The translations under genes were made by a program, and so were the position numbers. This document shows, piece after piece, positions 1 to 64,000 of a DNA stretch of 64,000 nt. The DNA lies in assembly GCA_031291675.1 (NCBI GenBank), contig JARLIO010000034.1, forward strand, positions 372,001-436,000, in the 5' to 3' direction. The notes below the pieces were generated by a model, which did no database searches, was not told the DNA's origin, and saw only the letters and a list, made by a program, of their open reading frames with translations. Position 1 is the first letter of the stretch. Every line of letters begins with the position of its first letter. Origin of the DNA: Azospirillaceae bacterium. Its GTDB lineage: Bacteria; Pseudomonadota; Alphaproteobacteria; Azospirillales; Azospirillaceae.

Positions 1-430
1 ATGGCGGAAAAAGCACCCGGATCGAGGCCAGGACCTGCGGCGCCATTGCAGTCGCGGTCAGCCCTTGCAGGATTCGTCCCGCAATGAGCACGCCCGGCGA
101 CCAGGCCGTGCCGCACAGCGCCGATGCCAGGGTGAAGCCGGCGACGCCGAGCACAAACATCCGCTTCCGGCCAAGCCCGTCGCCAAGTCGACCGCCGGTG
201 ATAAGGAAGACCGCGTAGGTCGCCGCATAGGCTGAAATGATGAACTGTACCTCGCTGGACGTCGCACCCAGATTTTGTCGGATAGCCGGCAACGCCAAAT
301 TGACGACATTGAAGTCGAGGATTGGCAGGAATGCGCCCGTCAGCAGGACGGGAAGCGCAAACCATCGCCGGGAATCGCCGGAACGATCGGACATGCCCGG
401 ACCCGTCAGTTCTTCAGCTTGTGCGCTCAT
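1..430 (-). CDS. MFS exporter, DHA2-like, N-terminal part (runs off the left edge)
   Basis: The minus strand from the ATG at 430 encodes 143 residues with no stop before the window edge, so only the amino-terminal third is present. Residues 38-50 form the first membrane segment, with the LDFNVVNLALPAI signature typical of drug:H+ antiporter family 2. Residues 79-90 match the loop 2-3 motif of the major facilitator superfamily (GRLGDGLGRKR). The role inferred is proton-driven export of a small molecule across the inner membrane. The gene diverges from the LysR gene that starts at 570, a layout typical of a regulator controlling its neighbour. The substrate cannot be read from this fragment. 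Confidence 0.85.
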   Translation of the reverse strand, partial: MSAQAEELTGPGMSDRSGDSRRWFALPVLLTGAFLPILDFNVVNLALPAIRQNLGATSSEVQFIISAYAATYAVFLITGGRLGDGLGRKRMFVLGVAGFTLASALCGTAWSPGVLIAGRILQGLTATAMAPQVLASIRVLFPP

Positions 431-539
431 CGTTCCCTCCGACCGAGGGCGCACTGAGATGAGGTCAGGCGGCCCGCTCGATCCGCGTGTTGCGTATGGC
501 GCGCAACATAGTCAGAGCTTAACCATGCGATAATAGGAT

Positions 540-578
540 GATTATCTATTTCAGAAATAACTTATTGATATGATAATC
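540..578. promoter_or_regulatory. Inverted repeat between divergent MFS and LysR genes
   Basis: GATTATC at 540-546 and its exact reverse complement GATAATC at 572-578 flank an AT-rich stretch just before and over the LysR start codon. LysR proteins commonly bind imperfect dyads in the divergent promoter they autoregulate, so this is the best operator candidate in the 139-bp gap. Binding is inferred only. Confidence 0.4.
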
Positions 579-1436
579 ATGGCAACATTGGATGTTGGCT
601 CGGTGCAAGCGTTCGTCCTGGTGGCGGACTTTCAGAGCTTCACCCGGGCGGCCGAGGCGCTCGACACCTCTCAGGCTGCGATCAGTGTAAGACTGAAGCG
701 GCTCGAGGACCGGCTGGGCGAAAAGCTGATCGAAAGAACGCCGAGGCTGGTGCGCCTGTCGGCGTGCGGAGCCGCGTTTCTCGGCGTCGCCCGCGAGTTC
801 ATCGCGGCCCACGAGCGCGCCGTCGCCGGTCTCGCTTCGACATCACGCCGCTTCACGCTCGGCATCGCCGATCAGGTGGCCGGCCCCGAGTTGCCGCTGT
901 TGCTGTCCCACCTCCATGGCTACGATCCCGCCCTGTTGATCGAAGTGCGGATTGAGGCGTCGCGCAATCTGCTGGATGCGTTCGACCACGGCGCGCTCGA
1001 TACCGCGATCGTCGGCCGCGAGGACGACCGCCGCGATGGCGAGGTTCTGGCACAAGAGCGTTACGGCTGGTTTGCATCGCCGGGTTTCGAGCACCGGGAG
1101 GGCGAAGCCCTTCGGCTGGCCTCACTGGCCGCCTCATGCGGTGTCCGCAATATCGCCACCCGTGCCCTCGATGCTGCGGGCGTGAGCTGGATCGAGGTCT
1201 TTGTCGGTGGCGGCACGGCGGCGGTCATCGCCGCCGTGGCGGCCGGGCTCGCCGTAGCCGCGCTCGCCTATCGCGTCGCCCCGGTCGGCATTGTCGAGGT
1301 CGGGGCGGCGCTGGGACTTCCCGCGCTTCCATCGTCCGAAATCGTGCTCCACTCCACCTTGTCGGACACACGGTCACGCGGAGCCCTGCGCACCGTCGCG
1401 GCCGCCTTTCGTGAACACCGGGCGCCGTCTTCGTGA
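570..1436 (+). CDS. LysR family transcriptional regulator
   Basis: A 288-residue protein of the usual LysR length. Residues about 5-64 form the winged helix-turn-helix (SFTRAAEALDTSQAAISVRLKRLE), followed by a periplasmic-binding-like effector domain. ATG codons at 570 and 579 are both possible starts and neither has a clear ribosome-binding site; the shorter form begins MATLDVGSVQ. It probably senses a small molecule and controls the divergent exporter at 1-430. The effector domain shows no feature that identifies the ligand. Confidence 0.88.
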   Translation: MIIMATLDVGSVQAFVLVADFQSFTRAAEALDTSQAAISVRLKRLEDRLGEKLIERTPRLVRLSACGAAFLGVAREFIAAHERAVAGLASTSRRFTLGIADQVAGPELPLLLSHLHGYDPALLIEVRIEASRNLLDAFDHGALDTAIVGREDDRRDGEVLAQERYGWFASPGFEHREGEALRLASLAASCGVRNIATRALDAAGVSWIEVFVGGGTAAVIAAVAAGLAVAALAYRVAPVGIVEVGAALGLPALPSSEIVLHSTLSDTRSRGALRTVAAAFREHRAPSS

Positions 1437-1557
1437 TCCTTGACCGGCAGCGGATCGTTGCTCTCAGCCGCAATGAGCGGCGGTGCGGACATCGATCGTC
1501 GCCCCGTGTTTTACGCCTGGCCCGTTGGCCCCGCGGCGCAAAACGGCGACCGGCAAA

Positions 1558-1576
1558 TTTTTCCTGATCGGAAAAA
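1558..1576. repeat. Short inverted repeat upstream of the orphan gene
   Basis: TTTTTCC (1558-1564) and GGAAAAA (1570-1576) are perfect arms around TGATC in the gap between the LysR gene and the gene at 1714. It could be a weak terminator of the LysR transcript or an operator. It lacks the GC-rich stem of a strong intrinsic terminator. Confidence 0.35.
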
Positions 1577-1713
1577 CGTGCCGACGGCGTGAGGTCACAA
1601 TCGCTGGCGCGGGCGCTTTCCCGGGACGAAAAACGCCGCCGCGACCGTCGTTCCGGCCTTGGCGTGTTTCTTGCTTCTCATTCCACGCCAAGTGCTCATC
1701 CAGGAGGCATACC

Positions 1714-2241
1714 ATGACGACAACCGTCACCGGGACCGCCGCTCCAAATTCCAATTCCCGCCAACCATCGTCGAGCACCGTCAGCCCGCCGGCAGGCACG
1801 GCGGACACGTTCTCTGCCTATACCCGTCAATCTTCGCCGGCGAGTCCGTTGTCGGCGGCCGACCTCAATTCGCATCCCCTGGCCGGCTACGCTCCGGCGA
1901 TCAAGATGTCGGCCGATCAATTGGCGGCGATGCAGGCCAGCCCGTTCCGCGCCCCCGATCCCGCGGAGACGGCGGCGCAGAGCAACGACAAGGCCTATGC
2001 CCTGATCACCGACACCAAGACCGGCAAGCTGGTGGGCGGGGTCTGGCCGGAGGTGGCCATCGTGTCGGGCCCGAACATCGCCGACGACAGCCGTCTGACC
2101 GGGAGCACCGACATGAATGAGGCGACACAGGCTCTGGCGCAGGATATCCAACAGGCGACGGGTGACTCGATGTCGATCCAATATTTCCAGCCGGACGACC
2201 CCAACGCACCGACCTTTGGCAGCACGATCGGAAAGCTCTGA
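1714..2241 (+). CDS. Hypothetical protein, unrecognised
   Basis: A 175-residue protein. The ATG at 1714 is chosen because AGGAGG at 1702-1707 is well spaced before it; an in-frame upstream extension to 1483 has no such signal and unusual composition. The first 45 residues are rich in Ser, Thr and Pro and probably disordered. The middle contains a compact stretch (KAYALITDTKTGKLVGG) followed by an acidic C-terminal part. There is no signal peptide or membrane segment. The family and function are not recognised. It stands alone between the LysR gene and a degraded sigma-factor remnant. Confidence 0.6.
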   Translation: MTTTVTGTAAPNSNSRQPSSSTVSPPAGTADTFSAYTRQSSPASPLSAADLNSHPLAGYAPAIKMSADQLAAMQASPFRAPDPAETAAQSNDKAYALITDTKTGKLVGGVWPEVAIVSGPNIADDSRLTGSTDMNEATQALAQDIQQATGDSMSIQYFQPDDPNAPTFGSTIGKL

Positions 2242-2359
2242 CCGCGTGAGACCAGCCACCGTTCCGGCCTCGTTGGCGTCGGTGAATCGATCGGCGTCGA
2301 ACGGCGACGCCTCCAGGCATGACGGGGCCAGGGTCGGGATGATGTCGCGATACGGATGA

Positions 2360-2602
2360 CCAAACCGTCCCTCTGCGGCGAGATCGCTGGCATTCGTCGC
2401 CCATCCGTCCCAGGCTGACGACGTGGTGCAAGAAGCTTGGTTCAAGCTCCGGCGCGTGCAAGACCCCGAACCAATCCGCGATCCACTGAGCTGTTTCTAT
2501 CGCGTGGTTCGCAACGTCGCGGTGGACGCCCGCCGCGCCTTGGCGCGCGACACCGCCCTGACATGGCCGGCCACGAGGTGTCCGCACCCAAAATGCGAGT
2601 AG
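2360..2602 (+). pseudogene. Remnant of an ECF (FecI-like) sigma factor
   Basis: The frame opened by the TGA at 2357-2359 and closed by the TAG at 2600-2602 encodes 80 residues without an ATG. It contains SQADDVVQEAWFKLRRV, the region 2.2 to 2.3 signature of extracytoplasmic-function sigma factors, followed by SCFYRVVRNVAVDARRALARD, which resembles region 2.4. Region 4 is absent and the frame ends in unrelated residues. This is an internal fragment of a dead gene. No matching anti-sigma or receptor gene lies beside it. Confidence 0.65.
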
Positions 2603-2720
2603 TCGCGTCGGCACCGGCGTTCACGATCAGGCGCGATCGCTTCCGGGCCGCTTTTCTTCCGGTATTTTCCAGGCATTCGTGCTGCCGGGGCTGCACCCTG
2701 GCAATGCGAGTATGCAACGT

Positions 2721-2732
2721 GAGCGATAGCTC
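2721..2732. promoter_or_regulatory. Candidate TetR operator before the efflux operon
   Basis: GAGCGATAGCTC is an interrupted dyad (GAGC/GCTC) 90 bp upstream of the methyltransferase start. The exact reverse complement occurs at 8882-8893 just before tetR. Two identical 12-mers at the two promoters a local TetR would control makes a shared operator likely; binding is inferred. Confidence 0.6.
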
Positions 2733-2822
2733 ATATCTTTCCCGTGGGCGGAATTGACAGCACGCCCCCGCCGAAACCGGGAAGCGCGAGGCGGCAACCG
2801 CGAAGCCGGGAGATTCGAACGC

Positions 2823-3596
2823 ATGAAACAGCGCACAAAATATGGCATCGACGCACCGAGAGTGGTTCGCGCGTACATCGTTTTCGGGGTTTTGCTGGCA
2901 TTGCCAGCGCTGATCGATCTCACATGGCCCGGATCAACTCTCATCCCCGCGCCGTGGCGTATCGGCGCCGCCTTGTTCGCGGCGCTTCTGCTTGCTTGGG
3001 CGGCCGTCATGCTCAGGTCCAGCCTTGTGGGCAAGATGCGGGTACGCGACCGCCTGGTTGACGCGCTCGCCCTTTCGGGAGAGGAACGCGTGCTTGATGC
3101 CGGATGCGGCCTGGGTTTGGCCCTGATCGGTTGCGCCGAGAAACTCACCACAGGCAAGGCCATCGGCATCGATCTTTGGGCCGCCCACCTTTCCGACAAC
3201 AATCCGGACGCGGCGTGGGCCAACGCGGTTATGGAAGGCGTTGCCGACCGGGTCGAGGTCGAAACCGGGGATATCACATGGCTGCCCTTCGCCGACGCGG
3301 CATTCGATGCCGTCATCTCGATGACCGTGATCCACAATATCCCTTCGCAAAAGGCGCGCGACCAGGCGGTGCGCGAAATCATCCGCGTGCTGAAACCGGG
3401 CGGCCGCATCGCGATCTTCGATCTCCTGCACACGGCGCGCTATGCCGAGATATTGCGTCAGGCAGGCCTGACGGTCGAGAGCCTGGGCTGCGATCTGCTG
3501 TGGCTTTGGCCCTGCCGCTCGTTGCTCGCGCGAAAGCCGGAAGCCGGCTTCCAAGCGATCCGAAGGCCCTCTGGAACGGAGGTTTTTTCATGGTAG
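2823..3596 (+). CDS. Membrane-anchored SAM-dependent methyltransferase
   Basis: A 257-residue protein; the ATG at 2823 is preceded by GGGAG. Residues about 15-60 form two hydrophobic segments (VFGVLLALPALIDL and AALFAALLLAWAAVML), placing the enzyme at the inner membrane. The rest is a class I methyltransferase fold: VLDAGCGLGLALIG is the SAM-binding glycine motif, IGIDLW follows, and WLPFADAAFDAVISMTVIHNI is the motif of the UbiE/Methyltransf_11 type. The last residues overlap the start of the HlyD adaptor at 3590, so it is translationally coupled to the efflux genes. Its substrate is unknown; methylating an exported compound is an inference from context. Its region 3096-3540 is duplicated downstream of the pump genes. 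Confidence 0.8.
   Translation: MKQRTKYGIDAPRVVRAYIVFGVLLALPALIDLTWPGSTLIPAPWRIGAALFAALLLAWAAVMLRSSLVGKMRVRDRLVDALALSGEERVLDAGCGLGLALIGCAEKLTTGKAIGIDLWAAHLSDNNPDAAWANAVMEGVADRVEVETGDITWLPFADAAFDAVISMTVIHNIPSQKARDQAVREIIRVLKPGGRIAIFDLLHTARYAEILRQAGLTVESLGCDLLWLWPCRSLLARKPEAGFQAIRRPSGTEVFSW
3096..3540 (+). repeat. Direct repeat copy A (methyltransferase core)
   Basis: This 445-bp stretch recurs in the same orientation at 7717-8161 with about 25 mismatches by eye (about 94% identity) and no indel. Together the copies bracket emrA, emrB and the TolC-like gene. Copy A is part of the intact methyltransferase gene. Confidence 0.9.
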
Positions 3597-4726
3597 GCAG
3601 CCCACGCCGACGTCGGGGTCTCCAGGCCATGGGGCTGGGCGTCGGGCTTGTGGTCCTGATTGCAGCCGGGGCCTGGGGCTACCAGTGGTGGACGCACGGC
3701 CGGTTCGTGGAATCGACCAACGATGCCTACCTGCAGGCCGACCACGTGGCAGCCTCCCCCCGGATCGCAGGCCGCGTGGAGAAGGTCTTCGTGGCCGATA
3801 ACCAGACCGTCAAGGCGGGAGATCCGCTGCTCCAGATCGACGACCGTGATTACCGGGCTCGCCTGGAACAGGCCCAGGCCCAGGCCGACCAGGGACGGGC
3901 GGCCGTCGCCCAGGCGGAGGCGCAGATCCACCTGCAGGACGCCCAGATCGCTTCGGCGCAGGCCCAGCTCGACGGGGCCCGCGCTGAGGCCCTCTTCGCC
4001 GAGCGCGAGGCGACGCGCTATACCCAGCTCGTCGCCACCGGGGCGGAGACCAGCGAGCGCTACGACCAGGCCCGCCAGAACCATGACCAAGCGCATGCCC
4101 GGGTGAAACAGACATCGGCGGCCCTGCTGGCTGCCCAGCGTCAGATCGGGACGCTGCAAGCTCAGATCCAACAGGCGCGGGCCCAGATCGCGCAAGCCGA
4201 GGCGCTGACCCGGGCAGCCCAGGTGGACCTGGACTCCACGCTGGTTCGGTCCAGCATCAACGGCCGGGTCGGCGACAGCAGCGTGCGGGCGGGGCAGTAT
4301 GTCCAGCCCGGCACGCGGATGATGAGCGTGGTGCCGGTCCAGGACATCTATCTCGTCGCGAACTTCAAGGAGACGCAGATCGGCCGGATGCGTCCCGGCC
4401 AACCCGTCACGATCAGCGTCGATGCCCTTGAGGGCAAGGATCTGCGCGGCGAGGTCGACAGCTTCTCTCCCGGCACCGGTGCCCAGTTCGCGCTGATCCC
4501 GCCGAGCAACGCCACCGGTAACTTCACCAAGATCGTCCAACGCGTGCCCGTGCGCATCCGCCTCGAGGCGGGGCCGGAGGAGCGTTTGGTGCTGGTGCCC
4601 GGTCTTTCCGTCGTCGCGACGGTAGACACCAGCGGTGCCACGGTGGTCACATCGGCGCGGGGGGAGAACGGCCCGGGCGTATTGGCGCACCAGCACGCCG
4701 AGGCATCGGAGCACGCCCAGCCATGA
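3590..4726 (+). CDS. emrA: HlyD/EmrA-type membrane fusion protein
   Basis: A 378-residue periplasmic adaptor starting at the ATG at 3590, inside the end of the methyltransferase gene. Residues about 13-33 form a single membrane anchor. The order is then the first half of a biotinyl-lipoyl domain (GRVEKVFVADNQTVKAGDPL), a long Gln/Ala-rich coiled-coil hairpin, the second lipoyl half (GRVGDSSVRAGQYVQPG) and a beta-barrel (PGQPVTISVDALEG). It links the inner-membrane pump to an outer-membrane channel. Its stop overlaps the pump start as ATGA at 4723-4726. Confidence 0.92.
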   Translation: MVGSPRRRRGLQAMGLGVGLVVLIAAGAWGYQWWTHGRFVESTNDAYLQADHVAASPRIAGRVEKVFVADNQTVKAGDPLLQIDDRDYRARLEQAQAQADQGRAAVAQAEAQIHLQDAQIASAQAQLDGARAEALFAEREATRYTQLVATGAETSERYDQARQNHDQAHARVKQTSAALLAAQRQIGTLQAQIQQARAQIAQAEALTRAAQVDLDSTLVRSSINGRVGDSSVRAGQYVQPGTRMMSVVPVQDIYLVANFKETQIGRMRPGQPVTISVDALEGKDLRGEVDSFSPGTGAQFALIPPSNATGNFTKIVQRVPVRIRLEAGPEERLVLVPGLSVVATVDTSGATVVTSARGENGPGVLAHQHAEASEHAQP

Positions 4727-6246
4727 CCGCCGGAATCCCAGAGGTCGCACCAGATCGGGCAGACGCGGCTGCCTGGCTCGCTGTTGCCGCGGGCACCATC
4801 GGCGCCCTGATGGCGACGCTCGACTCCGCGATCGTCAATGCGTCCCTGCCGACGATCCAGGGCGAGATCGGGGCCAGCAGCAGCGAGGGAACCTGGGTCT
4901 CCACGGCGTACCTGGTCGCCGAGGTTGTCATGATCCCGATGGCAGGCTGGTTCGAGCGCATCCTGGGGCTGCGGACTCTCCTGCTGATTGCGACCACGCT
5001 TTTCACCTTGTTCTCGATGTGGTGCGGCGTCTCGACAAGCCTGGTCCAAATGATCGTCGGACGGGTGGGCCAAGGCTTCACCGGCGGGGCGATGATCCCC
5101 ACTGCCCTGACGATCGTTTCCACCCGACTGTCTCCCCGGCAGCGGCCGATAGGCATCGCCCTGTTCGGCATGACGATGGTGCTGGGGCCGTCGCTGGGGC
5201 CAATCGTCGGCGGCTGGCTGACCGAGAACATCAGCTGGCACTACGCCTTTTTTCTCAACCTGCCGATCGGCGCCGGCCTGGTGGCATTGCTCTTCCTCGG
5301 CCTGGCCGCGGGCAAGATCCGCTGGCACGAGCTTCTCGACACCGACGGGCTCGGAATCGCTGGTCTGGTCTTTGGCCTGGGCTGCCTGACCATCGTCCTC
5401 GAGGAGGGCCAGCGCGAGCAGTGGTTCCAGTCGGAGATGATCCGCGAGCTGAGCGCGGTCTCGCTCGTCGGCTTCTGCCTGCTGCTGGCGGGTCAGTTCG
5501 TCGCCCGCAAGCCGGTCATCCGGCTGCGCATCCTGCTCGACCGCAACTTTTGTGGCGCCTTCGTGCTGAATCTGGCCGTCGGGGCAGCCCTCTACGGCAT
5601 CCTCTACATCATTCCGCAGTTTCTGGCGGCGGTGCCCGGCTACAACGCCGAGCAGGCCGGCTTCGTGGCCACCCTCAGCGGCGTGCCGCAGCTCCTCATG
5701 CTCGCGCTTTTCCCACTGCTCCTCCGTGTCCTCGACATCCGGGTCGTGGTCGCCTTCGGGTTCCTCCTCTTTGGCGTGAGCTGCTACATGAATGCGCATG
5801 TGACGCCGGATTCCGCAGGCGATCAGTTCTTCTGGTCGCAGGTACTGCGTGGCTTCGGTCAGTTCTTCACCCTTTATTTCCTGGGTCAGGCCGCGTCGGC
5901 CGGGGTCCCGGTGGAATATGCCGCGGACGCTTCGGGCCTGTTCAACGCCGCCCGCAATCTCGGGGGGTCGTTCGGCCTGGCGATGGTCGCCACGCTTCGG
6001 GAACAGAGGGCGACGTTCCACTTCGCGCGGCTGACGGAAGCGATCACCGCGAATTCACTGGCGGGCCAGGACGCGGCTCAGCGGCTCGGCGTTGCCCAGC
6101 TTGGCCGCATGATCGAAGGCCAGGCGATCGTGATGACCTATGCCGATCTCTACTGGGTGTTCGGCGCGGTCCTGATCCTGATGATACCGCTCGTGCTGCT
6201 GCTGCGCCCCAGTCGCAGAGATGGCGGAACAGGAGCCGCAACATGA
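4723..6246 (+). CDS. emrB: DHA2/EmrB-type multidrug pump
   Basis: A 507-residue polytopic protein with about 14 membrane segments, the usual EmrB/QacA size. Near residue 17 it has the family signature TIGALMATLDSAIVNASLP, and near residue 145 the antiporter motif C (FGMTMVLGPSLGPIVGGWL). It would couple proton influx to export of hydrophobic or aromatic compounds through the adjacent adaptor and channel. It overlaps both neighbours by 4 bp, so the three genes form one translationally coupled unit. The specific substrate is not evident. Confidence 0.93.
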   Translation: MTAGIPEVAPDRADAAAWLAVAAGTIGALMATLDSAIVNASLPTIQGEIGASSSEGTWVSTAYLVAEVVMIPMAGWFERILGLRTLLLIATTLFTLFSMWCGVSTSLVQMIVGRVGQGFTGGAMIPTALTIVSTRLSPRQRPIGIALFGMTMVLGPSLGPIVGGWLTENISWHYAFFLNLPIGAGLVALLFLGLAAGKIRWHELLDTDGLGIAGLVFGLGCLTIVLEEGQREQWFQSEMIRELSAVSLVGFCLLLAGQFVARKPVIRLRILLDRNFCGAFVLNLAVGAALYGILYIIPQFLAAVPGYNAEQAGFVATLSGVPQLLMLALFPLLLRVLDIRVVVAFGFLLFGVSCYMNAHVTPDSAGDQFFWSQVLRGFGQFFTLYFLGQAASAGVPVEYAADASGLFNAARNLGGSFGLAMVATLREQRATFHFARLTEAITANSLAGQDAAQRLGVAQLGRMIEGQAIVMTYADLYWVFGAVLILMIPLVLLLRPSRRDGGTGAAT

Positions 6247-7715
6247 TGTTCTTCCCACCATCCGAGACTCGCCGGAGGGGCCTCCGCAGTGTTGTGATCG
6301 TGGCCCTGGCGCTCGGCGGCTGCACGGTCGGTCCCGACTATCAAGGGCCGCCGGACGCCGCCCCTATCGCCGCCGATGCGGCCGGCTTCCACCGTGCCGC
6401 GATGGCCCCGGTCACCGCCTCCCCGCCTCCCGCGCGGTGGTGGGAGGCCCTGAACGATCCGTTGCTAACGCGCCTGATCGACACCGCGCTGGCGAACAGC
6501 CCGACCATCCGGCAGGTCGGCGCCCGCGTCCGCGAGGCGCGGGCCACCGTTGTCGAGCGTCGAGCCGGCCTGTTCCCGCAGGGATCAGCCTCGGCCCTCG
6601 CCCGGACGGGCATGCCATCCAGCATCGAGACGATCCTTTACGATACTGGCTTCGATGCGAGCTGGGAGCTCGATCTGTTCGGGGCGGCGCGGCGGGGCGT
6701 CGAGAACGCGCGGGCTCAGGCCGGAGCGCAGGAGGCTCGGCTCGCCGATGCCCAGATCCAGCTCGCCGCCGAGGTCTCGCAGACCTACGTCAATCTGCGC
6801 GATGCCCAGAGGAGAACCGCGCTGCTCCGGCTATCCGGGGAGATCGAGCAGCACATGCTGGACCTCACCCGGCAGCGGCGGACGTTCGGCACGGCGTCGC
6901 AGGCCGATGTGGAACGGCTGGACACACAGATCAACCAGACGCTTGCCGCCATTGCGCCGCTGCAAGCCCAGACGGACCAGTACCTCGACGAGATCGCCAC
7001 CCTTCTCGCCCTGGAGCCGGGCCAACTGGATGTGGCGCTGACCCAGCCCGCCACAGTGCCGCTGCCGCCCGCCACCGTCCCGGTCGGGGATCCGGCCGCC
7101 ATGCTGCGCCGCCGGCCCGATATCCGCGAAGCCGAGCGGCAACTGGCCGCCAGCAACGCGCAGATCGGCCAGGCCGTCGCCCAGTTTTTTCCAACCGTCA
7201 GCCTCGTCGGCACGCTGGGATTCGCCTCAACGCAAACCAACCATCTGTTCGACTCCGACAGCTTCGACTACCTGGGCGGGCCGACGCTGTCGTGGAATAT
7301 TTTCAATTTCGGTCGCACCGAAGCGCGCGTCCGCGAGGCCCGGGCAGGGAACGAGGCGGCATTGGCCCAATATCAGAACACCGTCCTCTCGGCTCTACAG
7401 GATGCCGAGACGGCGCTGTCGCGCTTTGGCCACCAGCGCGAGAATGTCGCCCGGCTCGCGGCGGCGGAAGCCTCCGCCGCGCGGGGGGCGGAGCTGACGC
7501 GGCAGCGCCAAGCGGCCGGCACAGCGTCGCTCATCGATTCCCTCGACACGGAACGTCAGCGCACGCAGACAGAACAGGCCCTGGTGCAAGCCGAGGCACT
7601 CCTCACGAACGACTACATCTCGCTCCAGAAGGCCCTGGGCCTCGGCTGGAGCCCCTCGGATGTCCCGACGATGGCGCAACAGTCCGATGCGCGCTCAAAC
7701 GAAATGGAGAATTGA
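6243..7715 (+). CDS. TolC-like outer membrane efflux lipoprotein (NodT family)
   Basis: A 490-residue outer-membrane factor. A short hydrophobic signal ends in ALALGGC with the lipidated Cys at 27, as in NodT/OprM proteins. Two repeated efflux domains follow (RWWEALNDPLLTRLIDTALANSP and the second half starting near GDPAAMLRRRPDIREAERQLA, a hallmark of the family), giving the alpha-barrel and beta-barrel channel. The ATG at 6243 overlaps the emrB stop. The stop at 7713-7715 is followed directly by the truncated methyltransferase copy. It completes a tripartite EmrAB-TolC system. Confidence 0.92.
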   Translation: MMFFPPSETRRRGLRSVVIVALALGGCTVGPDYQGPPDAAPIAADAAGFHRAAMAPVTASPPPARWWEALNDPLLTRLIDTALANSPTIRQVGARVREARATVVERRAGLFPQGSASALARTGMPSSIETILYDTGFDASWELDLFGAARRGVENARAQAGAQEARLADAQIQLAAEVSQTYVNLRDAQRRTALLRLSGEIEQHMLDLTRQRRTFGTASQADVERLDTQINQTLAAIAPLQAQTDQYLDEIATLLALEPGQLDVALTQPATVPLPPATVPVGDPAAMLRRRPDIREAERQLAASNAQIGQAVAQFFPTVSLVGTLGFASTQTNHLFDSDSFDYLGGPTLSWNIFNFGRTEARVREARAGNEAALAQYQNTVLSALQDAETALSRFGHQRENVARLAAAEASAARGAELTRQRQAAGTASLIDSLDTERQRTQTEQALVQAEALLTNDYISLQKALGLGWSPSDVPTMAQQSDARSNEMEN

Positions 7716-7716
7716 T

Positions 7717-8161
7717 GATGCCGGATGCTGTCGGGGTTTGGCCCTAATCGGTTGCACAAAGAAACTCACCACCGGCAAGGCCATCGGCATCGATCTTTGG
7801 GCCGCGCACCTTTCCGACAACAATCCGGACGCGGCGCGGGCCACCGCAGTTATGGAAGACGTTGCCGACCGGGTCGAGGTCGAAACCGGGGATATCACAT
7901 GGCTGCCCTTTTGCGACGCGGCATTCGACGCCGTCATCTCGATGACCGTGATCCACAATATCCCTTCGCAAAAGGCGCGTGACCAAGCGGTGCGCGAAAT
8001 CATCCGCGTGCTGAAGCCGGGCGGCCGCATCGCGATCTTCGATCTCCTGCACACGGCCCGCTATGCGGAAACATTGCGTCAGGCAGGCCTGACGGTCGAG
8101 AGCCTGGGCTGCGATCTGCTGTGGCTTTGGCCCTGCCGCTCGTTGCTCGCGCGGAAGCCGG
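7717..8161 (+). pseudogene. Truncated duplicate of the methyltransferase (repeat copy B)
   Basis: This is the second copy of the 445-bp repeat at 3096-3540. It begins within 2 bp of the TolC-like stop and lacks the membrane anchor and the first beta strand. The SAM glycine motif is damaged: DAGCGLGLALIGC in the intact copy reads DAGCCRGLALIGC here. The frame stays open after the repeat but runs antisense through tetR, with nothing resembling a methyltransferase end. The absence of indels suggests either a recent duplication or continuing gene conversion with copy A. It may be co-transcribed but is very unlikely to be active. Confidence 0.82.
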
Positions 8162-8219
8162 CGATTCTCAAGGCGTGGTCACGGCGCCGTCATAACCCCG
8201 CCGCCGGAATATCGCGGCA

Positions 8220-8849
8220 TCAACCCGGCGGCGGTTGCAGATATCCCAATATGAAGCGTGTGGCTTCCTCGATGAGCGCCTCGGCGTCCAGCAACATTTC
8301 GGTGTGGTACAGGACGGCCGTATGGGCCAGCGCCTCTATCGAGGTCGCACACACAAATGCCGCCAAACCGAGGTCCGTGACACGCAGTTCACCGCGGCGG
8401 CTTTCGAGATAGCCCCGGAAGAGGGCGTAGCCTTCTCGGTTGAGCGCTTCCACATTCTGCAGCTGCCCGACACGCGGAATCTGCTCCGCAAGCACGCGAT
8501 GCAGCCTGGGGTCGATGCGGTGGGCCTCGATCGCGACGGCGACAGCCCTTCGCACGGCGCTCTCGATCGGCAGCGAAGCGATCTCGGTCAGCACCGTGCG
8601 CACACGCCGCATGATCTGGCGGTTGTGCCGATCGATGACGGCGGCAACGAGCGCTTCCTTGGAAGGATAATACTGGTAAAGCGAGCCGATGCTCACGCCC
8701 GCCATGTCGGCGATCCGGTTGGTGCTGGCCTTGTCGAAACCGTCGCGGACCAGGATACGGGCGGTCGCCTCGACAAGCGCATCGACGGTGGCGCGCGATC
8801 GCGCCTGCGAGGCCTCCTTGCGGGGATTTGTAAGCGGTTTGCGCGCCAT
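8220..8849 (-). CDS. TetR family repressor
   Basis: A 209-residue protein. Residues about 15-62 form the TetR helix-turn-helix domain (IADMAGVSIGSLYQYYPSKEALVAAVIDRH), followed by an all-helical ligand domain (TetR_C-like). The gene faces the efflux operon and ends 59 bp past the repeat copy B. A nested palindrome sits immediately upstream of its start, and the core 12-mer of that palindrome also lies before the operon. The simplest reading is a ligand-responsive repressor of both its own gene and the methyltransferase-efflux operon. The ligand is presumably a pump substrate, which is inference. Confidence 0.9.
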   Translation of the reverse strand: MARKPLTNPRKEASQARSRATVDALVEATARILVRDGFDKASTNRIADMAGVSIGSLYQYYPSKEALVAAVIDRHNRQIMRRVRTVLTEIASLPIESAVRRAVAVAIEAHRIDPRLHRVLAEQIPRVGQLQNVEALNREGYALFRGYLESRRGELRVTDLGLAAFVCATSIEALAHTAVLYHTEMLLDAEALIEEATRFILGYLQPPPG

Positions 8850-8860
8850 GTCCCGTGACC

Positions 8861-8917
8861 CGAAATCGCCCGGTGGAAGACGAGCTATCGCTCGTATCCT
8901 ATCACCGGGCGATTTCG
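8861..8917. promoter_or_regulatory. Nested 57-bp palindrome at the tetR promoter
   Basis: CGAAATCGCCCGGTG (8861-8875) and its perfect complement CACCGGGCGATTTCG (8903-8917) flank a second dyad, ACGAGC-TATC-GCTCGT (8880-8895). The two dyads share nearly the same centre. The inner 12-mer GAGCTATCGCTC matches, inverted, the site at 2721-2732. The element lies 12-68 bp before the tetR ATG. It could be stacked operators, or a long hairpin in the tetR mRNA leader. Confidence 0.65.
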
Positions 8918-9183
8918 AATCAACAGGTACGGCGTACGCGCCCCGTTGATGCCCTCAAGGCCACTTTTGCCAGGGTAATGAAGGAACTGATCGACCGGAT
9001 ACCCGGTGACGAATGGGCGAAAGCCGGAGAAATGCGGGAACGGTTTGGCGTCTGGCCATCGTCGAATGCCTGCTTCTCCTTCACGGCCCAAAGGCTTCGT
9101 GCGCGTTCCCCTTCATCGCTCTGAAGCCTGTCGTGTCGGCCATCCAGATCAGCGCGCCGTAGGCGCGATTGCTGAAAGCCCGG
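8918..9183. other. Gap between the tetR promoter and the recombinase remnant
   Basis: No convincing gene was recognised in these 266 bp. Short open stretches exist on both strands, but none shows a family motif or a ribosome-binding site. The segment is consistent with decayed mobile DNA between the efflux island and tRNA-Ser. Confidence 0.4.
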
Positions 9184-9434
9184 GGCAGCAGGCAATCACG
9201 CCGGCCATGGTCCAACAGTTCTCCAGGACCGCCCATGAGCCCATCCGGATCGACGGCGGCGGCTACCGCCGCGAGCATCTTCGTGCGCTGGCCCAACGGC
9301 TCAAGGTCGCGGACGGCGAGGTCCGCATCATGGGATCGAAGGGCGATCTGCTCAGAACTCTTGCCGCCGCCTCAGGCGTAAAATCGGCTACGCCCGGCGT
9401 TCGCAGTTCCGTTCTAAGGTGGCGGAGGGGATGA
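9184..9434 (+). pseudogene. C-terminal remnant of a serine site-specific recombinase
   Basis: About 83 residues in one frame ending at the TGA at 9432-9434. The stretches YRREHLRALAQRLKVADGEV and RIMGSKGDLLRTLAAASGVK resemble the extreme C-terminus of large serine recombinases (resolvase family) that are common in alphaproteobacterial islands. The catalytic resolvase domain and the zinc-ribbon part are missing. The reading frame ends inside the 3' end of the oppositely oriented tRNA-Ser gene, which is where an integrase beside its attachment site would end. I recognise the family from memory of its C-terminal pattern, so a search is needed to confirm it. Confidence 0.55.
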
Positions 9435-9509
9435 GATTCGAACTCACGATACCGTTTCCAGTATACACACTTTCCAGGCGTGCGCCTTCAACCGCTCGGC
9501 CACCCCTCC
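9420..9509 (-). tRNA. tRNA-Ser (anticodon GGA)
   Basis: The minus strand folds as a 90-nt class II tRNA. The acceptor stem is GGAGGGG/CCCCTCC with discriminator G and an encoded CCA. The anticodon stem CACGC/GTGTG has loop CTGGAAA, giving anticodon GGA (Ser, UCC/UCU). There is a long variable arm (TATACTGGAAACGGTATC) and a T-arm with GTTCGAATC. The long variable arm confirms serine. The 3' end lies inside the recombinase remnant. Confidence 0.95.
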
Positions 9510-9525
9510 GCAAAGGTGGCGCGGA

Positions 9526-9553
9526 CAATAACCAGACGCCGCCCGCCATGCAA
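9526..9553 (-). promoter_or_regulatory. Candidate promoter of tRNA-Ser
   Basis: On the minus strand TTGCAT (9553-9548) and TTATTG (9531-9526) are separated by 16 nt, and the second element ends 17 nt before the tRNA 5' end. The geometry fits a sigma-70 promoter, although the -10 element is weak. Confidence 0.4.
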
Positions 9554-9613
9554 GAGATTGCATGCGCCGAAATCACATTATCTGTCGCACCCGCCAGCGC
9601 CGGTCCGCCACCG

Positions 9614-10051
9614 TTACAGCACTTCGGTCACCTCTTCGGCCAAGCTCCGCGCCCGATCCATATCCGCGACCTCCGTCCCCAGGAAATCGCGCATCGACAC
9701 CATCGCAACCACCTGGCCATTGGCCGCGATCACCGGCAAATGGCGCACCGCATGGACGAACATCAGCCGTAACGCCTCGGCGACGGTCGCGCCGACCGCG
9801 ATCATCGCCGGCGCCGGCGACATCACCTGGGCCAGGGTGGTACGATCCGGATCGAGGCCCTCGGCAACCACACGATCGGTCAAATCACGTTCGGTGAAGA
9901 TCCCGGCCGGGTCACGCCCGGCACGGGGCACGTAGACCGAGGCGACATGGTCGCGTTTCATCAGACGCGCGGCGTCGCGTACCGATGCCTGCGGCGGCAG
10001 GCTCAGCAAAGGGTGGGTATAGGCAACATCGCCAACTGTGCGTCGCAGCAT
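9614..10051 (-). CDS. CBS-domain-pair protein
   Basis: A 145-residue protein made almost entirely of two CBS motifs. The first spans about residues 10-65 (HPLLSLPPQASVRDAARLMK, then GIFTERDL) and the second about 75-130 (VSMRDFL). Such pairs bind adenosine nucleotides and act as regulatory or energy-sensing modules. The ATG at 10051 is chosen because GGGAGG precedes it; a longer in-frame form to 10120 has no such signal. No catalytic domain is attached. The gene stands alone, so its partner is unknown. Confidence 0.85.
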   Translation of the reverse strand: MLRRTVGDVAYTHPLLSLPPQASVRDAARLMKRDHVASVYVPRAGRDPAGIFTERDLTDRVVAEGLDPDRTTLAQVMSPAPAMIAVGATVAEALRLMFVHAVRHLPVIAANGQVVAMVSMRDFLGTEVADMDRARSLAEEVTEVL

Positions 10052-10306
10052 GACCGCCTCCCGGGATTGGTTCGCCCCTGACAAGGACACAAATCCTGAC
10101 AAGGACAGCCCTATTGTCACACGATTATTGTCACACGACTCGATGCCGCCCTCCGGCGGACAAAGAAACGTTCAATAATTCGTCCGAAATTATGACGGAT
10201 CGGACCCGCAACAGGCCATTGCTCTAAAGTGGAAGCCTGCGGCGCGGCGTACCAGTTCTCGGATTTTTTGACCGCCACCGCGGCTGCGACATTTCGCGCC
10301 GGCCGC

Positions 10307-11086
10307 TCAGCCGGCGATGTCGGCGACCGCCGCCGCGATCTGCGCCAGGTCCTGATCGCGCGACAGCCGATGCTCGCCGTCCTTGATCAGCGTGACCCGA
10401 ACATCGTCACCGGAGATCCGCTCGGCCAGGGCCAGGCTGGTGCGCCAGGGTACGTCCTGATCGGCCATGCCGTGCAGCAGCCGCACCGGCGCCCGCAGCG
10501 CGATCGGCTGGCGCAGCACCAGGTGGTTGCGCCCGTCTTCAATCAGTCCTCGCGTGATCGGGTAGCCATCCGATTGTTCGTCCGAAAACGGCATCACCTG
10601 GCCCTCGCTCAGCAGCGTTGCCCGCTGCGCCGCGTCAAGACCGGCCCAGATCACGTCCTCGGTGAAATCGGGCGCCGCGGCGACACCGATCAGCCCGGCG
10701 ATCCGATCCGGCCGTGCCACGGCCGTCAGCGTCGCGATCCAGGCCCCCATCGACGACCCGACCAGAATTTGCGGGCCCGTCGTCAGCGCATCGAATACCG
10801 CAAGCGCGTCCTGCGTCCAGGTCCCGATGCCGCCATCGACGAAACGGCCGCTCGTCGCGCCATGCCCCTGATAATCGAACCGGACGAAGGCAAGGCCCGC
10901 ATCCTGGCACCATCGTTCCAGGTACGTCGCCTTGGTTCCGGTCATGTCGGACATAAAACCACCCAAAAACATAACACCCGGATTGCGACCCGGGATCGTG
11001 CGATAAGCTATGGCGGCCCCGTGGTGCACTAAAGTATGGTGCGCTTTCCGCGCGTCGCGGGTCGTCGAGTTGAAATCATTGGTCAT
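10307..11086 (-). CDS. Alpha/beta hydrolase (serine hydrolase)
   Basis: A 259-residue protein if started at the ATG at 11086 (MTNDFN); an ATG at 11095 is equally possible. The nucleophile elbow is GSSMGAW, the catalytic Asp is likely in GMADQDVPW and the His in DGEHRLS, in the canonical Ser-Asp-His order. The sequence GRNPGVMFLGGFMSDMTGTKA near the start is typical of the short esterase-like alpha/beta hydrolases of alphaproteobacteria. It is cytoplasmic with no signal peptide. It diverges from the glycosyltransferase at 11098 with a gap of only 11 bp, so the two promoters must overlap coding sequence. The substrate is unknown. Confidence 0.85.
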   Translation of the reverse strand: MTNDFNSTTRDARKAHHTLVHHGAAIAYRTIPGRNPGVMFLGGFMSDMTGTKATYLERWCQDAGLAFVRFDYQGHGATSGRFVDGGIGTWTQDALAVFDALTTGPQILVGSSMGAWIATLTAVARPDRIAGLIGVAAAPDFTEDVIWAGLDAAQRATLLSEGQVMPFSDEQSDGYPITRGLIEDGRNHLVLRQPIALRAPVRLLHGMADQDVPWRTSLALAERISGDDVRVTLIKDGEHRLSRDQDLAQIAAAVADIAG

Positions 11087-11097
11087 TGTCGGCATCC

Positions 11098-12288
11098 ATG
11101 GACGGTGAATACGCTTCAAGCAACAAGCCGGCGGCCAGCCTAGGTCGGCCCCCGGTCATCCTGCAAGTCGTTCCCAGTCTGGTGACCGGGGGTGTCGAGC
11201 GGGGCTGCATCGATGTCGCCCAGGCAATCGCCCAGGCCGGCGGCATCGGCGTCGTCGCCTCCGCCGGCGGCCCCATGGCCCGCGAGCTGGAGCGCTGGAA
11301 CGTGCCGCATGTCACGTTGCCGTTGAGCAGCAAGAATCCCTGGACGATATGGCGCAATGCCGCGCGGCTGGCCGAGGTCATCCGCCACTACGATGTCGAC
11401 ATCGTCCATGCCCGCAGTCGCGCGCCGGCGTGGAGCGCGCTCTGGGCCGCGCGGCGCACCGACCGCCATTTCATGACAACGTTCCACGCGCCCTACAATT
11501 TCAAAAGCGCGCTCAAGCGCCGTTACAACAGCGTCATGGCCCGGGGCGAGCGGATCATCGCGATCTCGTCCTTCATCCGCGATCATATTCTCCAGAATTA
11601 TGCCGTCGATCCGGCGATCGTCCGGGTCATCCCGCGCGGGATCGACCTCGGCGCCTATGCCCCGGATCGGGTGGCGCGCCACCGCCTGGCCGATCTGGCG
11701 ACGCGCTGGCGGTTACCGGACGATCGCCCGATCATCCTGCTTCCCGGTCGACTGACCCGCTGGAAGGGCCAGATGGTTATGCTGGAGGCCCTGGCAAAGC
11801 TCGGCCGGCGTGATCTCTGCTGCCTGTTCGTCGGATCCGACCAGGGGCGCATCGCCTATCGCCAGGAGTTGATGGCGCGGATCGCCGAGCTCGGCCTCGA
11901 CGACGTCGTCCATCTTGTCGACGAGTGCCACGACATGCCCGCCGCCTATATGCTGGCCAATGTCGTGGTCTCGGCCTCGACGGAACCGGAGGCTTTCGGC
12001 CGGGTCATCGTCGAGGCCCAGGCGATGGGCCGGCCCGTGATCGTCACCGACCATGGGGCCGTCGCCGAAACCGTGGATCCCGGCGTCACCGCCTGGGTCG
12101 TGCCCCCGGGCGATTCCGCCAGTCTGGCGGAGGCCCTGGCCCAAGCCCTGGCGATCGATGACGATCAACGCGCGATCCTGGGCGCGCGAGGCATGGCCCA
12201 TGTGGCGATGCGCTTCACCAAGGAGCGTATGACCGGCGACACGCTGTCGGTCTATACGGAATTGCTGGCCGAGACGACGCGATTGTGA
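11098..12288 (+). CDS. Glycosyltransferase family 4
   Basis: A 396-residue GT-B fold glycosyltransferase. The N-terminal acceptor domain has the glycine loop SLVTGGVERGCID. The C-terminal donor domain has LLPGRLTRWKGQ and the GT4 E-x7-E signature EPEAFGRVIVEAQAMG. The start is the ATG at 11098; an in-frame TTG at 11086 is less likely. Its stop overlaps the GTG start of the GT9 gene (GTGA at 12285-12288), so they are co-translated. Pairing of GT4 with GT9 points to synthesis of lipopolysaccharide core or a related surface glycan; the sugar is not evident. Confidence 0.9.
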   Translation: MDGEYASSNKPAASLGRPPVILQVVPSLVTGGVERGCIDVAQAIAQAGGIGVVASAGGPMARELERWNVPHVTLPLSSKNPWTIWRNAARLAEVIRHYDVDIVHARSRAPAWSALWAARRTDRHFMTTFHAPYNFKSALKRRYNSVMARGERIIAISSFIRDHILQNYAVDPAIVRVIPRGIDLGAYAPDRVARHRLADLATRWRLPDDRPIILLPGRLTRWKGQMVMLEALAKLGRRDLCCLFVGSDQGRIAYRQELMARIAELGLDDVVHLVDECHDMPAAYMLANVVVSASTEPEAFGRVIVEAQAMGRPVIVTDHGAVAETVDPGVTAWVVPPGDSASLAEALAQALAIDDDQRAILGARGMAHVAMRFTKERMTGDTLSVYTELLAETTRL

Positions 12289-13235
12289 CCGGACGACGCA
12301 TTCTCGTGATCAAGCTGGGCGCCTTCGGCGACTTCATCATGGCCGCCGGCGCGTTTCAGGCGGTGCGCCAGTTCCATCGCGACGATCATGTCACGCTGCT
12401 GACCATCGCCAGCCTGGCGGCGATGGCGACGCGCAGCGGCTGGTTCGATGATGTCTGGATCGATCCGCGCGGCCGGTTTCCCCTGGCCGATCTCGCGATG
12501 CGCCGACGGCTGCGGGCCGGGCAGTTTGACCGGATCTATGACTTTCAGACCGTGGCGCGCACCGACCGCTACTTCTACCTGCTGGGCCCCGGTCGGCGCC
12601 CCGAATGGTCGGGAAGCGCGATCGGCTGTTCCCATCGTGATCCCACCCCCGATCGCCATAGCATCCATCCCCTGGAGCGTTACCAGCCGCAGCTCGCGAT
12701 CGCCGGGCTTCCCGGCATGGCCCAACCGGATCTGTCCTGGCTTGATGGCGATGTCGCCGGCTTCGGGTTGCCCCGCCGGTTTCTGCTGATGGCCACCGGC
12801 TGCACACCGCGCCGCCTGGACAAGCGCTGGGCGCCGGCGCATTTCACGGCGCTGGCGCAGCGCATGATGGCCCGTGGCGTGACCCCGGTCCTGCTGGGGA
12901 CCCATCTGGAAAGCGCGCTCAACGCCGGGATCGCCGGGGCCTGTCCCGGCTGCCGGGACCTGACCGGGCGCACCGACCCGTTCCAGCTCGGCGGCCTGGC
13001 CCGGGCGGCTGTCGCCGCGGTCGGCAACGATACCGGACCGATGCATCTGATCACCGCAGTCGGTTGCCCGTCGGTCGTGCTATATTCCTTTGCTTCCGAT
13101 CCGGCGCTGTCGGGTCAACGCGGCCCTGCCGTCACCTATCTGCGACGCCCGAGCCTGGACCAGTTGAGCGTCGACGAGGTCGATGCCGCGCTGCAACCGT
13201 TGGTAACCGTCGCCGAAGACAAGGACGAGGCATGA
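12285..13235 (+). CDS. Glycosyltransferase family 9 (heptosyltransferase-like)
   Basis: A 316-residue protein of the ADP-heptose:LPS heptosyltransferase family. It begins at the GTG overlapping the GT4 stop. KLGAFGDFIMAAGAFQAVR is the typical N-terminal motif. AVGNDTGPMHLITAVGCPSV near residue 255 is the donor-binding signature. It probably adds a core sugar to lipid A at the cytoplasmic face of the membrane. It is followed by a short gap with 33-bp tandem repeats and then thrS. Confidence 0.9.
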   Translation: MTGRRILVIKLGAFGDFIMAAGAFQAVRQFHRDDHVTLLTIASLAAMATRSGWFDDVWIDPRGRFPLADLAMRRRLRAGQFDRIYDFQTVARTDRYFYLLGPGRRPEWSGSAIGCSHRDPTPDRHSIHPLERYQPQLAIAGLPGMAQPDLSWLDGDVAGFGLPRRFLLMATGCTPRRLDKRWAPAHFTALAQRMMARGVTPVLLGTHLESALNAGIAGACPGCRDLTGRTDPFQLGGLARAAVAAVGNDTGPMHLITAVGCPSVVLYSFASDPALSGQRGPAVTYLRRPSLDQLSVDEVDAALQPLVTVAEDKDEA

Positions 13236-13453
13236 CCGGCAACGCGACCCGCTATCAAGCCGCGCCGCCCGTTTTCAAAGCCTCGCGGCCTGCGCCGCGG
13301 CCTGTTTTTGAAGCCTCGCGGCCTGCGCCGCGATGGTGGACCCGAGGTATCGTGGAAGATTTCGCGACACTGGACTTGACAGGGGTTGACGCGTCCCCGA
13401 AAGTCCCTCCCCCCAGCGTCGATCCATGTCTGTGCTGCCATGTCAAGCCTTGA
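13232..13453 (+). CDS. Possible 73-residue ORF across the GT9-thrS junction
   Basis: An ATG overlaps the GT9 stop (ATGA at 13232-13235) and opens a frame that runs 14 bp past the thrS start. The predicted peptide contains two near-identical 11-residue units ([11 protein letters not shown] and [11 protein letters not shown]) from the tandem repeat, and a Cys-rich end. Coupling to GT9 is the only argument for translation. It may instead be untranslated leader of thrS. Confidence 0.25.
13267..13332 (+). repeat. 33-bp tandem repeat, two copies, upstream of thrS
   Basis: Units at 13267-13299 and 13300-13332 share 22 identical bases at their ends (13278-13299 and 13311-13332) and differ only in the first 11 bases. 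Each unit contains self-complementary GC-rich runs (CGCGG/CCGCG), so the transcript could fold. It lies between the GT9 stop and the thrS start. Confidence 0.85.
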
Positions 13454-15413
13454 ACAAACCAGTCCCGAGACCATCATCCATCTGCCCGACGGCAGCACGC
13501 GGCGTTTCGACCGCCCGGTGACCGGAACGGCGATTGCAGAGTCGATCGGCAAGCGCCTGGCCAAGGACGCGCTGGCGATCAAGATCGACGGCGTCCTGAG
13601 CGATCTGCAGACCCTCGTGCCGTCGGATGCCAAGGTCGAAATCGTGACGCGCGACAATCCGGCGGCGCTGGAATTGATCCGCCATGACGCGGCCCATGTC
13701 ATGGCCGAAGCGGTGCAAACCCTGTATCCCGGAACCCAGGTCACGATCGGTCCCGCGATCGCGACCGGCTTCTACTATGATTTCGCGCGCGATGAGCCGT
13801 TTTCGGTCACCGACCTGGAGCGGATCGACGCCAAGATGCGCGAGATCATCGCGGCGGATCGGCCGTTCACCCGCGAGGTCTGGGACCGCGATGACGCGAT
13901 CACCTTGTTCGAGCGGATGGGCGAACATTACAAGGCGGAGCTGATCGGCGCGATCCCGGCCGATCAGCCGATTTCGATCTATCGCCAGGGCGAATGGTTT
14001 GATCTGTGCCGCGGACCGCATCTGCCCTCGACCGGACGGGTCGGCGGCGCGTTCAAGCTGATGAAGGTTGCCGGGGCCTATTGGCGCGGCGATCATCGCA
14101 ACGCGATGCTGCAGCGAATCTATGGCACCGCCTGGCGCGACGACAAGGAGCTGAAAGCGCACCTCACCCAGCTTGAGGAGGCCGAGAAACGCGATCATCG
14201 CCGCCTGGGACGGGAAATGGACCTGTTCCATCTTCAAGAGGAAGCGACCGGCAGCGTCTTCTGGCACCCCTATGGCTGGACGCTGTGGCGCACCCTGGAA
14301 AACTACATGCGCCGGCGCCTGGCCGCGTCCGATTATATCGAGGTGCGGACGCCACAACTGATCGACCGGTCGCTCTGGATCGCCTCGGGCCACTGGGACA
14401 AGTTCGGCGACAACATGTTCACCACCAAGGCCGATGCCGAGGAGGATAAGGTCTTCGCGCTGAAGCCGATGAACTGCCCGGCCCATGTCCAGATCTATCG
14501 CCAGGGCATCAAGAGCTACCGCGACCTGCCGATTCGAATGGCCGAATTCGGCGCGTGTCACCGCAACGAACCGTCGGGCAGCCTTCACGGCATCATGCGG
14601 GTTCGCGCCTTCACCCAGGACGACGCGCATATTTTCTGTGCGCCGGAGCAGGTCACCGAAGAGAGCAAGCGATTCTGCGATCTGTTGCTGAGCGTCTACA
14701 AGGATCTCGGATTCGAGCAGGTTATCGTCAAATTCTCGGACCGGCCGGCCAAGCGCGCCGGCAGCGACGAGACCTGGGATCGTGCCGAGGCGGCCCTGAA
14801 GGAGGCGATCGAGGCGACCGGCCTGCCCTATGAAATGAATCCGGGCGAAGGCGCGTTCTATGGTCCCAAGCTGGAATTCACTTTGCGCGACGCCATCGGC
14901 CGCGATTGGCAGTGCGGCACCCTGCAGATGGATTTCGTGCTGCCCGAGCGGCTGGAGGCGGAGTATATCGGTGCCGATGGCCAACGCCATCGCCCGGTGA
15001 TGCTGCACCGGGCGATCCTGGGATCAATGGAACGCTTCATCGGCGTGCTGATCGAGCATTACGCCGGCAAGCTGCCGCTGTGGTTGGCGCCGGTACAGGT
15101 TGTGGTCGCCACCATCACCCAGGAGGCCGACGCCTATGCCGGGCAGGTTCACCAGGCGCTGTGTCAGGCGGGGCTGCGCTGTGAACGGGACCTGCGCAAT
15201 GAAAAGATTAACTTAAAGGTTCGCGAGCATAGTCTGCGCAAGGTGCCGCTGCTGATCGTGGTTGGGCAGCGGGAATCCCAGGAGCGGACGGTGGCGCTGC
15301 GTCGTCTTGGCGGCAAGGATCAAGAAATACTTGCGCTTGGCGACGCCGTCCATAAACTCAGAATCGAGGCCGAGTCGCCCCTGGGTGATTTGACTCAAGA
15401 AACCGCGTTTTGA
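13440..15413 (+). CDS. thrS: Threonyl-tRNA synthetase
   Basis: A 657-residue class II synthetase, close to the usual 640-660. The ATG at 13440 gives [12 protein letters not shown]. In order: an N-terminal TGS domain (residues 1-75), the second editing-type domain with [11 protein letters not shown], the catalytic core with the zinc Cys in MNCPAHV, motif 2 ([19 protein letters not shown]) and motif 3 ([19 protein letters not shown]), then the anticodon-binding domain. It charges tRNA-Thr and corrects mis-serylated tRNA. thrS followed by infC is a common bacterial order. Confidence 0.98.
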
Positions 15414-15439
15414 CACGAGTCCATCCTCGCTGTCTCCAG

Positions 15440-15457
15440 GCCCGCCGCGCGGCGGGC
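15440..15457. terminator. GC palindrome after thrS
   Basis: GCCCGCCGCGCGGCGGGC is a perfect 18-bp palindrome 27 bp after the thrS stop. No T-run follows, so it would be a poor intrinsic terminator. It may slow transcription between thrS and infC or stabilise the 3' end. Confidence 0.45.
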
Positions 15458-15489
15458 CCGGGTTCAGCATTCCCGGATGGGCGCTAATG

Positions 15490-15506
15490 AAGGAGATGTT
15501 TCCATA
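15490..15506 (+). promoter_or_regulatory. Ribosome-binding site and ATA start of infC
   Basis: AAGGAG at 15490-15495 lies 8 nt before ATA at 15504-15506. The in-frame ATG at 15477 has no ribosome-binding sequence before it and would place AAGGAG inside the coding region. Non-AUG starts on infC are known to support autoregulation by IF3. Confidence 0.6.
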
Positions 15507-16040
15507 GCCAGACCGACGTCCGAAGCCTCCCCGACCCGTGATGGGCCCCGGGTGAACCGAGAGATCAGTTCCCGTTCCGTTCGCCTGATTGATGCCAAAG
15601 GTGATATGATCGGGGTCGTGCTGTTGCGCGATGCCCTGGTGGCAGCCGAAGAGGTGGGCCTTGACCTGGTAGAGGTCTCACCTAACGCTGAGCCACCGGT
15701 GTGCAAGATCCTCGACTACGGAAAATACAAATACGAAGCCCAGAAAAAGGCCAACGAGGCACGCAAAAAGCAAAAGGTCATCGAGGTCAAAGAGATCAAG
15801 ATGAGACCTAACATTGACGACAACGATTACGACGTCAAAATGCGCAGCGCTCGTCGATTCCTTGAAGAAGGCGACAAGGTCAAGGTCACGATGCGTTTTC
15901 GTGGCCGTGAAATGGCGCATCAGGACCTCGGCATGAACGTGCTCATCAAGGTGCGTGACGAGTTGCAGGAGCTGGCCAAGCTTGAGCAGATGCCCAGGCT
16001 TGAAGGCCGCCAGATGGTGATGGTCCTGGCGCCCCGATGA
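15504..16040 (+). CDS. infC: Translation initiation factor IF-3
   Basis: About 178 residues from the ATA at 15504, or 187 from the ATG at 15477. [18 protein letters not shown] begins the N-terminal domain. [15 protein letters not shown] is the IF3 signature and is followed by the Lys-rich linker and the C-terminal domain ([18 protein letters not shown]). The factor binds the 30S subunit, discriminates against wrong start codons and blocks subunit joining. The ATA start is preferred because of the spacing of AAGGAG; the initiator residue would still be Met. It is downstream of thrS and followed by a strong terminator at 16170. Confidence 0.95.
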
Positions 16041-16468
16041 TCGCGCCAGCCGGCCTTACCAAATGACCGCATCCTAGAGCGGCACCCGTCATCGGCGCGC
16101 GCCTTGCGATTCGCCGCCGGACCTGTTGCGAAAAAGCGTCCCGGTCTCACAAAACCGCTCAATCCAGTCAAAGCCCGCCCCCAGGCGGGCTTTCACTTTT
16201 GCGTCAGAGACCCCATGTCCCCCATCATGAGACGAACTGTTCGGAATACTGGTTTTTCTGAAAACGTCCCGTCTCTGTGCGCCGGCCTCGAATCGCCGCC
16301 AAGGCCGGATGCTCCGGTTTTTCGACTCCAGGGACTTTGTCTGGTCCCCGGACCGGGACCCGGGGCTGTTCTTCATTCTCTGGACCCGTGATGCGATGCC
16401 GACGATAATCGGGCGTCATCGCTGGAACAGGAAGTGCCGCTCGCGGCTTGAGGACAGGAGGGCCCTCG
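16041..16468. other. Intergenic region between infC and cfa
   Basis: The first third holds the infC terminator (16170-16200). The rest presumably carries the cfa promoter, but no convincing -35/-10 pair stands out. AGGAGG at 16456-16461 is the cfa ribosome-binding site. No gene was recognised. Confidence 0.6.
16170..16200 (+). terminator. Intrinsic terminator of infC
   Basis: AAAGCCCGCC and GGCGGGCTTT form a perfect 10-bp stem around CCCA, followed by CACTTTT. This is a good rho-independent terminator for the thrS-infC transcript. Confidence 0.8.
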
Positions 16469-17773
16469 ATGCTTCTCGTAACCATGTTGAGATCCTTGAT
16501 CCGGGAAGGATCCCTGACACTCATTGATGCCCAAGGCCGACGACATTTCTTCGGGTCGGCATCGGCGTCGGCGACCGGCATTACCATTCGCGTCACCGAT
16601 CGCACTCTGCAGACCTGGATCGCGATCAACCCGTTGTTGAAACTCGGCGAAGCCTTCGCCGATGGCAAGCTGGTAATCGAGCAGGGAACGCTGTACGAAT
16701 TCCTTGATCTCTGCGCCCGCAATCTCTCGAAACACGAAAACCTGTCAAGCTACCGGCTGAGCTATGGTCTTGCCGCCCTGCAGCGGCTTTACAATGAATA
16801 CAATCCCGTTGAGCGGTCGCGACAAAATGTTGCCCATCACTATGACCTCTCCGGTCGTTTGTACGATTTGTTCCTTGACGATGATCGTCAATACAGTTGC
16901 GCCTATTTCGAGACGCCGGACGCGACGCTGGAACAGGCTCAGCTGGCCAAAAAGCGCCATCTCGCGTCCAAGCTGCTGCTGAAACCGGGCCAGAAGGTCC
17001 TCGATATCGGCTGCGGCTGGGGCGGCATGGCGCTCTACCTGGCGCGATTGACCGAGGTCGACGTCACAGGCATCACCCTGTCGACCGAACAGTTGACCCT
17101 GGCCCGGCGCCGTGCCCTGCTGGCCGGCCTTGATGACCGGGTCCATTTCGACCTTCTCGACTATCGCAATGCGACCGGTCCGTTCGATCGCATCATCTCG
17201 GTCGGCATGTTCGAGCATGTCGGAGCACCGCATTATCGACGGTTCTTCACCAAGCTGCGCGACCTCCTGACCGATGACGGCGTTGCCGTGCTGCATGCCA
17301 TCGGCCAGCGCGACGGCCCGGGGCCGATCAATCCCTGGATCAAGAAATACATCTTCCCGGGCGCCTATACCCCGGCCCTGTCGGAAGTTGTCCGCGCCAT
17401 CGAAAAAGCCGGGCTTTGGGTCACGGATATCGAGATTCTTCGACTTCACTATGCTGAAACACTGCGTCACTGGCGCCTGCGTTTCGAAGCCAACCGGAAG
17501 ACCATCGCCTCGATCTATGACGAACGGTTCTGCCGGATGTGGGAATTCTATCTGGTGCTGTGCGAAATCGGCTTCCGCACACGCGGCAATATGGTCTTCC
17601 AGATTCAGATCAGCAAACAGGTCGACACCGTCCCCTTGACGCGCGACTACATGATCAAGGCCGAGCGGCGTCAACAGGACGAAGCCCGGTTGCAGACACC
17701 GGTGGCCGCCTTGAAGAGCGATGAGGTCATCGATCCGCAAACGATCCCGTATCATGTCGAGATCCCCGGGTAA
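16469..17773 (+). CDS. cfa: Cyclopropane-fatty-acyl-phospholipid synthase
   Basis: A 434-residue SAM-dependent enzyme. The ATG at 16469 follows AGGAGG with a 7-nt spacer. After an N-terminal lipid-binding part (ITIRVTDRTLQTWIAINPLLKLGEAFADG), VAHHYDLSGRLYDLFLDDDRQYSCAYF is diagnostic of the family. Next come the SAM motif VLDIGCGWGG and GMFEHVGAPHYRRFF, which carries the active-site Glu. It adds a methylene bridge to unsaturated acyl chains of membrane phospholipids, usually in stress or stationary phase. It converges with pckA across a long hairpin. Confidence 0.95.
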   Translation: MLLVTMLRSLIREGSLTLIDAQGRRHFFGSASASATGITIRVTDRTLQTWIAINPLLKLGEAFADGKLVIEQGTLYEFLDLCARNLSKHENLSSYRLSYGLAALQRLYNEYNPVERSRQNVAHHYDLSGRLYDLFLDDDRQYSCAYFETPDATLEQAQLAKKRHLASKLLLKPGQKVLDIGCGWGGMALYLARLTEVDVTGITLSTEQLTLARRRALLAGLDDRVHFDLLDYRNATGPFDRIISVGMFEHVGAPHYRRFFTKLRDLLTDDGVAVLHAIGQRDGPGPINPWIKKYIFPGAYTPALSEVVRAIEKAGLWVTDIEILRLHYAETLRHWRLRFEANRKTIASIYDERFCRMWEFYLVLCEIGFRTRGNMVFQIQISKQVDTVPLTRDYMIKAERRQQDEARLQTPVAALKSDEVIDPQTIPYHVEIPG

Positions 17774-17810
17774 CGGCCTGACCGTAAGTGTGGCGAACGG
17801 CGTCATCGCC

Positions 17811-17867
17811 GGGGCGGGCCTTTGGGACCCGCCTTTCGGGAAAGGGCGGGTCCCAAAGGCCCGCCCC
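17811..17867. terminator. Long hairpin between convergent cfa and pckA
   Basis: The arms at 17811-17837 and 17840-17867 are complementary over 27 bp with a single bulged G and a 2-nt loop. It lies between two convergent genes and can fold on either strand, so it fits a bidirectional terminator. It is much longer than needed for termination, and no T-run follows on either strand. Confidence 0.65.
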
Positions 17868-17937
17868 GCTCCGGACACAAAACAAACCGGCCGGGGCAGA
17901 CCGCGTTGAGGGCCCACCCCGACCACCGCCGGTTCGA

Positions 17938-19569
17938 TCAGGCCGCCGCCTTGATCCCGGCGTTCAAGACTCTGTCGTCGACATGGTCGGCAAACTGCTT
18001 GAAATTCGCCTCAAAGCGCTTGGCCAGGACCTGTGCCGTTTCATCATAGGCGCGCTTGTCAGCCCAGGTGTTCTTGGGTTGGAGCACTTCGGACGGAACA
18101 TCGGCACAGCTTTCGGGAACCAGCAGGCCGAAATTCGGGTCACGGCGATGCGGTGCCGCAGCCAGATTCTGTTCCAGCGCCGCACGGATCAGCGCCCTGG
18201 TATAGCCGATTTTCATCCGCTGGCCCGTGCCATAGGCCCCACCCGACCAGCCGGTGTTGACCAGCCAGCAATTGGCGCCATGATTGGCGATCTTCTCGCC
18301 CAGCAGCTTGGCGTAGACCGACGGATGGCGCGGCATGAACGGCGCGCCAAAGCAGGTCGAGAACGTCGCCTGCGGTTCATGCACCCCGCGCTCCGTGCCC
18401 GCCACGCGCGCGGTATAACCCGACAGGAAATGATACATCGCCTGCTCGGGGCTCAGCTTGCTGATCGGCGGCAGAACGCCGAAGGCATCGGCGGTCAGCA
18501 TGATGATGTTGTCAGGCAGCGCGCCGATGCCCGTGGCACTGACATTGGAGATGAAATCAAGCGGATAGCACGCCCTGGTGTTTTCAGTGTGCCGATCATC
18601 GTCGAGATCGAGCGCCCGCGTCAGGTCGTTGATCACGACATTTTCCAGAACGGTGCCAAAACGCCGCGTCGTGGCAAAGATCTCCGGCTCGGCATCGGCC
18701 GAGAGACGGATCACCTTGGCATAGCAGCCGCCCTCGAAATTGAAGACCGAGGTCGAACCCCAACCATGCTCGTCATCACCGATCAAGGTCCGCGAGCCAT
18801 CGGCCGACAAGGTGGTCTTGCCGGTTCCCGACAGACCGAAGAAAATCGCGACATCGTCGCGCTTGCCGATATTGGCCGAGCAATGCATCGGCAACACACC
18901 CTGCGGCGGCAGCAGGTAGTTCATGATCGAGAAGATCGACTTCTTGATCTCACCGGCATAGGCGGTACCGCCGATCAGGACCAGACGCCGGGCGAAATTC
19001 ACCAGGATGAACGCATCGGAGTTGGTGCCGTCACGTTCGGGGACGGCCTTGAAGTCCGGCGCCTGGATCACGGTAAATTGCGGCACGAAATGGCGCTGTT
19101 CATACAGATTGGGCCGAATGAACATGTTGCGGGCGAACAGGCTGTGCCACGCCTTTTGCGTCACCACCCGAACCGGAATGCGATAGTTGGGGTCGGCACC
19201 GGCAAACAGATCCTGAACGAAGACCTCGCGGCCCTGGAGAAAGGCGCTGACGCGCCCCAACAGCCGATCGAAAGCCTCTGGCGAGATCGGTTTGTTGACG
19301 CTGCCCCACCAGATCTCATCATGGCAGGCCGGTTCATCGACGATGAATTTGTCGTTCGGTGACCGGCCGGTGTGCTGGCCGGTCAACGCCACGATCGGGC
19401 CGTCCTTCGCCAATACCACTTCACCTCGCATCAGAGCCTGCTCATAAAGAGGCGCGACACTGAGGTTCCAATGAGCGGCCTTGAGGTTGAACAGGCCAAC
19501 GGCGTTCAACGCAGCCATATTGGAAGTGGAAGACAACTGATCCACGTTAGCGTTCTCCTTATTGTTCAT
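17938..19569 (-). CDS. pckA: Phosphoenolpyruvate carboxykinase (ATP)
   Basis: A 543-residue ATP-type PEPCK. Near residue 240 it has the kinase-1a P-loop [24 protein letters not shown] supplies metal ligands. [15 protein letters not shown] near the N-terminus binds substrate. It converts oxaloacetate and ATP to PEP, CO2 and ADP, the entry to gluconeogenesis. It lies just downstream of a HugZ-like gene in the same direction and is divergent from chvI-chvG. Linkage of pckA to chvIG is conserved in many alphaproteobacteria. Confidence 0.98.
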
Positions 19570-19600
19570 TCTTGCCCGAACCGGTGTTCAGGCGTCTTGG

Positions 19601-20419
19601 CTATGGGGTTCCGTTGATCGGAGACCCTTCCTCCCGCAGGCGGTCAGCGTGACGCAGCAATCGCGTCAATTCCGCCCGCACCGTTTCGACATCGCCAACC
19701 GGCGTTTCGAAATCCAAACGCAAAACCTGGCCGTTTCCCCGCAGGTCGCAGCCCTCGGGATCCAGGCCGATCAAGGCCCAATCGCCCGCGCCCCCGGCCA
19801 GCCGCGACGCTCCATCCGGACAATCCTCGGCGAATGCCGTCAGAAGCCCGGCCTCCGCATCGCCGCCGGCGTCGCCATCAAGCGACCGGTCACAGCGGAC
19901 CTGCGCGGCGTCGAACCAACGGACGCGCCCGAAGCCACCGACCAGATGCACCCGCTCGATCTCGACCCGGTAGATCGCGAAATCAGCAAAGACCGCGTAG
20001 CCGGCACTGCCGGGATGGCGCGCCAGAAAACGACGGCGATGGCGGGGATCATCGCTGCGCCGGGCGCGCCCCAGCACCGTGACCCTCGGACCGCTCAACG
20101 GCTCCGCCAGACCGGCCGTTCCGTCGAACAACAGCCCGACCCGATCATCCTGGAGAATATTCTGGGTGTGATCGGCCAACCGCGAAATCAGCAGCAGCGG
20201 ACTGGCATCATGGTCCAGGGCCACCAGCGTCAGCGACGGGTAGGGCCATCCCTCGGCATTGCGCTGACCGGTCGCCAGAGCGGCCCGATCGATCCGACGG
20301 AGCAGACGCCGAACCCCGAGCCCCGTTAAGGCCGCGTCAGCGCCGGAAGCCCCCCCGGGAGCTCCACGGGGAGCCCCGTCAGACCCCGTCGCATTGTCTG
20401 TGTTTCCTTCGGTCATCAC
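19601..20419 (-). CDS. HugZ-like pyridoxamine-phosphate-oxidase-fold protein
   Basis: A 272-residue protein. The first 30 residues are Gly/Ala-rich and probably disordered. The core is a split-barrel flavin-binding-like domain (RRIDRAALATGQRNAEGWPYPSLTLVALDHD), followed by SRLADHTQNILQDDRVGLLFD and DFAIYRVEIERVHLVGGFGR, typical of the HugZ/DUF2470 family. The C-terminal domain has the GLDPEGCDLR motif of DUF2470. Relatives bind or degrade heme, but no heme ligand can be assigned by reading. The gap to pckA is 31 bp, so the two may be co-transcribed. Two ATGs (20419, 20416) are possible. Confidence 0.8.
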   Translation of the reverse strand: MMTEGNTDNATGSDGAPRGAPGGASGADAALTGLGVRRLLRRIDRAALATGQRNAEGWPYPSLTLVALDHDASPLLLISRLADHTQNILQDDRVGLLFDGTAGLAEPLSGPRVTVLGRARRSDDPRHRRRFLARHPGSAGYAVFADFAIYRVEIERVHLVGGFGRVRWFDAAQVRCDRSLDGDAGGDAEAGLLTAFAEDCPDGASRLAGGAGDWALIGLDPEGCDLRGNGQVLRLDFETPVGDVETVRAELTRLLRHADRLREEGSPINGTP

Positions 20420-20734
20420 ATGCTATTCAGCAGGAGCTGGGCGTCGCCCGGCCATCGGATCCTAGCAAAGTCATATTCCCCACCGCGGGCAAGGACACAA
20501 TAGGATGATTGACGAAGTCGGTCGCGAGGCAAAGCGTCGCGCTGGCAGCGACAGCGGGGCGAAAGAAACCGCCCAACGACCCCGGTGCGTGGCAAAACCG
20601 GCCGCGCCGATCGGGATGCGCTTGACCGCAGCGCAAGATGACGGCCAAGACTATCGCCGACCCTCGATCCCCCGTTCGGCCAAGGGGCCGGATGCGCGTG
20701 GTCGCGGGCGAAGCTATGAAAAAGGATCGCCAGG
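20420..20734. other. Divergent promoter region before chvI
   Basis: These 315 bp separate the HugZ-like/pckA unit from chvI-chvG. Both promoters must lie here. No clear -35/-10 pair, dyad or gene was recognised, although short open frames run through it. Confidence 0.5.
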
Positions 20735-21436
20735 GTGCAAACCATTGCGCTGGTTGACGACGACCGCAATATCCTGACATCGGTTGCCATGGCACTCGAA
20801 GCCGAGGGTTTCGAGGTGCATTCCTATGCCGATGGCGCCGAGGCGCTACGCGCCTTGACCAGCCATCCCGTCGATCTCGCGGTGCTCGATATCAAAATGC
20901 CGCGGATGGATGGCATGGAGTTGCTGAGCCGCTTGCGCCAGTCCTCGAATTTGCCCGTGATCTTCCTGACGTCCAAGGATGAGGAGATCGACGAGTTGCT
21001 CGGGCTGCGCATGGGGGCCGACGACTACATCAAGAAGCCCTTCTCGCAACGGCTGCTGATCGAGCGAATCCGCGCCCTGTTGCGTCGTGACACGGTCGGT
21101 GACGGTCGCACCGGGCCCAGCGCCGAGACATCGCCGGCCATTGTTCGCGGCCCCCTCGCCCTGGACGACACCCGCCATGCCTGCACCTGGCACGGCCGCC
21201 CGATCGATCTGACCGTCACGGAATTCCTGCTGGTCAAGGCGCTGGCGCTACGCCCCGGTCACGTCAAAAGCCGCGACCAGTTGATGGATGCCGCCTATGG
21301 CGAGCACATCTATGTCGACGATCGCACCATCGACAGCCATATCAAGAGGCTGCGCAAAAAGTTCAAAGCGATCGATTCCGACTTCGCCCAGATCGAAACC
21401 CTGTACGGGATCGGCTATCGCTACCGGGAGGGATGA
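20735..21436 (+). CDS. chvI: Response regulator ChvI
   Basis: A 233-residue OmpR/PhoB-type regulator starting at GTG 20735. The receiver domain has acidic DDD at 8-10, the phosphoacceptor Asp52 in [13 protein letters not shown], the Thr in [14 protein letters not shown] and the Lys in DDYIKKPF. The C-terminal winged helix (residues about 135-230) ends [12 protein letters not shown]. The sequence [24 protein letters not shown] is characteristic of ChvI. With ChvG it responds to acid or envelope stress and controls exopolysaccharide and membrane genes in relatives. It is followed by chvG 9 bp downstream. Confidence 0.93.
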
Positions 21437-21445
21437 TCGCCGCCG

Positions 21446-23155
21446 ATGCCGTTGAACCGGTTGTTTGAAATGGCGGCGTCGAATGCCGTCAACGGCGCCC
21501 GGCCGTCGCGGCCGCGTCGCGAGCCGCGCCGCCTGTCGCCCCTGACCCTGCGGATCCTCGCGGTCAACGTCATGGCGCTCGGCATCCTGGTCGGCGGCCT
21601 GATGTATCTCGGGCGCTATCAGGAACGCCTGATCCAGACCGAAATGGACGCGCTGCGCACCGAGGCCCGCATCTTTGCCGGAGCCCTGGGCGAGGGCGCG
21701 GTCATCAGCACCAACGAAGACGAGACCGAATTGTCGCCCGATCTGGCGCGGCATATGGTGCGGCGTCTGGTCGAAACCACCGAAACCCGGACCCGGCTGT
21801 TCGACACCAACGCCGGGTTGATCGCCGACAGCCAGTTGCTGCTCAGCCCCGGCGGCATGGTGCAGATCGAGGAACTGCCCGAGTCGTCCCCGGGCAATCG
21901 GATCACCCGCCTGCTGGTCGCAATCTATGACGGGCTGACGCAACTCTTTCCCAGCCAGAACCGCTGGCCGGTCTATATCGACCCTCCCCCCGGCCACGCC
22001 GGTGATTTCCGCGACGTCAGACGCGCCTTGGCCGGGGAGGTCTCGGCCACCATCTGGTCAACGCCCGGCGCGGAAAGGAACGGCGGCCTGATCCTGACGG
22101 TGGCGGTCCCGATCCAGCAGTTCAAACATATTCTCGGCGCCGTGATGCTGTCGCGGAGCGGAACCGAGATCGATGCCGCGATCCGTTCGGTCCGGCTCGA
22201 AATTTCGAAAGTGTTCCTGTTCGCTCTCGCGGTCACGGTGCTGATGAGTTTCTATCTGGCGGGCACGATCGCCCGGCCAATCCGCCGGCTGGCCCTGGCG
22301 GCCGATCGCCTGCGTCACGGCCATGGCCGCCACAGCGATATCCCCGACTTCACCGCCCGCGGTGACGAGATCGGCGATCTGTCCGAGGCCCTGCGCGACA
22401 TGACCGCGGCATTGTGGGCGCGGATGGATGCGATCGAGCAGTTTGCCGCCGACGTCGCCCACGAGATCAAGAACCCGCTGAGCTCGCTGCGCAGCGCCGT
22501 CGAAACCGTGGCCCGCGTCCCCGATCCCGCCCGCCAGCAGCGCCTGATGTCGATCATCGTCGATGATGTCCAGCGCCTGGACCGGCTGATCAGCGACATC
22601 TCCAACGCGTCGCGACTGGATGCCGAACTCAGCCGCGCCGAGGCTACGTCGATTGATGTCGCCGCGATGCTGCGGATGCTGGTCGATATCGAAACCGACA
22701 CCGCCGGCCCGGAAACCCCGACGCTCCGCCTCGACCTCGAGCCCGGTGCCGTGCTGACGGTCGATGGCCTGGAGGGCCGGCTGGTCCAGGTGTTCCAGAA
22801 TATCCTGGCCAATGCGACGTCATTTTCGCCCCGGGGAGGGACCGTGACCATCAGCGCCCACCGTCGCCGCAATATCGGGCCGATACGCCTGCCCAATCAT
22901 CTGCCCGCGCAGATCGAGATCCGTTTCGAAGACGAAGGCCCGGGCATTCCCGACAACAAGTGCGAAGCGATCTTCGACCGCTTCTATTCCGAACGGCCAG
23001 CCAGTGAGAAATTCGGAACCCATTCCGGCCTGGGTCTCAGCATCTCCAAACAGATCGTCGAAGCCCATGGCGGCACGATCCGCGCCGATAATCGCCACGA
23101 CGCCACAGGGCGCACGATCGGCGCCATGTTCACGGTGCGCCTGCCGGCGTCATAG
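21446..23155 (+). CDS. chvG: Sensor histidine kinase ChvG
   Basis: A 569-residue kinase with two membrane segments (about residues 35-55 and 255-275) enclosing a periplasmic sensor domain. A HAMP linker (PIRRLALAADRLRHGHGR) follows, then the H-box with His339 in DVAHEIKNPLSSL. The N-box is FQNILANATSFSP and the G-boxes are EDEGPGIPD and GLGLSISKQIVEAHGG. LSPLTLRILAVNVMAL near the N-terminus is characteristic of ChvG. It phosphorylates ChvI. In many relatives hprK follows; here the next gene is an unrelated oxidoreductase. Confidence 0.93.
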   Translation: MPLNRLFEMAASNAVNGARPSRPRREPRRLSPLTLRILAVNVMALGILVGGLMYLGRYQERLIQTEMDALRTEARIFAGALGEGAVISTNEDETELSPDLARHMVRRLVETTETRTRLFDTNAGLIADSQLLLSPGGMVQIEELPESSPGNRITRLLVAIYDGLTQLFPSQNRWPVYIDPPPGHAGDFRDVRRALAGEVSATIWSTPGAERNGGLILTVAVPIQQFKHILGAVMLSRSGTEIDAAIRSVRLEISKVFLFALAVTVLMSFYLAGTIARPIRRLALAADRLRHGHGRHSDIPDFTARGDEIGDLSEALRDMTAALWARMDAIEQFAADVAHEIKNPLSSLRSAVETVARVPDPARQQRLMSIIVDDVQRLDRLISDISNASRLDAELSRAEATSIDVAAMLRMLVDIETDTAGPETPTLRLDLEPGAVLTVDGLEGRLVQVFQNILANATSFSPRGGTVTISAHRRRNIGPIRLPNHLPAQIEIRFEDEGPGIPDNKCEAIFDRFYSERPASEKFGTHSGLGLSISKQIVEAHGGTIRADNRHDATGRTIGAMFTVRLPAS

Positions 23156-23236
23156 GCCCCGCCAAAACCGTCGCTTCAATGTCGATATCGCCATCATTAC
23201 GCCGTAAGAACCTTCCTGAATGCCCGAGAGGCCCCC

Positions 23237-24265
23237 ATGGAAACACATCCTTTGCGTCTTGGTATCATCGGCCTCGGCATGGCGGCGCAACCCCATGCCC
23301 TGGCGCTCGCCGAGCTGACCGACCGCATCACTGTCGTGGCCGCGTTCAGCCCCTCGGCCGAGCGACGCGACGCCTTCGCCCGCAACACCGGCTTTCCCGT
23401 TGTCTCCACGTTGCAGGATGTGCTGGGGAACCGTGACGTCGACGCGATCCTGTTGCTGACGCCCCCAACCACCCATCTCGATCTGGTGCGGCAGTGCGCC
23501 GCCGCCGGCAAGCATGTGCTGTTGGAAAAGCCGATCGAGGTCACGCTGGCGCAATCCGTTGCCCTGGTCGAACGGATGGAACAGGCCGGCCTGCGGCTTG
23601 GCGTCGTGTTTCAGCATCGCTTTCGCCCGGTGGTCAAGCGCCTGCGCGCCGCCCTGGCCGCCGGCGCGATCGGCGAGCTGATCGCAGCATCGGCCGAGAT
23701 CCGCTGGTGGCGACCGCCGGCCTATTACGCGCAACCCGGGCGCGGCATCAAGGCCCGCGACGGCGGCGGTGTCCTGATCACCCAGGCGATCCACAGCATC
23801 GACGTCTTTTGCACCCTGGCCGGGACGCCGGTCGAGGTCGGCTGCTTTGCGACCACCAGCCCGCTGCGGGCGATCGATACCGAAGACATCGCCGCCGGGA
23901 TGTTGCGCTTCGCCAATGGTGCCATCGGCACGATCGGCGCCACAACCGCCGCCTATCCGGGCTTCCCGGAGCGGATCGAGCTGTCCGGCACCCTCGGCAC
24001 CGCGACCCTCGAAGGCAACACGCTGCGCCTGTTGTACCAGGATGGCCGGCAGGAGATCGTGACCGGGGAAGGCACCACCGGTGGCGGCGCCGATCCGATG
24101 GCCTTCGATCACGGCCCCCACAAGGCCCTGATCGCTGATTTTGCCGCAGCCGTCGCCGAAGGGCGCGACCCGGACGCCAGCGGCCGTTCCGCCCTGGCCG
24201 CCCATCGCCTGATCGAAGCCCTGCTGCTGGCTTCGGCGGAGCATCGTCTGGTGACACTGGCCTGA
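23237..24265 (+). CDS. Gfo/Idh/MocA family oxidoreductase
   Basis: A 342-residue NAD(P)-dependent dehydrogenase. The N-terminal Rossmann fold begins RLGIIGLGMAAQPHALAL, and LLEKPIEVTLAQSVALVERM carries the family EKP motif with the catalytic Lys. The C-terminal alpha/beta domain contains GGGVLITQAIHSIDVF, with the conserved His. Such enzymes oxidise or reduce sugars, inositols or related polyols in the cytoplasm. The gene lies 82 bp after chvG with no sign of coupling. The substrate cannot be inferred. Confidence 0.88.
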   Translation: METHPLRLGIIGLGMAAQPHALALAELTDRITVVAAFSPSAERRDAFARNTGFPVVSTLQDVLGNRDVDAILLLTPPTTHLDLVRQCAAAGKHVLLEKPIEVTLAQSVALVERMEQAGLRLGVVFQHRFRPVVKRLRAALAAGAIGELIAASAEIRWWRPPAYYAQPGRGIKARDGGGVLITQAIHSIDVFCTLAGTPVEVGCFATTSPLRAIDTEDIAAGMLRFANGAIGTIGATTAAYPGFPERIELSGTLGTATLEGNTLRLLYQDGRQEIVTGEGTTGGGADPMAFDHGPHKALIADFAAAVAEGRDPDASGRSALAAHRLIEALLLASAEHRLVTLA

Positions 24266-24309
24266 ACCGGCCCCTGCGCCTCTCAGGACATCCGCGACCG
24301 GGGCCTGGA

Positions 24310-24337
24310 TTGACCCACCGGCCCGTCGCACTATATT
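24310..24337 (+). promoter_or_regulatory. Sigma-70-type promoter of the FlgC-like gene
   Basis: TTGACC at 24310-24315 and TATATT at 24332-24337 are spaced by 16 nt, about 120 bp before the FlgC-like ATG. It is among the best -35/-10 matches found in the window and is not a sigma-54 or flagellar sigma-28 type sequence. Confidence 0.5.
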
Positions 24338-24456
24338 GTGTTGAGATTGATCATACCCGGGGTTTCGGAATCCGGGGGCAGCCCGGTGGGGCCATTGCGG
24401 GGATTTCCGGCCGACGCCAAATGCGCGGTTATGGGTTGCTCTGAAGGGGGCCGGTT

Positions 24457-24870
24457 ATGTCGTTGAGCGCCGTCAGTTCCATCGCGGTTTCGGGAATGCA
24501 GGCCGGCGTCAGCCGGTTGACCGCCAGCGCCTCCAACACGGTCAACATCGATTCGACCGGGTCACTGGACCCGACGGCGGCGAACCAGCCCTACACGCCC
24601 GTGACGGTTCAACAAAGCGCCGTCGTCGGTTCCAATGGCACCGGTCAAGGTACAACCACCGTGTACCGGCCGTCGTCGGCGCCCGTCATCGCGACCTATG
24701 ATCCCAGCGACTCGAACGCCAACAGCAGCGGCCTGGTCGGGTCCCCCAACGTCGATTTGGCGAGCGAGCGCGTCAATCAGATCACGGCCAACAACACCTA
24801 TCAAACCAATCTCAAGGTGTTCAAGGCCCAGGACCAGATGATGCAGACGCTCCTGAACACGACGGCCTGA
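24457..24870 (+). CDS. Orphan FlgC-like flagellar rod protein
   Basis: A 137-residue protein preceded by AAGGGGG. The N-terminus, AVSSIAVSGMQAGVSRLTASASNTVNI, is the flagellar rod/hook N-terminal helix. The C-terminus, ASERVNQITANNTYQTNLKV followed by QDQMMQTLLNT, is the matching rod C-terminal helix. The middle is Ser/Thr/Gly-rich and short. It resembles FlgC but no flagellar gene lies nearby, and it has its own housekeeping-type promoter. It may be a divergent rod subunit or a structural paralogue with another role. Confidence 0.7.
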   Translation: MSLSAVSSIAVSGMQAGVSRLTASASNTVNIDSTGSLDPTAANQPYTPVTVQQSAVVGSNGTGQGTTTVYRPSSAPVIATYDPSDSNANSSGLVGSPNVDLASERVNQITANNTYQTNLKVFKAQDQMMQTLLNTTA

Positions 24871-24878
24871 GGCCGTCG
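24860..24878. terminator. Hairpin overlapping the FlgC-like stop
   Basis: CGACGGCC and GGCCGTCG form a perfect 8-bp stem whose 3-nt loop is the TGA stop codon itself. It lies at the junction of convergent genes (next gene ends at 24905). There is no T-run, so the terminator role is tentative. Confidence 0.45.
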
Positions 24879-24904
24879 CTCGCGGTACAGGCTCCGTTTC
24901 GATC

Positions 24905-27900
24905 CTATTCGTGGCGCAGATAGATCGCCTTCAGACAACGATCGACCCAGAGCGCCGTCAGCTTTTCCTGGGTTGCGTTCTGGCGCAGCCGCTGGTTCAG
25001 CACGCCAAAATCGACATGATCAAGCGCCTGATCCTGGTTGAAGCAGGAAAACACGACGCTTTCCGCCCCGGTGACCGGATCGCGGTGCAATTGCAGGCAC
25101 TGGGCACAAATTTCTTTCATCATGCATTGCATCGGCGAGTTGATCGACCCGATCGCCCGATGACCCGGCTTCAGATACCGGGCCAGAATGCCGTGCCGCG
25201 CCTCGCCGACGGCCCGCATCATGCGGTCGGAACCAATGACGATGAAGCGGTCAACCTGATCCAGCGGGATCCCGACCGTGCCCAGTTCGCCGGCACCATA
25301 GGCCCGCATCGCCGCGACAATGTTGCCGACAAAGCGAAGATCGCCGGCCCGGCCCGGCAGGAAGCCGGGTTCCTCATCACAGCACCAGATCACCTGGTCG
25401 GCGGCAGCCTCGATCTGGTCGACCTTGTAGCGATCGATCGGTTTCTTGTAGCCCGCAAAATAGAGCACGCGGCACCCCTTGGCCCGCGCCGCCTCCCCGA
25501 TCGAAAACAGCACGGCATTGCCCAGGCCGCCGCCCACCAGACAGACGGTCTCGCCCTCGGGGATCTCGGTCGGCGCGCCGGTCGGCCCCATCAGAATGAC
25601 CTGCTCACCGGCACGCAACTGTTCACAGAGATCGGACGATCCCCCCATCTCCAGCACGATCAGCGAGAGCAGGCCCCGGCCCTTGTCGACCCACGCCCCG
25701 GTCAGGGCCAGGCCTTCCATCGCCAGCACCGTGTTGCCGGCTCGATGGGCCAGGCTTTCGAAATTCTGCAATCGATAGAACTGACCGGGTTCGAAACGGG
25801 CCGCGGCCCGCGGCGCCTTGACGACAACCTCGACGATCGTGGGGGTCAGGCGCTCAACATGAAAAATGAACGCCCGCAGATCGCGATTAGCCGCATCGAT
25901 GATCACATCCGGCGGCACCGCGGTCGCGGGTCGACGCCGCAGCACCCGGTTGATCACCGGATAGCCCTGCTTGGCGCTGGCCATGGCCTTGACGACATTG
26001 CCGGCAAAGCTGGGGTGAAGGTCGCCGAAGAACGAGATCGAGCGTCCGTCGCTGGTCTGCGCCACCAGCATGTTCGCCTGTCTCGGCTTTGATGATCGCT
26101 CGGGCCGCACCGGATTGCCCTGTTCATCCAGCGCCTGGAAAAATTTGCCATCAAGTTCGACGATTCCGGGATGCTCGCGCGCCAACACGGTATTGGGCTG
26201 GGTACCGGCGGCGATCAGAATGGTCCGTGCCGCCAACACCCGGTCGATCACAGCCGTGGCGCCATCGGGACCCGGGCTGCGCACCGTGACGCGCAGTCCC
26301 GCGGCGTGGCCAAAACGGTCGACCTCGACTTCGTCGGGCACCGCGTTCTCGATAAAGCGGATCCCCTGCTGCATCGCCAACACCACTTCCTCATGGTTCA
26401 GCGTATAGCTGGGAGCATCGACCAGACGGCGGCGATACACCACGGTCGCCCCGCCCCAGCGATCCAGCAAGGCTGGAATTCCGGGGTCCCGCCGCTCGGC
26501 CAGGGCCACGGCCCGTTCGACGCGCAGCGCGCGGGCATGGGCGATGAACGCATCGGCGGTCGCCTGCTCCTCCTCGTTCCAGCGCTGGCGCACCGCAGCC
26601 TCGCCGCGTTCGGTCACCAGGACCTCGTAGCGGAACAGAAATTTCTCGACCTGGACCGCGTAATAAGCCAGGGATTCCGTCGCCGTGTCGATTGCGGTCA
26701 GGCCACCGCCGACGACGACAATGGGCAGCCGCACCTCCAGATTGGCGATCGTGTCCATCTTGGCAGCGCCGGTCAATTGCAGCGCCATCAGGAAATCGGA
26801 GGCCTGGCGCACGCCGCGGGCCAAGCCATTCTTCATGGGAATGACCGTCGGTCGCCCGGCCCCGGCACACAAGGCAATGTGATCGAACCCGGCGGCAAAG
26901 GCGTCCTCGACCGAAATGGTGCCGCCGAAGCGGACACCGCCGACCATGACGAACTGATGGCGCCGTTCCAGCAGCAACCGGATCAACTTCAAGAAATTCT
27001 TGTTCCACCGCACCGTGATGCCGTACTCGGCGACGCCGCCGAACCCCGCCATCACCCGCTCGTCCAGGCGTTCATAAAGGTCCTGTACATGACGGATCGG
27101 ACGAAACGGAACCCGTTTGCCGGATGGCATCACCCCGGAAAGATCGGCGGGCAGCGGCTCGATCTTCAACCCGTCGATCGCAACGACGGTGTGGCCTTCA
27201 TTGAGCAAATGGTGGCTGAGGCTGAAACCGGCGGGCCCCAGGCCGACGACCAGGACTTTGTAACCGCTCAGGGCACGACCGAGCGGCCGCTCCAGATTGA
27301 GCGGATTCCAGCGCGTCAGCAGGCTGTAGATCTCGAACCCCCACGGCAGCTCAAGGACGTCCTTGAGAATCCGCGTCTCGACCTGCGGAATGTCGACCGG
27401 CTGCTGTTTTTGAAAAATGCACGACTTCATGCAGTCATTGCAGATCCGGTGCCCCGTCGCGGCGCACAGCGGGTTGGCAACGGTGATCATGGCCAGGGCC
27501 CCGATCGGCACCGCCTCGGCCTTGAGGCTGTGCATTTCGGAGATCCGCTCCTCCAGCGGGCAGCCCGTCAGCGGCACGCCAAAGGGGCTGCTCTGAAACG
27601 CCCCGGTCTTGCGATCGCGCAAACCCTGCGAGCAACTGTCCTTGCCCTGCGGGTGGCACCAGATGCAGTAGTTCGCCTCGTCAAGCGCCCCTTCGAGATC
27701 GGTCCCCGGGTCGGTCAGATCGAACCCTTCGCGCAACCGGCACGTTGCCGCCGGTGCCCGCATCATCACCACGCCATCGACGACAACGGTTTCGAGCGGG
27801 ACCAGTTGCTGCGGATCGACGCGATGCGGCACCTGAAACAGGATGCCGTCACCATGCCGCGCCCGCCCTGCCGGCGCAAACAGCGCCCAGGCGGCATAGC

Positions 27901-28393
27901 GGGCGGCAAGATCGAGGTCCGCGGCATGGCTCCCCTCGTCCGCGGTCCAGTCCATGACAAAGCGGGCAAAGCCCAGCTCATCGAACGGTCCGGCGCAGCG
28001 GCTTTCGAGCGCCGCTGTCAGCGCGTCACCATCAAAAGCCGCGGCAAGCTCCGGTGCGGCAAGCCGCGCCGCACGGCGCTGGACGAACAGCCGCTTGCAG
28101 CGATACAGCGGCGCCAACGCATCGTGCTGTTCGACCAAAGCCCGGACATCGTCGGCAATCCCGAACAGGATCGCCAGAAACTCCTCAAGCTCGGGCGCAA
28201 CCGCAATCAGCAGCGCGCCTTCGGCCTTGTTGTCCAAAGCCCCGGGACGGCCCCGGGCCGCCAGCAAGCGGTCCGCCAGGGCATCATCGCGACGACGCAA
28301 CCAGTCGACAAAAGCGCGATCCAGCCTGACCAGGCCGGCATGATCGTAAAGGTCAGGGAAACTGACGCCAAAGCCGAGGGACAGTTCGGACAT
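24905..28393 (-). CDS. Large Fe-S/FAD/NAD(P) oxidoreductase, fused GltD-like and FNR/PyrK-like
   Basis: A 1162-residue protein. Residues 1-240 are an alpha-rich domain I do not recognise. Residues 243-325 carry a Cys-rich iron-sulfur region (CIWC, C254, C278, C310, CNDC, C325). Residues about 378-860 form a GltD-type FAD/NAD(P) module, with VVGLGPAGFS at 382-391 and VVVGGGLTAIDTA further on. The C-terminal 280 residues resemble ferredoxin reductase/PyrK: the flavin motif FEPGQFYRL, the NAD motif VCLVGGGLGNAVLF, and a [2Fe-2S]-like cluster MQCMMKEICAQC with a later Cys. It probably moves electrons between a pyridine nucleotide and an unknown acceptor. It is not glutamate synthase, since no large subunit lies nearby. 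Confidence 0.75.
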   Translation of the reverse strand: MSELSLGFGVSFPDLYDHAGLVRLDRAFVDWLRRRDDALADRLLAARGRPGALDNKAEGALLIAVAPELEEFLAILFGIADDVRALVEQHDALAPLYRCKRLFVQRRAARLAAPELAAAFDGDALTAALESRCAGPFDELGFARFVMDWTADEGSHAADLDLAARYAAWALFAPAGRARHGDGILFQVPHRVDPQQLVPLETVVVDGVVMMRAPAATCRLREGFDLTDPGTDLEGALDEANYCIWCHPQGKDSCSQGLRDRKTGAFQSSPFGVPLTGCPLEERISEMHSLKAEAVPIGALAMITVANPLCAATGHRICNDCMKSCIFQKQQPVDIPQVETRILKDVLELPWGFEIYSLLTRWNPLNLERPLGRALSGYKVLVVGLGPAGFSLSHHLLNEGHTVVAIDGLKIEPLPADLSGVMPSGKRVPFRPIRHVQDLYERLDERVMAGFGGVAEYGITVRWNKNFLKLIRLLLERRHQFVMVGGVRFGGTISVEDAFAAGFDHIALCAGAGRPTVIPMKNGLARGVRQASDFLMALQLTGAAKMDTIANLEVRLPIVVVGGGLTAIDTATESLAYYAVQVEKFLFRYEVLVTERGEAAVRQRWNEEEQATADAFIAHARALRVERAVALAERRDPGIPALLDRWGGATVVYRRRLVDAPSYTLNHEEVVLAMQQGIRFIENAVPDEVEVDRFGHAAGLRVTVRSPGPDGATAVIDRVLAARTILIAAGTQPNTVLAREHPGIVELDGKFFQALDEQGNPVRPERSSKPRQANMLVAQTSDGRSISFFGDLHPSFAGNVVKAMASAKQGYPVINRVLRRRPATAVPPDVIIDAANRDLRAFIFHVERLTPTIVEVVVKAPRAAARFEPGQFYRLQNFESLAHRAGNTVLAMEGLALTGAWVDKGRGLLSLIVLEMGGSSDLCEQLRAGEQVILMGPTGAPTEIPEGETVCLVGGGLGNAVLFSIGEAARAKGCRVLYFAGYKKPIDRYKVDQIEAAADQVIWCCDEEPGFLPGRAGDLRFVGNIVAAMRAYGAGELGTVGIPLDQVDRFIVIGSDRMMRAVGEARHGILARYLKPGHRAIGSINSPMQCMMKEICAQCLQLHRDPVTGAESVVFSCFNQDQALDHVDFGVLNQRLRQNATQEKLTALWVDRCLKAIYLRHE

Positions 28394-28679
28394 GCTGATT
28401 GCCTGGGTTGGGGAAACACGGGACGCCGGGAGGCGCCGCCGCAGAACCGATCATCGACACCGCTGATTTCATCACACCGCATCGCTGTCGACCAGAACCG
28501 ACGGCGATGGCGGTCGACACAAAACGGAAAGCTGTCAAAATGACCGGCGACGCCATGGCGCATTTCCCCGTCCGTGGCCCGCCAATCGGCCGGGCCGTGG
28601 ATGGAACAGCACGACAAACGGCACCACACTACCCTAGCGTAGCGGTTTCACCATCAACGTCCTTGATGAGCATCAATCC

Positions 28680-29723
28680 GTGACCACTTTCGCACCCGTC
28701 ATTGCCGCGCCGGATCGGTCGGTCCCCCGTGCGGTGACCCTATGGCTGGCCCTGTGCGCCGCGATGGTATTCGCGATGGCGGTGATCGGTGCCATCACCC
28801 GGCTCACCGAGTCGGGTCTGTCGATGGTCGAATGGCGGCCCCTGATCGGCATGGTGCCGCCGCTGTCCACCGCCGCGTGGCAGCGGGTTTTCGATCTCTA
28901 CCGCGAGACCCCGCAATATCGTTTCGTCAATCTCGGCATGACGCTTGCGGAATTCCAATCGATCTTCTGGTGGGAATGGTTTCACCGGCTGTGGGGACAG
29001 GTCATCGGTTTCGTCGTTCTGCTGCCCCTGATCCGGTTCAGCATCGGCGGTGCCATTCCCTGGCCGCTGGGGCGACGGTTGATCGCCCTGTTCGCGCTGG
29101 GCGGCCTGCAGGGCGGCATCGGTTGGTTCATGGTCGCCAGCGGTCTGGTCGATCGCCCGGCGGTCAGCCATTACCGGTTGGCGCTGCACCTGGTGATGGC
29201 GACGCTGATCTATGGCGGTTTGCTGTGGTGTGCCCTGGATCGGTTTCCGCCCTGCCCCGACCGGACGGCGCGACGCCTGCGTCGCCACACGCTGATCGCG
29301 CTGATCCTGGCCGCAACGACGCTGGTGTGGGGCGCCTTCGTCGCTGGCCTGCGCGCCGGCAGCTTCTACAACACATTTCCGCTGATGAATGGCGACTGGC
29401 TGCCCCCCGAGGCCTTCAGCCTGACGCCCGGCTGGATCAACTGGTTCGAGAATGTCGCCGCGGTTCAGTTTGCCCATCGCGGGCTGGCCCTGAGCACCGC
29501 GATCACTGTCCTGACCCTGGCCTGGCGCAGCCAACGCCATCGCGCGGCGCTGGGCCCCCTGCCCTGGCTGGTCGCCGCCGTCGTGCTGGTCCAGGTCGGG
29601 CTCGGCGTGACCACCCTGTTGACGCATGTCGCCATCATTCCGGCAGCGTTGCATCAGGCCGGGGCCCTGACACTGATCAGCGTTCTGATCGCACTGCGAC
29701 ATCGGCTGCGCGAGGGCGCGTGA
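28680..29723 (+). CDS. ctaA: Heme A synthase
   Basis: A 347-residue protein with eight membrane segments, starting at GTG 28680. The family signature AVIGAITRLTESGLSMVEWRP occurs near residue 40, with conserved His residues in EWFHRLWGQ, LALHLVMA, FAHRG and LHQAGAL. It oxidises the C8 methyl of heme O to give heme A for aa3-type cytochrome oxidase. Its 287-bp upstream gap separates it from the divergent flavoprotein gene and shows no clear promoter. No ctaB or cox genes are in the window. Confidence 0.95.
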   Translation: MTTFAPVIAAPDRSVPRAVTLWLALCAAMVFAMAVIGAITRLTESGLSMVEWRPLIGMVPPLSTAAWQRVFDLYRETPQYRFVNLGMTLAEFQSIFWWEWFHRLWGQVIGFVVLLPLIRFSIGGAIPWPLGRRLIALFALGGLQGGIGWFMVASGLVDRPAVSHYRLALHLVMATLIYGGLLWCALDRFPPCPDRTARRLRRHTLIALILAATTLVWGAFVAGLRAGSFYNTFPLMNGDWLPPEAFSLTPGWINWFENVAAVQFAHRGLALSTAITVLTLAWRSQRHRAALGPLPWLVAAVVLVQVGLGVTTLLTHVAIIPAALHQAGALTLISVLIALRHRLREGA

Positions 29724-29833
29724 AACGAACGTTTCTTGTGATCGAGAGCCTGACGACATCGTGGAAACAGGCGACAAGACATTCGTTCCACCCGTCTTTT
29801 TCCACCGCGGCCGATTTAACAACAAAACAAACA

Positions 29834-31249
29834 ATGGCAATAGTCGTGAAAAATATTTCAACTGAAGCACTGATCATCCTGATTGTTATTGTCTATTCGA
29901 TCCTATTACTGACTCAAGGATCCCTTGATCCGGTCATGGAGCCCGATTCCGCCAGCTACCTGTTGTTTCTGCCGTCGCGGACCGCCGGCTATCCCCTGTT
30001 CCTGCGGCTGGTCGGCCTGCCGTCTCTAGTCTGGGTGCAAACCCTGCTTTATGCCGCCACGGCAGGCGGGCTGGGCATCGTGGTTTTTCACGTATTTCGC
30101 CAGGCGGTGCCGGCCATCCTTCTGGTCCTGGCCTTGTGCGCCAACCCCGAACTTTCCAAATACCATGCCCATGTGATGACCGAATCGCTGTTCGTCTCGG
30201 TTCTGACGGCTTATCTCGCTTCGGCGATCCTGCTGGTTCACCGTCCCACCGGGACGCGTGTCGTGATCGCTGCGGTTCTGGTGGCGTTGACGGCCGTCAT
30301 CCGCCCGGCCGCTTATGGATTGATTCCGGTCCTGGTCGGGCTGGTTCTGCTGAACCGGCGACGCTACGCCGCCGCGGCCTGGCGACCCCTGGTCGCTTCG
30401 CTGCTGATCCCCCTGGTCATGGTCGGGACGGAACGGCTCTATTCCGCATCGGTTCACGGCGGGGCGGAGACCTCACTGGCGGGACGGCATTTCTTCGCCA
30501 AGGCAGCGATGATCGACGCCCCGCCCGGGCTGGGCGCCACCGAGAGCTCCCCGGTTCGCAAGGCACTGTTTGAGGCCCTGGAACAGGATTTTGCACCGAT
30601 CCGAACCCTGTTGCAGCAAGCGACGGCGCCATCGGTTTACGCCGTCCTGGAACCGAATTTCGAAACCTGCGTCGAATATGCCTGCGCCGATGATTTACGC
30701 CGCCGCATTGATCTGCCCGCCCCGGCCTTGAACCAGGCGATGCTGGCGGTCGCCCTGGCACGGATGCAGAGCGCGCCCGGCGCCACCCTGATGCTGGCCT
30801 GGCGCCATTACCGCGCGCTCTGGACGCTCTATTCTCAAAGTCATCCGGCCCTGGCCCCGATGTTCGACGGGTTCATCGCCGCCCACCAACCCCTGCCTTT
30901 CGCGCCGTTCCTGCCGGCTTCACTGTCTGAACCGACGCCCGTCTCCCGCCTCGCCACCTTTGTCCGCCCGGCGATCACGGCCGTGGGCTGGATCACCGGC
31001 CTGCTGGCCCTGATCGGTGTCGTCGCGGTGATCCGGGGCGACACGGCGCCACGTTGGCAAGTCGCCGGCTTTGCCGCGGCCTGTGTCCATCTGTCCTTTG
31101 TCTTGATCGCCTTCACCGGCGTCGGCATCCCGCGCTACACCGTCAGCATGTGGCCCGCGATGATGCTGGCACTGATCATGGCGCTCAGCGCCATCGCGGC
31201 GCCCGGGGGACGGGTGGGGCGGCCGCGGCTTCATACCAACCCGCAATGA
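29834..31249 (+). CDS. Polytopic membrane protein, possible glycosyltransferase
   Basis: A 471-residue protein from the ATG at 29834; an in-frame GTG at 29720 would overlap the ctaA stop. It has about ten hydrophobic segments. The first extramembrane loop contains MEPDSASYLLFLPSRTAGYPLFLRLVG, whose acidic residues after the first helix recall GT-C fold (PMT/ArnT-like) transferases. A periplasmic loop of about 170 residues lies in the middle. No catalytic motif can be assigned with certainty. It is next to ctaA but unrelated in function. Surface-glycan or lipid modification is a guess from topology. Confidence 0.6.
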   Translation: MAIVVKNISTEALIILIVIVYSILLLTQGSLDPVMEPDSASYLLFLPSRTAGYPLFLRLVGLPSLVWVQTLLYAATAGGLGIVVFHVFRQAVPAILLVLALCANPELSKYHAHVMTESLFVSVLTAYLASAILLVHRPTGTRVVIAAVLVALTAVIRPAAYGLIPVLVGLVLLNRRRYAAAAWRPLVASLLIPLVMVGTERLYSASVHGGAETSLAGRHFFAKAAMIDAPPGLGATESSPVRKALFEALEQDFAPIRTLLQQATAPSVYAVLEPNFETCVEYACADDLRRRIDLPAPALNQAMLAVALARMQSAPGATLMLAWRHYRALWTLYSQSHPALAPMFDGFIAAHQPLPFAPFLPASLSEPTPVSRLATFVRPAITAVGWITGLLALIGVVAVIRGDTAPRWQVAGFAAACVHLSFVLIAFTGVGIPRYTVSMWPAMMLALIMALSAIAAPGGRVGRPRLHTNPQ

Positions 31250-31304
31250 GTTTGACCCATCGCGGGTTAACGATATCGCTCACCGCGCCGGGTGCGTGGC
31301 AGCG

Positions 31305-32027
31305 TTAATACATATGCTGGCCGCCATTGACCGAAATGGTCGAACCTGTGATGAAGCCCGCATCCTCGGCAACCAGGAACAGGACCGTACGGGCGATCTC
31401 CTCCGCCTTGCCCAGCCGGCCGACCGGGATGCGCGCGATGATCTTTTCCAGCACATGCGGCGGAACCGCGCGGACCATGTCGGTATCGATATAACCCGGT
31501 GCGATCGCGTTGACCGTGATCCCCTTGGCGGCCGCCTCCTGGGCCAGGGCCTTGGTGAAACCATGGATACCGGATTTTGCCGCCGCGTAATTGACCTGAC
31601 CATATTGGCCGGACTGCCCGTTGACCGAACCAATATTGACGATCCGGCCGAAGCCCCGTTCGCGCATGCTGTCGATCACGGCGCGAGAGAGATTGAAGCA
31701 GGAGGCAAGGTTGGTCTGGATCACCGCGTTCCACTGTTCGAACGTCATGCGGTGCATGACGCCGTCGCGGGTGATCCCGGCGTTGTTGACCAGCACCTCG
31801 ACCGGGCCGATGTCGCGCGCGATCATCGCGATGGCGCTCTCGACCGCGGCGTAATCGCTGACGTCGAATTTGTAGGCCGGAATGCCGGTCCGCTCCGTAA
31901 ACAGACGGGCAGCGTCGTCGTTACCGCCATAGTTCGCAACGGCGGTATAGCCCGCCGTGTTCAACGCGATGCTGATAGCCTCGCCAATTCCCCGTGTTCC
32001 GCCGGTAACTAATGCGACCCGAGCCAT
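31305..32027 (-). CDS. phaB: Acetoacetyl-CoA reductase
   Basis: A 240-residue short-chain dehydrogenase. The nucleotide motif is VTGGTRGIGEAIS. NNAGITRD, the catalytic Ser in NIGSVNGQSGQ and the Tyr-Lys pair in YAAAKSG follow. The last residues, STISVNGGQHMY, are the diagnostic PhaB ending. It reduces acetoacetyl-CoA to (R)-3-hydroxybutyryl-CoA with NADPH, the second step of PHB synthesis. It lies downstream of phaA in the same direction. Confidence 0.97.
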   Translation of the reverse strand: MARVALVTGGTRGIGEAISIALNTAGYTAVANYGGNDDAARLFTERTGIPAYKFDVSDYAAVESAIAMIARDIGPVEVLVNNAGITRDGVMHRMTFEQWNAVIQTNLASCFNLSRAVIDSMRERGFGRIVNIGSVNGQSGQYGQVNYAAAKSGIHGFTKALAQEAAAKGITVNAIAPGYIDTDMVRAVPPHVLEKIIARIPVGRLGKAEEIARTVLFLVAEDAGFITGSTISVNGGQHMY

Positions 32028-32249
32028 AGTAGCAACCTCCCCCGTTTCGATCGGTCAATGTCCCGATTGGCCATGGATTTGACTTGGAGTAGCACAGCTG
32101 TCGAAGGCAACATTCCCGCTGGGGCTCTTTCACACAGAATGCAGCCCCCTACACAAAATTATACACGACGACATCTTTCGCGCCGGCCCGGCCTGTTGTC
32201 GCAGTGGCGCGACGCCACGACGGCAACAGGCCGGTACACGGCCGCGGGA

Positions 32250-33425
32250 TCAGGCGCGCTCGACGGTCAAAGCAATTCCCATGCCACCACCGATGCACAA
32301 GGTCGCCAGGCCGCGTTTGACATTACGACGCCGCATCGCATGAAGCAGCGTGACCAGGATCCGGGCGCCCGAAGCACCGATCGGATGGCCCAACGCAACG
32401 GCGCCACCATTGACATTGACCTTGGCGGGATCGAATTGCAGTTCGCGGCACACCGCCAACGCCTGCGCGGCAAACGCCTCATTGCCTTCGATCAGATCGA
32501 GGTCATCGACGGTCCAGTCCGCTTTTTCCAAAGCCTTGCGGGTGGCCGGGATCGGTCCCGCCCCCATGATCGCCGGATCGACGCCCGCAGTCGCCCAGGA
32601 CACGATGCGGGCCAACGGGGTCAGCCCCCGCTGCGCGGCATTGCTCGCGGTCATCAGAACCAGGGCGGCGGCGCCGTCATTGACCCCGGAGGCATTCCCC
32701 GCGGTAACCGTGCCGTCCTTGGCGAAGGCCGGGCGCAATTTTGCCAGTGATTCCGCGGTCGTACCGGGACGCGGTTGCTCGTCGGTATCGACAACGACAT
32801 CACCTTTACGCCCCTTGATCGTCACCGGCACGATCTCTTCCTTGAAGATCCCGGCCTTCTGCGCGGCCTCCGCTTTCTGCTGGCTCAGGGCGGCGAAAGC
32901 ATCCTGGTCCTCGCGGGTCAAATTCCATTTCTTGGCAATATTCTCGGCGGTGATGCCCATGTGATAGCCGTTGAAAATGCAGGTCAGTCCATCGCGGATC
33001 ATGGTGTCGACCAGCGTGGCATCGCCCATCTTGACGCCATTGCGCAGATGGACCACATGCGGGGCCTGACTCATGCTTTCCTGGCCGCCCGCGACGATGA
33101 TATCGGCATCGCCGGTCAGGATCGCCTGATAGCCCAGGGCAACGGCGCGCAACCCGGAACCGCACAGTTGATTGATGCCAAAAGCGGTCCGGTCGACCGG
33201 AATTCCAGCCCCGATCGCCGCTTGCCGGGCCGGATTCTGCCCCTCGCCGGCGGCCAGAACCTGGCCCAGGATGACCTCGGTGACTTCGGACGCGTCAACC
33301 TTGGACCGGATCAGAGCTTCGCGGATCGCAATCTCGCCCAGTTGATGCGCCGGCAGAGCACTGAGGCTGCCATTCAATGTTCCGATGGAGGTACGCACGG
33401 CGCCGACGATGACAATTTCGGTCAT
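32250..33425 (-). CDS. phaA: Acetyl-CoA acetyltransferase
   Basis: A 391-residue thiolase. The ATG at 33425 is preceded by AAGGAG; a longer in-frame form to 33512 lacks such a signal. Active-site residues are the Cys in [11 protein letters not shown], the His in [11 protein letters not shown] and the second Cys in CIGGGMG. It condenses two acetyl-CoA to acetoacetyl-CoA, feeding phaB. The 222-bp gap to phaB is long for an operon but holds no recognised gene. Confidence 0.97.
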
Positions 33426-33858
33426 TTTGGAACGCTCCTTGGATGTCGTCTTGTTGGAACCAGCAAGCGAAGACTGCCCCGTCAGAGTAGGATCTGTTGA
33501 TTTCCGATGCAAGCCGCTGACTTGTATATGAGTTGCCGGACAAACTTTAAAAATTGCATTATTGTTTCATACACCCGTTGGCGATGAAACGCACCCGCAT
33601 AAAGCTATCAGGATTTCCACCGGCGGCGTCAACAGGGTCGCATACCATCCGATGTTTTTATTCCTCTCTCGGGCGCAAACCGGGATTGGAGCTCGCTGAA
33701 CCCCAATGGCGAAGGCGACAGACCCGGTCATCATGGCGGCCTCCCGCGCACAACCCCGGTCGATACGATGACGTTTCAATATTGTTTCACGATCCGTTCG
33801 ATCCGAACACAAGATCGAAACCCTTCTTTGGTCGCATATTCCGCAACCAGCGGGTTAA
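33426..33858. other. phaA upstream region with repeated GTTTCA motifs
   Basis: This 433-bp gap between the phaC stop and phaA carries no recognised gene. GTTTCAT at 33564-33570 and ATGAAAC at 33584-33590 form an inverted pair. GTTTCA at 33773-33778 and 33784-33789 form a direct pair 11 bp apart. The phaA promoter should lie here and these motifs are operator candidates. No -35/-10 pair is convincing. Confidence 0.5.
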
Positions 33859-34947
33859 TCAATCGCGAACCCCGGGTTGAGCGGCGTCGTGCAGCCACTG
33901 CGCGAAAGGCCGCCATACCTGATCCACAGCGCCGCGGCCAACGATCATGCCGATGTGCCCCAACGCCGGGGTGAGGATCCTGGCACCCGGAACCCGATTG
34001 GCCAGGGCCCGCGCCGATGCGGGCGCCACGATGCGGTCGTGCCCCGGGATCAGCGCCAAGGTTGGAACCCGGATCGCCGCCGGATCAACACAGCACCCGG
34101 CAACGACCCATTTGCCGAGCGCCGCTTCATTACGACCGTACCACCCGATCAGGCATTCGCGCGCCACGGCAGCAACCAGGGGAATGCCATCGTTGAGCCA
34201 ATCCTCCAGGGCGACAAAGGCCTGCGCTTCGGCCGATCCCGGCGCCAGGTCGGCAAACCGGCGGAACTTCCGCAACACCAGCAAAGGGTCAAGGCCGGCA
34301 AACAGCGTCTGGATCGCGTCGACCGGCATCTCGCCCCAGGCTTCCAAGGCCGGCACGAAGGGCGAGGCCGCAATCCCAAGCCCCAGCGCCAAGGCACGGT
34401 CGCCGGCATGGAAGTCCCACGGTGTCGCCAACAATGTCAAACTCCGGACCGAGGCCGGGCGCAACTGCGTCAGCGCAACCGCCAGCATGCCGCCCATGCA
34501 ATAGCCGGCAACGGCGATCGGGCCATGATGGCGCTGGCACAGGAATGCCAGCGCCCGGTCAAGTCGCCCGGCGATGTAATCGCCCAGGGTGAAACGCCGT
34601 TCCAGTTCGCCCGGCCAGCCCCAATCCAGCAAGTAGGGCCGCAGCCCCTGGCCGGCGAGCCAGCGCACCAGGCTGCGTTCCTGTGACAGGTCAAGAATGT
34701 AGTGCCGGTTGATCAGCGAGGGCACCAGCAGCACGGGAATTTCGGCCGCTCCGGGGGCGGCGGATGGCGTGCCGTGATCGAGCAGACGGCTGCTGCCCTC
34801 GGTCCAGACCGGCGGCGGTTCGACCAGGTTACGGCGATAGGGGTGATGACGATAGCCGTGCAGCCCGGTCAGCAGCCCGTCGATCCGGCGCCGCATCTCG
34901 CGATCAACGGCGTGGCGAAACGCCTCAGGATCGACCTCCACCACCAT
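33859..34947 (-). CDS. phaC: PHA synthase catalytic subunit, class III-like
   Basis: A 362-residue alpha/beta-hydrolase-fold protein from the ATG at 34947; a longer open frame to 35145 overlaps the upstream gene in another phase. The nucleophile is Cys in the box GYCMGG, as in PHA synthases rather than Ser as in esterases. The Asp is in LIPGHDRIVAP and the His in LGHIGMIV. VLLVPSLINRHYILDLSQERSLVRWL is typical of PhaC. Its size fits class III synthases (about 360) rather than class I (about 590). It polymerises (R)-3-hydroxyacyl-CoA. It overlaps the small upstream gene by 23 bp. Confidence 0.8.
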   Translation of the reverse strand: MVVEVDPEAFRHAVDREMRRRIDGLLTGLHGYRHHPYRRNLVEPPPVWTEGSSRLLDHGTPSAAPGAAEIPVLLVPSLINRHYILDLSQERSLVRWLAGQGLRPYLLDWGWPGELERRFTLGDYIAGRLDRALAFLCQRHHGPIAVAGYCMGGMLAVALTQLRPASVRSLTLLATPWDFHAGDRALALGLGIAASPFVPALEAWGEMPVDAIQTLFAGLDPLLVLRKFRRFADLAPGSAEAQAFVALEDWLNDGIPLVAAVARECLIGWYGRNEAALGKWVVAGCCVDPAAIRVPTLALIPGHDRIVAPASARALANRVPGARILTPALGHIGMIVGRGAVDQVWRPFAQWLHDAAQPGVRD

Positions 34948-35365
34948 CTTTCGCAGGGCGGCGGCGGCGCGCTGCGGCCGCTTCCATGGCAGCGAGCCGT
35001 TCCTCAACCAGGGCAAGCCGGCCGGTGAGCTCAGCAAGATGCTGAGCGCCGTCGTCAGGTGCAGACCGAGGGGCCGCGGTCCCAGGCGCGGCGGCAACAG
35101 GGTCCCCGGCGGCGGCGGGCGGGGTGGCGGGGGTTGCTGGGTCATGGCTCGATGGGGCGAAAGGCGAAGGAAATGGTGCGCCGGTGGTCGCGCCCATCAA
35201 CTGGAACCACCGGACGAAACTCTCCGCCAATTCCGGGTCCGAAGCCAAGCCTGCCCACTGCTCCTGCCATAAATCCAAATAGCGGCGCGCCAACACCTCC
35301 AGCGAGGGCGGTTCATCGCAAGCACCTGGGGAACCACCCGGCCCGGCGTCAAGGGAATCATTCAT
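34925..35365 (-). CDS. Small PhaE-like subunit candidate of the PHA synthase
   Basis: A 146-residue protein whose stop overlaps the phaC start by 23 bp, so translation is coupled. Residues about 24-60 (EVLARRYLDLWQEQWAGLAS, then FVRWFQLMG) form amphipathic helices like the N-terminal part of PhaE/PhaR synthase subunits. The middle is Ala/Pro-rich and probably disordered. The end (QHLAELTGRLALVEERLAAMEAA) is a coiled coil. PhaE is normally about 350 residues and the class IV PhaR subunit about 200, so this partner is unusually small. The assignment rests mainly on context. Confidence 0.55.
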   Translation of the reverse strand: MNDSLDAGPGGSPGACDEPPSLEVLARRYLDLWQEQWAGLASDPELAESFVRWFQLMGATTGAPFPSPFAPSSHDPATPATPPAAAGDPVAAAPGTAAPRSAPDDGAQHLAELTGRLALVEERLAAMEAAAARRRRPAKDGGGGRS

Positions 35366-35622
35366 GATGGCACTTCAGCGCTCCCGCGTCGGCGCGGATT
35401 GTACCCTCGACCCGAGGGATAGCGAAGGCCAGAGTCCGGCAAGATGCAAGGCATAAATGTCGCCCGCGTGAGATCTCCGGCCCCGGCACCGCCGATTCCG
35501 GCCGGCCGGCGTGGATTTGCCCGCGCATTTCCGTGGCAGGGGGCTTGCGTACCACGGTCCGGTTCGCGTACTTGTAGACACGAAAGCAGCGATGCTGTGT
35601 CTGATCGCCGAAAGTTTCCCCG

Positions 35623-36237
35623 ATGGCCGAAAAAGACGACAACAAGTCCACCCCCATCACGATCAAGAAGTATGCCAATCGACGTCTCTATAACACCGCG
35701 TCCAGCAGTTATGTGACGCTCGATCATCTGTGCAAAATGGTGAAAGACGGCGTCGATTTCGCGGTTTACGACGCAAAAACGGGCGAAGAAATCACTCGCT
35801 CTGTTCTGACCCAGATCATCGTCGAAGAAGAGAATAAGGGACAAAATCTCCTTCCGATTGGGTTCCTGCGGCAGTTGATCGGCTTTTACGGCGACAACAT
35901 GGGATGGCTGGTTCCTCGTTATCTCGAGTACAGCATGCAGTCCCTGTCTCACAATCAAGAGCAGGTCAAAGATTATTTTCAAAATACGCTGGGCGGGATA
36001 TTCCCCTTCGGTACCTTGGAAGAAATGGGAAAACAGAACCTCGCAATGCTTGAACGGGCGATGCGCATGTTCTCACCTTTTGGCGCTCCGGAGCGCCCGC
36101 CGGCCGAACCGCCGGCCGCCCAGACGACATCCTCCGCGAGCCATCGCCCTGACGTTGAAAATATCATTTCTGAACTCAATCGTCAGATTGACGAGTTGCA
36201 CCACCAGTTGGCGGCACTAAACAAAACCAAACCGTGA
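35623..36237 (+). CDS. phaR: PHA synthesis regulator PhaR
   Basis: A 204-residue protein. The N-terminal DNA-binding domain has the diagnostic IKKYANRRLYNTASSSYVTL. The PHB accumulation domain follows (TRSVLTQIIVEEENKGQNLLP, then LRQLIGFYGDNMGWLVPRYLE). The end is a predicted coiled coil (VENIISELNRQIDELHHQLAAL). It represses phasin and PHB genes when no granules are present and is titrated by PHB. It is divergent from the phaE-like/phaC genes. Not to be confused with the class IV synthase subunit of the same name. Confidence 0.96.
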   Translation: MAEKDDNKSTPITIKKYANRRLYNTASSSYVTLDHLCKMVKDGVDFAVYDAKTGEEITRSVLTQIIVEEENKGQNLLPIGFLRQLIGFYGDNMGWLVPRYLEYSMQSLSHNQEQVKDYFQNTLGGIFPFGTLEEMGKQNLAMLERAMRMFSPFGAPERPPAEPPAAQTTSSASHRPDVENIISELNRQIDELHHQLAALNKTKP

Positions 36238-36244
36238 CGATCGC

Positions 36245-36277
36245 AGCGGCGCCCCCCCCAACTCGAGGGGCGCCGCT
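36245..36277. terminator. Hairpin between convergent phaR and the EAL gene
   Basis: AGCGGCGCCCC (36245-36255) and GGGGCGCCGCT (36267-36277) form a perfect 11-bp stem with an 11-nt loop. It ends 1 bp before the stop codon of the convergent gene. Termination of both transcripts is likely despite the lack of a long T-run. Confidence 0.65.
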
Positions 36278-36278
36278 G

Positions 36279-37979
36279 TCACGTGGTTTCCTCGACCGCC
36301 GCCAGCAGGTTTTGCGGTGATGTCCAGGGGCGTCTCAGTTGCGGCCGGCCGAAATGCCAGCCTTGCAGCAAATCCACCCCCTCCGCCGTCAAGAGCGCGA
36401 CATCCTCAGCGGTTTCGATGCATTCCGCGACCACCGTCATGCCGAATCCATGCGCCAGACCGACCAGTTTGCGCACGAAAGCCTGGTTTTCCGGGATGTC
36501 GCGCAAACCTCGAACATAAGACCCATCGAGCTTGACGATATTGGCCGGCAGTGACCGCAGATAGCGGAACGACATGAAGCCCACACCAAAATCATCGAGC
36601 GCGACCTGACAACCGAGATCGCGAATCTCATTCAACATCCGGCTGGTTTCCTCGATGTCGGTGATCGCGGCGGTTTCTGTGACTTCAATGGTCAGACGCT
36701 GGGCCAAATCCTCACGGCGCCCGACCATCCCGCTCAACAACCGCAACCATGACCGGTCACCCGTGGTGAAACCCGAGATATTGATCGCAAGCCGCGCGTC
36801 GGGCGCGGCCATCAGATCGGCAATGGCCATCTCCAGGACCCGATGATCCAGCACCCGGATCAGGCCCAAGCGCTCCAAGGCCGGGATGAAGGCGCCGGCA
36901 ACCATCGCCGGACCCTCGGACTGACGGACGCGCAAAAGACATTCCCAGAACGCCGCGGACCCGCTTCGGGGATCGATAACCGGTTGATAGGCGAAGGCCA
37001 GACGTTGTTCGTTCAACGCCTGCATCACCTGGTCGCCGATAGCGCGGTGGTGCTCGTGCTCGCGGCGCCGCGCGGCGTCGATCACGGCAACATGGCAGCG
37101 TCCAGGGCCGTGGCGGCGGGCGATTTCGACCTCGGCCTCGGCCTCGAGCATGGCTTCGAAGGCGGTCCTGATGATTTCCGGAAAGCTGACCGCACCGATC
37201 GACAAGGTGACCGGCAACGGCCCCCCGGACGTCTCCAACGGACGGTCATGGACCAGCCGCAGCAGGCGTATCGCAACCATACCCAAGGCATCCGAGTCGA
37301 TCCGGTCGAGCACCATGCCGAAGCCGTCATCGGCGACGCGCCCCAGAACGTCGCCGGCGCGGATTTCGCGTTCGATGCGATGGGCGATCTCGCGCAGCAC
37401 GATGTCGACGACCCCCTGGCCCTGCGCCTCCCGCATCGCTGCGATACCGTCGACCGACAAGGCCAGGTAGCCGCCGTGCGCGCCGTCACGAAGGCGCTGT
37501 TCGATCGAACGCTGAAGCGCGTCGTGCAACCGGGTCCGATTCAACAGCCCGGTCGCACTGTCAAAATTGACCCGGAAGGCGACATCCTCAATCCGGCTCT
37601 GATGGCGGTCCATCAGCCGGAGCACACTGAGCAGCCGCACCGGCTGGCCATCGGCGGCGAGTCCGATGGTGCCGCGCTCATGAATCAACACGAAGCTGCC
37701 GTCGCCACGACGCAGGCGATAACCACAATCAATCGTCCTGTCGCCATTGACGCCGTTATCGATCGCCTGGCGGATTCCGGCCTCGCGGGCCTTCAGGTCT
37801 TCGGCATGAATTCTCGCCAGCCAGTCATCGATCGTATCGATGGCACCAACCTTAAGTCGTTCCTCAACATCGCCGACCCAATATAGCTTATTTTCGACTA
37901 AATCCCAATCATAGATCAAGTCACCGGATGCCGCCAAGGCCAACTTAAGTCTTTCTGAGTCGGCTTTATCGCCCACCAT
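36279..37979 (-). CDS. PAS-GGDEF(degenerate)-EAL protein, likely c-di-GMP phosphodiesterase
   Basis: A 566-residue cytoplasmic protein. Residues about 5-130 form a PAS domain (GDLIYDWDLVENKLYWVGD). Residues 140-310 are a GGDEF domain whose active site reads RVADDGFGMVL, so cyclase activity is lost. Residues about 325-560 are an EAL domain in which the name motif is ECLLR. Other metal and catalytic residues are present: NIS, EVTET, LDDFG, VKLDGSYV, AECIET and QGWHFGRP. It probably hydrolyses c-di-GMP under control of the PAS ligand. Confidence 0.88.
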   Translation of the reverse strand: MVGDKADSERLKLALAASGDLIYDWDLVENKLYWVGDVEERLKVGAIDTIDDWLARIHAEDLKAREAGIRQAIDNGVNGDRTIDCGYRLRRGDGSFVLIHERGTIGLAADGQPVRLLSVLRLMDRHQSRIEDVAFRVNFDSATGLLNRTRLHDALQRSIEQRLRDGAHGGYLALSVDGIAAMREAQGQGVVDIVLREIAHRIEREIRAGDVLGRVADDGFGMVLDRIDSDALGMVAIRLLRLVHDRPLETSGGPLPVTLSIGAVSFPEIIRTAFEAMLEAEAEVEIARRHGPGRCHVAVIDAARRREHEHHRAIGDQVMQALNEQRLAFAYQPVIDPRSGSAAFWECLLRVRQSEGPAMVAGAFIPALERLGLIRVLDHRVLEMAIADLMAAPDARLAINISGFTTGDRSWLRLLSGMVGRREDLAQRLTIEVTETAAITDIEETSRMLNEIRDLGCQVALDDFGVGFMSFRYLRSLPANIVKLDGSYVRGLRDIPENQAFVRKLVGLAHGFGMTVVAECIETAEDVALLTAEGVDLLQGWHFGRPQLRRPWTSPQNLLAAVEETT

Positions 37980-38299
37980 GATATCTCCCGTGCCGGCCCT
38001 GCTTGATTTCTGAGGTCATCGGTTCGTTTCCAAGCCACTCCCGACGCTTCTAATCCGCCGCCCGGCACAGCCGTTTTACGCTATCTTTCTCGCTGCTCAT
38101 GCGCCGTTCATACCATCCAATAAAATTATCTACAGTCAAGTCCTATCGATCGCCAGATCGGTGCCAGATCGACCCCAGATCGGCCAAGGATATCGATATC
38201 TGCCAGATCCAACTTAATTGATTCTTAGTGTCGTCGATGCTATCCCGAGGATGACGAAGTTCAGTCATCCGACCGCAAGACCGACCGCAAGACGACGCC
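37980..38299. other. Upstream region with 11-bp and 12-bp tandem repeats
   Basis: No gene is recognised in these 320 bp between the divergent EAL gene and the gene at 38300. CCAGATCG recurs at 38153, 38164 and 38175, exactly 11 bp apart, and CCAGATCC again at 38203. A perfect palindrome GATATCGATATC lies at 38189-38200. CCGACCGCAAGA is tandemly repeated at 38269-38280 and 38281-38292. The helical spacing suggests a cooperative protein-binding site. Confidence 0.7.
38152..38184 (+). repeat. Three tandem 11-bp repeats (CCAGATCG core)
   Basis: Units at 38152-38162, 38163-38173 and 38174-38184 share the core CCAGATCG at one-helical-turn spacing. A partial fourth copy lies at 38203 on the far side of the GATATCGATATC palindrome. 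Confidence 0.85.
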
Positions 38300-38746
38300 G
38301 TGGAAATCAGGCAATCCGTTCTGCTCTTACCGTCACCGGGCCGCGTTGTGCGCCCGGAGGTGTCGCGCGCCACGGTGCCGGCCCAAGAAACGACGGCGAC
38401 AGCCGGCTCTTTCGAGACCGGACTCGCCACGGACACCAGTCCGGTCGGTGACACGGATCGACAGCCCGACCAAACCGCGACCGCCGACGCGATGGCGTCG
38501 GAGTCGTCGCTCACCGAGTCCGAGCGCGAAGCCGCGGTGGCCTCCAACCGCGCGACCCGATCCGCGACGGCGGCGCGATCGCCGCTGGTGTCGCGATACC
38601 AGGGCAGCCGCAACGACAGCACCCCCTTTCGGGCTCAAGTCATCGCCCAGGAGTACCTGTCCCCCGGCCTTCATATCGAACCCTGGGCCGCGGCCATCGA
38701 AGCCTATCGCCAAGCCTTCAACGCCTCACCGATCTATGGCTGGTAA
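38300..38746 (+). CDS. Hypothetical protein, unrecognised
   Basis: A 148-residue frame with a GTG start and no clear ribosome-binding site. The first 95 residues are Ser/Thr/Ala/Asp-rich and look disordered. The last 50 ([20 protein letters not shown], then [21 protein letters not shown]) have balanced composition and look like a real folded or binding segment. No membrane segment or signal peptide is present. It precedes glgB by 205 bp in the same direction. The family is unknown. Confidence 0.5.
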
Positions 38747-38951
38747 GCCCGGCAATCCGGCACGCCAACAATCACCCCCCGATCATCCCGCCGCGCCAGA
38801 TGTCGCGCACCCCACTCGGCCCTGTTCGGCTTGCCGAAAGCCTGTTACCAAATCCTCAACAAAGCGGGCAACCGTCGGATCGCACTCGAAGACCCCCTGG
38901 CGTCGTCTTACGCCATCTTCGATTCGCCGTCGCCCGCGACAAGGAGGCAGC

Positions 38952-41189
38952 ATGACCGGCCCGATCCCCCGCGATCCCGTTCCACCGCAAGACGACCCGC
39001 TCACGATCGAAATCGAGGCGCTGGTTTCGGGAGACCATGCCGACCCGTTCGGCGTGCTGGGCCTGCACGACGCAGGTTCGAAGGGCAAGCTGGTGCTGCG
39101 CTGCTTTCTTCCCGAGGCCCAACGCGTTCAGGTCATCGAAACGGCCAGTGGCGCCATCGTCGGTGACCTGACGCGGTGCCATCCCGCGGGCTTGTTTGCT
39201 GGACCGGTCGATCGTGACCAGCGTTTCGCCTACCGTTTGCGGGTTGCCACCGAGAGCGGCACCACCGAGATCGATGACGCCTACCGTTTCCCCCCGATCC
39301 TGGGGGAACTCGACGTCCATCTGCTGGCCGAAGGCACCCATCTGCAAAGCTTTGAGCGCCTGGGCGCCCATCCGATGGTGTTCGATGGCGTCGCGGGAAC
39401 GGCATTCGCGGTGTGGGCGCCCAACGCCCGGCGCGTCAGTGTCGTCGGCGATTTCTGCAACTGGGATGGTCGCCGCCTGCCGATGCGGTTTCGCTTCGAA
39501 TGCGGCGTCTGGGAACTGTTCGTGCCCGGCGTCGGCCCCGGTGTCCCCTACAAATTCGAGATCAAGAACCATGCCGGGGACCTGCTGCCGCTGAAGGCCG
39601 ATCCCTATGCGTTTCAGGGCGAATCGGCCCCGGGGACCGCATCGCTGATTCACGGCCTGCACCACTATGATTGGCAGGATCAGCCCTGGCAGGCCCATTG
39701 CCTCGCCACCGACTGGCGCTCAACCGCCGTTTCGATCTATGAGGTCCATCTTGGGTCCTGGCGACGCCATAGCGACAACAGCTATCTCAGCTACGACGAG
39801 TTGGCGGATCAACTGGTGCCCTACGCCAAGGACATGGGGTTCACCCATATCGAGTTGCTGCCGGTCACCGAGCATCCGTTTGACGGATCCTGGGGCTATC
39901 AGCCCATCGGCCTGTTCGCCCCGACCAGCCGCCACGGCACACCCGATCAGTTCCAGCGCTTCGTCGAGCGCTGCCATGACGCCGGGATCGGCCTGCTGCT
40001 GGATTGGGTGCCCGGACATTTTCCGACCGATGCCCATGGTCTGGCCTGGTTCGACGGAACCCATCTTTATGAGCATGCCGACCCGCGCCAGGGCTTTCAC
40101 CGGGACTGGAACACCCTGATCTATAATTTCGGCCGGCATGAGGTCACCGATTTTCTGCTGACGAACGGCCTGTTCTGGCTGCAGCACTACCACCTGGACG
40201 GGTTACGGGTCGACGCCGTCGCCTCGATGCTCTATCTGGATTACAGTCGCAAGCCCGGGGAATGGATCCCCAATCAATATGGCGGCAACGAAAATCTTGA
40301 GGCTGTCGCGTTCCTCAAACGCGTCAACGAGCTGGCCTATCGTGATCATCCGGGCACCCTGACGATCGCCGAAGAATCGACGGCCTGGCCCGGGGTGTCG
40401 CGTCCGACCTGGCTCGGCGGCCTGGGCTTCGGCTTCAAATGGAACATGGGGTGGATGCATGACACCCTGAACTATATCAGCAAGGAACCGATTCACCGCC
40501 GCTACCACCATAACGACCTGACCTTCGGGCTGCTCTACGCGTTCAGCGAGAATTTCATCCTGCCGCTGAGCCATGATGAGGTCGTGCATGGCAAGAAATC
40601 CCTGATCGGCAAGATGCCGGGCGATCGCTGGCAGCAATTCGCCAATCTGCGGGCCTATTACGGCTTCATGTTCGGCCACCCGGGCAAGAAACTGCTGTTC
40701 ATGGGCGGTGAGTTTGCCCAACGCGACGAATGGTCCCATGATCACAGTCTGAGCTGGTCTCAGCTCGACGAGAACGAACATCGCGGCGTCCAGAGCCTGG
40801 TGCGTGATCTGAATCATCTGTACCAGGCCCTGCCGGCGCTGCATCAACAGGATTGCGAGCAGGCCGGATTCGAGTGGATCGACGCCCTGGACAGCGACAA
40901 CAGCGTTCTCGCCTTCCTGCGTTACGCCAAGGACCGCGACGATCCGGTCGTGGTCGTCTGCAACTTCACGCCGGTGCCCCGCGATCACTACCGGATCGGG
41001 GTGCCGTTTCCGGGCCGCTATCGGGTGCGCCTCGATACCGATGCCCCTCTCTATGGCGGAAGCGGCTATTGCGGCGACGCAAACCGTGACGTCCTGGCCG
41101 ACGAAACGATCGCTTGGCACGGCCGCCCCTGCTCGCTCGATCTCAGGCTGCCGCCCCTGGGCACGCTGCTGCTGCAGCGCCAGGGATGA
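38952..41189 (+). CDS. glgB: 1,4-alpha-glucan branching enzyme
   Basis: A 745-residue GH13 enzyme. The ATG at 38952 follows AAGGAGG. An N-terminal N1/CBM48 region ([12 protein letters not shown], then [21 protein letters not shown]) precedes the catalytic barrel. The barrel has the nucleophile Asp in [17 protein letters not shown], the acid/base Glu in [15 protein letters not shown] and the third Asp in [10 protein letters not shown]. It creates alpha-1,6 branches in glycogen. It is the first gene of the alpha-glucan cluster, 210 bp before glgX. No glgC or glgA is present in the window. Confidence 0.97.
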
Positions 41190-41398
41190 CCGCGCGATGA
41201 GACCGCGCCCCGGGCATCCCGGTTTTGGCATCGGCAGGTCGGCCCCCAACCGGGTCGGCCCGCGAATCCCGCGCCGGGGCGCGTTCCGGACACGGCAGGG
41301 CCGCGCCACCACCGATACCGGGTGGACAGAACCAGATTGACCCGCTTCTGAGATCCGATAGTTTGCAATCTGTCTATTGCTGGGAATCGGAGTTACCC

Positions 41399-43606
<2,208 letters not shown>

Positions 43607-43756
43607 CCCTTGGCCAGGCCGGAACGGCGGGGTGCGGCGAGGGAAGAACGTCGACGCCACCTCTGTTGTTGCACCATCGCGGGGTCGGATATCGCTATTG
43701 ACGCTAGGCTTTCTCTGGGTCACGATCCTGTAGCCTCACCAAGAAATTCGGCATGA

Positions 43757-44725
43757 ATGGCTGACTATGATTTCTCCAAAGTCGACGCCTACATTTTGGA
43801 GCCGGAATCCGGTGCCCGTCGACTTATCCGCAATAGTCTAGAAGTACTGTCCGTCACGCGGATCGCCAGTTTCTCGGGCCTCAACGATCTGCGCGAGGGG
43901 ATCGCCAAGGAAACGCCGGACCTGTTAATCTGCGACATTGAGTCTGCCGACAGCGATCTGCTGCGCCTGATCCACAGTACACGGCATGGCCACCTTGGCA
44001 CCAATCCCTATCTGTGTGTGATTGTTACAACCTGGGCCGCAACGAAGCCCCTGGTCGATCGGTTTACCAACTGTGGTGCCGACGCCCTGTTGATCAAGCC
44101 GTTTTCGATTCGGCAACTGGCCGATCGGGTGATCGCCCTCACCGACGCGCCGCGCCACTTCATCGTGACCAACGATTACATCGGCCCCGATCGCCGCCGC
44201 GCGCCCCGCGAAGGCGTATCGTCGGCGCCGCTGGTTGAGGTCCCCCATTCGTTACGTCTCAAAGCCACCAGGACCTTTTCCAAGACCGATCTTCCGGCCC
44301 TGATTGACAACGCCGACCGCGAGATCAATGAGCGCAAGCTGGTTCGTCACGCGTTTCAGATCGCGTTCCTGCTCGAATTTGCCCTGCCCGATCTGCTCGC
44401 CGGACGACAGGATGGCTTGGCCTGGGACCATCTGCTGCGCGCCATCACGGTCCTGGACGAAACGCAGCGCCGCTTCACACGCGTCAACCGGACGTTGCCG
44501 CAAGCGGAAGCCACCTGCGGTGCCCTCAAGGGTTTGGCGCAACGGGTCAAAGACGGCAAGGCGTCGGCCACCGACCTCGCACAGTTGCGCCCCCGGTCAA
44601 TCGAACTGATGCGAATGATCAGCCCGCATCGCCGGGCTGAAGAGCTGGCCCGTGAGGTCAGCGACGCCGTGGCTGGCTACCGCCGCCGACTCGAAGAACT
44701 TGCCAAGGCCAAACAGGCCGGTTGA
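43757..44725 (+). CDS. CheY-like receiver protein with helical C-terminal domain
   Basis: A 322-residue protein. Residues about 7-130 form a receiver domain with the phosphoacceptor Asp in LLICDIES and the Lys in ALLIKPFSIRQL. No DNA-binding domain follows. The motif YIGPDRRRAPRE near residue 140 is the short segment seen after receiver domains in many alphaproteobacterial signalling proteins. The rest is helical. It lies between glgX and malQ in the same direction, so a link to glycogen control is possible but unproven. The cognate kinase is unknown. Confidence 0.75.
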   Translation: MADYDFSKVDAYILEPESGARRLIRNSLEVLSVTRIASFSGLNDLREGIAKETPDLLICDIESADSDLLRLIHSTRHGHLGTNPYLCVIVTTWAATKPLVDRFTNCGADALLIKPFSIRQLADRVIALTDAPRHFIVTNDYIGPDRRRAPREGVSSAPLVEVPHSLRLKATRTFSKTDLPALIDNADREINERKLVRHAFQIAFLLEFALPDLLAGRQDGLAWDHLLRAITVLDETQRRFTRVNRTLPQAEATCGALKGLAQRVKDGKASATDLAQLRPRSIELMRMISPHRRAEELAREVSDAVAGYRRRLEELAKAKQAG

Positions 44726-45081
44726 TTCTGGCAGCGCACAATGTCCCCTCGATCCCGACAGCGCCGACCCGCACTTGATTCGCATTGGCGAGGGGCGCGC
44801 CGTGGATGAGCCGACAATGAAAGGTCGGAAATTCGCTAAATCAGCAATTTTAGGTTTTTTTTGGCATTCCTCCGGTTCGACCCCGGACGCGAACCGCCGC
44901 ACTCCCAACCAATGCGCAGACAAACCTTTCCCCCGCCCCCCTTCGACTGGCAAGATCCTCTGGCATGGGACCACAGGTTCGACCGGCGAAGACCGGGGCG
45001 GGGAAACGGCGTGATGGCGGTACCAACTCTCGACAACACAACCAGGCTCACCAGAACCGTTTCTCGCCGCGGGGTCAGGGC
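44726..45081. other. Gap between the receiver gene and malQ
   Basis: No gene or clear promoter was recognised in these 356 bp. An open frame upstream of malQ extends to 44965 but has no ribosome-binding site. A T8 run at about 44855-44862 is not preceded by a strong stem. Confidence 0.5.
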
Positions 45082-47295
45082 ATGACGGCCCTCGACCGGC
45101 TGGCCGAGCTCGCCGGCATTGAGCCGTTCTATTACGAAATTTCCGGTCAACGCCGCGATGTTTCGCGCGAAACCAAACGCGCCCTGCTCGCCGCAATGGG
45201 GTTTCAGGTCGAGACCGAAGCCGACAGCGCGGCAGCGCTGGCCGAATTTGAGCGGCGCCCCTGGCACCGATTGCTATCGTCGGTCCATTTCTATGGGCAG
45301 GTTCCGGACATGGTCGTCCCGGTCACCCAGCCCGCGGCCGAAACGCACCAGCCCATTACCTGGACGCTAACGCTGGAAGACGGCGTCCAGCGCACGGGAA
45401 CGGCGCATCCCGATGCCTTGTATCATCTTGATCAGGCGGAATTTGACGGGGTCCCCTTCGTACGCCGCGCGCTCACCCTCCCCGGCCCGTTGCCCTTGGG
45501 CTATCACCGGATCCGGATTCAGATCGGCTCCGGCGATCCGGGGCGGCCCGCAACCGATGCCGCAATTGCCGAGAGTTCGGTCATCATCGCCCCCGACCAT
45601 GGCATAACACCGGAGGAAATCCTGCCCCGGGACAGGGTCTGGGGGCTCAGCCTGCAACTCTACGCCCTGCGCAGCCGCACCGATTGGGGTGTTGGCGATT
45701 TTACCGACCTGGCCCGGTTCTCCGAGACCGCCGCCCATCTCGGCGCGTCGCTGGTCGGTTTGAACCCGCTCCATGCCCTGTTTCCCGCTGACCCGCGCCA
45801 TTACAGCCCTTATTCGCCGTCGAGCCGGATCTGGCTGAACCCTTGCTACCTCGATGTCGCAGCGCTCGCCGAACAGGCAGCGTGCGCCACGGCGAACACG
45901 GTGATCGCCACGACGGCCTTCCAGGACCTGTTGACAGCGGCGCAGAACGCCGACCTGGTTGACTATGCCGCCGTTGCCGGCCTCAAACTGCCGATCCTGC
46001 GTCTGCTGTTCGAGGATTTCCGCCGCTTGCCCGACGACGCGCCGCCGCGGCGGGCGTTCGCCGACTTTTGCGCCCAGGGTGGCGACAGCCTGGCGCGCCA
46101 CGCCCTGTTCGAGGCGCTGCACGGCCATTTCTATGGCCAGAACCCGGCCTTATGGTCGTGGCGTTCCTGGCCGGAACCCTATCGCGACAGCAACAGCGCC
46201 GCGGTCCGGCAATTTGCCCAGGACCACGCCGAGGATGTTGATTTCTATCGCTATCTTCAATGGCAGGCCGACCGGCAGTTGGCCGAGGCGGCCGCTCGCG
46301 GCCGCGCCGCCGGCCTCGCGGTCGGGCTTTACCGCGACCTGGCCGTGGCCACGACGGGTGGTGGCGGTGCCGCCTGGGGGCAGCCTGACATTGTCCTCGA
46401 CGGCGTCAATATCGGCGCCCCGCCGGATGCCTTCAGTCCGCTGGGGCAGAACTGGGGTCTGGCGCCACTGTCGCCACTGGGGCTGGTCCGCAACGCCTAT
46501 CAGCCTTTCGTTGACGCGATCCGCGCGACGATGCGCCATTCCGGTGCGATCCGCATCGATCATGTGATGGCGCTGCAGCACCTGTTCTGGATCCCCGCCG
46601 GGGCCTTTTCCGCGGTCGAAGGGGCCTATGTCCGCTATCCGCTGCACGACCTGACCCGCATCATCGCCCTGGAAAGCCGCCGCAACCGCTGCCTGGTGAT
46701 TGGCGAGGATCTGGGAACCGTGCCCGAGGGCTTCCGTCCGGCGATGGAGCGTGCCGGAATCCTGTGTTATCGCGTCCTCTATTTCGAGCGCGGGTCCGAT
46801 GGCTCGTTCCTGCCACCGGCGGGCTTCCCCCGGGATTCGCTGGTGACCGTCAGCACCCATGATCTGCCGAGCCTGCGGGGCTGGTTCCTCGGGCGCGATG
46901 CCGATTGGCGCGCCCGCCTGAACCTCTACCCGGATGCCGAAACCTATGGGCGCGATATCAGCCAACGTCGCGCCGACGCCGAGCGGCTGATCGCCGCGCT
47001 GGTTCAACAGGGGCTGGTCGACCCGGCTGCCGCCGAACGGTGGCGCGCCGGCGCCGAACCGATCGACCGGGCGCTGCTGGCCGCGGTCCACCGCTATCTG
47101 GCCCGCTCCACCGGTCGCATCATGATGGTCCAGATCGAGGATGCGCTGGGCGAAATCGAACAGGCCAATCTTCCGGGCACGATCGACAGCCATCCCAATT
47201 GGCGCCGCCGTCTGCACCTGGACCTTGATGACCTGGAGGCGAACCAGGACCTGCAGGCTGTGACCGCCGCGGTTCGCCAGGAGCGGCCGCGCTGA
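45082..47295 (+). CDS. malQ: 4-alpha-glucanotransferase
   Basis: A 737-residue GH77 amylomaltase from the ATG at 45082 (TCAGGG upstream). It has an N-terminal extension (residues 1-170) typical of long proteobacterial MalQ. WGLSLQLYALRSRTDWGVGDF begins the barrel. The catalytic residues lie in IRIDHVMALQHLFW (Asp), VIGEDLGTVPEGF (Glu) and VSTHDLPSLRGWF (Asp). It transfers maltooligosaccharide units between glucans. It is convergent with the TrmH gene, with only a 9-bp gap between the stop codons. Confidence 0.96.
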   Translation: MTALDRLAELAGIEPFYYEISGQRRDVSRETKRALLAAMGFQVETEADSAAALAEFERRPWHRLLSSVHFYGQVPDMVVPVTQPAAETHQPITWTLTLEDGVQRTGTAHPDALYHLDQAEFDGVPFVRRALTLPGPLPLGYHRIRIQIGSGDPGRPATDAAIAESSVIIAPDHGITPEEILPRDRVWGLSLQLYALRSRTDWGVGDFTDLARFSETAAHLGASLVGLNPLHALFPADPRHYSPYSPSSRIWLNPCYLDVAALAEQAACATANTVIATTAFQDLLTAAQNADLVDYAAVAGLKLPILRLLFEDFRRLPDDAPPRRAFADFCAQGGDSLARHALFEALHGHFYGQNPALWSWRSWPEPYRDSNSAAVRQFAQDHAEDVDFYRYLQWQADRQLAEAAARGRAAGLAVGLYRDLAVATTGGGGAAWGQPDIVLDGVNIGAPPDAFSPLGQNWGLAPLSPLGLVRNAYQPFVDAIRATMRHSGAIRIDHVMALQHLFWIPAGAFSAVEGAYVRYPLHDLTRIIALESRRNRCLVIGEDLGTVPEGFRPAMERAGILCYRVLYFERGSDGSFLPPAGFPRDSLVTVSTHDLPSLRGWFLGRDADWRARLNLYPDAETYGRDISQRRADAERLIAALVQQGLVDPAAAERWRAGAEPIDRALLAAVHRYLARSTGRIMMVQIEDALGEIEQANLPGTIDSHPNWRRRLHLDLDDLEANQDLQAVTAAVRQERPR

Positions 47296-47304
47296 GCTGC
47301 GGCG

Positions 47305-48207
47305 TCAGCCGCGGGTCAGGGCATGAATCAGGATCGCCGCCGTCGCCGCAACATTGAGCGACTGCACCCGCCCCGATCCGGTGATGGTGACGACGGCTTC
47401 GCACGCCTCCAGGGTCGGAGGCGGCAGGCCGATTTCCTCGTTCCCCAGGACCAGAACCACCGGCCGGGTCGATCGCTGCAGATCGGCGACATCAAGCGGC
47501 CGGCCACGTTCCAGCGCGGTTCCAACCACCAGATGGCTGGCTTGAAGCGTCCGCAGCACCGCGGCAATCGGGTCGGCCCGATAGAGCGTCACATGCTCCA
47601 GCCCCCCTTCGGCGACCCGATGAGCCGCCTCCGACGGTCCGGCCTGTCCCGGATGACCGGAAATCACCAGTCGATCCAAACCGAAAAACGCCGCGGTGCG
47701 CACAATCGCCCCCAGATTGTGCGGGTTGCCGACACCGTCCAGCATCAGGATCGGCCCGGACCACCGCCGCGCCACGGCCGGATCGAACGCCAGCACCGGG
47801 CGCGGCCGGGCCACGGCGACGATGCCGCCATGGAGCATCGTCCCGGCGACCCGCGCCAACTCGTCGCCATCAACCTGGCGGAACGGTTTGCGCGCCCGGG
47901 CTAAAACCCGGCACAGCTCGAGCGCCGCCGCCGCGGTCCTCGTGTCGAAAAACAGGCGTTCGATACGATCGGGATCCCGCGAAAACAGCGCGCTTACCGC
48001 CGGCAGGCCGGCAATGCGAATCAGCCGCTCCTGTGGCTCGGCGATCACCGGTGGCGATGACAACAACGCTCCCGGCGTCGCGGTGCGATGCCGAATCGGT
48101 CCGTGGCCCCGCAAGCCCCGTGGGCCCGCGCCCCGACCTTCGGGTTCGCCACCCCGCATTCCGCCGCCTTTGCGCTTTTGCATCACCGCCCACCCCGTCC
48201 GCATCAT
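47305..48207 (-). CDS. TrmH/SpoU-type RNA 2'-O-methyltransferase
   Basis: A 300-residue protein. Residues 1-50 are Gly/Arg-rich and basic. An N-terminal substrate-binding part (RIAGLPAVSALFSRDPDRIERLFF) precedes the SPOUT knot: LMLDGVGNPHNLGAIVRTAAFFGLD is motif 1, VLVLGNEEIGLP motif 2 and GSGRVQSLNVAATAAILIH motif 3. It methylates ribose in tRNA or rRNA; the exact site cannot be told. ATGs at 48207, 48204 and 48183 are possible starts. It is the last gene of an operon with the small membrane protein and the pseudokinase. Confidence 0.88.
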   Translation of the reverse strand: MMRTGWAVMQKRKGGGMRGGEPEGRGAGPRGLRGHGPIRHRTATPGALLSSPPVIAEPQERLIRIAGLPAVSALFSRDPDRIERLFFDTRTAAAALELCRVLARARKPFRQVDGDELARVAGTMLHGGIVAVARPRPVLAFDPAVARRWSGPILMLDGVGNPHNLGAIVRTAAFFGLDRLVISGHPGQAGPSEAAHRVAEGGLEHVTLYRADPIAAVLRTLQASHLVVGTALERGRPLDVADLQRSTRPVVLVLGNEEIGLPPPTLEACEAVVTITGSGRVQSLNVAATAAILIHALTRG

Positions 48208-48271
48208 CTCCCCGCACTTGGCGGCACCCGTGCGCGGCGATCAAGCGGAATCGGGAACACAGCACGCCGGT

Positions 48272-48784
48272 TCACGGGAGTTCCTCCTCCTCGACCTCCT
48301 CGCCGGTAACCTCGGCGCCCCATTCCTCGATCAAGGCCTGCTGTTTGCTTTCCAGGTTGCGGACCTTGGTTTCGTGAGACAAGGAAACCATTCCCGCGAC
48401 CAGCGGAGGGATGACGAAATAGAGCGTCCAACCGACCGCGGCCGCCCCATACATCACCAGCCACGTCATCGGCTGGGCCAGGATCGTCAAACTCTCATGG
48501 AACGTGTTCGTGCCGCGCCACAACTGCAGCAGGTACGGCAGAATGCCGCAAAGATTGACGGCGCCGACCGTGATCGGCGCCGTCTTTTCAGGATCGCGAT
48601 CCGAAACCCAGGCCGAAAAGGTCGGCAGCATGCCGATCACCAGCAACAGGCACGTCGCCATGAAGAACAGCATCGCCGGCATCACGACGAACAAAAGGAA
48701 AAATATTGTATTGTTGCCCTTGCGTGCTTTCCGACGTCGCGGTGACCCCGCTCGCACTTTCTTGGCCCCCACCTTGCCCGTCAT
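48272..48784 (-). CDS. Small membrane protein paired with the pseudokinase
   Basis: A 170-residue protein. A basic N-terminal tail (GKVGAKKVRAGSPRRRKARK) precedes about three to four membrane helices (FFLLFVVMPAMLFFMATCLLLVI, GAVNLCGILPYLLQLW and AQPMTWLVMYGAAAVGWTLYFVIP-like segments). The C-terminal tail of about 35 residues is acidic and probably a coiled coil (SLSHETKVRNLESKQQALIEE). The gene starts 3 bp after the pseudokinase stop, so the two are co-translated. The family is not recognised. Coupling suggests the two proteins form a membrane complex. Confidence 0.75.
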   Translation of the reverse strand: MTGKVGAKKVRAGSPRRRKARKGNNTIFFLLFVVMPAMLFFMATCLLLVIGMLPTFSAWVSDRDPEKTAPITVGAVNLCGILPYLLQLWRGTNTFHESLTILAQPMTWLVMYGAAAVGWTLYFVIPPLVAGMVSLSHETKVRNLESKQQALIEEWGAEVTGEEVEEEELP

Positions 48785-48787
48785 TCC

Positions 48788-50824
48788 TCAATGTCGCATA
48801 AAAGTGACGCCAAGGATGGCGAGCGAGAGCAACGAGGCCACGACACTCGATACCAGAGCGGCAACCTGCCGTCCGATGCCATGCTCGATTGTCACCTTGT
48901 CGGTAATTTCAGCCCGCAACTTGCCGATATCACGTGTATGAATGTAGTAATCCTTGCGGGCGTTCAGAAACCCGACCTCATCCCGGCGCTGGGCATCCGA
49001 ATTGTCGACCATGCGCAGCAGGGGCGACAGATCGCCTTCCCTTGCATATTTCTCGGCTTCCTGCTTCATGGTCCCCCGCATCTTGCGATTGTGGAACTTA
49101 TGGAAGGTCGGCTCCATGATGCCGACCATCCAGGCCGCGAGATGCGGCAGGCGGGCGGCGCCATTGCGGCGCTGGACATCGCTGAGAATCGTCAATTGCG
49201 CCGTGATCCGGCGCCCGGCTTCGATACCGACGCTGAGTTGAGCCAGCATCTTTTCATCGACCCGGTGGGTTCGCGCCGCCAGGAATGCGGCGATATGTCG
49301 ATCCAGCGGATCGTGATCATGTTTGGTGTTTTTGGCCAAGGTGTCCAGCGCGTCCAGGACATCGGCGACGGACATCGGGCAATATTGCGTCAGCACCGGG
49401 CTGATGCAGGGCATCATGGTGTTCATTTCGTAGAGCACCCGCTCGATGCCAAAGCCGATGGTGCCCCGCTCCAGAAAACTCTTCTGCACATCGAAAGCCT
49501 GGATCATCGGCACGAACTCGGCGCGGAATTCGGGCTGCATATTGACCCAGAACATCGGGATCTGGTAGCCGATGATCTCGGCTAGGGTCTGCCCGCTTTC
49601 GCCCTTCATCAGGGCTTCCATCATCGCCGCCCCGATCCCGTCGGGCATCACCGACCGGCCCTTGTAGCGGATCGGTCCCGTCGGATCGAGGGCGACGCAA
49701 ACCCGCGACACCAGCTTGTCATCGTAGGTTGGCGCCCGCCCCCCCGCGGCGGCGACTTCGATGGCACTGGCGACCGCCTCGGCGCGCGGTTCCTCATTGA
49801 GACTCCGGCGCAGCCAGCGATCCAGCTCCCCCGACTCGATCAGATGCGCCGCCGCCGTGGTGTTTCGTGACATGGCCCGTGCCACACTGCGGCAATGCCA
49901 GTATTCCTGGCCGTCGAATTCCAGCGGCCGACTGCCCCGACGCGCGACATGGGGTTGTTTGGGACTGAGCCGGCGGCCACTGAGCCACAACTCCAGGTCA
50001 TTGAGCGTCCAACGCTGCTTGGGATCGTCACTCAACAGGCCGCGCAGCGGCTCCATGATCCCCAGCGACAGCCGCAGGCCGCTCGCCAGGGCCGGATAGC
50101 TGCCCCGTTCGATCTTGAGCTGTAACACGCCGTCATCATCGAGATGCTTCAAGGGATTTCGCCCCAGCATCAGGATCACGACACTGACGCCCAGGGCATA
50201 GAGATCGTCGCCGATTGTTCCCGGCCCGCGTCCCGACGGCTGGGCCAGGCCGCGTTCGACCGTTTCAATCAGCACCGGCTGTCCGACGCCGGGCAGCGAC
50301 GAGACCCCCTCGCCCAGAACAACCCCGGATCCGCCAATATCGCGCATGAACATATTGCTTGGCCTGACCGAGCTATGGCCAATGCCGCGACTGGCAAATT
50401 CCTTCAAGGCCGCCGCCAACGGCTGAATAATCAGACGCGTCGCGTTATCCTCGTTCATCGGTTCCAAGGTGTCGCCGAGGTTGTTCATCAACCGCCGGCC
50501 GGGTGGCTTGTCGAAAATCAGGACGTAGCGCCGCCGACCCTCCGGGGTCCAGTCGACAACCCCATGATCGAGCAGGCGCATCGTCGACGGATGCTCGATA
50601 TGCCGGACCGAGTTCAAGACCTCGATCCACGGGGACACGCCTGACGTGCAGACGATCGCCATCAGATCGCTGCGGCGCTCTTTCAAAGCCCGCGCGACAT
50701 AAGCCTGATTGCCGTTGGCATTGAATTCGGCCAGGGGCGCGTTGGGCAGGATCTCGAATCGATTACTGAGCGCGACCGGATCGACGGCGTTGGCTCGGGC
50801 GGACGGAGAATCAGCGGGCGCCAT
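48788..50824 (-). CDS. Tail-anchored pseudokinase
   Basis: A 678-residue protein with a Ser/Thr protein-kinase-like fold at residues about 20-290. The catalytic features are missing. The beta-3 strand reads LMAIVCTSG without the VAIK Lys, the catalytic loop reads GIGHSSVRPSNMFM (residues 148-160) with no Asp, and VLGEG (169-173) stands where DFG is expected. The region after residue 300 is a long helical domain of about 350 residues with no recognised family. The last 28 residues (VSSVVASLLSLAILGVTF) form a single C-terminal membrane anchor, leaving the bulk in the cytoplasm. It leads an operon with the small membrane protein and the TrmH gene. A scaffold or allosteric role is inferred. Confidence 0.78.
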   Translation of the reverse strand: MAPADSPSARANAVDPVALSNRFEILPNAPLAEFNANGNQAYVARALKERRSDLMAIVCTSGVSPWIEVLNSVRHIEHPSTMRLLDHGVVDWTPEGRRRYVLIFDKPPGRRLMNNLGDTLEPMNEDNATRLIIQPLAAALKEFASRGIGHSSVRPSNMFMRDIGGSGVVLGEGVSSLPGVGQPVLIETVERGLAQPSGRGPGTIGDDLYALGVSVVILMLGRNPLKHLDDDGVLQLKIERGSYPALASGLRLSLGIMEPLRGLLSDDPKQRWTLNDLELWLSGRRLSPKQPHVARRGSRPLEFDGQEYWHCRSVARAMSRNTTAAAHLIESGELDRWLRRSLNEEPRAEAVASAIEVAAAGGRAPTYDDKLVSRVCVALDPTGPIRYKGRSVMPDGIGAAMMEALMKGESGQTLAEIIGYQIPMFWVNMQPEFRAEFVPMIQAFDVQKSFLERGTIGFGIERVLYEMNTMMPCISPVLTQYCPMSVADVLDALDTLAKNTKHDHDPLDRHIAAFLAARTHRVDEKMLAQLSVGIEAGRRITAQLTILSDVQRRNGAARLPHLAAWMVGIMEPTFHKFHNRKMRGTMKQEAEKYAREGDLSPLLRMVDNSDAQRRDEVGFLNARKDYYIHTRDIGKLRAEITDKVTIEHGIGRQVAALVSSVVASLLSLAILGVTFMRH

Positions 50825-51186
50825 GACGGGATCCGAACAGAAGAAGCAGGGCGACGGATGAGAGACTTCGTCACCGGGACATTATAATACCAATTCGCTG
50901 TGATCGTGACCGATCAAAGCGAAGCCTCAGGCGCGCCCATCCGGGCGCTTGGCTCCGCGCCCCCGGGGGCGCGCGGTCGCCGTCGCGACCGGAACCAGTC
51001 CGCCATGAGTCAAGATCATCGCGGACTGGTATAACACACCGATCCGCATCGGGCACGGACCGAAACCGTGACGTCACGGCTCCCTTGCGTCCCGCCCCCG
51101 CGGCAACGCCCCCGCACCCCGGCCGGGCCAGCGCCTTGAAAGGCGGGCGACCCGGCCGGAATTCCGGCCTTCCGTTCGATCAGCGC
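50825..51186. other. Intergenic region rich in palindromes
   Basis: These 362 bp between the purA stop and the pseudokinase start hold no gene. Dyads are: TTCGCT/AGCGAA (50894-50899 and 50918-50923); ACCAGTCCGC/GCGGACTGGT (50994-51003 and 51021-51030); CCGTGACGTCACGG (51066-51079); GGCCGGAATTCCGGCC (51154-51169). The last may terminate purA. The first two share an ACCA(A/G)T(T/C)CGC-like edge and may be copies of one intergenic repeat. Confidence 0.65.
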
Positions 51187-52479
51187 TCAGTCGGCAAAGG
51201 GATCGTGCACCAGAATCGTATCGTCACGCTCCGGGCTGGTCGACAGCAAAGTCACCGGGGCGCCGATCAGCTCCTCGATCCGACGGACATATTTGATCGC
51301 CGTCGCCGGCAGATCGACCCAGCTTCGGGCGCCACGGATGCTTTCCGACCAGCCTTCAAACGACTCATAGATCGGCTCGACCTCGGCCTGGCCGGTCGGT
51401 GACGCCGGAAACCGGTCGATAACCTGACCGCGGTAGCGATAACCGACACACACCTGGATCTCGTCGAAACCATCCAGAACATCGAGCTTGGTCAAGGCGA
51501 TGCCATGGATGCCTCCGACCTGGACCGCCTGGCGGACCAGCACGGCGTCGAACCAGCCGCAGCGGCGCTTGCGCCCGGTGACGACGCCGAATTCCTTGCC
51601 CCGGGCGCCGATCAATTCACCGATCTCGTTGAGCTGTTCGGTCGGAAACGGCCCGGACCCGACACGGGTGGTATAGGCCTTGGAGATACCGATGACATAG
51701 CCCACCGCGGAGGGCCCGACACCGGCACCGGTGGCCGCGGCTCCGGCCACGGTGTTGGACGAGGTCACGAAGGGATAGGTGCCATGATCGACATCGAGCA
51801 TCGTGCCCTGGGCGCCCTCGAACAGGATGCGCTTGCCCGCGCGCCGCAAACCGTCGAGGCGCTGCCAGACCGGCGCGGCAAAGGGCAGGACCTTCGGCGC
51901 GATCTCGCGCAACTCCTGCAGCACCGTGGCCCGATCGATCTCGGCCGACCCCAAACCGCGCAGCAGCGCATTGTGGTGGAACAGCAATTCGTCGACCTTG
52001 CTCTCCAACGCGGGTTCATCGTCGAGATCACACAGACGGATCGCGCGCCGGGCGACCTTGTCCTCGTAGGCCGGACCGATACCGCGGCCGGTCGTGCCCA
52101 GCTTGCGCAGGCCGCGAGCTTCCTCGCGTGCACGGTCGACAGCGCCATGAAGCGGCAGAATCAGCGCCGCATTGTCCGCAACGAGCAGATTCTCCGGGGT
52201 CACGGTGACACCCTTGGCCGCGATCGCCGTGATCTCGCGCAACAGCGCCCAGGGATCGACGACCACGCCATTGCCGATAACCGACAGCTTGCCCGGCCGC
52301 ACCACGCCCGAGGGCAACAGGCTGAGCTTGTATTCGATCCCGTTGATCACCAGGGTGTGACCCGCATTGTGGCCCCCCTGGAATCGCACCACGACATCGG
52401 CCCGGCTGGACAGCCAATCGACGATCTTGCCTTTTCCTTCGTCGCCCCACTGGGCGCCGACCACCGCTACGTTGGCCAT
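51187..52479 (-). CDS. purA: Adenylosuccinate synthetase
   Basis: A 430-residue GTPase-type ligase of the normal length. The N-terminal [18 protein letters not shown] is the GTP-binding signature, and [20 protein letters not shown] follows. [22 protein letters not shown] and [22 protein letters not shown] are further family motifs. It joins IMP and aspartate, the first committed step to AMP. It lies downstream of hisZ in the same direction with an 81-bp gap. Confidence 0.98.
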
Positions 52480-52560
52480 GCCAATCTCCGCACCTTGACT
52501 CTTATTCCGCAGCGTCCGGCCCGTGCCGGTGCCGCTGTACCGACCCCGCCGCCGTCACCG

Positions 52561-53718
52561 CTATTGTTCGGCGCTGACAGGAACCCCATCGAGCAGGACG
52601 TAACCACACCCGAGTCGCCGCGCCTCCGCGGCCGGATCGTCGACGGCGCCCAGGGCGGCAATCGTGATCCAGCCCTCGCTGCGCAACCGCACACCCGCCG
52701 CCGTGGCAACACCCAAGGGCAGGAAAACCCGTCTCGCCAGGGCCGGGCCGGGCGCAGCCTCCAGCACCGTGTCGAGGTAAAGGGTAAAGCCGGTCGACGG
52801 ATCCCCGTCCGGATCATCATAACCCGCGCGATAGCGACCGCCACGCCCCAGTTCACCGCTGACGCCATGAGCAAACAGGGTAAAGCTGACGCCGGTCTGA
52901 TATTCGAAGCTGCGATGCTCAACCGGATCAATCGTCAACTGCAAGGTCGGATCGACCGCGGCAACGCGCCGCACCACCTCGGCCAATCGGCTGCGTTCGG
53001 CATTGGCCGCCTCACCCGGCAGATCGAGCGCGGCCAGCAGCGGCAGAGCCCGTGCCGCCGGCCCCGACGCCGCCATCAACTTGATCACCAGCGCGGCGGC
53101 GGCACCGCCCACCGCGGCGACAGCATCGGCATCGCGCCGATCGGCCGCCGCACGCAGGGCCGCGGTGCGCGCCGCGTCCAATCCCGAAACCAGACACAGG
53201 GTCGTCACCAGCGTCGGCACCGTCAAATCGATCGACAGACGGCGCACGCCCAATCCATTCAGCGCCTCGGCCGCCAACAAAACCATTTCGGTATCGGCCG
53301 CAGGCTCTGCGCTGCCGATCAGCTCGACCCCCGCCTGGGCGAACTGGCGTTCCGGCCGCAACTGGCTCCCCTTGACCCGGAGCACCTGTCCGGCATAGCT
53401 GAGGCGGAGCGGACGCGCCACATTGGTCAGCCTGCTGGTCGCGATCCGCGCCACCTGCAAGGTGATGTCGCCGCGCACCCCCATCATGCGCTGTGAAACC
53501 GGGTCCATCAGCCGAAAGGTCTGTTGTGCCGTTGCCACCCCGGGACCGGCCAGCAGACTGTCTTCGAATTCAATCAGCGGCGGTTTGACACGGTCATAGC
53601 CGTGCGCGGCGAATGTCGCCATCAGCCGCTCGATCATCGCCGCCTCGTGGGCAGCATCCGGCGGCAGCAGGTCATGAAGCCCGGTGGGCAGTAGGGCGAT
53701 CGATTTCGGCGCGTTCAT
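52561..53718 (-). CDS. hisZ: ATP phosphoribosyltransferase regulatory subunit
   Basis: A 385-residue protein related to histidyl-tRNA synthetase. The ATG at 53718 is chosen because GAGGAAG precedes it. LLPTGLHDLLPPDAAHEA is motif 1, and GVRGDITLQVARIATSRL follows with altered synthetase motif 2. ELGRGGRYRAGYD near the end is typical. It has no tRNA-charging anticodon domain. It forms a complex with the short-form HisG and confers histidine feedback. hisG is not in the window. purA follows in the same direction. Confidence 0.93.
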   Translation of the reverse strand: MNAPKSIALLPTGLHDLLPPDAAHEAAMIERLMATFAAHGYDRVKPPLIEFEDSLLAGPGVATAQQTFRLMDPVSQRMMGVRGDITLQVARIATSRLTNVARPLRLSYAGQVLRVKGSQLRPERQFAQAGVELIGSAEPAADTEMVLLAAEALNGLGVRRLSIDLTVPTLVTTLCLVSGLDAARTAALRAAADRRDADAVAAVGGAAAALVIKLMAASGPAARALPLLAALDLPGEAANAERSRLAEVVRRVAAVDPTLQLTIDPVEHRSFEYQTGVSFTLFAHGVSGELGRGGRYRAGYDDPDGDPSTGFTLYLDTVLEAAPGPALARRVFLPLGVATAAGVRLRSEGWITIAALGAVDDPAAEARRLGCGYVLLDGVPVSAEQ

Positions 53719-53832
53719 TCCGCAGGCTTCCTCGCGGCCCGACCCGGGCGGGTCAGCCAAAGCTTGGTAACTAGCCCAATCCCCGCCAAGGGGCAAGTCC
53801 CGAACCAATCCGGCCAGGGCAACGAATCGTGG

Positions 53833-54099
53833 TTAACGCTCGACACCACCGAGTTGGCCGAATTTGTCGTAGTGCCCCTGGCAATTTCGGGCACTGGTGG
53901 CCGTTTCCACGCGGCGGAGTGCCCTCGAGCGGTCGAAGCTGTGGGCGGCGTCGGGATAGACCGTGAGGTTGGCGCCCAAGGCTCTGAGGTCGTCGGCATT
54001 GGTGATGCAGGGTGGTGCCGGCGTGCAATCATCCTTGCCGCCCAGCAGCATCATAATCGGGAAACGTCGAGATGCGCCGAGCGGGCCATGAAGAGCCAT
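53833..54099 (-). pseudogene. Truncated dienelactone hydrolase remnant
   Basis: An 88-codon frame on the minus strand contains FPIMMLLGGKDDCTPAPPC and LTVYPDAAHSFDR, the Asp and His segments of dienelactone-hydrolase-family proteins. The N-terminal half with the nucleophile is missing, and a stop codon lies four codons before the first ATG of this frame. The product would lack a catalytic triad. It lies between hisZ and the toxin-antitoxin pair, so its loss may go with the arrival of that module. Confidence 0.6.
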
Positions 54100-54336
54100 T
54101 CGAAGGAATCATTGAGTGGTTGAGCCTCGCCTGCACCATACCAAAATGATGCATGTCAAGATTGTACCATTTCCGAAGTCGATCTGGACGTTGGTCATAG
54201 CGGTTTGCGCGATCGTCAGATGGGCGCCCGGCTGATCGAGACCGGATTGGGAGCGCTGGCGCTCCAATGCCAACGCAATGTGGTCGGGGCGAACGGCAGC
54301 GGAATTTTCACAAAAGCCCTTATAAATAGTCTCTTT

Positions 54337-54353
54337 AAGGAATAGTATTCCTT
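54337..54353. promoter_or_regulatory. Palindromic operator before the toxin-antitoxin genes
   Basis: AAGGAATA-G-TATTCCTT is a perfect 8-1-8 palindrome ending 1 bp before the toxin ATG at 54355 and covering its ribosome-binding site. A TATAAA sequence at 54321-54326 is a candidate -10 element. Autorepression by the antitoxin or the complex is typical of such modules. Confidence 0.65.
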
Positions 54354-54354
54354 T

Positions 54355-54720
54355 ATGCAATGGCCGGTCGAATACACCGATGAGTTCGGCGCCTGGTGGG
54401 ACACCCTCACCGAGTCCGAGCAAATCAGCATCGACGCGCATGTCCGCAAGCTCGAGCAACGCGGCCCGAATCTGCCGTTTCCCTATTCGAGCGGCATCAG
54501 CGGTTCACGCCATGCCCAGATGCGGGAGTTGCGCGTGCAGAGCCGTGGCAAACCCTTGCGGGTGTTCTACGCCTTCGATCCACGCCGTTCGGCCATTCTG
54601 CTGATCGGCGGCGACAAGACCGGCAGCAAACGTTTTTATGACCGGATGATCCCGCTGGCCGATGATCTCTATGACGAGCATCTGGCCGAATTGGAGAAGG
54701 AGAAAGACCATGACCGGTAG
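54355..54720 (+). CDS. RelE/HigB-like toxin
   Basis: A 121-residue protein of the RelE/ParE superfamily, HigB-like subgroup. VEYTDEFGAWWDTLTESEQISI is the typical N-terminal helix pair. SSGISGSRHAQMRELRVQSRGKPLRVFYAF forms the beta sheet with the conserved Arg and Tyr positions, and LLIGGDKTGSKRFYDRMIPLAD ends the fold. Such toxins cleave mRNA on the ribosome. It precedes the antitoxin gene and overlaps it by 11 bp, the toxin-first order of higBA systems. Confidence 0.85.
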   Translation: MQWPVEYTDEFGAWWDTLTESEQISIDAHVRKLEQRGPNLPFPYSSGISGSRHAQMRELRVQSRGKPLRVFYAFDPRRSAILLIGGDKTGSKRFYDRMIPLADDLYDEHLAELEKEKDHDR

Positions 54721-55042
54721 GCATTCCTTCGCGGAGCTTCGCGCCCGTATGACGCCGGAGGCGCAAGCGGCGGCAGAAGCCGCAGCCTCGCAACTTGATA
54801 CGGAGATGGACCTCGCCGCGGTGCGGCGGGCGATGAAGCTGTCGCAGGAGGAAATTGGCCAGACACTTCAGATCAATCAGGGGTCGGTTGCCAAGATCGA
54901 GAAGCGCACTGATATGTATGTCAGCACCCTGCGCCGCTTCATAGAAGCGATGGGCGGTGAACTGGAGATCGTCGCGCGATTCCCCGATCACTCGGTCAAG
55001 ATCAGGAATTTCTCGGACTTGTCGGAGAAGGCGCGCCTCTGA
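54710..55042 (+). CDS. XRE-family antitoxin (HigA-like)
   Basis: A 110-residue protein; the ATG at 54710 lies within the toxin gene and follows GAGAAGGAG. The helix-turn-helix is MKLSQEEIGQTLQINQGSVA, followed by KIEKRTDMYVSTLRRFIEAM, typical of antitoxins of this class. The N-terminal helical part (SFAELRARMTPEAQAAAEAA) would contact the toxin. It neutralises the toxin and probably represses the operon at 54337-54353. Confidence 0.88.
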   Translation: MTGRHSFAELRARMTPEAQAAAEAAASQLDTEMDLAAVRRAMKLSQEEIGQTLQINQGSVAKIEKRTDMYVSTLRRFIEAMGGELEIVARFPDHSVKIRNFSDLSEKARL

Positions 55043-55207
55043 ACGCCGCCGATTCATGTCTGTTTGACTCGAACAGCGGAACGGGCGGCAACGTGGAAAA
55101 CGACAAGGATACGGAACCGGGCGGCCCAATCCCGGCCACCCCAGATCCCGTCTGTCAGCCTCGGTCAAAACGAGGGCGCGACGCGAAGGGGGCGCGTCGC
55201 CGGCCGT

Positions 55208-55819
55208 TCAGTCCGCAAGCCGCTCCGCTTCGGCGCGCGCCTGGGCGACGATCCGCGCCGCCTGATCGGGCATCGCGCCCATGCCCTCGGCGCGGACGAC
55301 GGTCATGTCGCTCAGGCCGATGAAGGTCAGAATCCCCTGCAGCAGAGGAAGCGCAAAATCATGGGGCTTCTCCGGCCCCTGGGAATAGACACTGCCCGAC
55401 GTGATGAAAATATAGACCTTCTTGCCCGTCATCAAGCCAACCGGCCCAGCCTCGGTGTAGCGAAAGCTCCGGTTCGGTATCACGATTTGATCGATCCAGG
55501 CCTTCAGGGACGAAGGAATGCTCAGATTGTAGCAGGGAACCCCGATGACAATCATATCGGCGTCCCTGATCTCATCGATCAGCCGATCAGACAGAGCAAC
55601 CGCTGCCTGTTGTGCCGGGGTCAGAGCTTCCGGCGCCGCCGACAGCGCCTGCAGTCGATCCTCGCTCAGATGGGGAATCGCCTCGGCGACCAGATCGCGC
55701 GTGACCACGGTTGTACCCGCATGCCGGGCGACAAACCGGTCCACGAAAGCATTGGACAGCGCCCGGCTCAGCGACGCGCCGAGATTGGGACTGCTTTGAA
55801 CGACGAGAATCCGCGACAA
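55208..55819 (-). CDS. azoR: FMN-dependent NADH-azoreductase
   Basis: A 203-residue flavodoxin-fold protein. The start is the TTG at 55819, 5 nt after AGGAG, giving SRILVVQSSPNLGAS. A longer open frame upstream is rejected because its composition is unlike coding sequence and it has no ribosome-binding site. VPCYNLSIPSSLKAWIDQIV and TGKKVYIFITSGSVYSQGP are family signatures. It reduces azo dyes and quinones with NADH. It stands 101 bp downstream of the serA stop, in the same direction. Confidence 0.92.
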   Translation of the reverse strand: MSRILVVQSSPNLGASLSRALSNAFVDRFVARHAGTTVVTRDLVAEAIPHLSEDRLQALSAAPEALTPAQQAAVALSDRLIDEIRDADMIVIGVPCYNLSIPSSLKAWIDQIVIPNRSFRYTEAGPVGLMTGKKVYIFITSGSVYSQGPEKPHDFALPLLQGILTFIGLSDMTVVRAEGMGAMPDQAARIVAQARAEAERLAD

Positions 55820-55919
55820 GACAACTCCTGTTTGTGAACAGCCGTGAGACCCGAAAGGACGGCGCCCCGTCGCCTTGTCCGCGACGGGGCGCCCCGGGGC
55901 TCTGCGGCGCCGGTCTGTT

Positions 55920-57503
55920 TCAGAACGCCAGGGCCTTGGCGGTGACCACGCCCGGCAGCGCCGCGATTTGCCCGAGCAGCGTGTCGTCGGGCTTCTGGTC
56001 AACCGAGACCAGGCAGATCGCGTTCTCACCGGGGGCCGTGCGGCCAAGATGGAAGGTCGCAATATTGATGCCCGCCGTGCCCAGCGCCGTCCCCAGACGG
56101 CCGATGAAACCCGGCTTGTCCTCGTTGCGGACAAACAGCATATGCGCCGACAATTCGGCCTCGATCGGAACGTCCTCGATACCGACGATGCGCGGCTTTT
56201 CGCCCCCGACCAGGGTCCCGGCGACCGCGCGTTCGCGGTGCTCACTGGTCACCACCAGGCGGATCAGGGTCTGATAGTCGCTGGCCTGATCGCGCCGGGT
56301 CTCACTGACCCGGATATCACGCTCCCTGGCCAGCAGCGGGGCGTTGACGGTATTCACCGAATTCAACAACGGCGTCAGCAAGCCCTTGAGCACCAGGGCG
56401 GTCAACGGCTTGGTGTTGAGCTCGGCGACCAGTCCCTCATATTCGATGCTGACGGCACGCAGACCATGTTCGGTGATCTGACCCGCGAAGCTGCCGATCT
56501 GCTCGGCCAGGGCCATGTAGGGCTTCAGCTTCGGGGCATCCTCCGCCGAGACCGAGGGCATGTTCAACGCGTTGGTGACGGCGCCGGTGATCAGAAAATC
56601 CGAAATCTGCTCGGCGACCTGCAGCGCGACATTCTCCTGTGCCTCGGTGGTCGACGCGCCGAGATGCGGGGTGCAGATCACCTTGTCCAGACCGAACAGG
56701 ATGTTCTGCTTGGCCGGCTCGACGGCAAAGACGTCGACCGCGGCGCCGGCGACATGGCCGGATTCAAGCGCGGCCTTGAGGTCCTCCTCGACGATCAGAC
56801 CACCGCGGGCGCAATTGATGATCCGAACGCCGGGCCTGGTCTTGGCCAGAGCAGCGGCGTCAATGATATTGCGGGTCTGATCGGTCAGCGGCGTATGCAG
56901 GGTGATGAAATCGGCCCGCCCCAACAACTGGTCGAGGCTGAGCTTTTCCACCCCCAGATCATCAGCCCGTTCGTTCGACAGGAAGGGATCGAACGCAACG
57001 ACCCGCATCTTGAGCCCGCGGGCCCGATCGGCGACGATCGCGCCGATATTGCCGCAGCCGATGATGCCCAGCGTCTTGCCCGTCAGCTCGACGCCCATGA
57101 AGCGGTTCTTTTCCCACTTGCCGGCGTGCGTCGAGGCATTGGCGACCGGCAATTCCCGCGCCAGCGCGAACATCAGCGCAATGGCGTGTTCGGCCGTGGT
57201 GATGGAATTGCCGAACGGCGTGTTCATCACCGCGATGCCGCGCGCGGTCGCGGCCGGGATGTCGACATTGTCGACCCCGATGCCGGCGCGCCCGACGACC
57301 TTGAGCCGCGTCGCCGCGGCCAGGATGTCCTTGGTCACCTTGGTCGCCGAACGGATCGCGAGGCCGTCATAGCCGCCGATGATCGCGGCCAACTCATCGG
57401 GCTTCAGCCCGGTCTTGACATCAACTTCGATACCGCGCTCGCGGAAAATTTCCACCGCGCGCGGGCTAAGGCTGTCGGAGATCAGCACTCTGGGTTTTGG
57501 CAT
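55920..57503 (-). CDS. serA: D-3-phosphoglycerate dehydrogenase
   Basis: A 527-residue long-form SerA. The ATG at 57503 follows AGGAG and gives MPKPRVLISDSLSP. GIGVDNVDIPAATARGI precedes the Rossmann motif GIIGCGNIGAIVADRARGL. The catalytic residues lie in INCARGG (Arg), the Glu-containing segment after DVFAVEP and CTPHLGAST (His). After residue about 320 come an intervening (ASB) domain and a C-terminal ACT domain (LFVRNEDKPGFIGRLGTALG). It oxidises 3-phosphoglycerate, the first step of serine synthesis. It follows serC. Confidence 0.97.
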   Translation of the reverse strand: MPKPRVLISDSLSPRAVEIFRERGIEVDVKTGLKPDELAAIIGGYDGLAIRSATKVTKDILAAATRLKVVGRAGIGVDNVDIPAATARGIAVMNTPFGNSITTAEHAIALMFALARELPVANASTHAGKWEKNRFMGVELTGKTLGIIGCGNIGAIVADRARGLKMRVVAFDPFLSNERADDLGVEKLSLDQLLGRADFITLHTPLTDQTRNIIDAAALAKTRPGVRIINCARGGLIVEEDLKAALESGHVAGAAVDVFAVEPAKQNILFGLDKVICTPHLGASTTEAQENVALQVAEQISDFLITGAVTNALNMPSVSAEDAPKLKPYMALAEQIGSFAGQITEHGLRAVSIEYEGLVAELNTKPLTALVLKGLLTPLLNSVNTVNAPLLARERDIRVSETRRDQASDYQTLIRLVVTSEHRERAVAGTLVGGEKPRIVGIEDVPIEAELSAHMLFVRNEDKPGFIGRLGTALGTAGINIATFHLGRTAPGENAICLVSVDQKPDDTLLGQIAALPGVVTAKALAF

Positions 57504-57599
57504 GGGATTTTGCTCCTCTCGGGAGGAAAAGGCGGATCGTGACGAGGCCCGGCCAGCCGGTGCTTTGGCACCGACCCGGCCGGGGATCACCAACGATGC

Positions 57600-58766
57600 T
57601 CAGACTTGCGCGGCGACCAGTTCGGCCTTGACCGTGGCGAACGCCCAGTCGAGCCACGGCAACAGCGCCGCGATATCGGCGGTCTCGATGGTCGCACCAC
57701 CCCACAGGCGCAGGCCCGGCGGTGCATCGCGATAGGCCGCGGCATCGAGTGCCACGCCTTCCTTTTCCAACAACGCCGCAACCTTTTTGGCGACATCCGC
57801 CTGGCCGGTGGCGTCAAGCGCGGTCACCACGGGATCCACGATCTTCAGACAGATCGAGGTGTTGGAGCGCGTTGCCGGAACCCGGGCCAGAAAATCGACC
57901 CAGGGGGTCGCGGCCACCCAGGTGGCAATCGCGGCCAGGTTGGCATCGGATCGCGCCAGCAGCGCCGGCAGTCCGCCAATTTCCTGCGCCCAACGCAGCC
58001 CATCGATCGCATCCTCGACCGCGATCATCGACGGGGTGTTGATCGTCTCACCCCGGAAGATGCCCTCGTTGAGCTTGCCATCCTTGGTCATGCGGAAAAT
58101 CTTGGGCATCGGCCAGGCCGGCTTGGTGCTTTCGAGCCGGGCCACCGCGCGCGGGCTCAGCACCAGCATGCCATGGGCCGCCTCACCCCCCAGCACCTTC
58201 TGCCAGGACCAGGTGACGACATCGAGCTTGTGCCACGGCAACGCCATGGCAAACGCCGCCGATGTCGCATCGGCGATCACCAGCCCATCATGGTCGGCGG
58301 GAATCCAGTCCCCGTCGGGGACCCGAACACCCGAGGTCGTGCCGTTCCAGGTGAAGATCACATCGCGGCTGAAATCGAGCGCCGTCAGAGCGGGGATCTC
58401 ACCATAACCGGCATTGAAGGTCCGGACATCAGGCAGCTTCAACTGCTTGGTGACGTCGGTGACCCAGTCCTTGCCGAAACTCTCCCAGGCCAGAATGTCG
58501 ACGCCGCGCGGGCCCAATAACGACCATAGCGCCATTTCAACCGCGCCGGTATCGGATGCCGGCACAATGCCGACGCGATAGTCCGCGGGGATGCCGAGAA
58601 TGCTGCGGGAGAGGTCGATAACCTCGGCCAGCTTGGCCTTGCCGGGCTTGGAGCGGTGGGATCGCCCGGTCAACGCCCCTTTGAGCGCTTCAACCGACCA
58701 ACCGGGTCGTTTCGCGCAGGGGCCGGAGGAAAAATGCGGAGTACCTGGCCGAACTGTCGGCTTCAT
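57600..58766 (-). CDS. serC: Phosphoserine aminotransferase
   Basis: A 388-residue PLP enzyme of the alphaproteobacterial SerC type. [13 protein letters not shown] begins the protein. [20 protein letters not shown] and [11 protein letters not shown] bind PLP phosphate, and the Schiff-base Lys is in [14 protein letters not shown]. It converts 3-phosphohydroxypyruvate to phosphoserine. Its start is embedded behind a structured leader (58767-58850). serA follows 96 bp downstream. Confidence 0.97.
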
Positions 58767-58850
58767 CGAGGCTATTCCTTCCAGAATAGTGCGCCCCGGT
58801 GGGGGGGCGTGGCCCGGGACCGATCCTATGAGAGGATCTCCCCCCGGTCA
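58767..58850 (-). promoter_or_regulatory. Structured leader of serC (candidate serC leader RNA)
   Basis: Read on the minus strand, three hairpins precede the ATG: GATCCT/AGGATC (58838-58822), CGCCCC/GGGGCG (58809-58792) and CTATTC/GAATAG (58889 side reads 58789-58784 with 58777-58772). The last stem flanks a loop with the ribosome-binding sequence GGAAGG at 58782-58777. A conserved serC leader RNA (Rfam serC) is known upstream of serC-serA in alphaproteobacteria. The match to that family is inferred from position and structure only. Confidence 0.45.
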
Positions 58851-60557
58851 ACCAGCACCGACAGCCGGCAGCGCCCCGAGATCCTCGGCACGCTCGGCCA
58901 TGCGATGCAGGGTGACGAGTGCCGCCTCGCGCTCGTCACCCGCGGCAAACCGGCCGCCAAACGCCTCGATCAGCTTTGGGCTGCGGATCGCCCGGCTTGA
59001 AACATCAGCCACAAGAGCGCGGAACCGCGGCGCCTCCGGCAAGGGATCGACCACCGTGATCAGGAGCGCCAGCCGCTCCGCGAGCGATTTTCCCCGAACA
59101 CCCAGGATGTCGCTGCGCACCAGTTCGACGATCGCGGCGTCGATCTGGTCCATCAGCGCGACGGCGACGTTATCGCTGGACTCGAAGCTGGCCAGGCGCA
59201 TCCAGCAGCGCACCAGCGTCGACACCGCGTCGATCCGCCGCATGTGCGATTGAACCACTTCGCTGATCGAGGCGCCGACGATCAGGCCGGAGAAATGCGC
59301 CCGGACCCGTGCCCTGACCGGTTCACTGGGGGCCAAATCGATCAATCGGGCGAACCGCTCAAGGCGAATGTCGATGCGCCGGATCGCATAGAGCAGAGTC
59401 TCGATCCGTTCCGCCGTCATCACATTTTCGGTCCGGACCTCGATCGCCATGCGCACCGCGTCGTCGCGGGCCAGGATCGGGCTTGCCTGAATGATGGTGC
59501 GCTTGAGCGCGGCCAACGCTTCGAGTTCGCTCAACAGATCGTCTTCGGGCCGCAGCAGCGAACGCATCGTCAGAACCCGGATCAGCGCCTTGCGCAACGC
59601 CCACCGGGTTCGTGGCATCAGATTGGCGATCATCAGCCGGTCGAAACAAGCGAGATCGGCGAGCGGCGGCCGCAGCCGGCCGAACCACCGACAACCATGC
59701 ATTTCGGCAAGCATCAGGGCCTGGGTTCCGACGTCACTGCGGCCATTCGCGAGCTCGCGCAGGCACGGCCCCATCTGGACGATCTCGGCCATCAGCCGGT
59801 CGATCAGGCTGATATGAATGACTTCCAGGTTGACATCACACAGCCGGGCCACGCGCTCCAGCTTTTCCTGCCAACTCTGGCAGCCGGTCAGATAGCGGCT
59901 GATCCCGCGCAACGCGTGAAAACTGAAACCCACGGTTCCGAACTTGGTTTCCAGGCTGCGAAGCGTGGTCAGAAAATTATGCGGCTGAATCACCGGCTCG
60001 GCAAAGCGGCCGCACTCAACCTCCAGCTTCGCCCCGGCACTATGGACCAGATCCATCAGTTCGCGCGCCCGTTGATGAGGCGATTCCTCGGTGCCATGGA
60101 CCTGGATCGCAGCCGCCCGCTGGATCGCACCGGCCAGCATCTCGCCCGCCGTGGTCAACTGGCCAACGACATTGGGAAGATGAATCAGCTCCAGGGGGGT
60201 TAGCCGGCGCGGCTCCAGAAAACGGGCCAGGTACAAGCGGATCGCTTCCCGCGCCGATTCACTGGTGAAATCCTCGGGGCCGCGACAAAAGGGAATCTCG
60301 TAATCGTCCACCTCCGACGGCGGTTCGCAGCCACGCAGCCATGTCTGCAGCACGATTCGTTCTTCGAAATCAAATTCCGGGTATTTTGTGCAACGCAAAA
60401 TACGGATTCCGGCAAACTGGCCCGCCGGCAAAATCTGAGCAGCGATCAGGAACAACGCCTCGCGGGTTTGCGCACCCGAGATCGCTTTCCATTTTCCCTT
60501 CCGGATGAGCTCCAGCTCGTAACCTACTATTGTAGAACCCGGCCTCTGCTCCGCCAT
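58848..60557 (-). CDS. Conserved-looking hypothetical protein, unrecognised
   Basis: A 569-residue, mostly helical, cytoplasmic protein with no membrane segment. The N-terminal 110 residues are compositionally distinct (STIVGYELELIRKGKWKAIS, then FAGIRILRCTKYPEFDFEER) and may form a small beta-rich domain. The rest is repetitive alpha-helical with many Arg and Leu. No catalytic motif was seen. It precedes serC by 81 bp in the same direction, so co-transcription is possible, but the serC leader would still separate them. The function is unknown. Confidence 0.65.
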   Translation of the reverse strand: MAEQRPGSTIVGYELELIRKGKWKAISGAQTREALFLIAAQILPAGQFAGIRILRCTKYPEFDFEERIVLQTWLRGCEPPSEVDDYEIPFCRGPEDFTSESAREAIRLYLARFLEPRRLTPLELIHLPNVVGQLTTAGEMLAGAIQRAAAIQVHGTEESPHQRARELMDLVHSAGAKLEVECGRFAEPVIQPHNFLTTLRSLETKFGTVGFSFHALRGISRYLTGCQSWQEKLERVARLCDVNLEVIHISLIDRLMAEIVQMGPCLRELANGRSDVGTQALMLAEMHGCRWFGRLRPPLADLACFDRLMIANLMPRTRWALRKALIRVLTMRSLLRPEDDLLSELEALAALKRTIIQASPILARDDAVRMAIEVRTENVMTAERIETLLYAIRRIDIRLERFARLIDLAPSEPVRARVRAHFSGLIVGASISEVVQSHMRRIDAVSTLVRCWMRLASFESSDNVAVALMDQIDAAIVELVRSDILGVRGKSLAERLALLITVVDPLPEAPRFRALVADVSSRAIRSPKLIEAFGGRFAAGDEREAALVTLHRMAERAEDLGALPAVGAG

Positions 60558-60861
60558 ATCAGCGAATTTTCCCGATTCGAACCCAAACCAACGCCGGATA
60601 TTAGCGGAAATTTATGACATAATAACGCACAATCGTGACATTCGTGAAACATTCCGCAGGCCAAGGTTTCGGCCGCGCTTGGCGATGCCGCGAAACCACG
60701 AAGCCGGTGCGACGGCGCCGTGATCCTCCGGATGGATCGAACACCGGCGCCCGACGCAACGGTCTTTTTCGGGCGAACACCCCCGGACCGGGGCCGCCAT
60801 CGCGACTCCGTTCTTGCAACCAAACAATGCGATCGAGCCCTCGGCGGTGATCACACCGTGA
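60558..60861. other. Gap upstream of the 569-residue protein
   Basis: These 304 bp lie between the PhzF-family stop and the start of the 569-residue gene. An AT-rich patch near 60600-60650 (TTTATGACATAATAACG) is the likely promoter region for the minus-strand gene. No gene was recognised. Confidence 0.5.
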
Positions 60862-60875
60862 TCAGACGGTGATCA
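60847..60875. repeat. Three GTGATCA repeats at 11-bp spacing
   Basis: GTGATCA occurs at 60847-60853, 60858-60864 and 60869-60875, exactly one helical turn apart, across the 3' end of the PhzF-family gene. TGATCA is itself palindromic. It may be a protein-binding array or fold in RNA. Confidence 0.7.
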
Positions 60876-61662
60876 TTCCCTCCAGATAGGGCACGACCGA
60901 CCCGGTCAACAGCACCCGCGCCGCCTCGCGCCGGCATCGCAGCCGGCCCCCGCGCGCCGAAACCTGGAGCGCGGTCAGCGTGTCATGCCCCAGGCGATCG
61001 GCCCAGTAAGGCACCAGGGTGCAATGCGACGACCCGGTCACCGGATCCTCATTGAGCCCTTTGGCCGGGGCAAAGAACCGCGACACGAAATCGACGTCGC
61101 GCCCGGGCGCCGTGACAATCGTGCCAAAGCGCGGCAATCGCGCCAGGGCGGTGAAGTCAGGCGTCAACCCCCGCACCACATCCTCATCGTCATAGACCAC
61201 GAGATAGTCGCGCGCCGCCAGAATCGCTTGCGGCGACGGCCCGCCCAGGGCGGCCACCAGCCCGGCCGGAACCTCGATCGCCTCCGCCGGACGTGCCGGG
61301 AAATCCAGCGTCAAACCCGCCGCGTCGACGGTCACGGTCAAGAGACCCGCCTTGCGGGTCTGAAAAGCGATCCGCCGCGTCGCCGGCGCCGGCCGATCGG
61401 GATCAAGCCGGTTGGCGATCACCCAGGCCGACGCCAAAGTGGCGTGGCCGCAGAGATCGACTTCGACCGCCGGCGTGAACCAGCGCAGTTCCCAGCCATC
61501 AGCCGCCGCAACCAGAAAGGCGGTCTCCGACAGATTGTTCTCGGCCGCGATCGCCTGCAAAATGTCGTCTGGCAACCACGTCTCAAGGGGAACCACTGCG
61601 GCGGGATTTCCGGCAAAACGCCGATCGGCAAAGGCATCAACGTGATAAAGCGGCAATTGCAT
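60862..61662 (-). CDS. PhzF family isomerase-like protein
   Basis: A 266-residue protein from the ATG at 61662; an in-frame TTG at 61680 is less likely. It has the diaminopimelate-epimerase-like fold. YHVDAFADRRFAGNPAAVVPL begins the protein. The conserved Glu of the PhzF active site lies in NNLSETAFLV. GHATLASAWV and NEDPVTGSSHCTLVPYWA are family motifs. PhzF enzymes isomerise or rearrange small molecules; the substrate of this subfamily is unknown. It has no biosynthetic neighbours here. Confidence 0.9.
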   Translation of the reverse strand: MQLPLYHVDAFADRRFAGNPAAVVPLETWLPDDILQAIAAENNLSETAFLVAAADGWELRWFTPAVEVDLCGHATLASAWVIANRLDPDRPAPATRRIAFQTRKAGLLTVTVDAAGLTLDFPARPAEAIEVPAGLVAALGGPSPQAILAARDYLVVYDDEDVVRGLTPDFTALARLPRFGTIVTAPGRDVDFVSRFFAPAKGLNEDPVTGSSHCTLVPYWADRLGHDTLTALQVSARGGRLRCRREAARVLLTGSVVPYLEGMITV

Positions 61663-61757
61663 CGCAACACCCGGGGGCAAAGGATCAGGGAAACGCCCCG
61701 GAACGGCTGATTCCGGGGCGGCTCAATCAACGGCAAAGGGCGGATGTTCCGGGGACG

Positions 61758-62009
61758 TCACCGTCTCCAGACCGGCTTTCCGCTCTCGTGCTCGACGTCG
61801 GCACGACTCAAGCCCATGTCGCGCAGCATATGGTCATCAAGGCTGCTGAGACGCAGACGTTGCTGATGCCGCCACTGCCACAGCGCCAACGTGTCGAAGA
61901 TCGAAACAAGCCGTCGTGTCGCGGCACGGATCATCGTTCTGGCAGCCGGAGCCGGGGCCAAAACCGGAGCGGGAACCACGACACGCTTTTCCTGAAACAC
62001 CGCAGACAT
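61758..62009 (-). CDS. DUF1127 domain small protein
   Basis: An 83-residue basic protein. The ATG at 62009 follows GGGAGG with good spacing. The C-terminal 45 residues (WQWRHQQRLRLSSLDDHMLR, then DMGLSRADVE) match the DUF1127 (YjiS-like) domain, an Arg-rich motif that in some alphaproteobacteria contacts RNA and affects small-RNA turnover. The N-terminal half is Ala/Pro/Val-rich. It is divergent from the MocR-type regulator. Confidence 0.85.
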   Translation of the reverse strand: MSAVFQEKRVVVPAPVLAPAPAARTMIRAATRRLVSIFDTLALWQWRHQQRLRLSSLDDHMLRDMGLSRADVEHESGKPVWRR

Positions 62010-62332
62010 AGCAACCTCCCAACCACCAGAAAAACGCGGAACAATGTCACCATTCCTTCCCAAGACAGGAACAAATGCCCGGGACATCGTCACCACAACA
62101 ATCGATACATTTCGTATTATGCCGAACCAATTTTTGGCGTCAATTGCAACATTGTCACCATTACAATATCAACGATGGCGCCGTTTCCGGCCTGATCGCC
62201 GTCAATCCCACCGTTTCGATCGCGTGGATGCGGCACGATGCCGGGATCACATTGATCATATTGTTCTAGAACATCTCGCCCCGGATTGCTAAAATGACCG
62301 CTTGATTGTTCACATGGAATGTCCTGTTCACG
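62010..62332. promoter_or_regulatory. Divergent promoter region with TGTTC motifs
   Basis: A perfect palindrome TGTTCTAGAACA lies at 62262-62273. TGTTCAC is directly repeated at 62307-62313 and 62325-62331, the second copy ending 1 bp before the regulator ATG. MocR-type regulators often bind direct repeats in their own promoters, so autoregulation is likely. The other half of the region (62010-62250) is AT-richer and should hold the DUF1127 promoter. Confidence 0.55.
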
Positions 62333-63727
62333 ATGACAGATTGGCTGCCCGATATCGTCGCCCGTCCGGGATCCCGGTATCAGGCGATTGCCGACGCCCT
62401 GGCCGAGGACGTCAACGCGGGCCGGTTGGCGGCGGGAAGCCGCCTGCCGACTCACCGTGACCTGGCCTTCAAACTGAAGGTCACGGTCGGAACCGTGACA
62501 CGCGCCTATGCCGAGGCCGAACGCCGTGGCCTGGTCGCTGGCGAGGTCGGGCGTGGTACCTATGTGCTGGGATCCGGCCAACCGCTGCGGGTCGAACCCT
62601 GGCCCGAGGATACGCGCCAGACGACGATCAATCTCGCGGTGTGCCAGCCGCAGGTTCCCGGCGTCGCCGAAGCCCTGGCCGCCGAGATGGCCAATCTGGC
62701 GACGACCTCAGCCACGACGATTGAGGAGTGGCTGGGCTATCCGCTCCACAGCGGACTCCCCACTCACCGCGCGATCGGGGCACGATGGCTGCAACGCCAC
62801 GGGATCGATGCCAAACCGGAGTCGGTGCTGTTGATCGGCGGCGCCCAGGCCGGCATGGCGGTCGCCTTCGCCGCCCTGACCCGTCCGGGGGATCTGGTTC
62901 TGACCGAATGCCTGACCTATTTTGGCATGAAGTCGGTCGCCGCCAGCCTCGGCCTCAAGCTTGAGGGCGTCGCGATTGATGATCACGGCCTGATCCCCGA
63001 CGCGTTCGACGCCGCCTGCCGCCAGGGGGCACGCGCCCTTTATACCGTTCCGACCCTGCAAAATCCGACCGCGACGATCCAGCCGGCGGAACGGCGGGCC
63101 GAAATTGTCGCCATTGCCCGCCGCTACGGCGTCGCCATTGTCGAAGACGATGTCTTCGGCTTTCTGGTGGAAAACCAGCCGCCACCCCTGCAAACCCTGG
63201 CCCCGGATCTGGTCATCCTGTTGCGCAGCCTGTCGAAATCCGTCGCTGCCGGCCTGCGGATCGGTCACCTGGTCGCGCCGCCGCGCCTGGTGCCGCGGCT
63301 GGAGGCGCAGATCCGGGCGCTGTATTACGGCGTCCCGCAACTGATGGCGGAAATTGCGAGTCGCTGGATCGACAACGGCAAAGCCGACACCTTCGCTGAC
63401 GTGCAGCGCGGGGTTGCCGCCGGCCGCATGGCCCTGGCGAAACGGATCCTGGCACCGTTTGATGTCGCCGCGACCCCGACGACCAGCCTGCACCTGTGGC
63501 TGAAACTGCCCGACCCCTGGCGCCGCGAAGCCTTCGTCGAGGAGGCGCGGATCCACGGTGTGGCCGTGACCGGCGCCGATGCTTTCGCCGTCGGTCGCAT
63601 CAATGCCCCCCATGCGGTTCGCCTGGGCCTGTGCATGCCGCGAAACGATGCCGAACTGATCCGCGGACTGTCGACGCTGGTCGATGTTCTCAACGGCCCG
63701 GCGATGGCGGGCCCATCGCTGGTTTGA
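62333..63727 (+). CDS. MocR-type GntR regulator with aminotransferase domain
   Basis: A 464-residue protein. Residues about 5-75 form a GntR winged helix (SRYQAIADALAEDVNAGRLA, then GSRLPTHRDLA). Residues about 110-460 form a fold-type I aminotransferase domain, with the PLP Lys in LLRSLSKSVAAGLRIGHL and EDDVFGFLVENQPPP nearby. Such proteins use PLP or an amino compound as effector and are not usually transaminases. The ATG at 62333 is favoured over a TTG at 62306, though neither has a strong ribosome-binding site. The regulated target is not evident beyond the divergent DUF1127 gene. Confidence 0.9.
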   Translation: MTDWLPDIVARPGSRYQAIADALAEDVNAGRLAAGSRLPTHRDLAFKLKVTVGTVTRAYAEAERRGLVAGEVGRGTYVLGSGQPLRVEPWPEDTRQTTINLAVCQPQVPGVAEALAAEMANLATTSATTIEEWLGYPLHSGLPTHRAIGARWLQRHGIDAKPESVLLIGGAQAGMAVAFAALTRPGDLVLTECLTYFGMKSVAASLGLKLEGVAIDDHGLIPDAFDAACRQGARALYTVPTLQNPTATIQPAERRAEIVAIARRYGVAIVEDDVFGFLVENQPPPLQTLAPDLVILLRSLSKSVAAGLRIGHLVAPPRLVPRLEAQIRALYYGVPQLMAEIASRWIDNGKADTFADVQRGVAAGRMALAKRILAPFDVAATPTTSLHLWLKLPDPWRREAFVEEARIHGVAVTGADAFAVGRINAPHAVRLGLCMPRNDAELIRGLSTLVDVLNGPAMAGPSLV

Positions 63728-63739
63728 CACCGGCCCGCG

Positions 63740-63912
63740 ACCGCCACCGCGGTCCGCATGGTATTACCATTTATGCGTTGGACGCAGGGGTGCCACGCTG
63801 GACCACCGGTTCTGCCGCAACCGATTTTGCCGTACATTCCCTCTTGTGATCGCGCGCTTCAGGGCGTGCGTTTCCTCCCTGAACTTAGGCCGCCCTTGAG
63901 GCGGCCTTTTTT
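63740..63912 (+). ncRNA. Possible short structured RNA ending in a terminator
   Basis: Between the regulator stop and the terminator, the plus strand folds several short hairpins: TGCG/CGCA near 63775-63787, CGCGCGC-TTCAGG-GCGTGCG near 63852-63871, and the terminator stem. There is no open frame of note. It could be a small RNA gene or merely the 3' UTR of the regulator. No family was assigned. Confidence 0.25.
63887..63912 (+). terminator. Intrinsic terminator near the right edge
   Basis: GGCCGCC and GGCGGCC form a perfect 7-bp stem with loop CTTGA, followed by TTTTTT at 63907-63912. It is a textbook rho-independent terminator for plus-strand transcription. Confidence 0.9.
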
Positions 63913-63936
63913 CGTTCCGGGCCATCGGCGCCGGGT

Positions 63937-64000
63937 TCAGCGGAATGAGGTCACGGTGTGGCCGTGATTCAGCGGGCCGTGACCATGGCCCAAGCCGGGC
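63937..64000 (-). CDS. Possible 3' end of a minus-strand gene (runs off the right edge)
   Basis: A minus-strand frame enters from the edge and ends at the TGA at 63939-63937 with about 20 residues (GLGHGHGPLNHGHTVTSFR). The His/Gly-rich end could be a real C-terminus convergent with the regulator, but the piece is too short to assign. Confidence 0.25.
   Translation of the reverse strand, partial: PGLGHGHGPLNHGHTVTSFR

Follow-up and report, generated by a model that had tools for sequence, protein, structure and literature searches.

According to PMC12599244, few bacterial pseudokinases have a known job. EssB/YukC, a transmembrane pseudokinase of type VIIb secretion, combines a degenerate cytoplasmic kinase domain with a membrane anchor and works with other membrane proteins, as described in PMC12599244 and PMC9600267. 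GLW pseudokinases are mostly proteobacterial and carry a bulky hydrophobic residue at the beta3 lysine site together with a C-terminal transmembrane segment, and WNK kinases, which also lack the beta3 lysine, are active, the lysine having moved to strand beta2 (PMC12599244). The tail-anchored kinase-like protein analysed here, which we call PK, resembles each of these in part. Unlike EssB/YukC, it has a helical domain of ~320 residues between the kinase fold and the anchor, no extracellular domain past the transmembrane segment and a small multi-segment partner (the small membrane protein SMP), and it is found in Alphaproteobacteria. Its HRD position reads mostly H-G-A or H-R-x (H-S-S in the window) instead of GLW, and its beta3 consensus is F-A-I/L-I/V instead of the poly-leucine LLLL/W of the GLW group. 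WNK kinases are its closest fold by Z score (23.9), at 14% identity.

Within the window, the 64,000-nucleotide stretch of an Azospirillaceae genome analysed here, PK (48788..50824, 678 aa) is encoded on the minus strand, and SMP (48272..48784, 170 aa, minus strand) opens with an ATG 3 nt past the PK stop. A sequence-only reading had grouped these genes with a third minus-strand frame (47305..48207) as an operon, and ORF calls confirmed this layout. It had also proposed a kinase fold followed by a helical domain and a C-terminal anchor, an architecture recovered in the AlphaFold2 model (pLDDT 88.8). The kinase-like domain (~residues 14-290; 49955..50785, minus strand) takes up the bilobal kinase fold, with VIA-align Z scores of 21.3-23.9 across the 50 kinase entries listed; the top match is WNK3 (Z 23.9, 2.8 Å over 254 residues), with others close behind. 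Asp207 and Arg271, which we take to be the fold residues of subdomains IX and XI, respectively, are kept in 123/123 aligned members. By the hydropathy of the last 45 residues, the anchor covers ~residues 651-676 (48797..48874, minus strand), inside a hydrophobic helix modelled at 643-677, and the protein stops ~2 residues past its anchor helix. The same criterion detected a transmembrane-like segment in 122/122 members tested, a count that leaves out the truncated L107, which is also outside the redundancy set. PK was present in 43 of the 59 genomes searched, its own included, and in 35/35 of the same family.

The helical C-terminal domain (CTD, ~residues 291-612; 48989..49954, minus strand) had been put at 350 residues; its helical nature stood up to modelling and was confidently predicted (residues 288-612, pLDDT 92.4, pTM 0.86), whereas its size comes to ~320 residues. 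No convincing match was obtained in the PDB (Foldseek best E 0.18; VIA-align best Z 4.5) or, with Foldseek, among BFVD viral models (best E 0.41), and the modelled domain is likely a new fold with respect to these collections. Several leads were discarded: an internal duplication, suspected from two beta-hairpin/helix blocks, received a probability of <1% in a crude profile comparison; TerB, armadillo and release-factor matches were at chance level or covered a tiny overlap; and marginal CTD matches outside PK (G322, G247, G389) were short, one of them interrupted by a stop codon, and by eye their frames looked unrelated or non-coding.

Of the three catalytic residues claimed to be missing, two are indeed lost. 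The VAIK lysine of strand beta3 is missing in 122/123 aligned members (Val58 in the window), the sole exception (L042) looking alignment-shifted, and the HRD aspartate is missing in 116/123 (Ser152 in the window), its site being mostly Ala, Ser, Gly or Asn. A set of 19 more distant members and another of 13 further copies (paralogues and the G401 protein) yielded neither residue, and no lysine moved to strand beta2 in the WNK style was identified in PK. At the DFG aspartate site, by contrast, profile alignment places an acidic residue: Glu172 (codon 50309..50311, minus strand) falls on this aspartate when a 43-member PK profile is compared with MK2 (E 2.1e-12; we read the alignment by eye, and a single-sequence search instead puts Gly171 of the window protein there), and the position is D or E in 121/123 members of the profile alignment. 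Catalytic-loop Asn157 is kept in 122/123. Residue 66 is Arg in 122/123 aligned members, the window included in the count, in 19/19 more distant members and in 11/13 further copies (one G551 copy has Lys and G401 neither); in the window itself it is Trp (TGG, 50627..50629, minus strand). Because D/E172 and Asn157 are mostly kept, nucleotide or metal binding by PK, and even some catalysis, may be possible.

Taken further, these residues could describe an atypical but active enzyme, which would hold ATP through Asn157 and D/E172, use a migrated basic residue such as Arg66 in place of the VAIK lysine, and, like WNK, SelO and SidJ, transfer a group such as phosphate or AMP. The near-invariance of Asn157 and D/E172, and that of Arg66 outside the window, fits such an enzyme, as do the 7/123 members that keep the HRD aspartate and the WNK kinases at the top of the structural list, though others follow within ~2 Z units. 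However, the WNK likeness is one of fold, at the low identity given above; the HRD aspartate site is mostly occupied by the residues already named, and the DFG Phe and Gly sites mostly by Cys and Val; D/E172 is itself lost in 3/19 distant members and 3/13 further copies; and the window protein does without Arg66. We consider an active PK unlikely, and favor reading PK as a non-catalytic membrane scaffold that possibly binds a nucleotide.

Strong support for the association of PK with SMP, which the sequence-only reading had noted as adjacency in one genome, comes from their co-occurrence and adjacency and from the way the two relocate and duplicate jointly. Among 385 Alphaproteobacteria, the CTD was detected in 131 (search cut-off E 1e-10) and SMP in 132 (a different cut-off, E 1e-5), with both in 130 and neither in 252 (Fisher p 3e-100, uncorrected for shared ancestry). 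In G401, the only genome with a CTD match alone, a divergent SMP turned up immediately downstream of PK (E 1.3e-7). SMP lay downstream within 1 kb for 132/148 CTD matches. We compared 122 other loci, comprising the best 80 of 197 confirmed loci and 42 from whole genomes, with the window excluded and with some duplicates, probably the same strain entered twice. Scored by domain positions, PK and SMP are adjacent in 116 of these (112/122 by ORF calls with over-long starts). In the set below 90% identity, which holds 66 non-window loci, there are three exceptions: a contig end (L037), an SMP elsewhere (L128) and a spacing of 777 nt (L135). In L128, L130 and L143, SMP is found elsewhere in the genome and not beside PK, separations that perhaps reflect one event, as these are close relatives.

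The pair also keeps together when its surroundings change. Upstream of PK in the window lie purA, encoding adenylosuccinate synthetase (51187..52479, minus strand; same-strand in 65/122 other loci), and, upstream of purA, a hisZ-like frame matching the histidyl-tRNA synthetase family (52561..53808, minus strand), a relative of which is near PK in 59/122. Away from hisZ-purA, SMP adjoins PK in 56/57 loci. More than one CTD match was found in 14 genomes, seven of which have equal PK and SMP numbers (in two of the 14, G706 and G679, a single gene appears to have been split at contig ends), and PK-SMP-PK-SMP tandems occur in G750 and G551. PK paralogues without an adjoining SMP occur in G718, G553, G644, G519 and, for one copy, G546, and extra SMP copies without an adjoining PK in G048 (three), G564 (three) and G540 (one). 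The only SMP is on a different contig from the only PK in seven genomes; G411 and G627 keep both genes on different contigs; and in G531 and G347 PK sits at a contig end, where adjacency is unreadable. Natural PK-SMP fusions were also considered, but three cases of a long SMP frame checked by hand from coordinates (G472, G546, G677) were all out of frame.

SMP itself was correctly recognized as a small membrane protein, with a basic N-terminus and about three hydrophobic segments. The acidic tail ascribed to it is not a conserved character; what is conserved near the C-terminus is instead a WG pair, within the EWG motif at residues 154-156 (48317..48325, minus strand), Trp155 and Gly156 being invariant in 41/41 aligned members (L068, whose SMP reads as frameshifted, is outside this alignment, A2).

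Because PK and SMP have been inherited, moved and duplicated together in many Alphaproteobacteria, these comparisons point to a two-protein membrane complex not previously described. We propose that the two are parts of one inner-membrane complex of Alphaproteobacteria, in which the C-terminal helix would anchor PK while its non-catalytic kinase domain and helical domain face the cytoplasm. SMP would be the dedicated membrane partner, probably binding PK via its membrane segments and conserved WG tail; the degenerate PK pocket would probably be a binding or switch module and not a phosphotransferase; and the complex as a whole would scaffold a client at the membrane. We hold this account, taken whole, with moderate confidence. 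A more specific version is offered tentatively, as a possibility we would not yet favor: a lineage-restricted machine, retained even where the genome is streamlined, whose nucleotide-binding pocket (Asn157, D/E172 and the nearly invariant Arg66) switches the new-fold helical domain, which in turn acts on or through SMP.

Other roles for the pair appear less probable than catalysis. PK could help to assemble a secretion or envelope machine, a role for which EssB/YukC (PMC12599244, PMC9600267) sets the precedent of a membrane-anchored pseudokinase with a membrane partner. However, no secretion genes were recognized among the frequent PK neighbor families listed, most of them unannotated, and PK, ending so soon after its anchor, is without YukC's extracellular domain; such a role is improbable. 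A service to flagellar or motility machinery seems slightly more improbable still. FlhA occurs in 49/56 PK-positive vs 13/23 PK-negative genomes (79 hand-picked genomes; p 0.005, phylogeny ignored), and the G551 tandem adjoins flhA, a motA-like gene and a sigma-54 regulator. Yet that neighborhood is seen in one genome only, and the weak association is contradicted by the 7/56 PK-positive genomes without FlhA, among them the window's own, which also lacks FliF. Arg66 is kept in 5/5 readable PKs of the other FlhA-negative genomes (the sixth, G540, has a PK too truncated to read), and the idea that Trp66 of the window results from flagellar loss was dropped. Antiphage defense was likewise set aside, as the PADLOC and NCBIfam matches (PD-T4-6, MAD6, LanL) were weak and mainly to the kinase domain, those of NCBIfam far below cut-off.

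The third gene (47305..48207) was rightly read as an RNA methyltransferase. It is a clear member of the SpoU/TrmH family (RlmB/YfiF type), with SpoU_methylase (PF00588, 2.4e-31) and substrate-binding (PF08032, 4.3e-7) domains both over the Pfam cut-off, though its scores against the NCBIfam models it matched all fall short of their cut-offs. That it forms an operon coupling a pseudokinase scaffold to RNA methylation is highly improbable, and we reject the link because the proposed three-gene order is not kept: the gene follows SMP on the same strand after 64 nt with no terminator-like site called between them, but a TrmH gene is near PK in 0/122 other loci (flanks up to ~6-8 kb; 3/122 with <700 nt downstream), where only the PK-SMP order persists, and close relatives lie elsewhere in 27/34 other family genomes, none of the same genus. 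In the eight family genomes with both on one contig, the relative is at least ~205 kb from PK. From these comparisons, the methyltransferase looks like an accidental neighbor and not part of the PK-SMP unit.

Our search of the open-access literature, which omits most subscription papers, found no paper describing the PK family, and PK may be listed under another family name in the bacterial kinase atlas cited in PMC12599244. Small genomes such as G475 (1.4 Mb, 100% complete) retain both genes, and because the pair is kept in genomes of this size, a core function is suggested. In both annotated plasmid records examined, PK is labeled "serine/threonine protein kinase" and SMP "hypothetical protein". 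The gene so labeled belongs to a widespread, probably non-catalytic family of membrane proteins with an uncharacterized partner.

The genes for hisZ, purA, a kinase-like protein (PK; 48788-50824, minus strand, 678 residues), a small membrane protein (SMP; 48272-48784, minus strand, 170 residues) and a SpoU/TrmH methyltransferase (TrmH; 47305-48207, minus strand, 300 residues) follow one another in order of transcription in the window, and a convergent malQ-like gene comes after them. The SMP start lies 3 nt past the PK stop, as had been read from the sequence alone. That reading also made PK, SMP and TrmH a single RNA-modification operon, but the three-gene order is not conserved: TrmH was near PK in none of the other 122 loci compared, within flanks of up to about 6-8 kb (fewer than 700 nt downstream in three loci). 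Of the family's 34 other genomes, 27 encode a close TrmH relative (E below 1e-70) at another site; in eight of these it shares a contig with PK, at a distance of at least about 205 kb. TrmH is a bystander of the PK-SMP pair. Elsewhere in the window, 43757-44725 encodes a response-regulator receiver domain with a C-terminal part of ~190 residues that matched no family above its cut-off.

The pair itself is widely kept. Among 385 Alphaproteobacteria, the C-terminal helical domain of PK (CTD, about residues 291-612) was detected in 131 genomes, SMP in 132 and both in 130 (p = 3e-100 with phylogeny ignored). In the sole CTD-only genome, G401, the gene immediately following PK encodes a divergent SMP (E 1.3e-7), and therefore all 131 CTD genomes have SMP; the two SMP-only genomes are assemblies 84% and 75% complete. 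In a phylum sample of 398 genomes, the strong matches (15 SMP, 16 CTD) all fell within Alphaproteobacteria. Three marginal CTD matches in that sample were judged spurious. The window's genome, alphaproteobacterial and 5.87 Mb in size, has one PK match and one CTD match.

Of 148 CTD matches, 132 have SMP at most 1 kb downstream, and two of the remaining 16 (G401 and one of G546) have a divergent SMP there. SMP adjoins PK in 116 of the 122 loci; of the other six, two lie at a contig end, one has a gap of 777 nt and three come from genomes that carry SMP elsewhere. Only 65 of the 122 loci have purA upstream of PK. Of the 57 that lack it, 56 still have PK and SMP together and one is a contig end, so PK-SMP travels as a block. 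Duplication likewise involves both genes: seven of the 14 genomes with several CTD matches carry equal numbers of CTD and SMP, and G750 and G551 have tandem PK-SMP-PK-SMP arrays. PK paralogues with no adjoining SMP occur in G718, G553, G644, G519 and, once, G546, and extra SMP copies stand alone in G048, G564 and G540. Sole PK and sole SMP lie on separate contigs in seven genomes, with PK at a contig end in two. G048 and G564, of one genus, each have three extra SMP copies with no adjoining PK (loci L190, L191, L193 and L194); visual inspection of the neighbours revealed no shared partner. One gene type, presumably a YchF GTPase from the look of its start, adjoins the second PK copy in G553 and G644 and the separated SMP in G627 (L197, L198 and L207), which could be coincidence.

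The N-terminus of SMP is basic, and roughly three stretches of the protein are hydrophobic (residues ~26-61, 70-91 and 106-133). M1, P54, N77, G80, A115, W155 and G156 are invariant among 41 aligned members, and the WG motif is conserved even in two divergent copies; the acidic tail noticed initially, and put forward then as cytoplasmic, is not.

The window's PK scored below threshold against the Pfam kinase family (18 bits; cut-off 31.7), and 38 of 43 aligned members matched Pkinase at E up to 1 (best 3.9e-11). A confident AlphaFold2 model (pLDDT 88.8, pTM 0.82) has a kinase-like fold, in which residues ~14-284 superpose on kinases, led by WNK3 (Z 23.9, 2.8 A over 254 residues, 14% identity) and closely followed by PknA (Z 22.9) and PknB (Z 22.0). 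Two of the three proposed catalytic losses held up across the alignment of 123 members, window included: 122 lack the beta3 (VAIK) Lys and 116 lack the HRD Asp. Catalytic-loop Asn157 is retained in 122. Loss of the DFG Asp was not borne out, since residue 172, placed at that site by a 43-member profile aligned to MK2 and read by eye, is acidic in 121 of the 123 (68 Asp, 53 Glu), so that the motif is mostly (D/E)-C-V rather than DFG. The assignment rests on the profile, because alignment of the window's single sequence instead places Gly171 on the DFG Asp. Position 173 is Gly in the window and Cys in 115 of the 123. In 19 more distant members neither the beta3 Lys nor the HRD Asp was seen, and 16 have D or E at site 172; both residues are likewise missing in all 13 further copies (paralogues and G401), ten of which keep D or E.

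Position 66, close to where helix C begins, is Arg in 122 of the 123 members, all 19 distant ones and 11 of the 13 further copies. The exceptions are one G551 copy (Lys), the divergent G401 and the window, where codon 66 (50627-50629, minus strand) is TGG, encoding Trp; this is either biology or a sequencing error.

Residues 288-612, modelled alone from 67 sequences, gave a helical domain with pLDDT 92.4 and pTM 0.86. Its best matches were E 0.18 against the PDB with Foldseek, Z 4.5 with VIA-align (none of 987 PDB chains at 5 or more) and E 0.41 against viral models, and sequence profiles returned no convincing match. Judged against the PDB and viral models, the predicted domain suggests a fold with no solved example so far. 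The C-terminal hydrophobic anchor proposed for PK is present by hydropathy in 122 of 122 members.

The nameable frequent neighbours of PK-SMP are housekeeping genes, namely hisZ, purA and a convergent rpoH, and point to no pathway. Downstream of SMP, many loci have a sigma-factor-like gene in the opposite orientation (a cluster of 58 loci); the gene at that position in L186 is annotated rpoH. In a test for a flagellar link among 79 genomes chosen by the analyst, FlhA was found in 49 of 56 PK-positive versus 13 of 23 PK-negative genomes. It was not found in seven PK-positive genomes, including the window's own, where FliF was not found either; the four other family genomes in this sample all carry FlhA. 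In G551, a PK-SMP-PK-SMP tandem adjoins flhA, a motA-like gene and a sigma-54 regulator (L202, 844-10498). EssB/YukC is the nearest functional precedent (PMC12599244, PMC9600267); unlike it, PK has no extracellular domain and is therefore not a member. Nor does PK belong to the GLW family, because neither of that family's motifs matches.

PK and SMP probably form a membrane scaffold or switch; we infer that they bind each other, that PK is inactive and that the complex has a client. PK-SMP is kept even in small genomes such as G475 (1.4 Mb, 100% complete), which fits a core function better than an accessory one.
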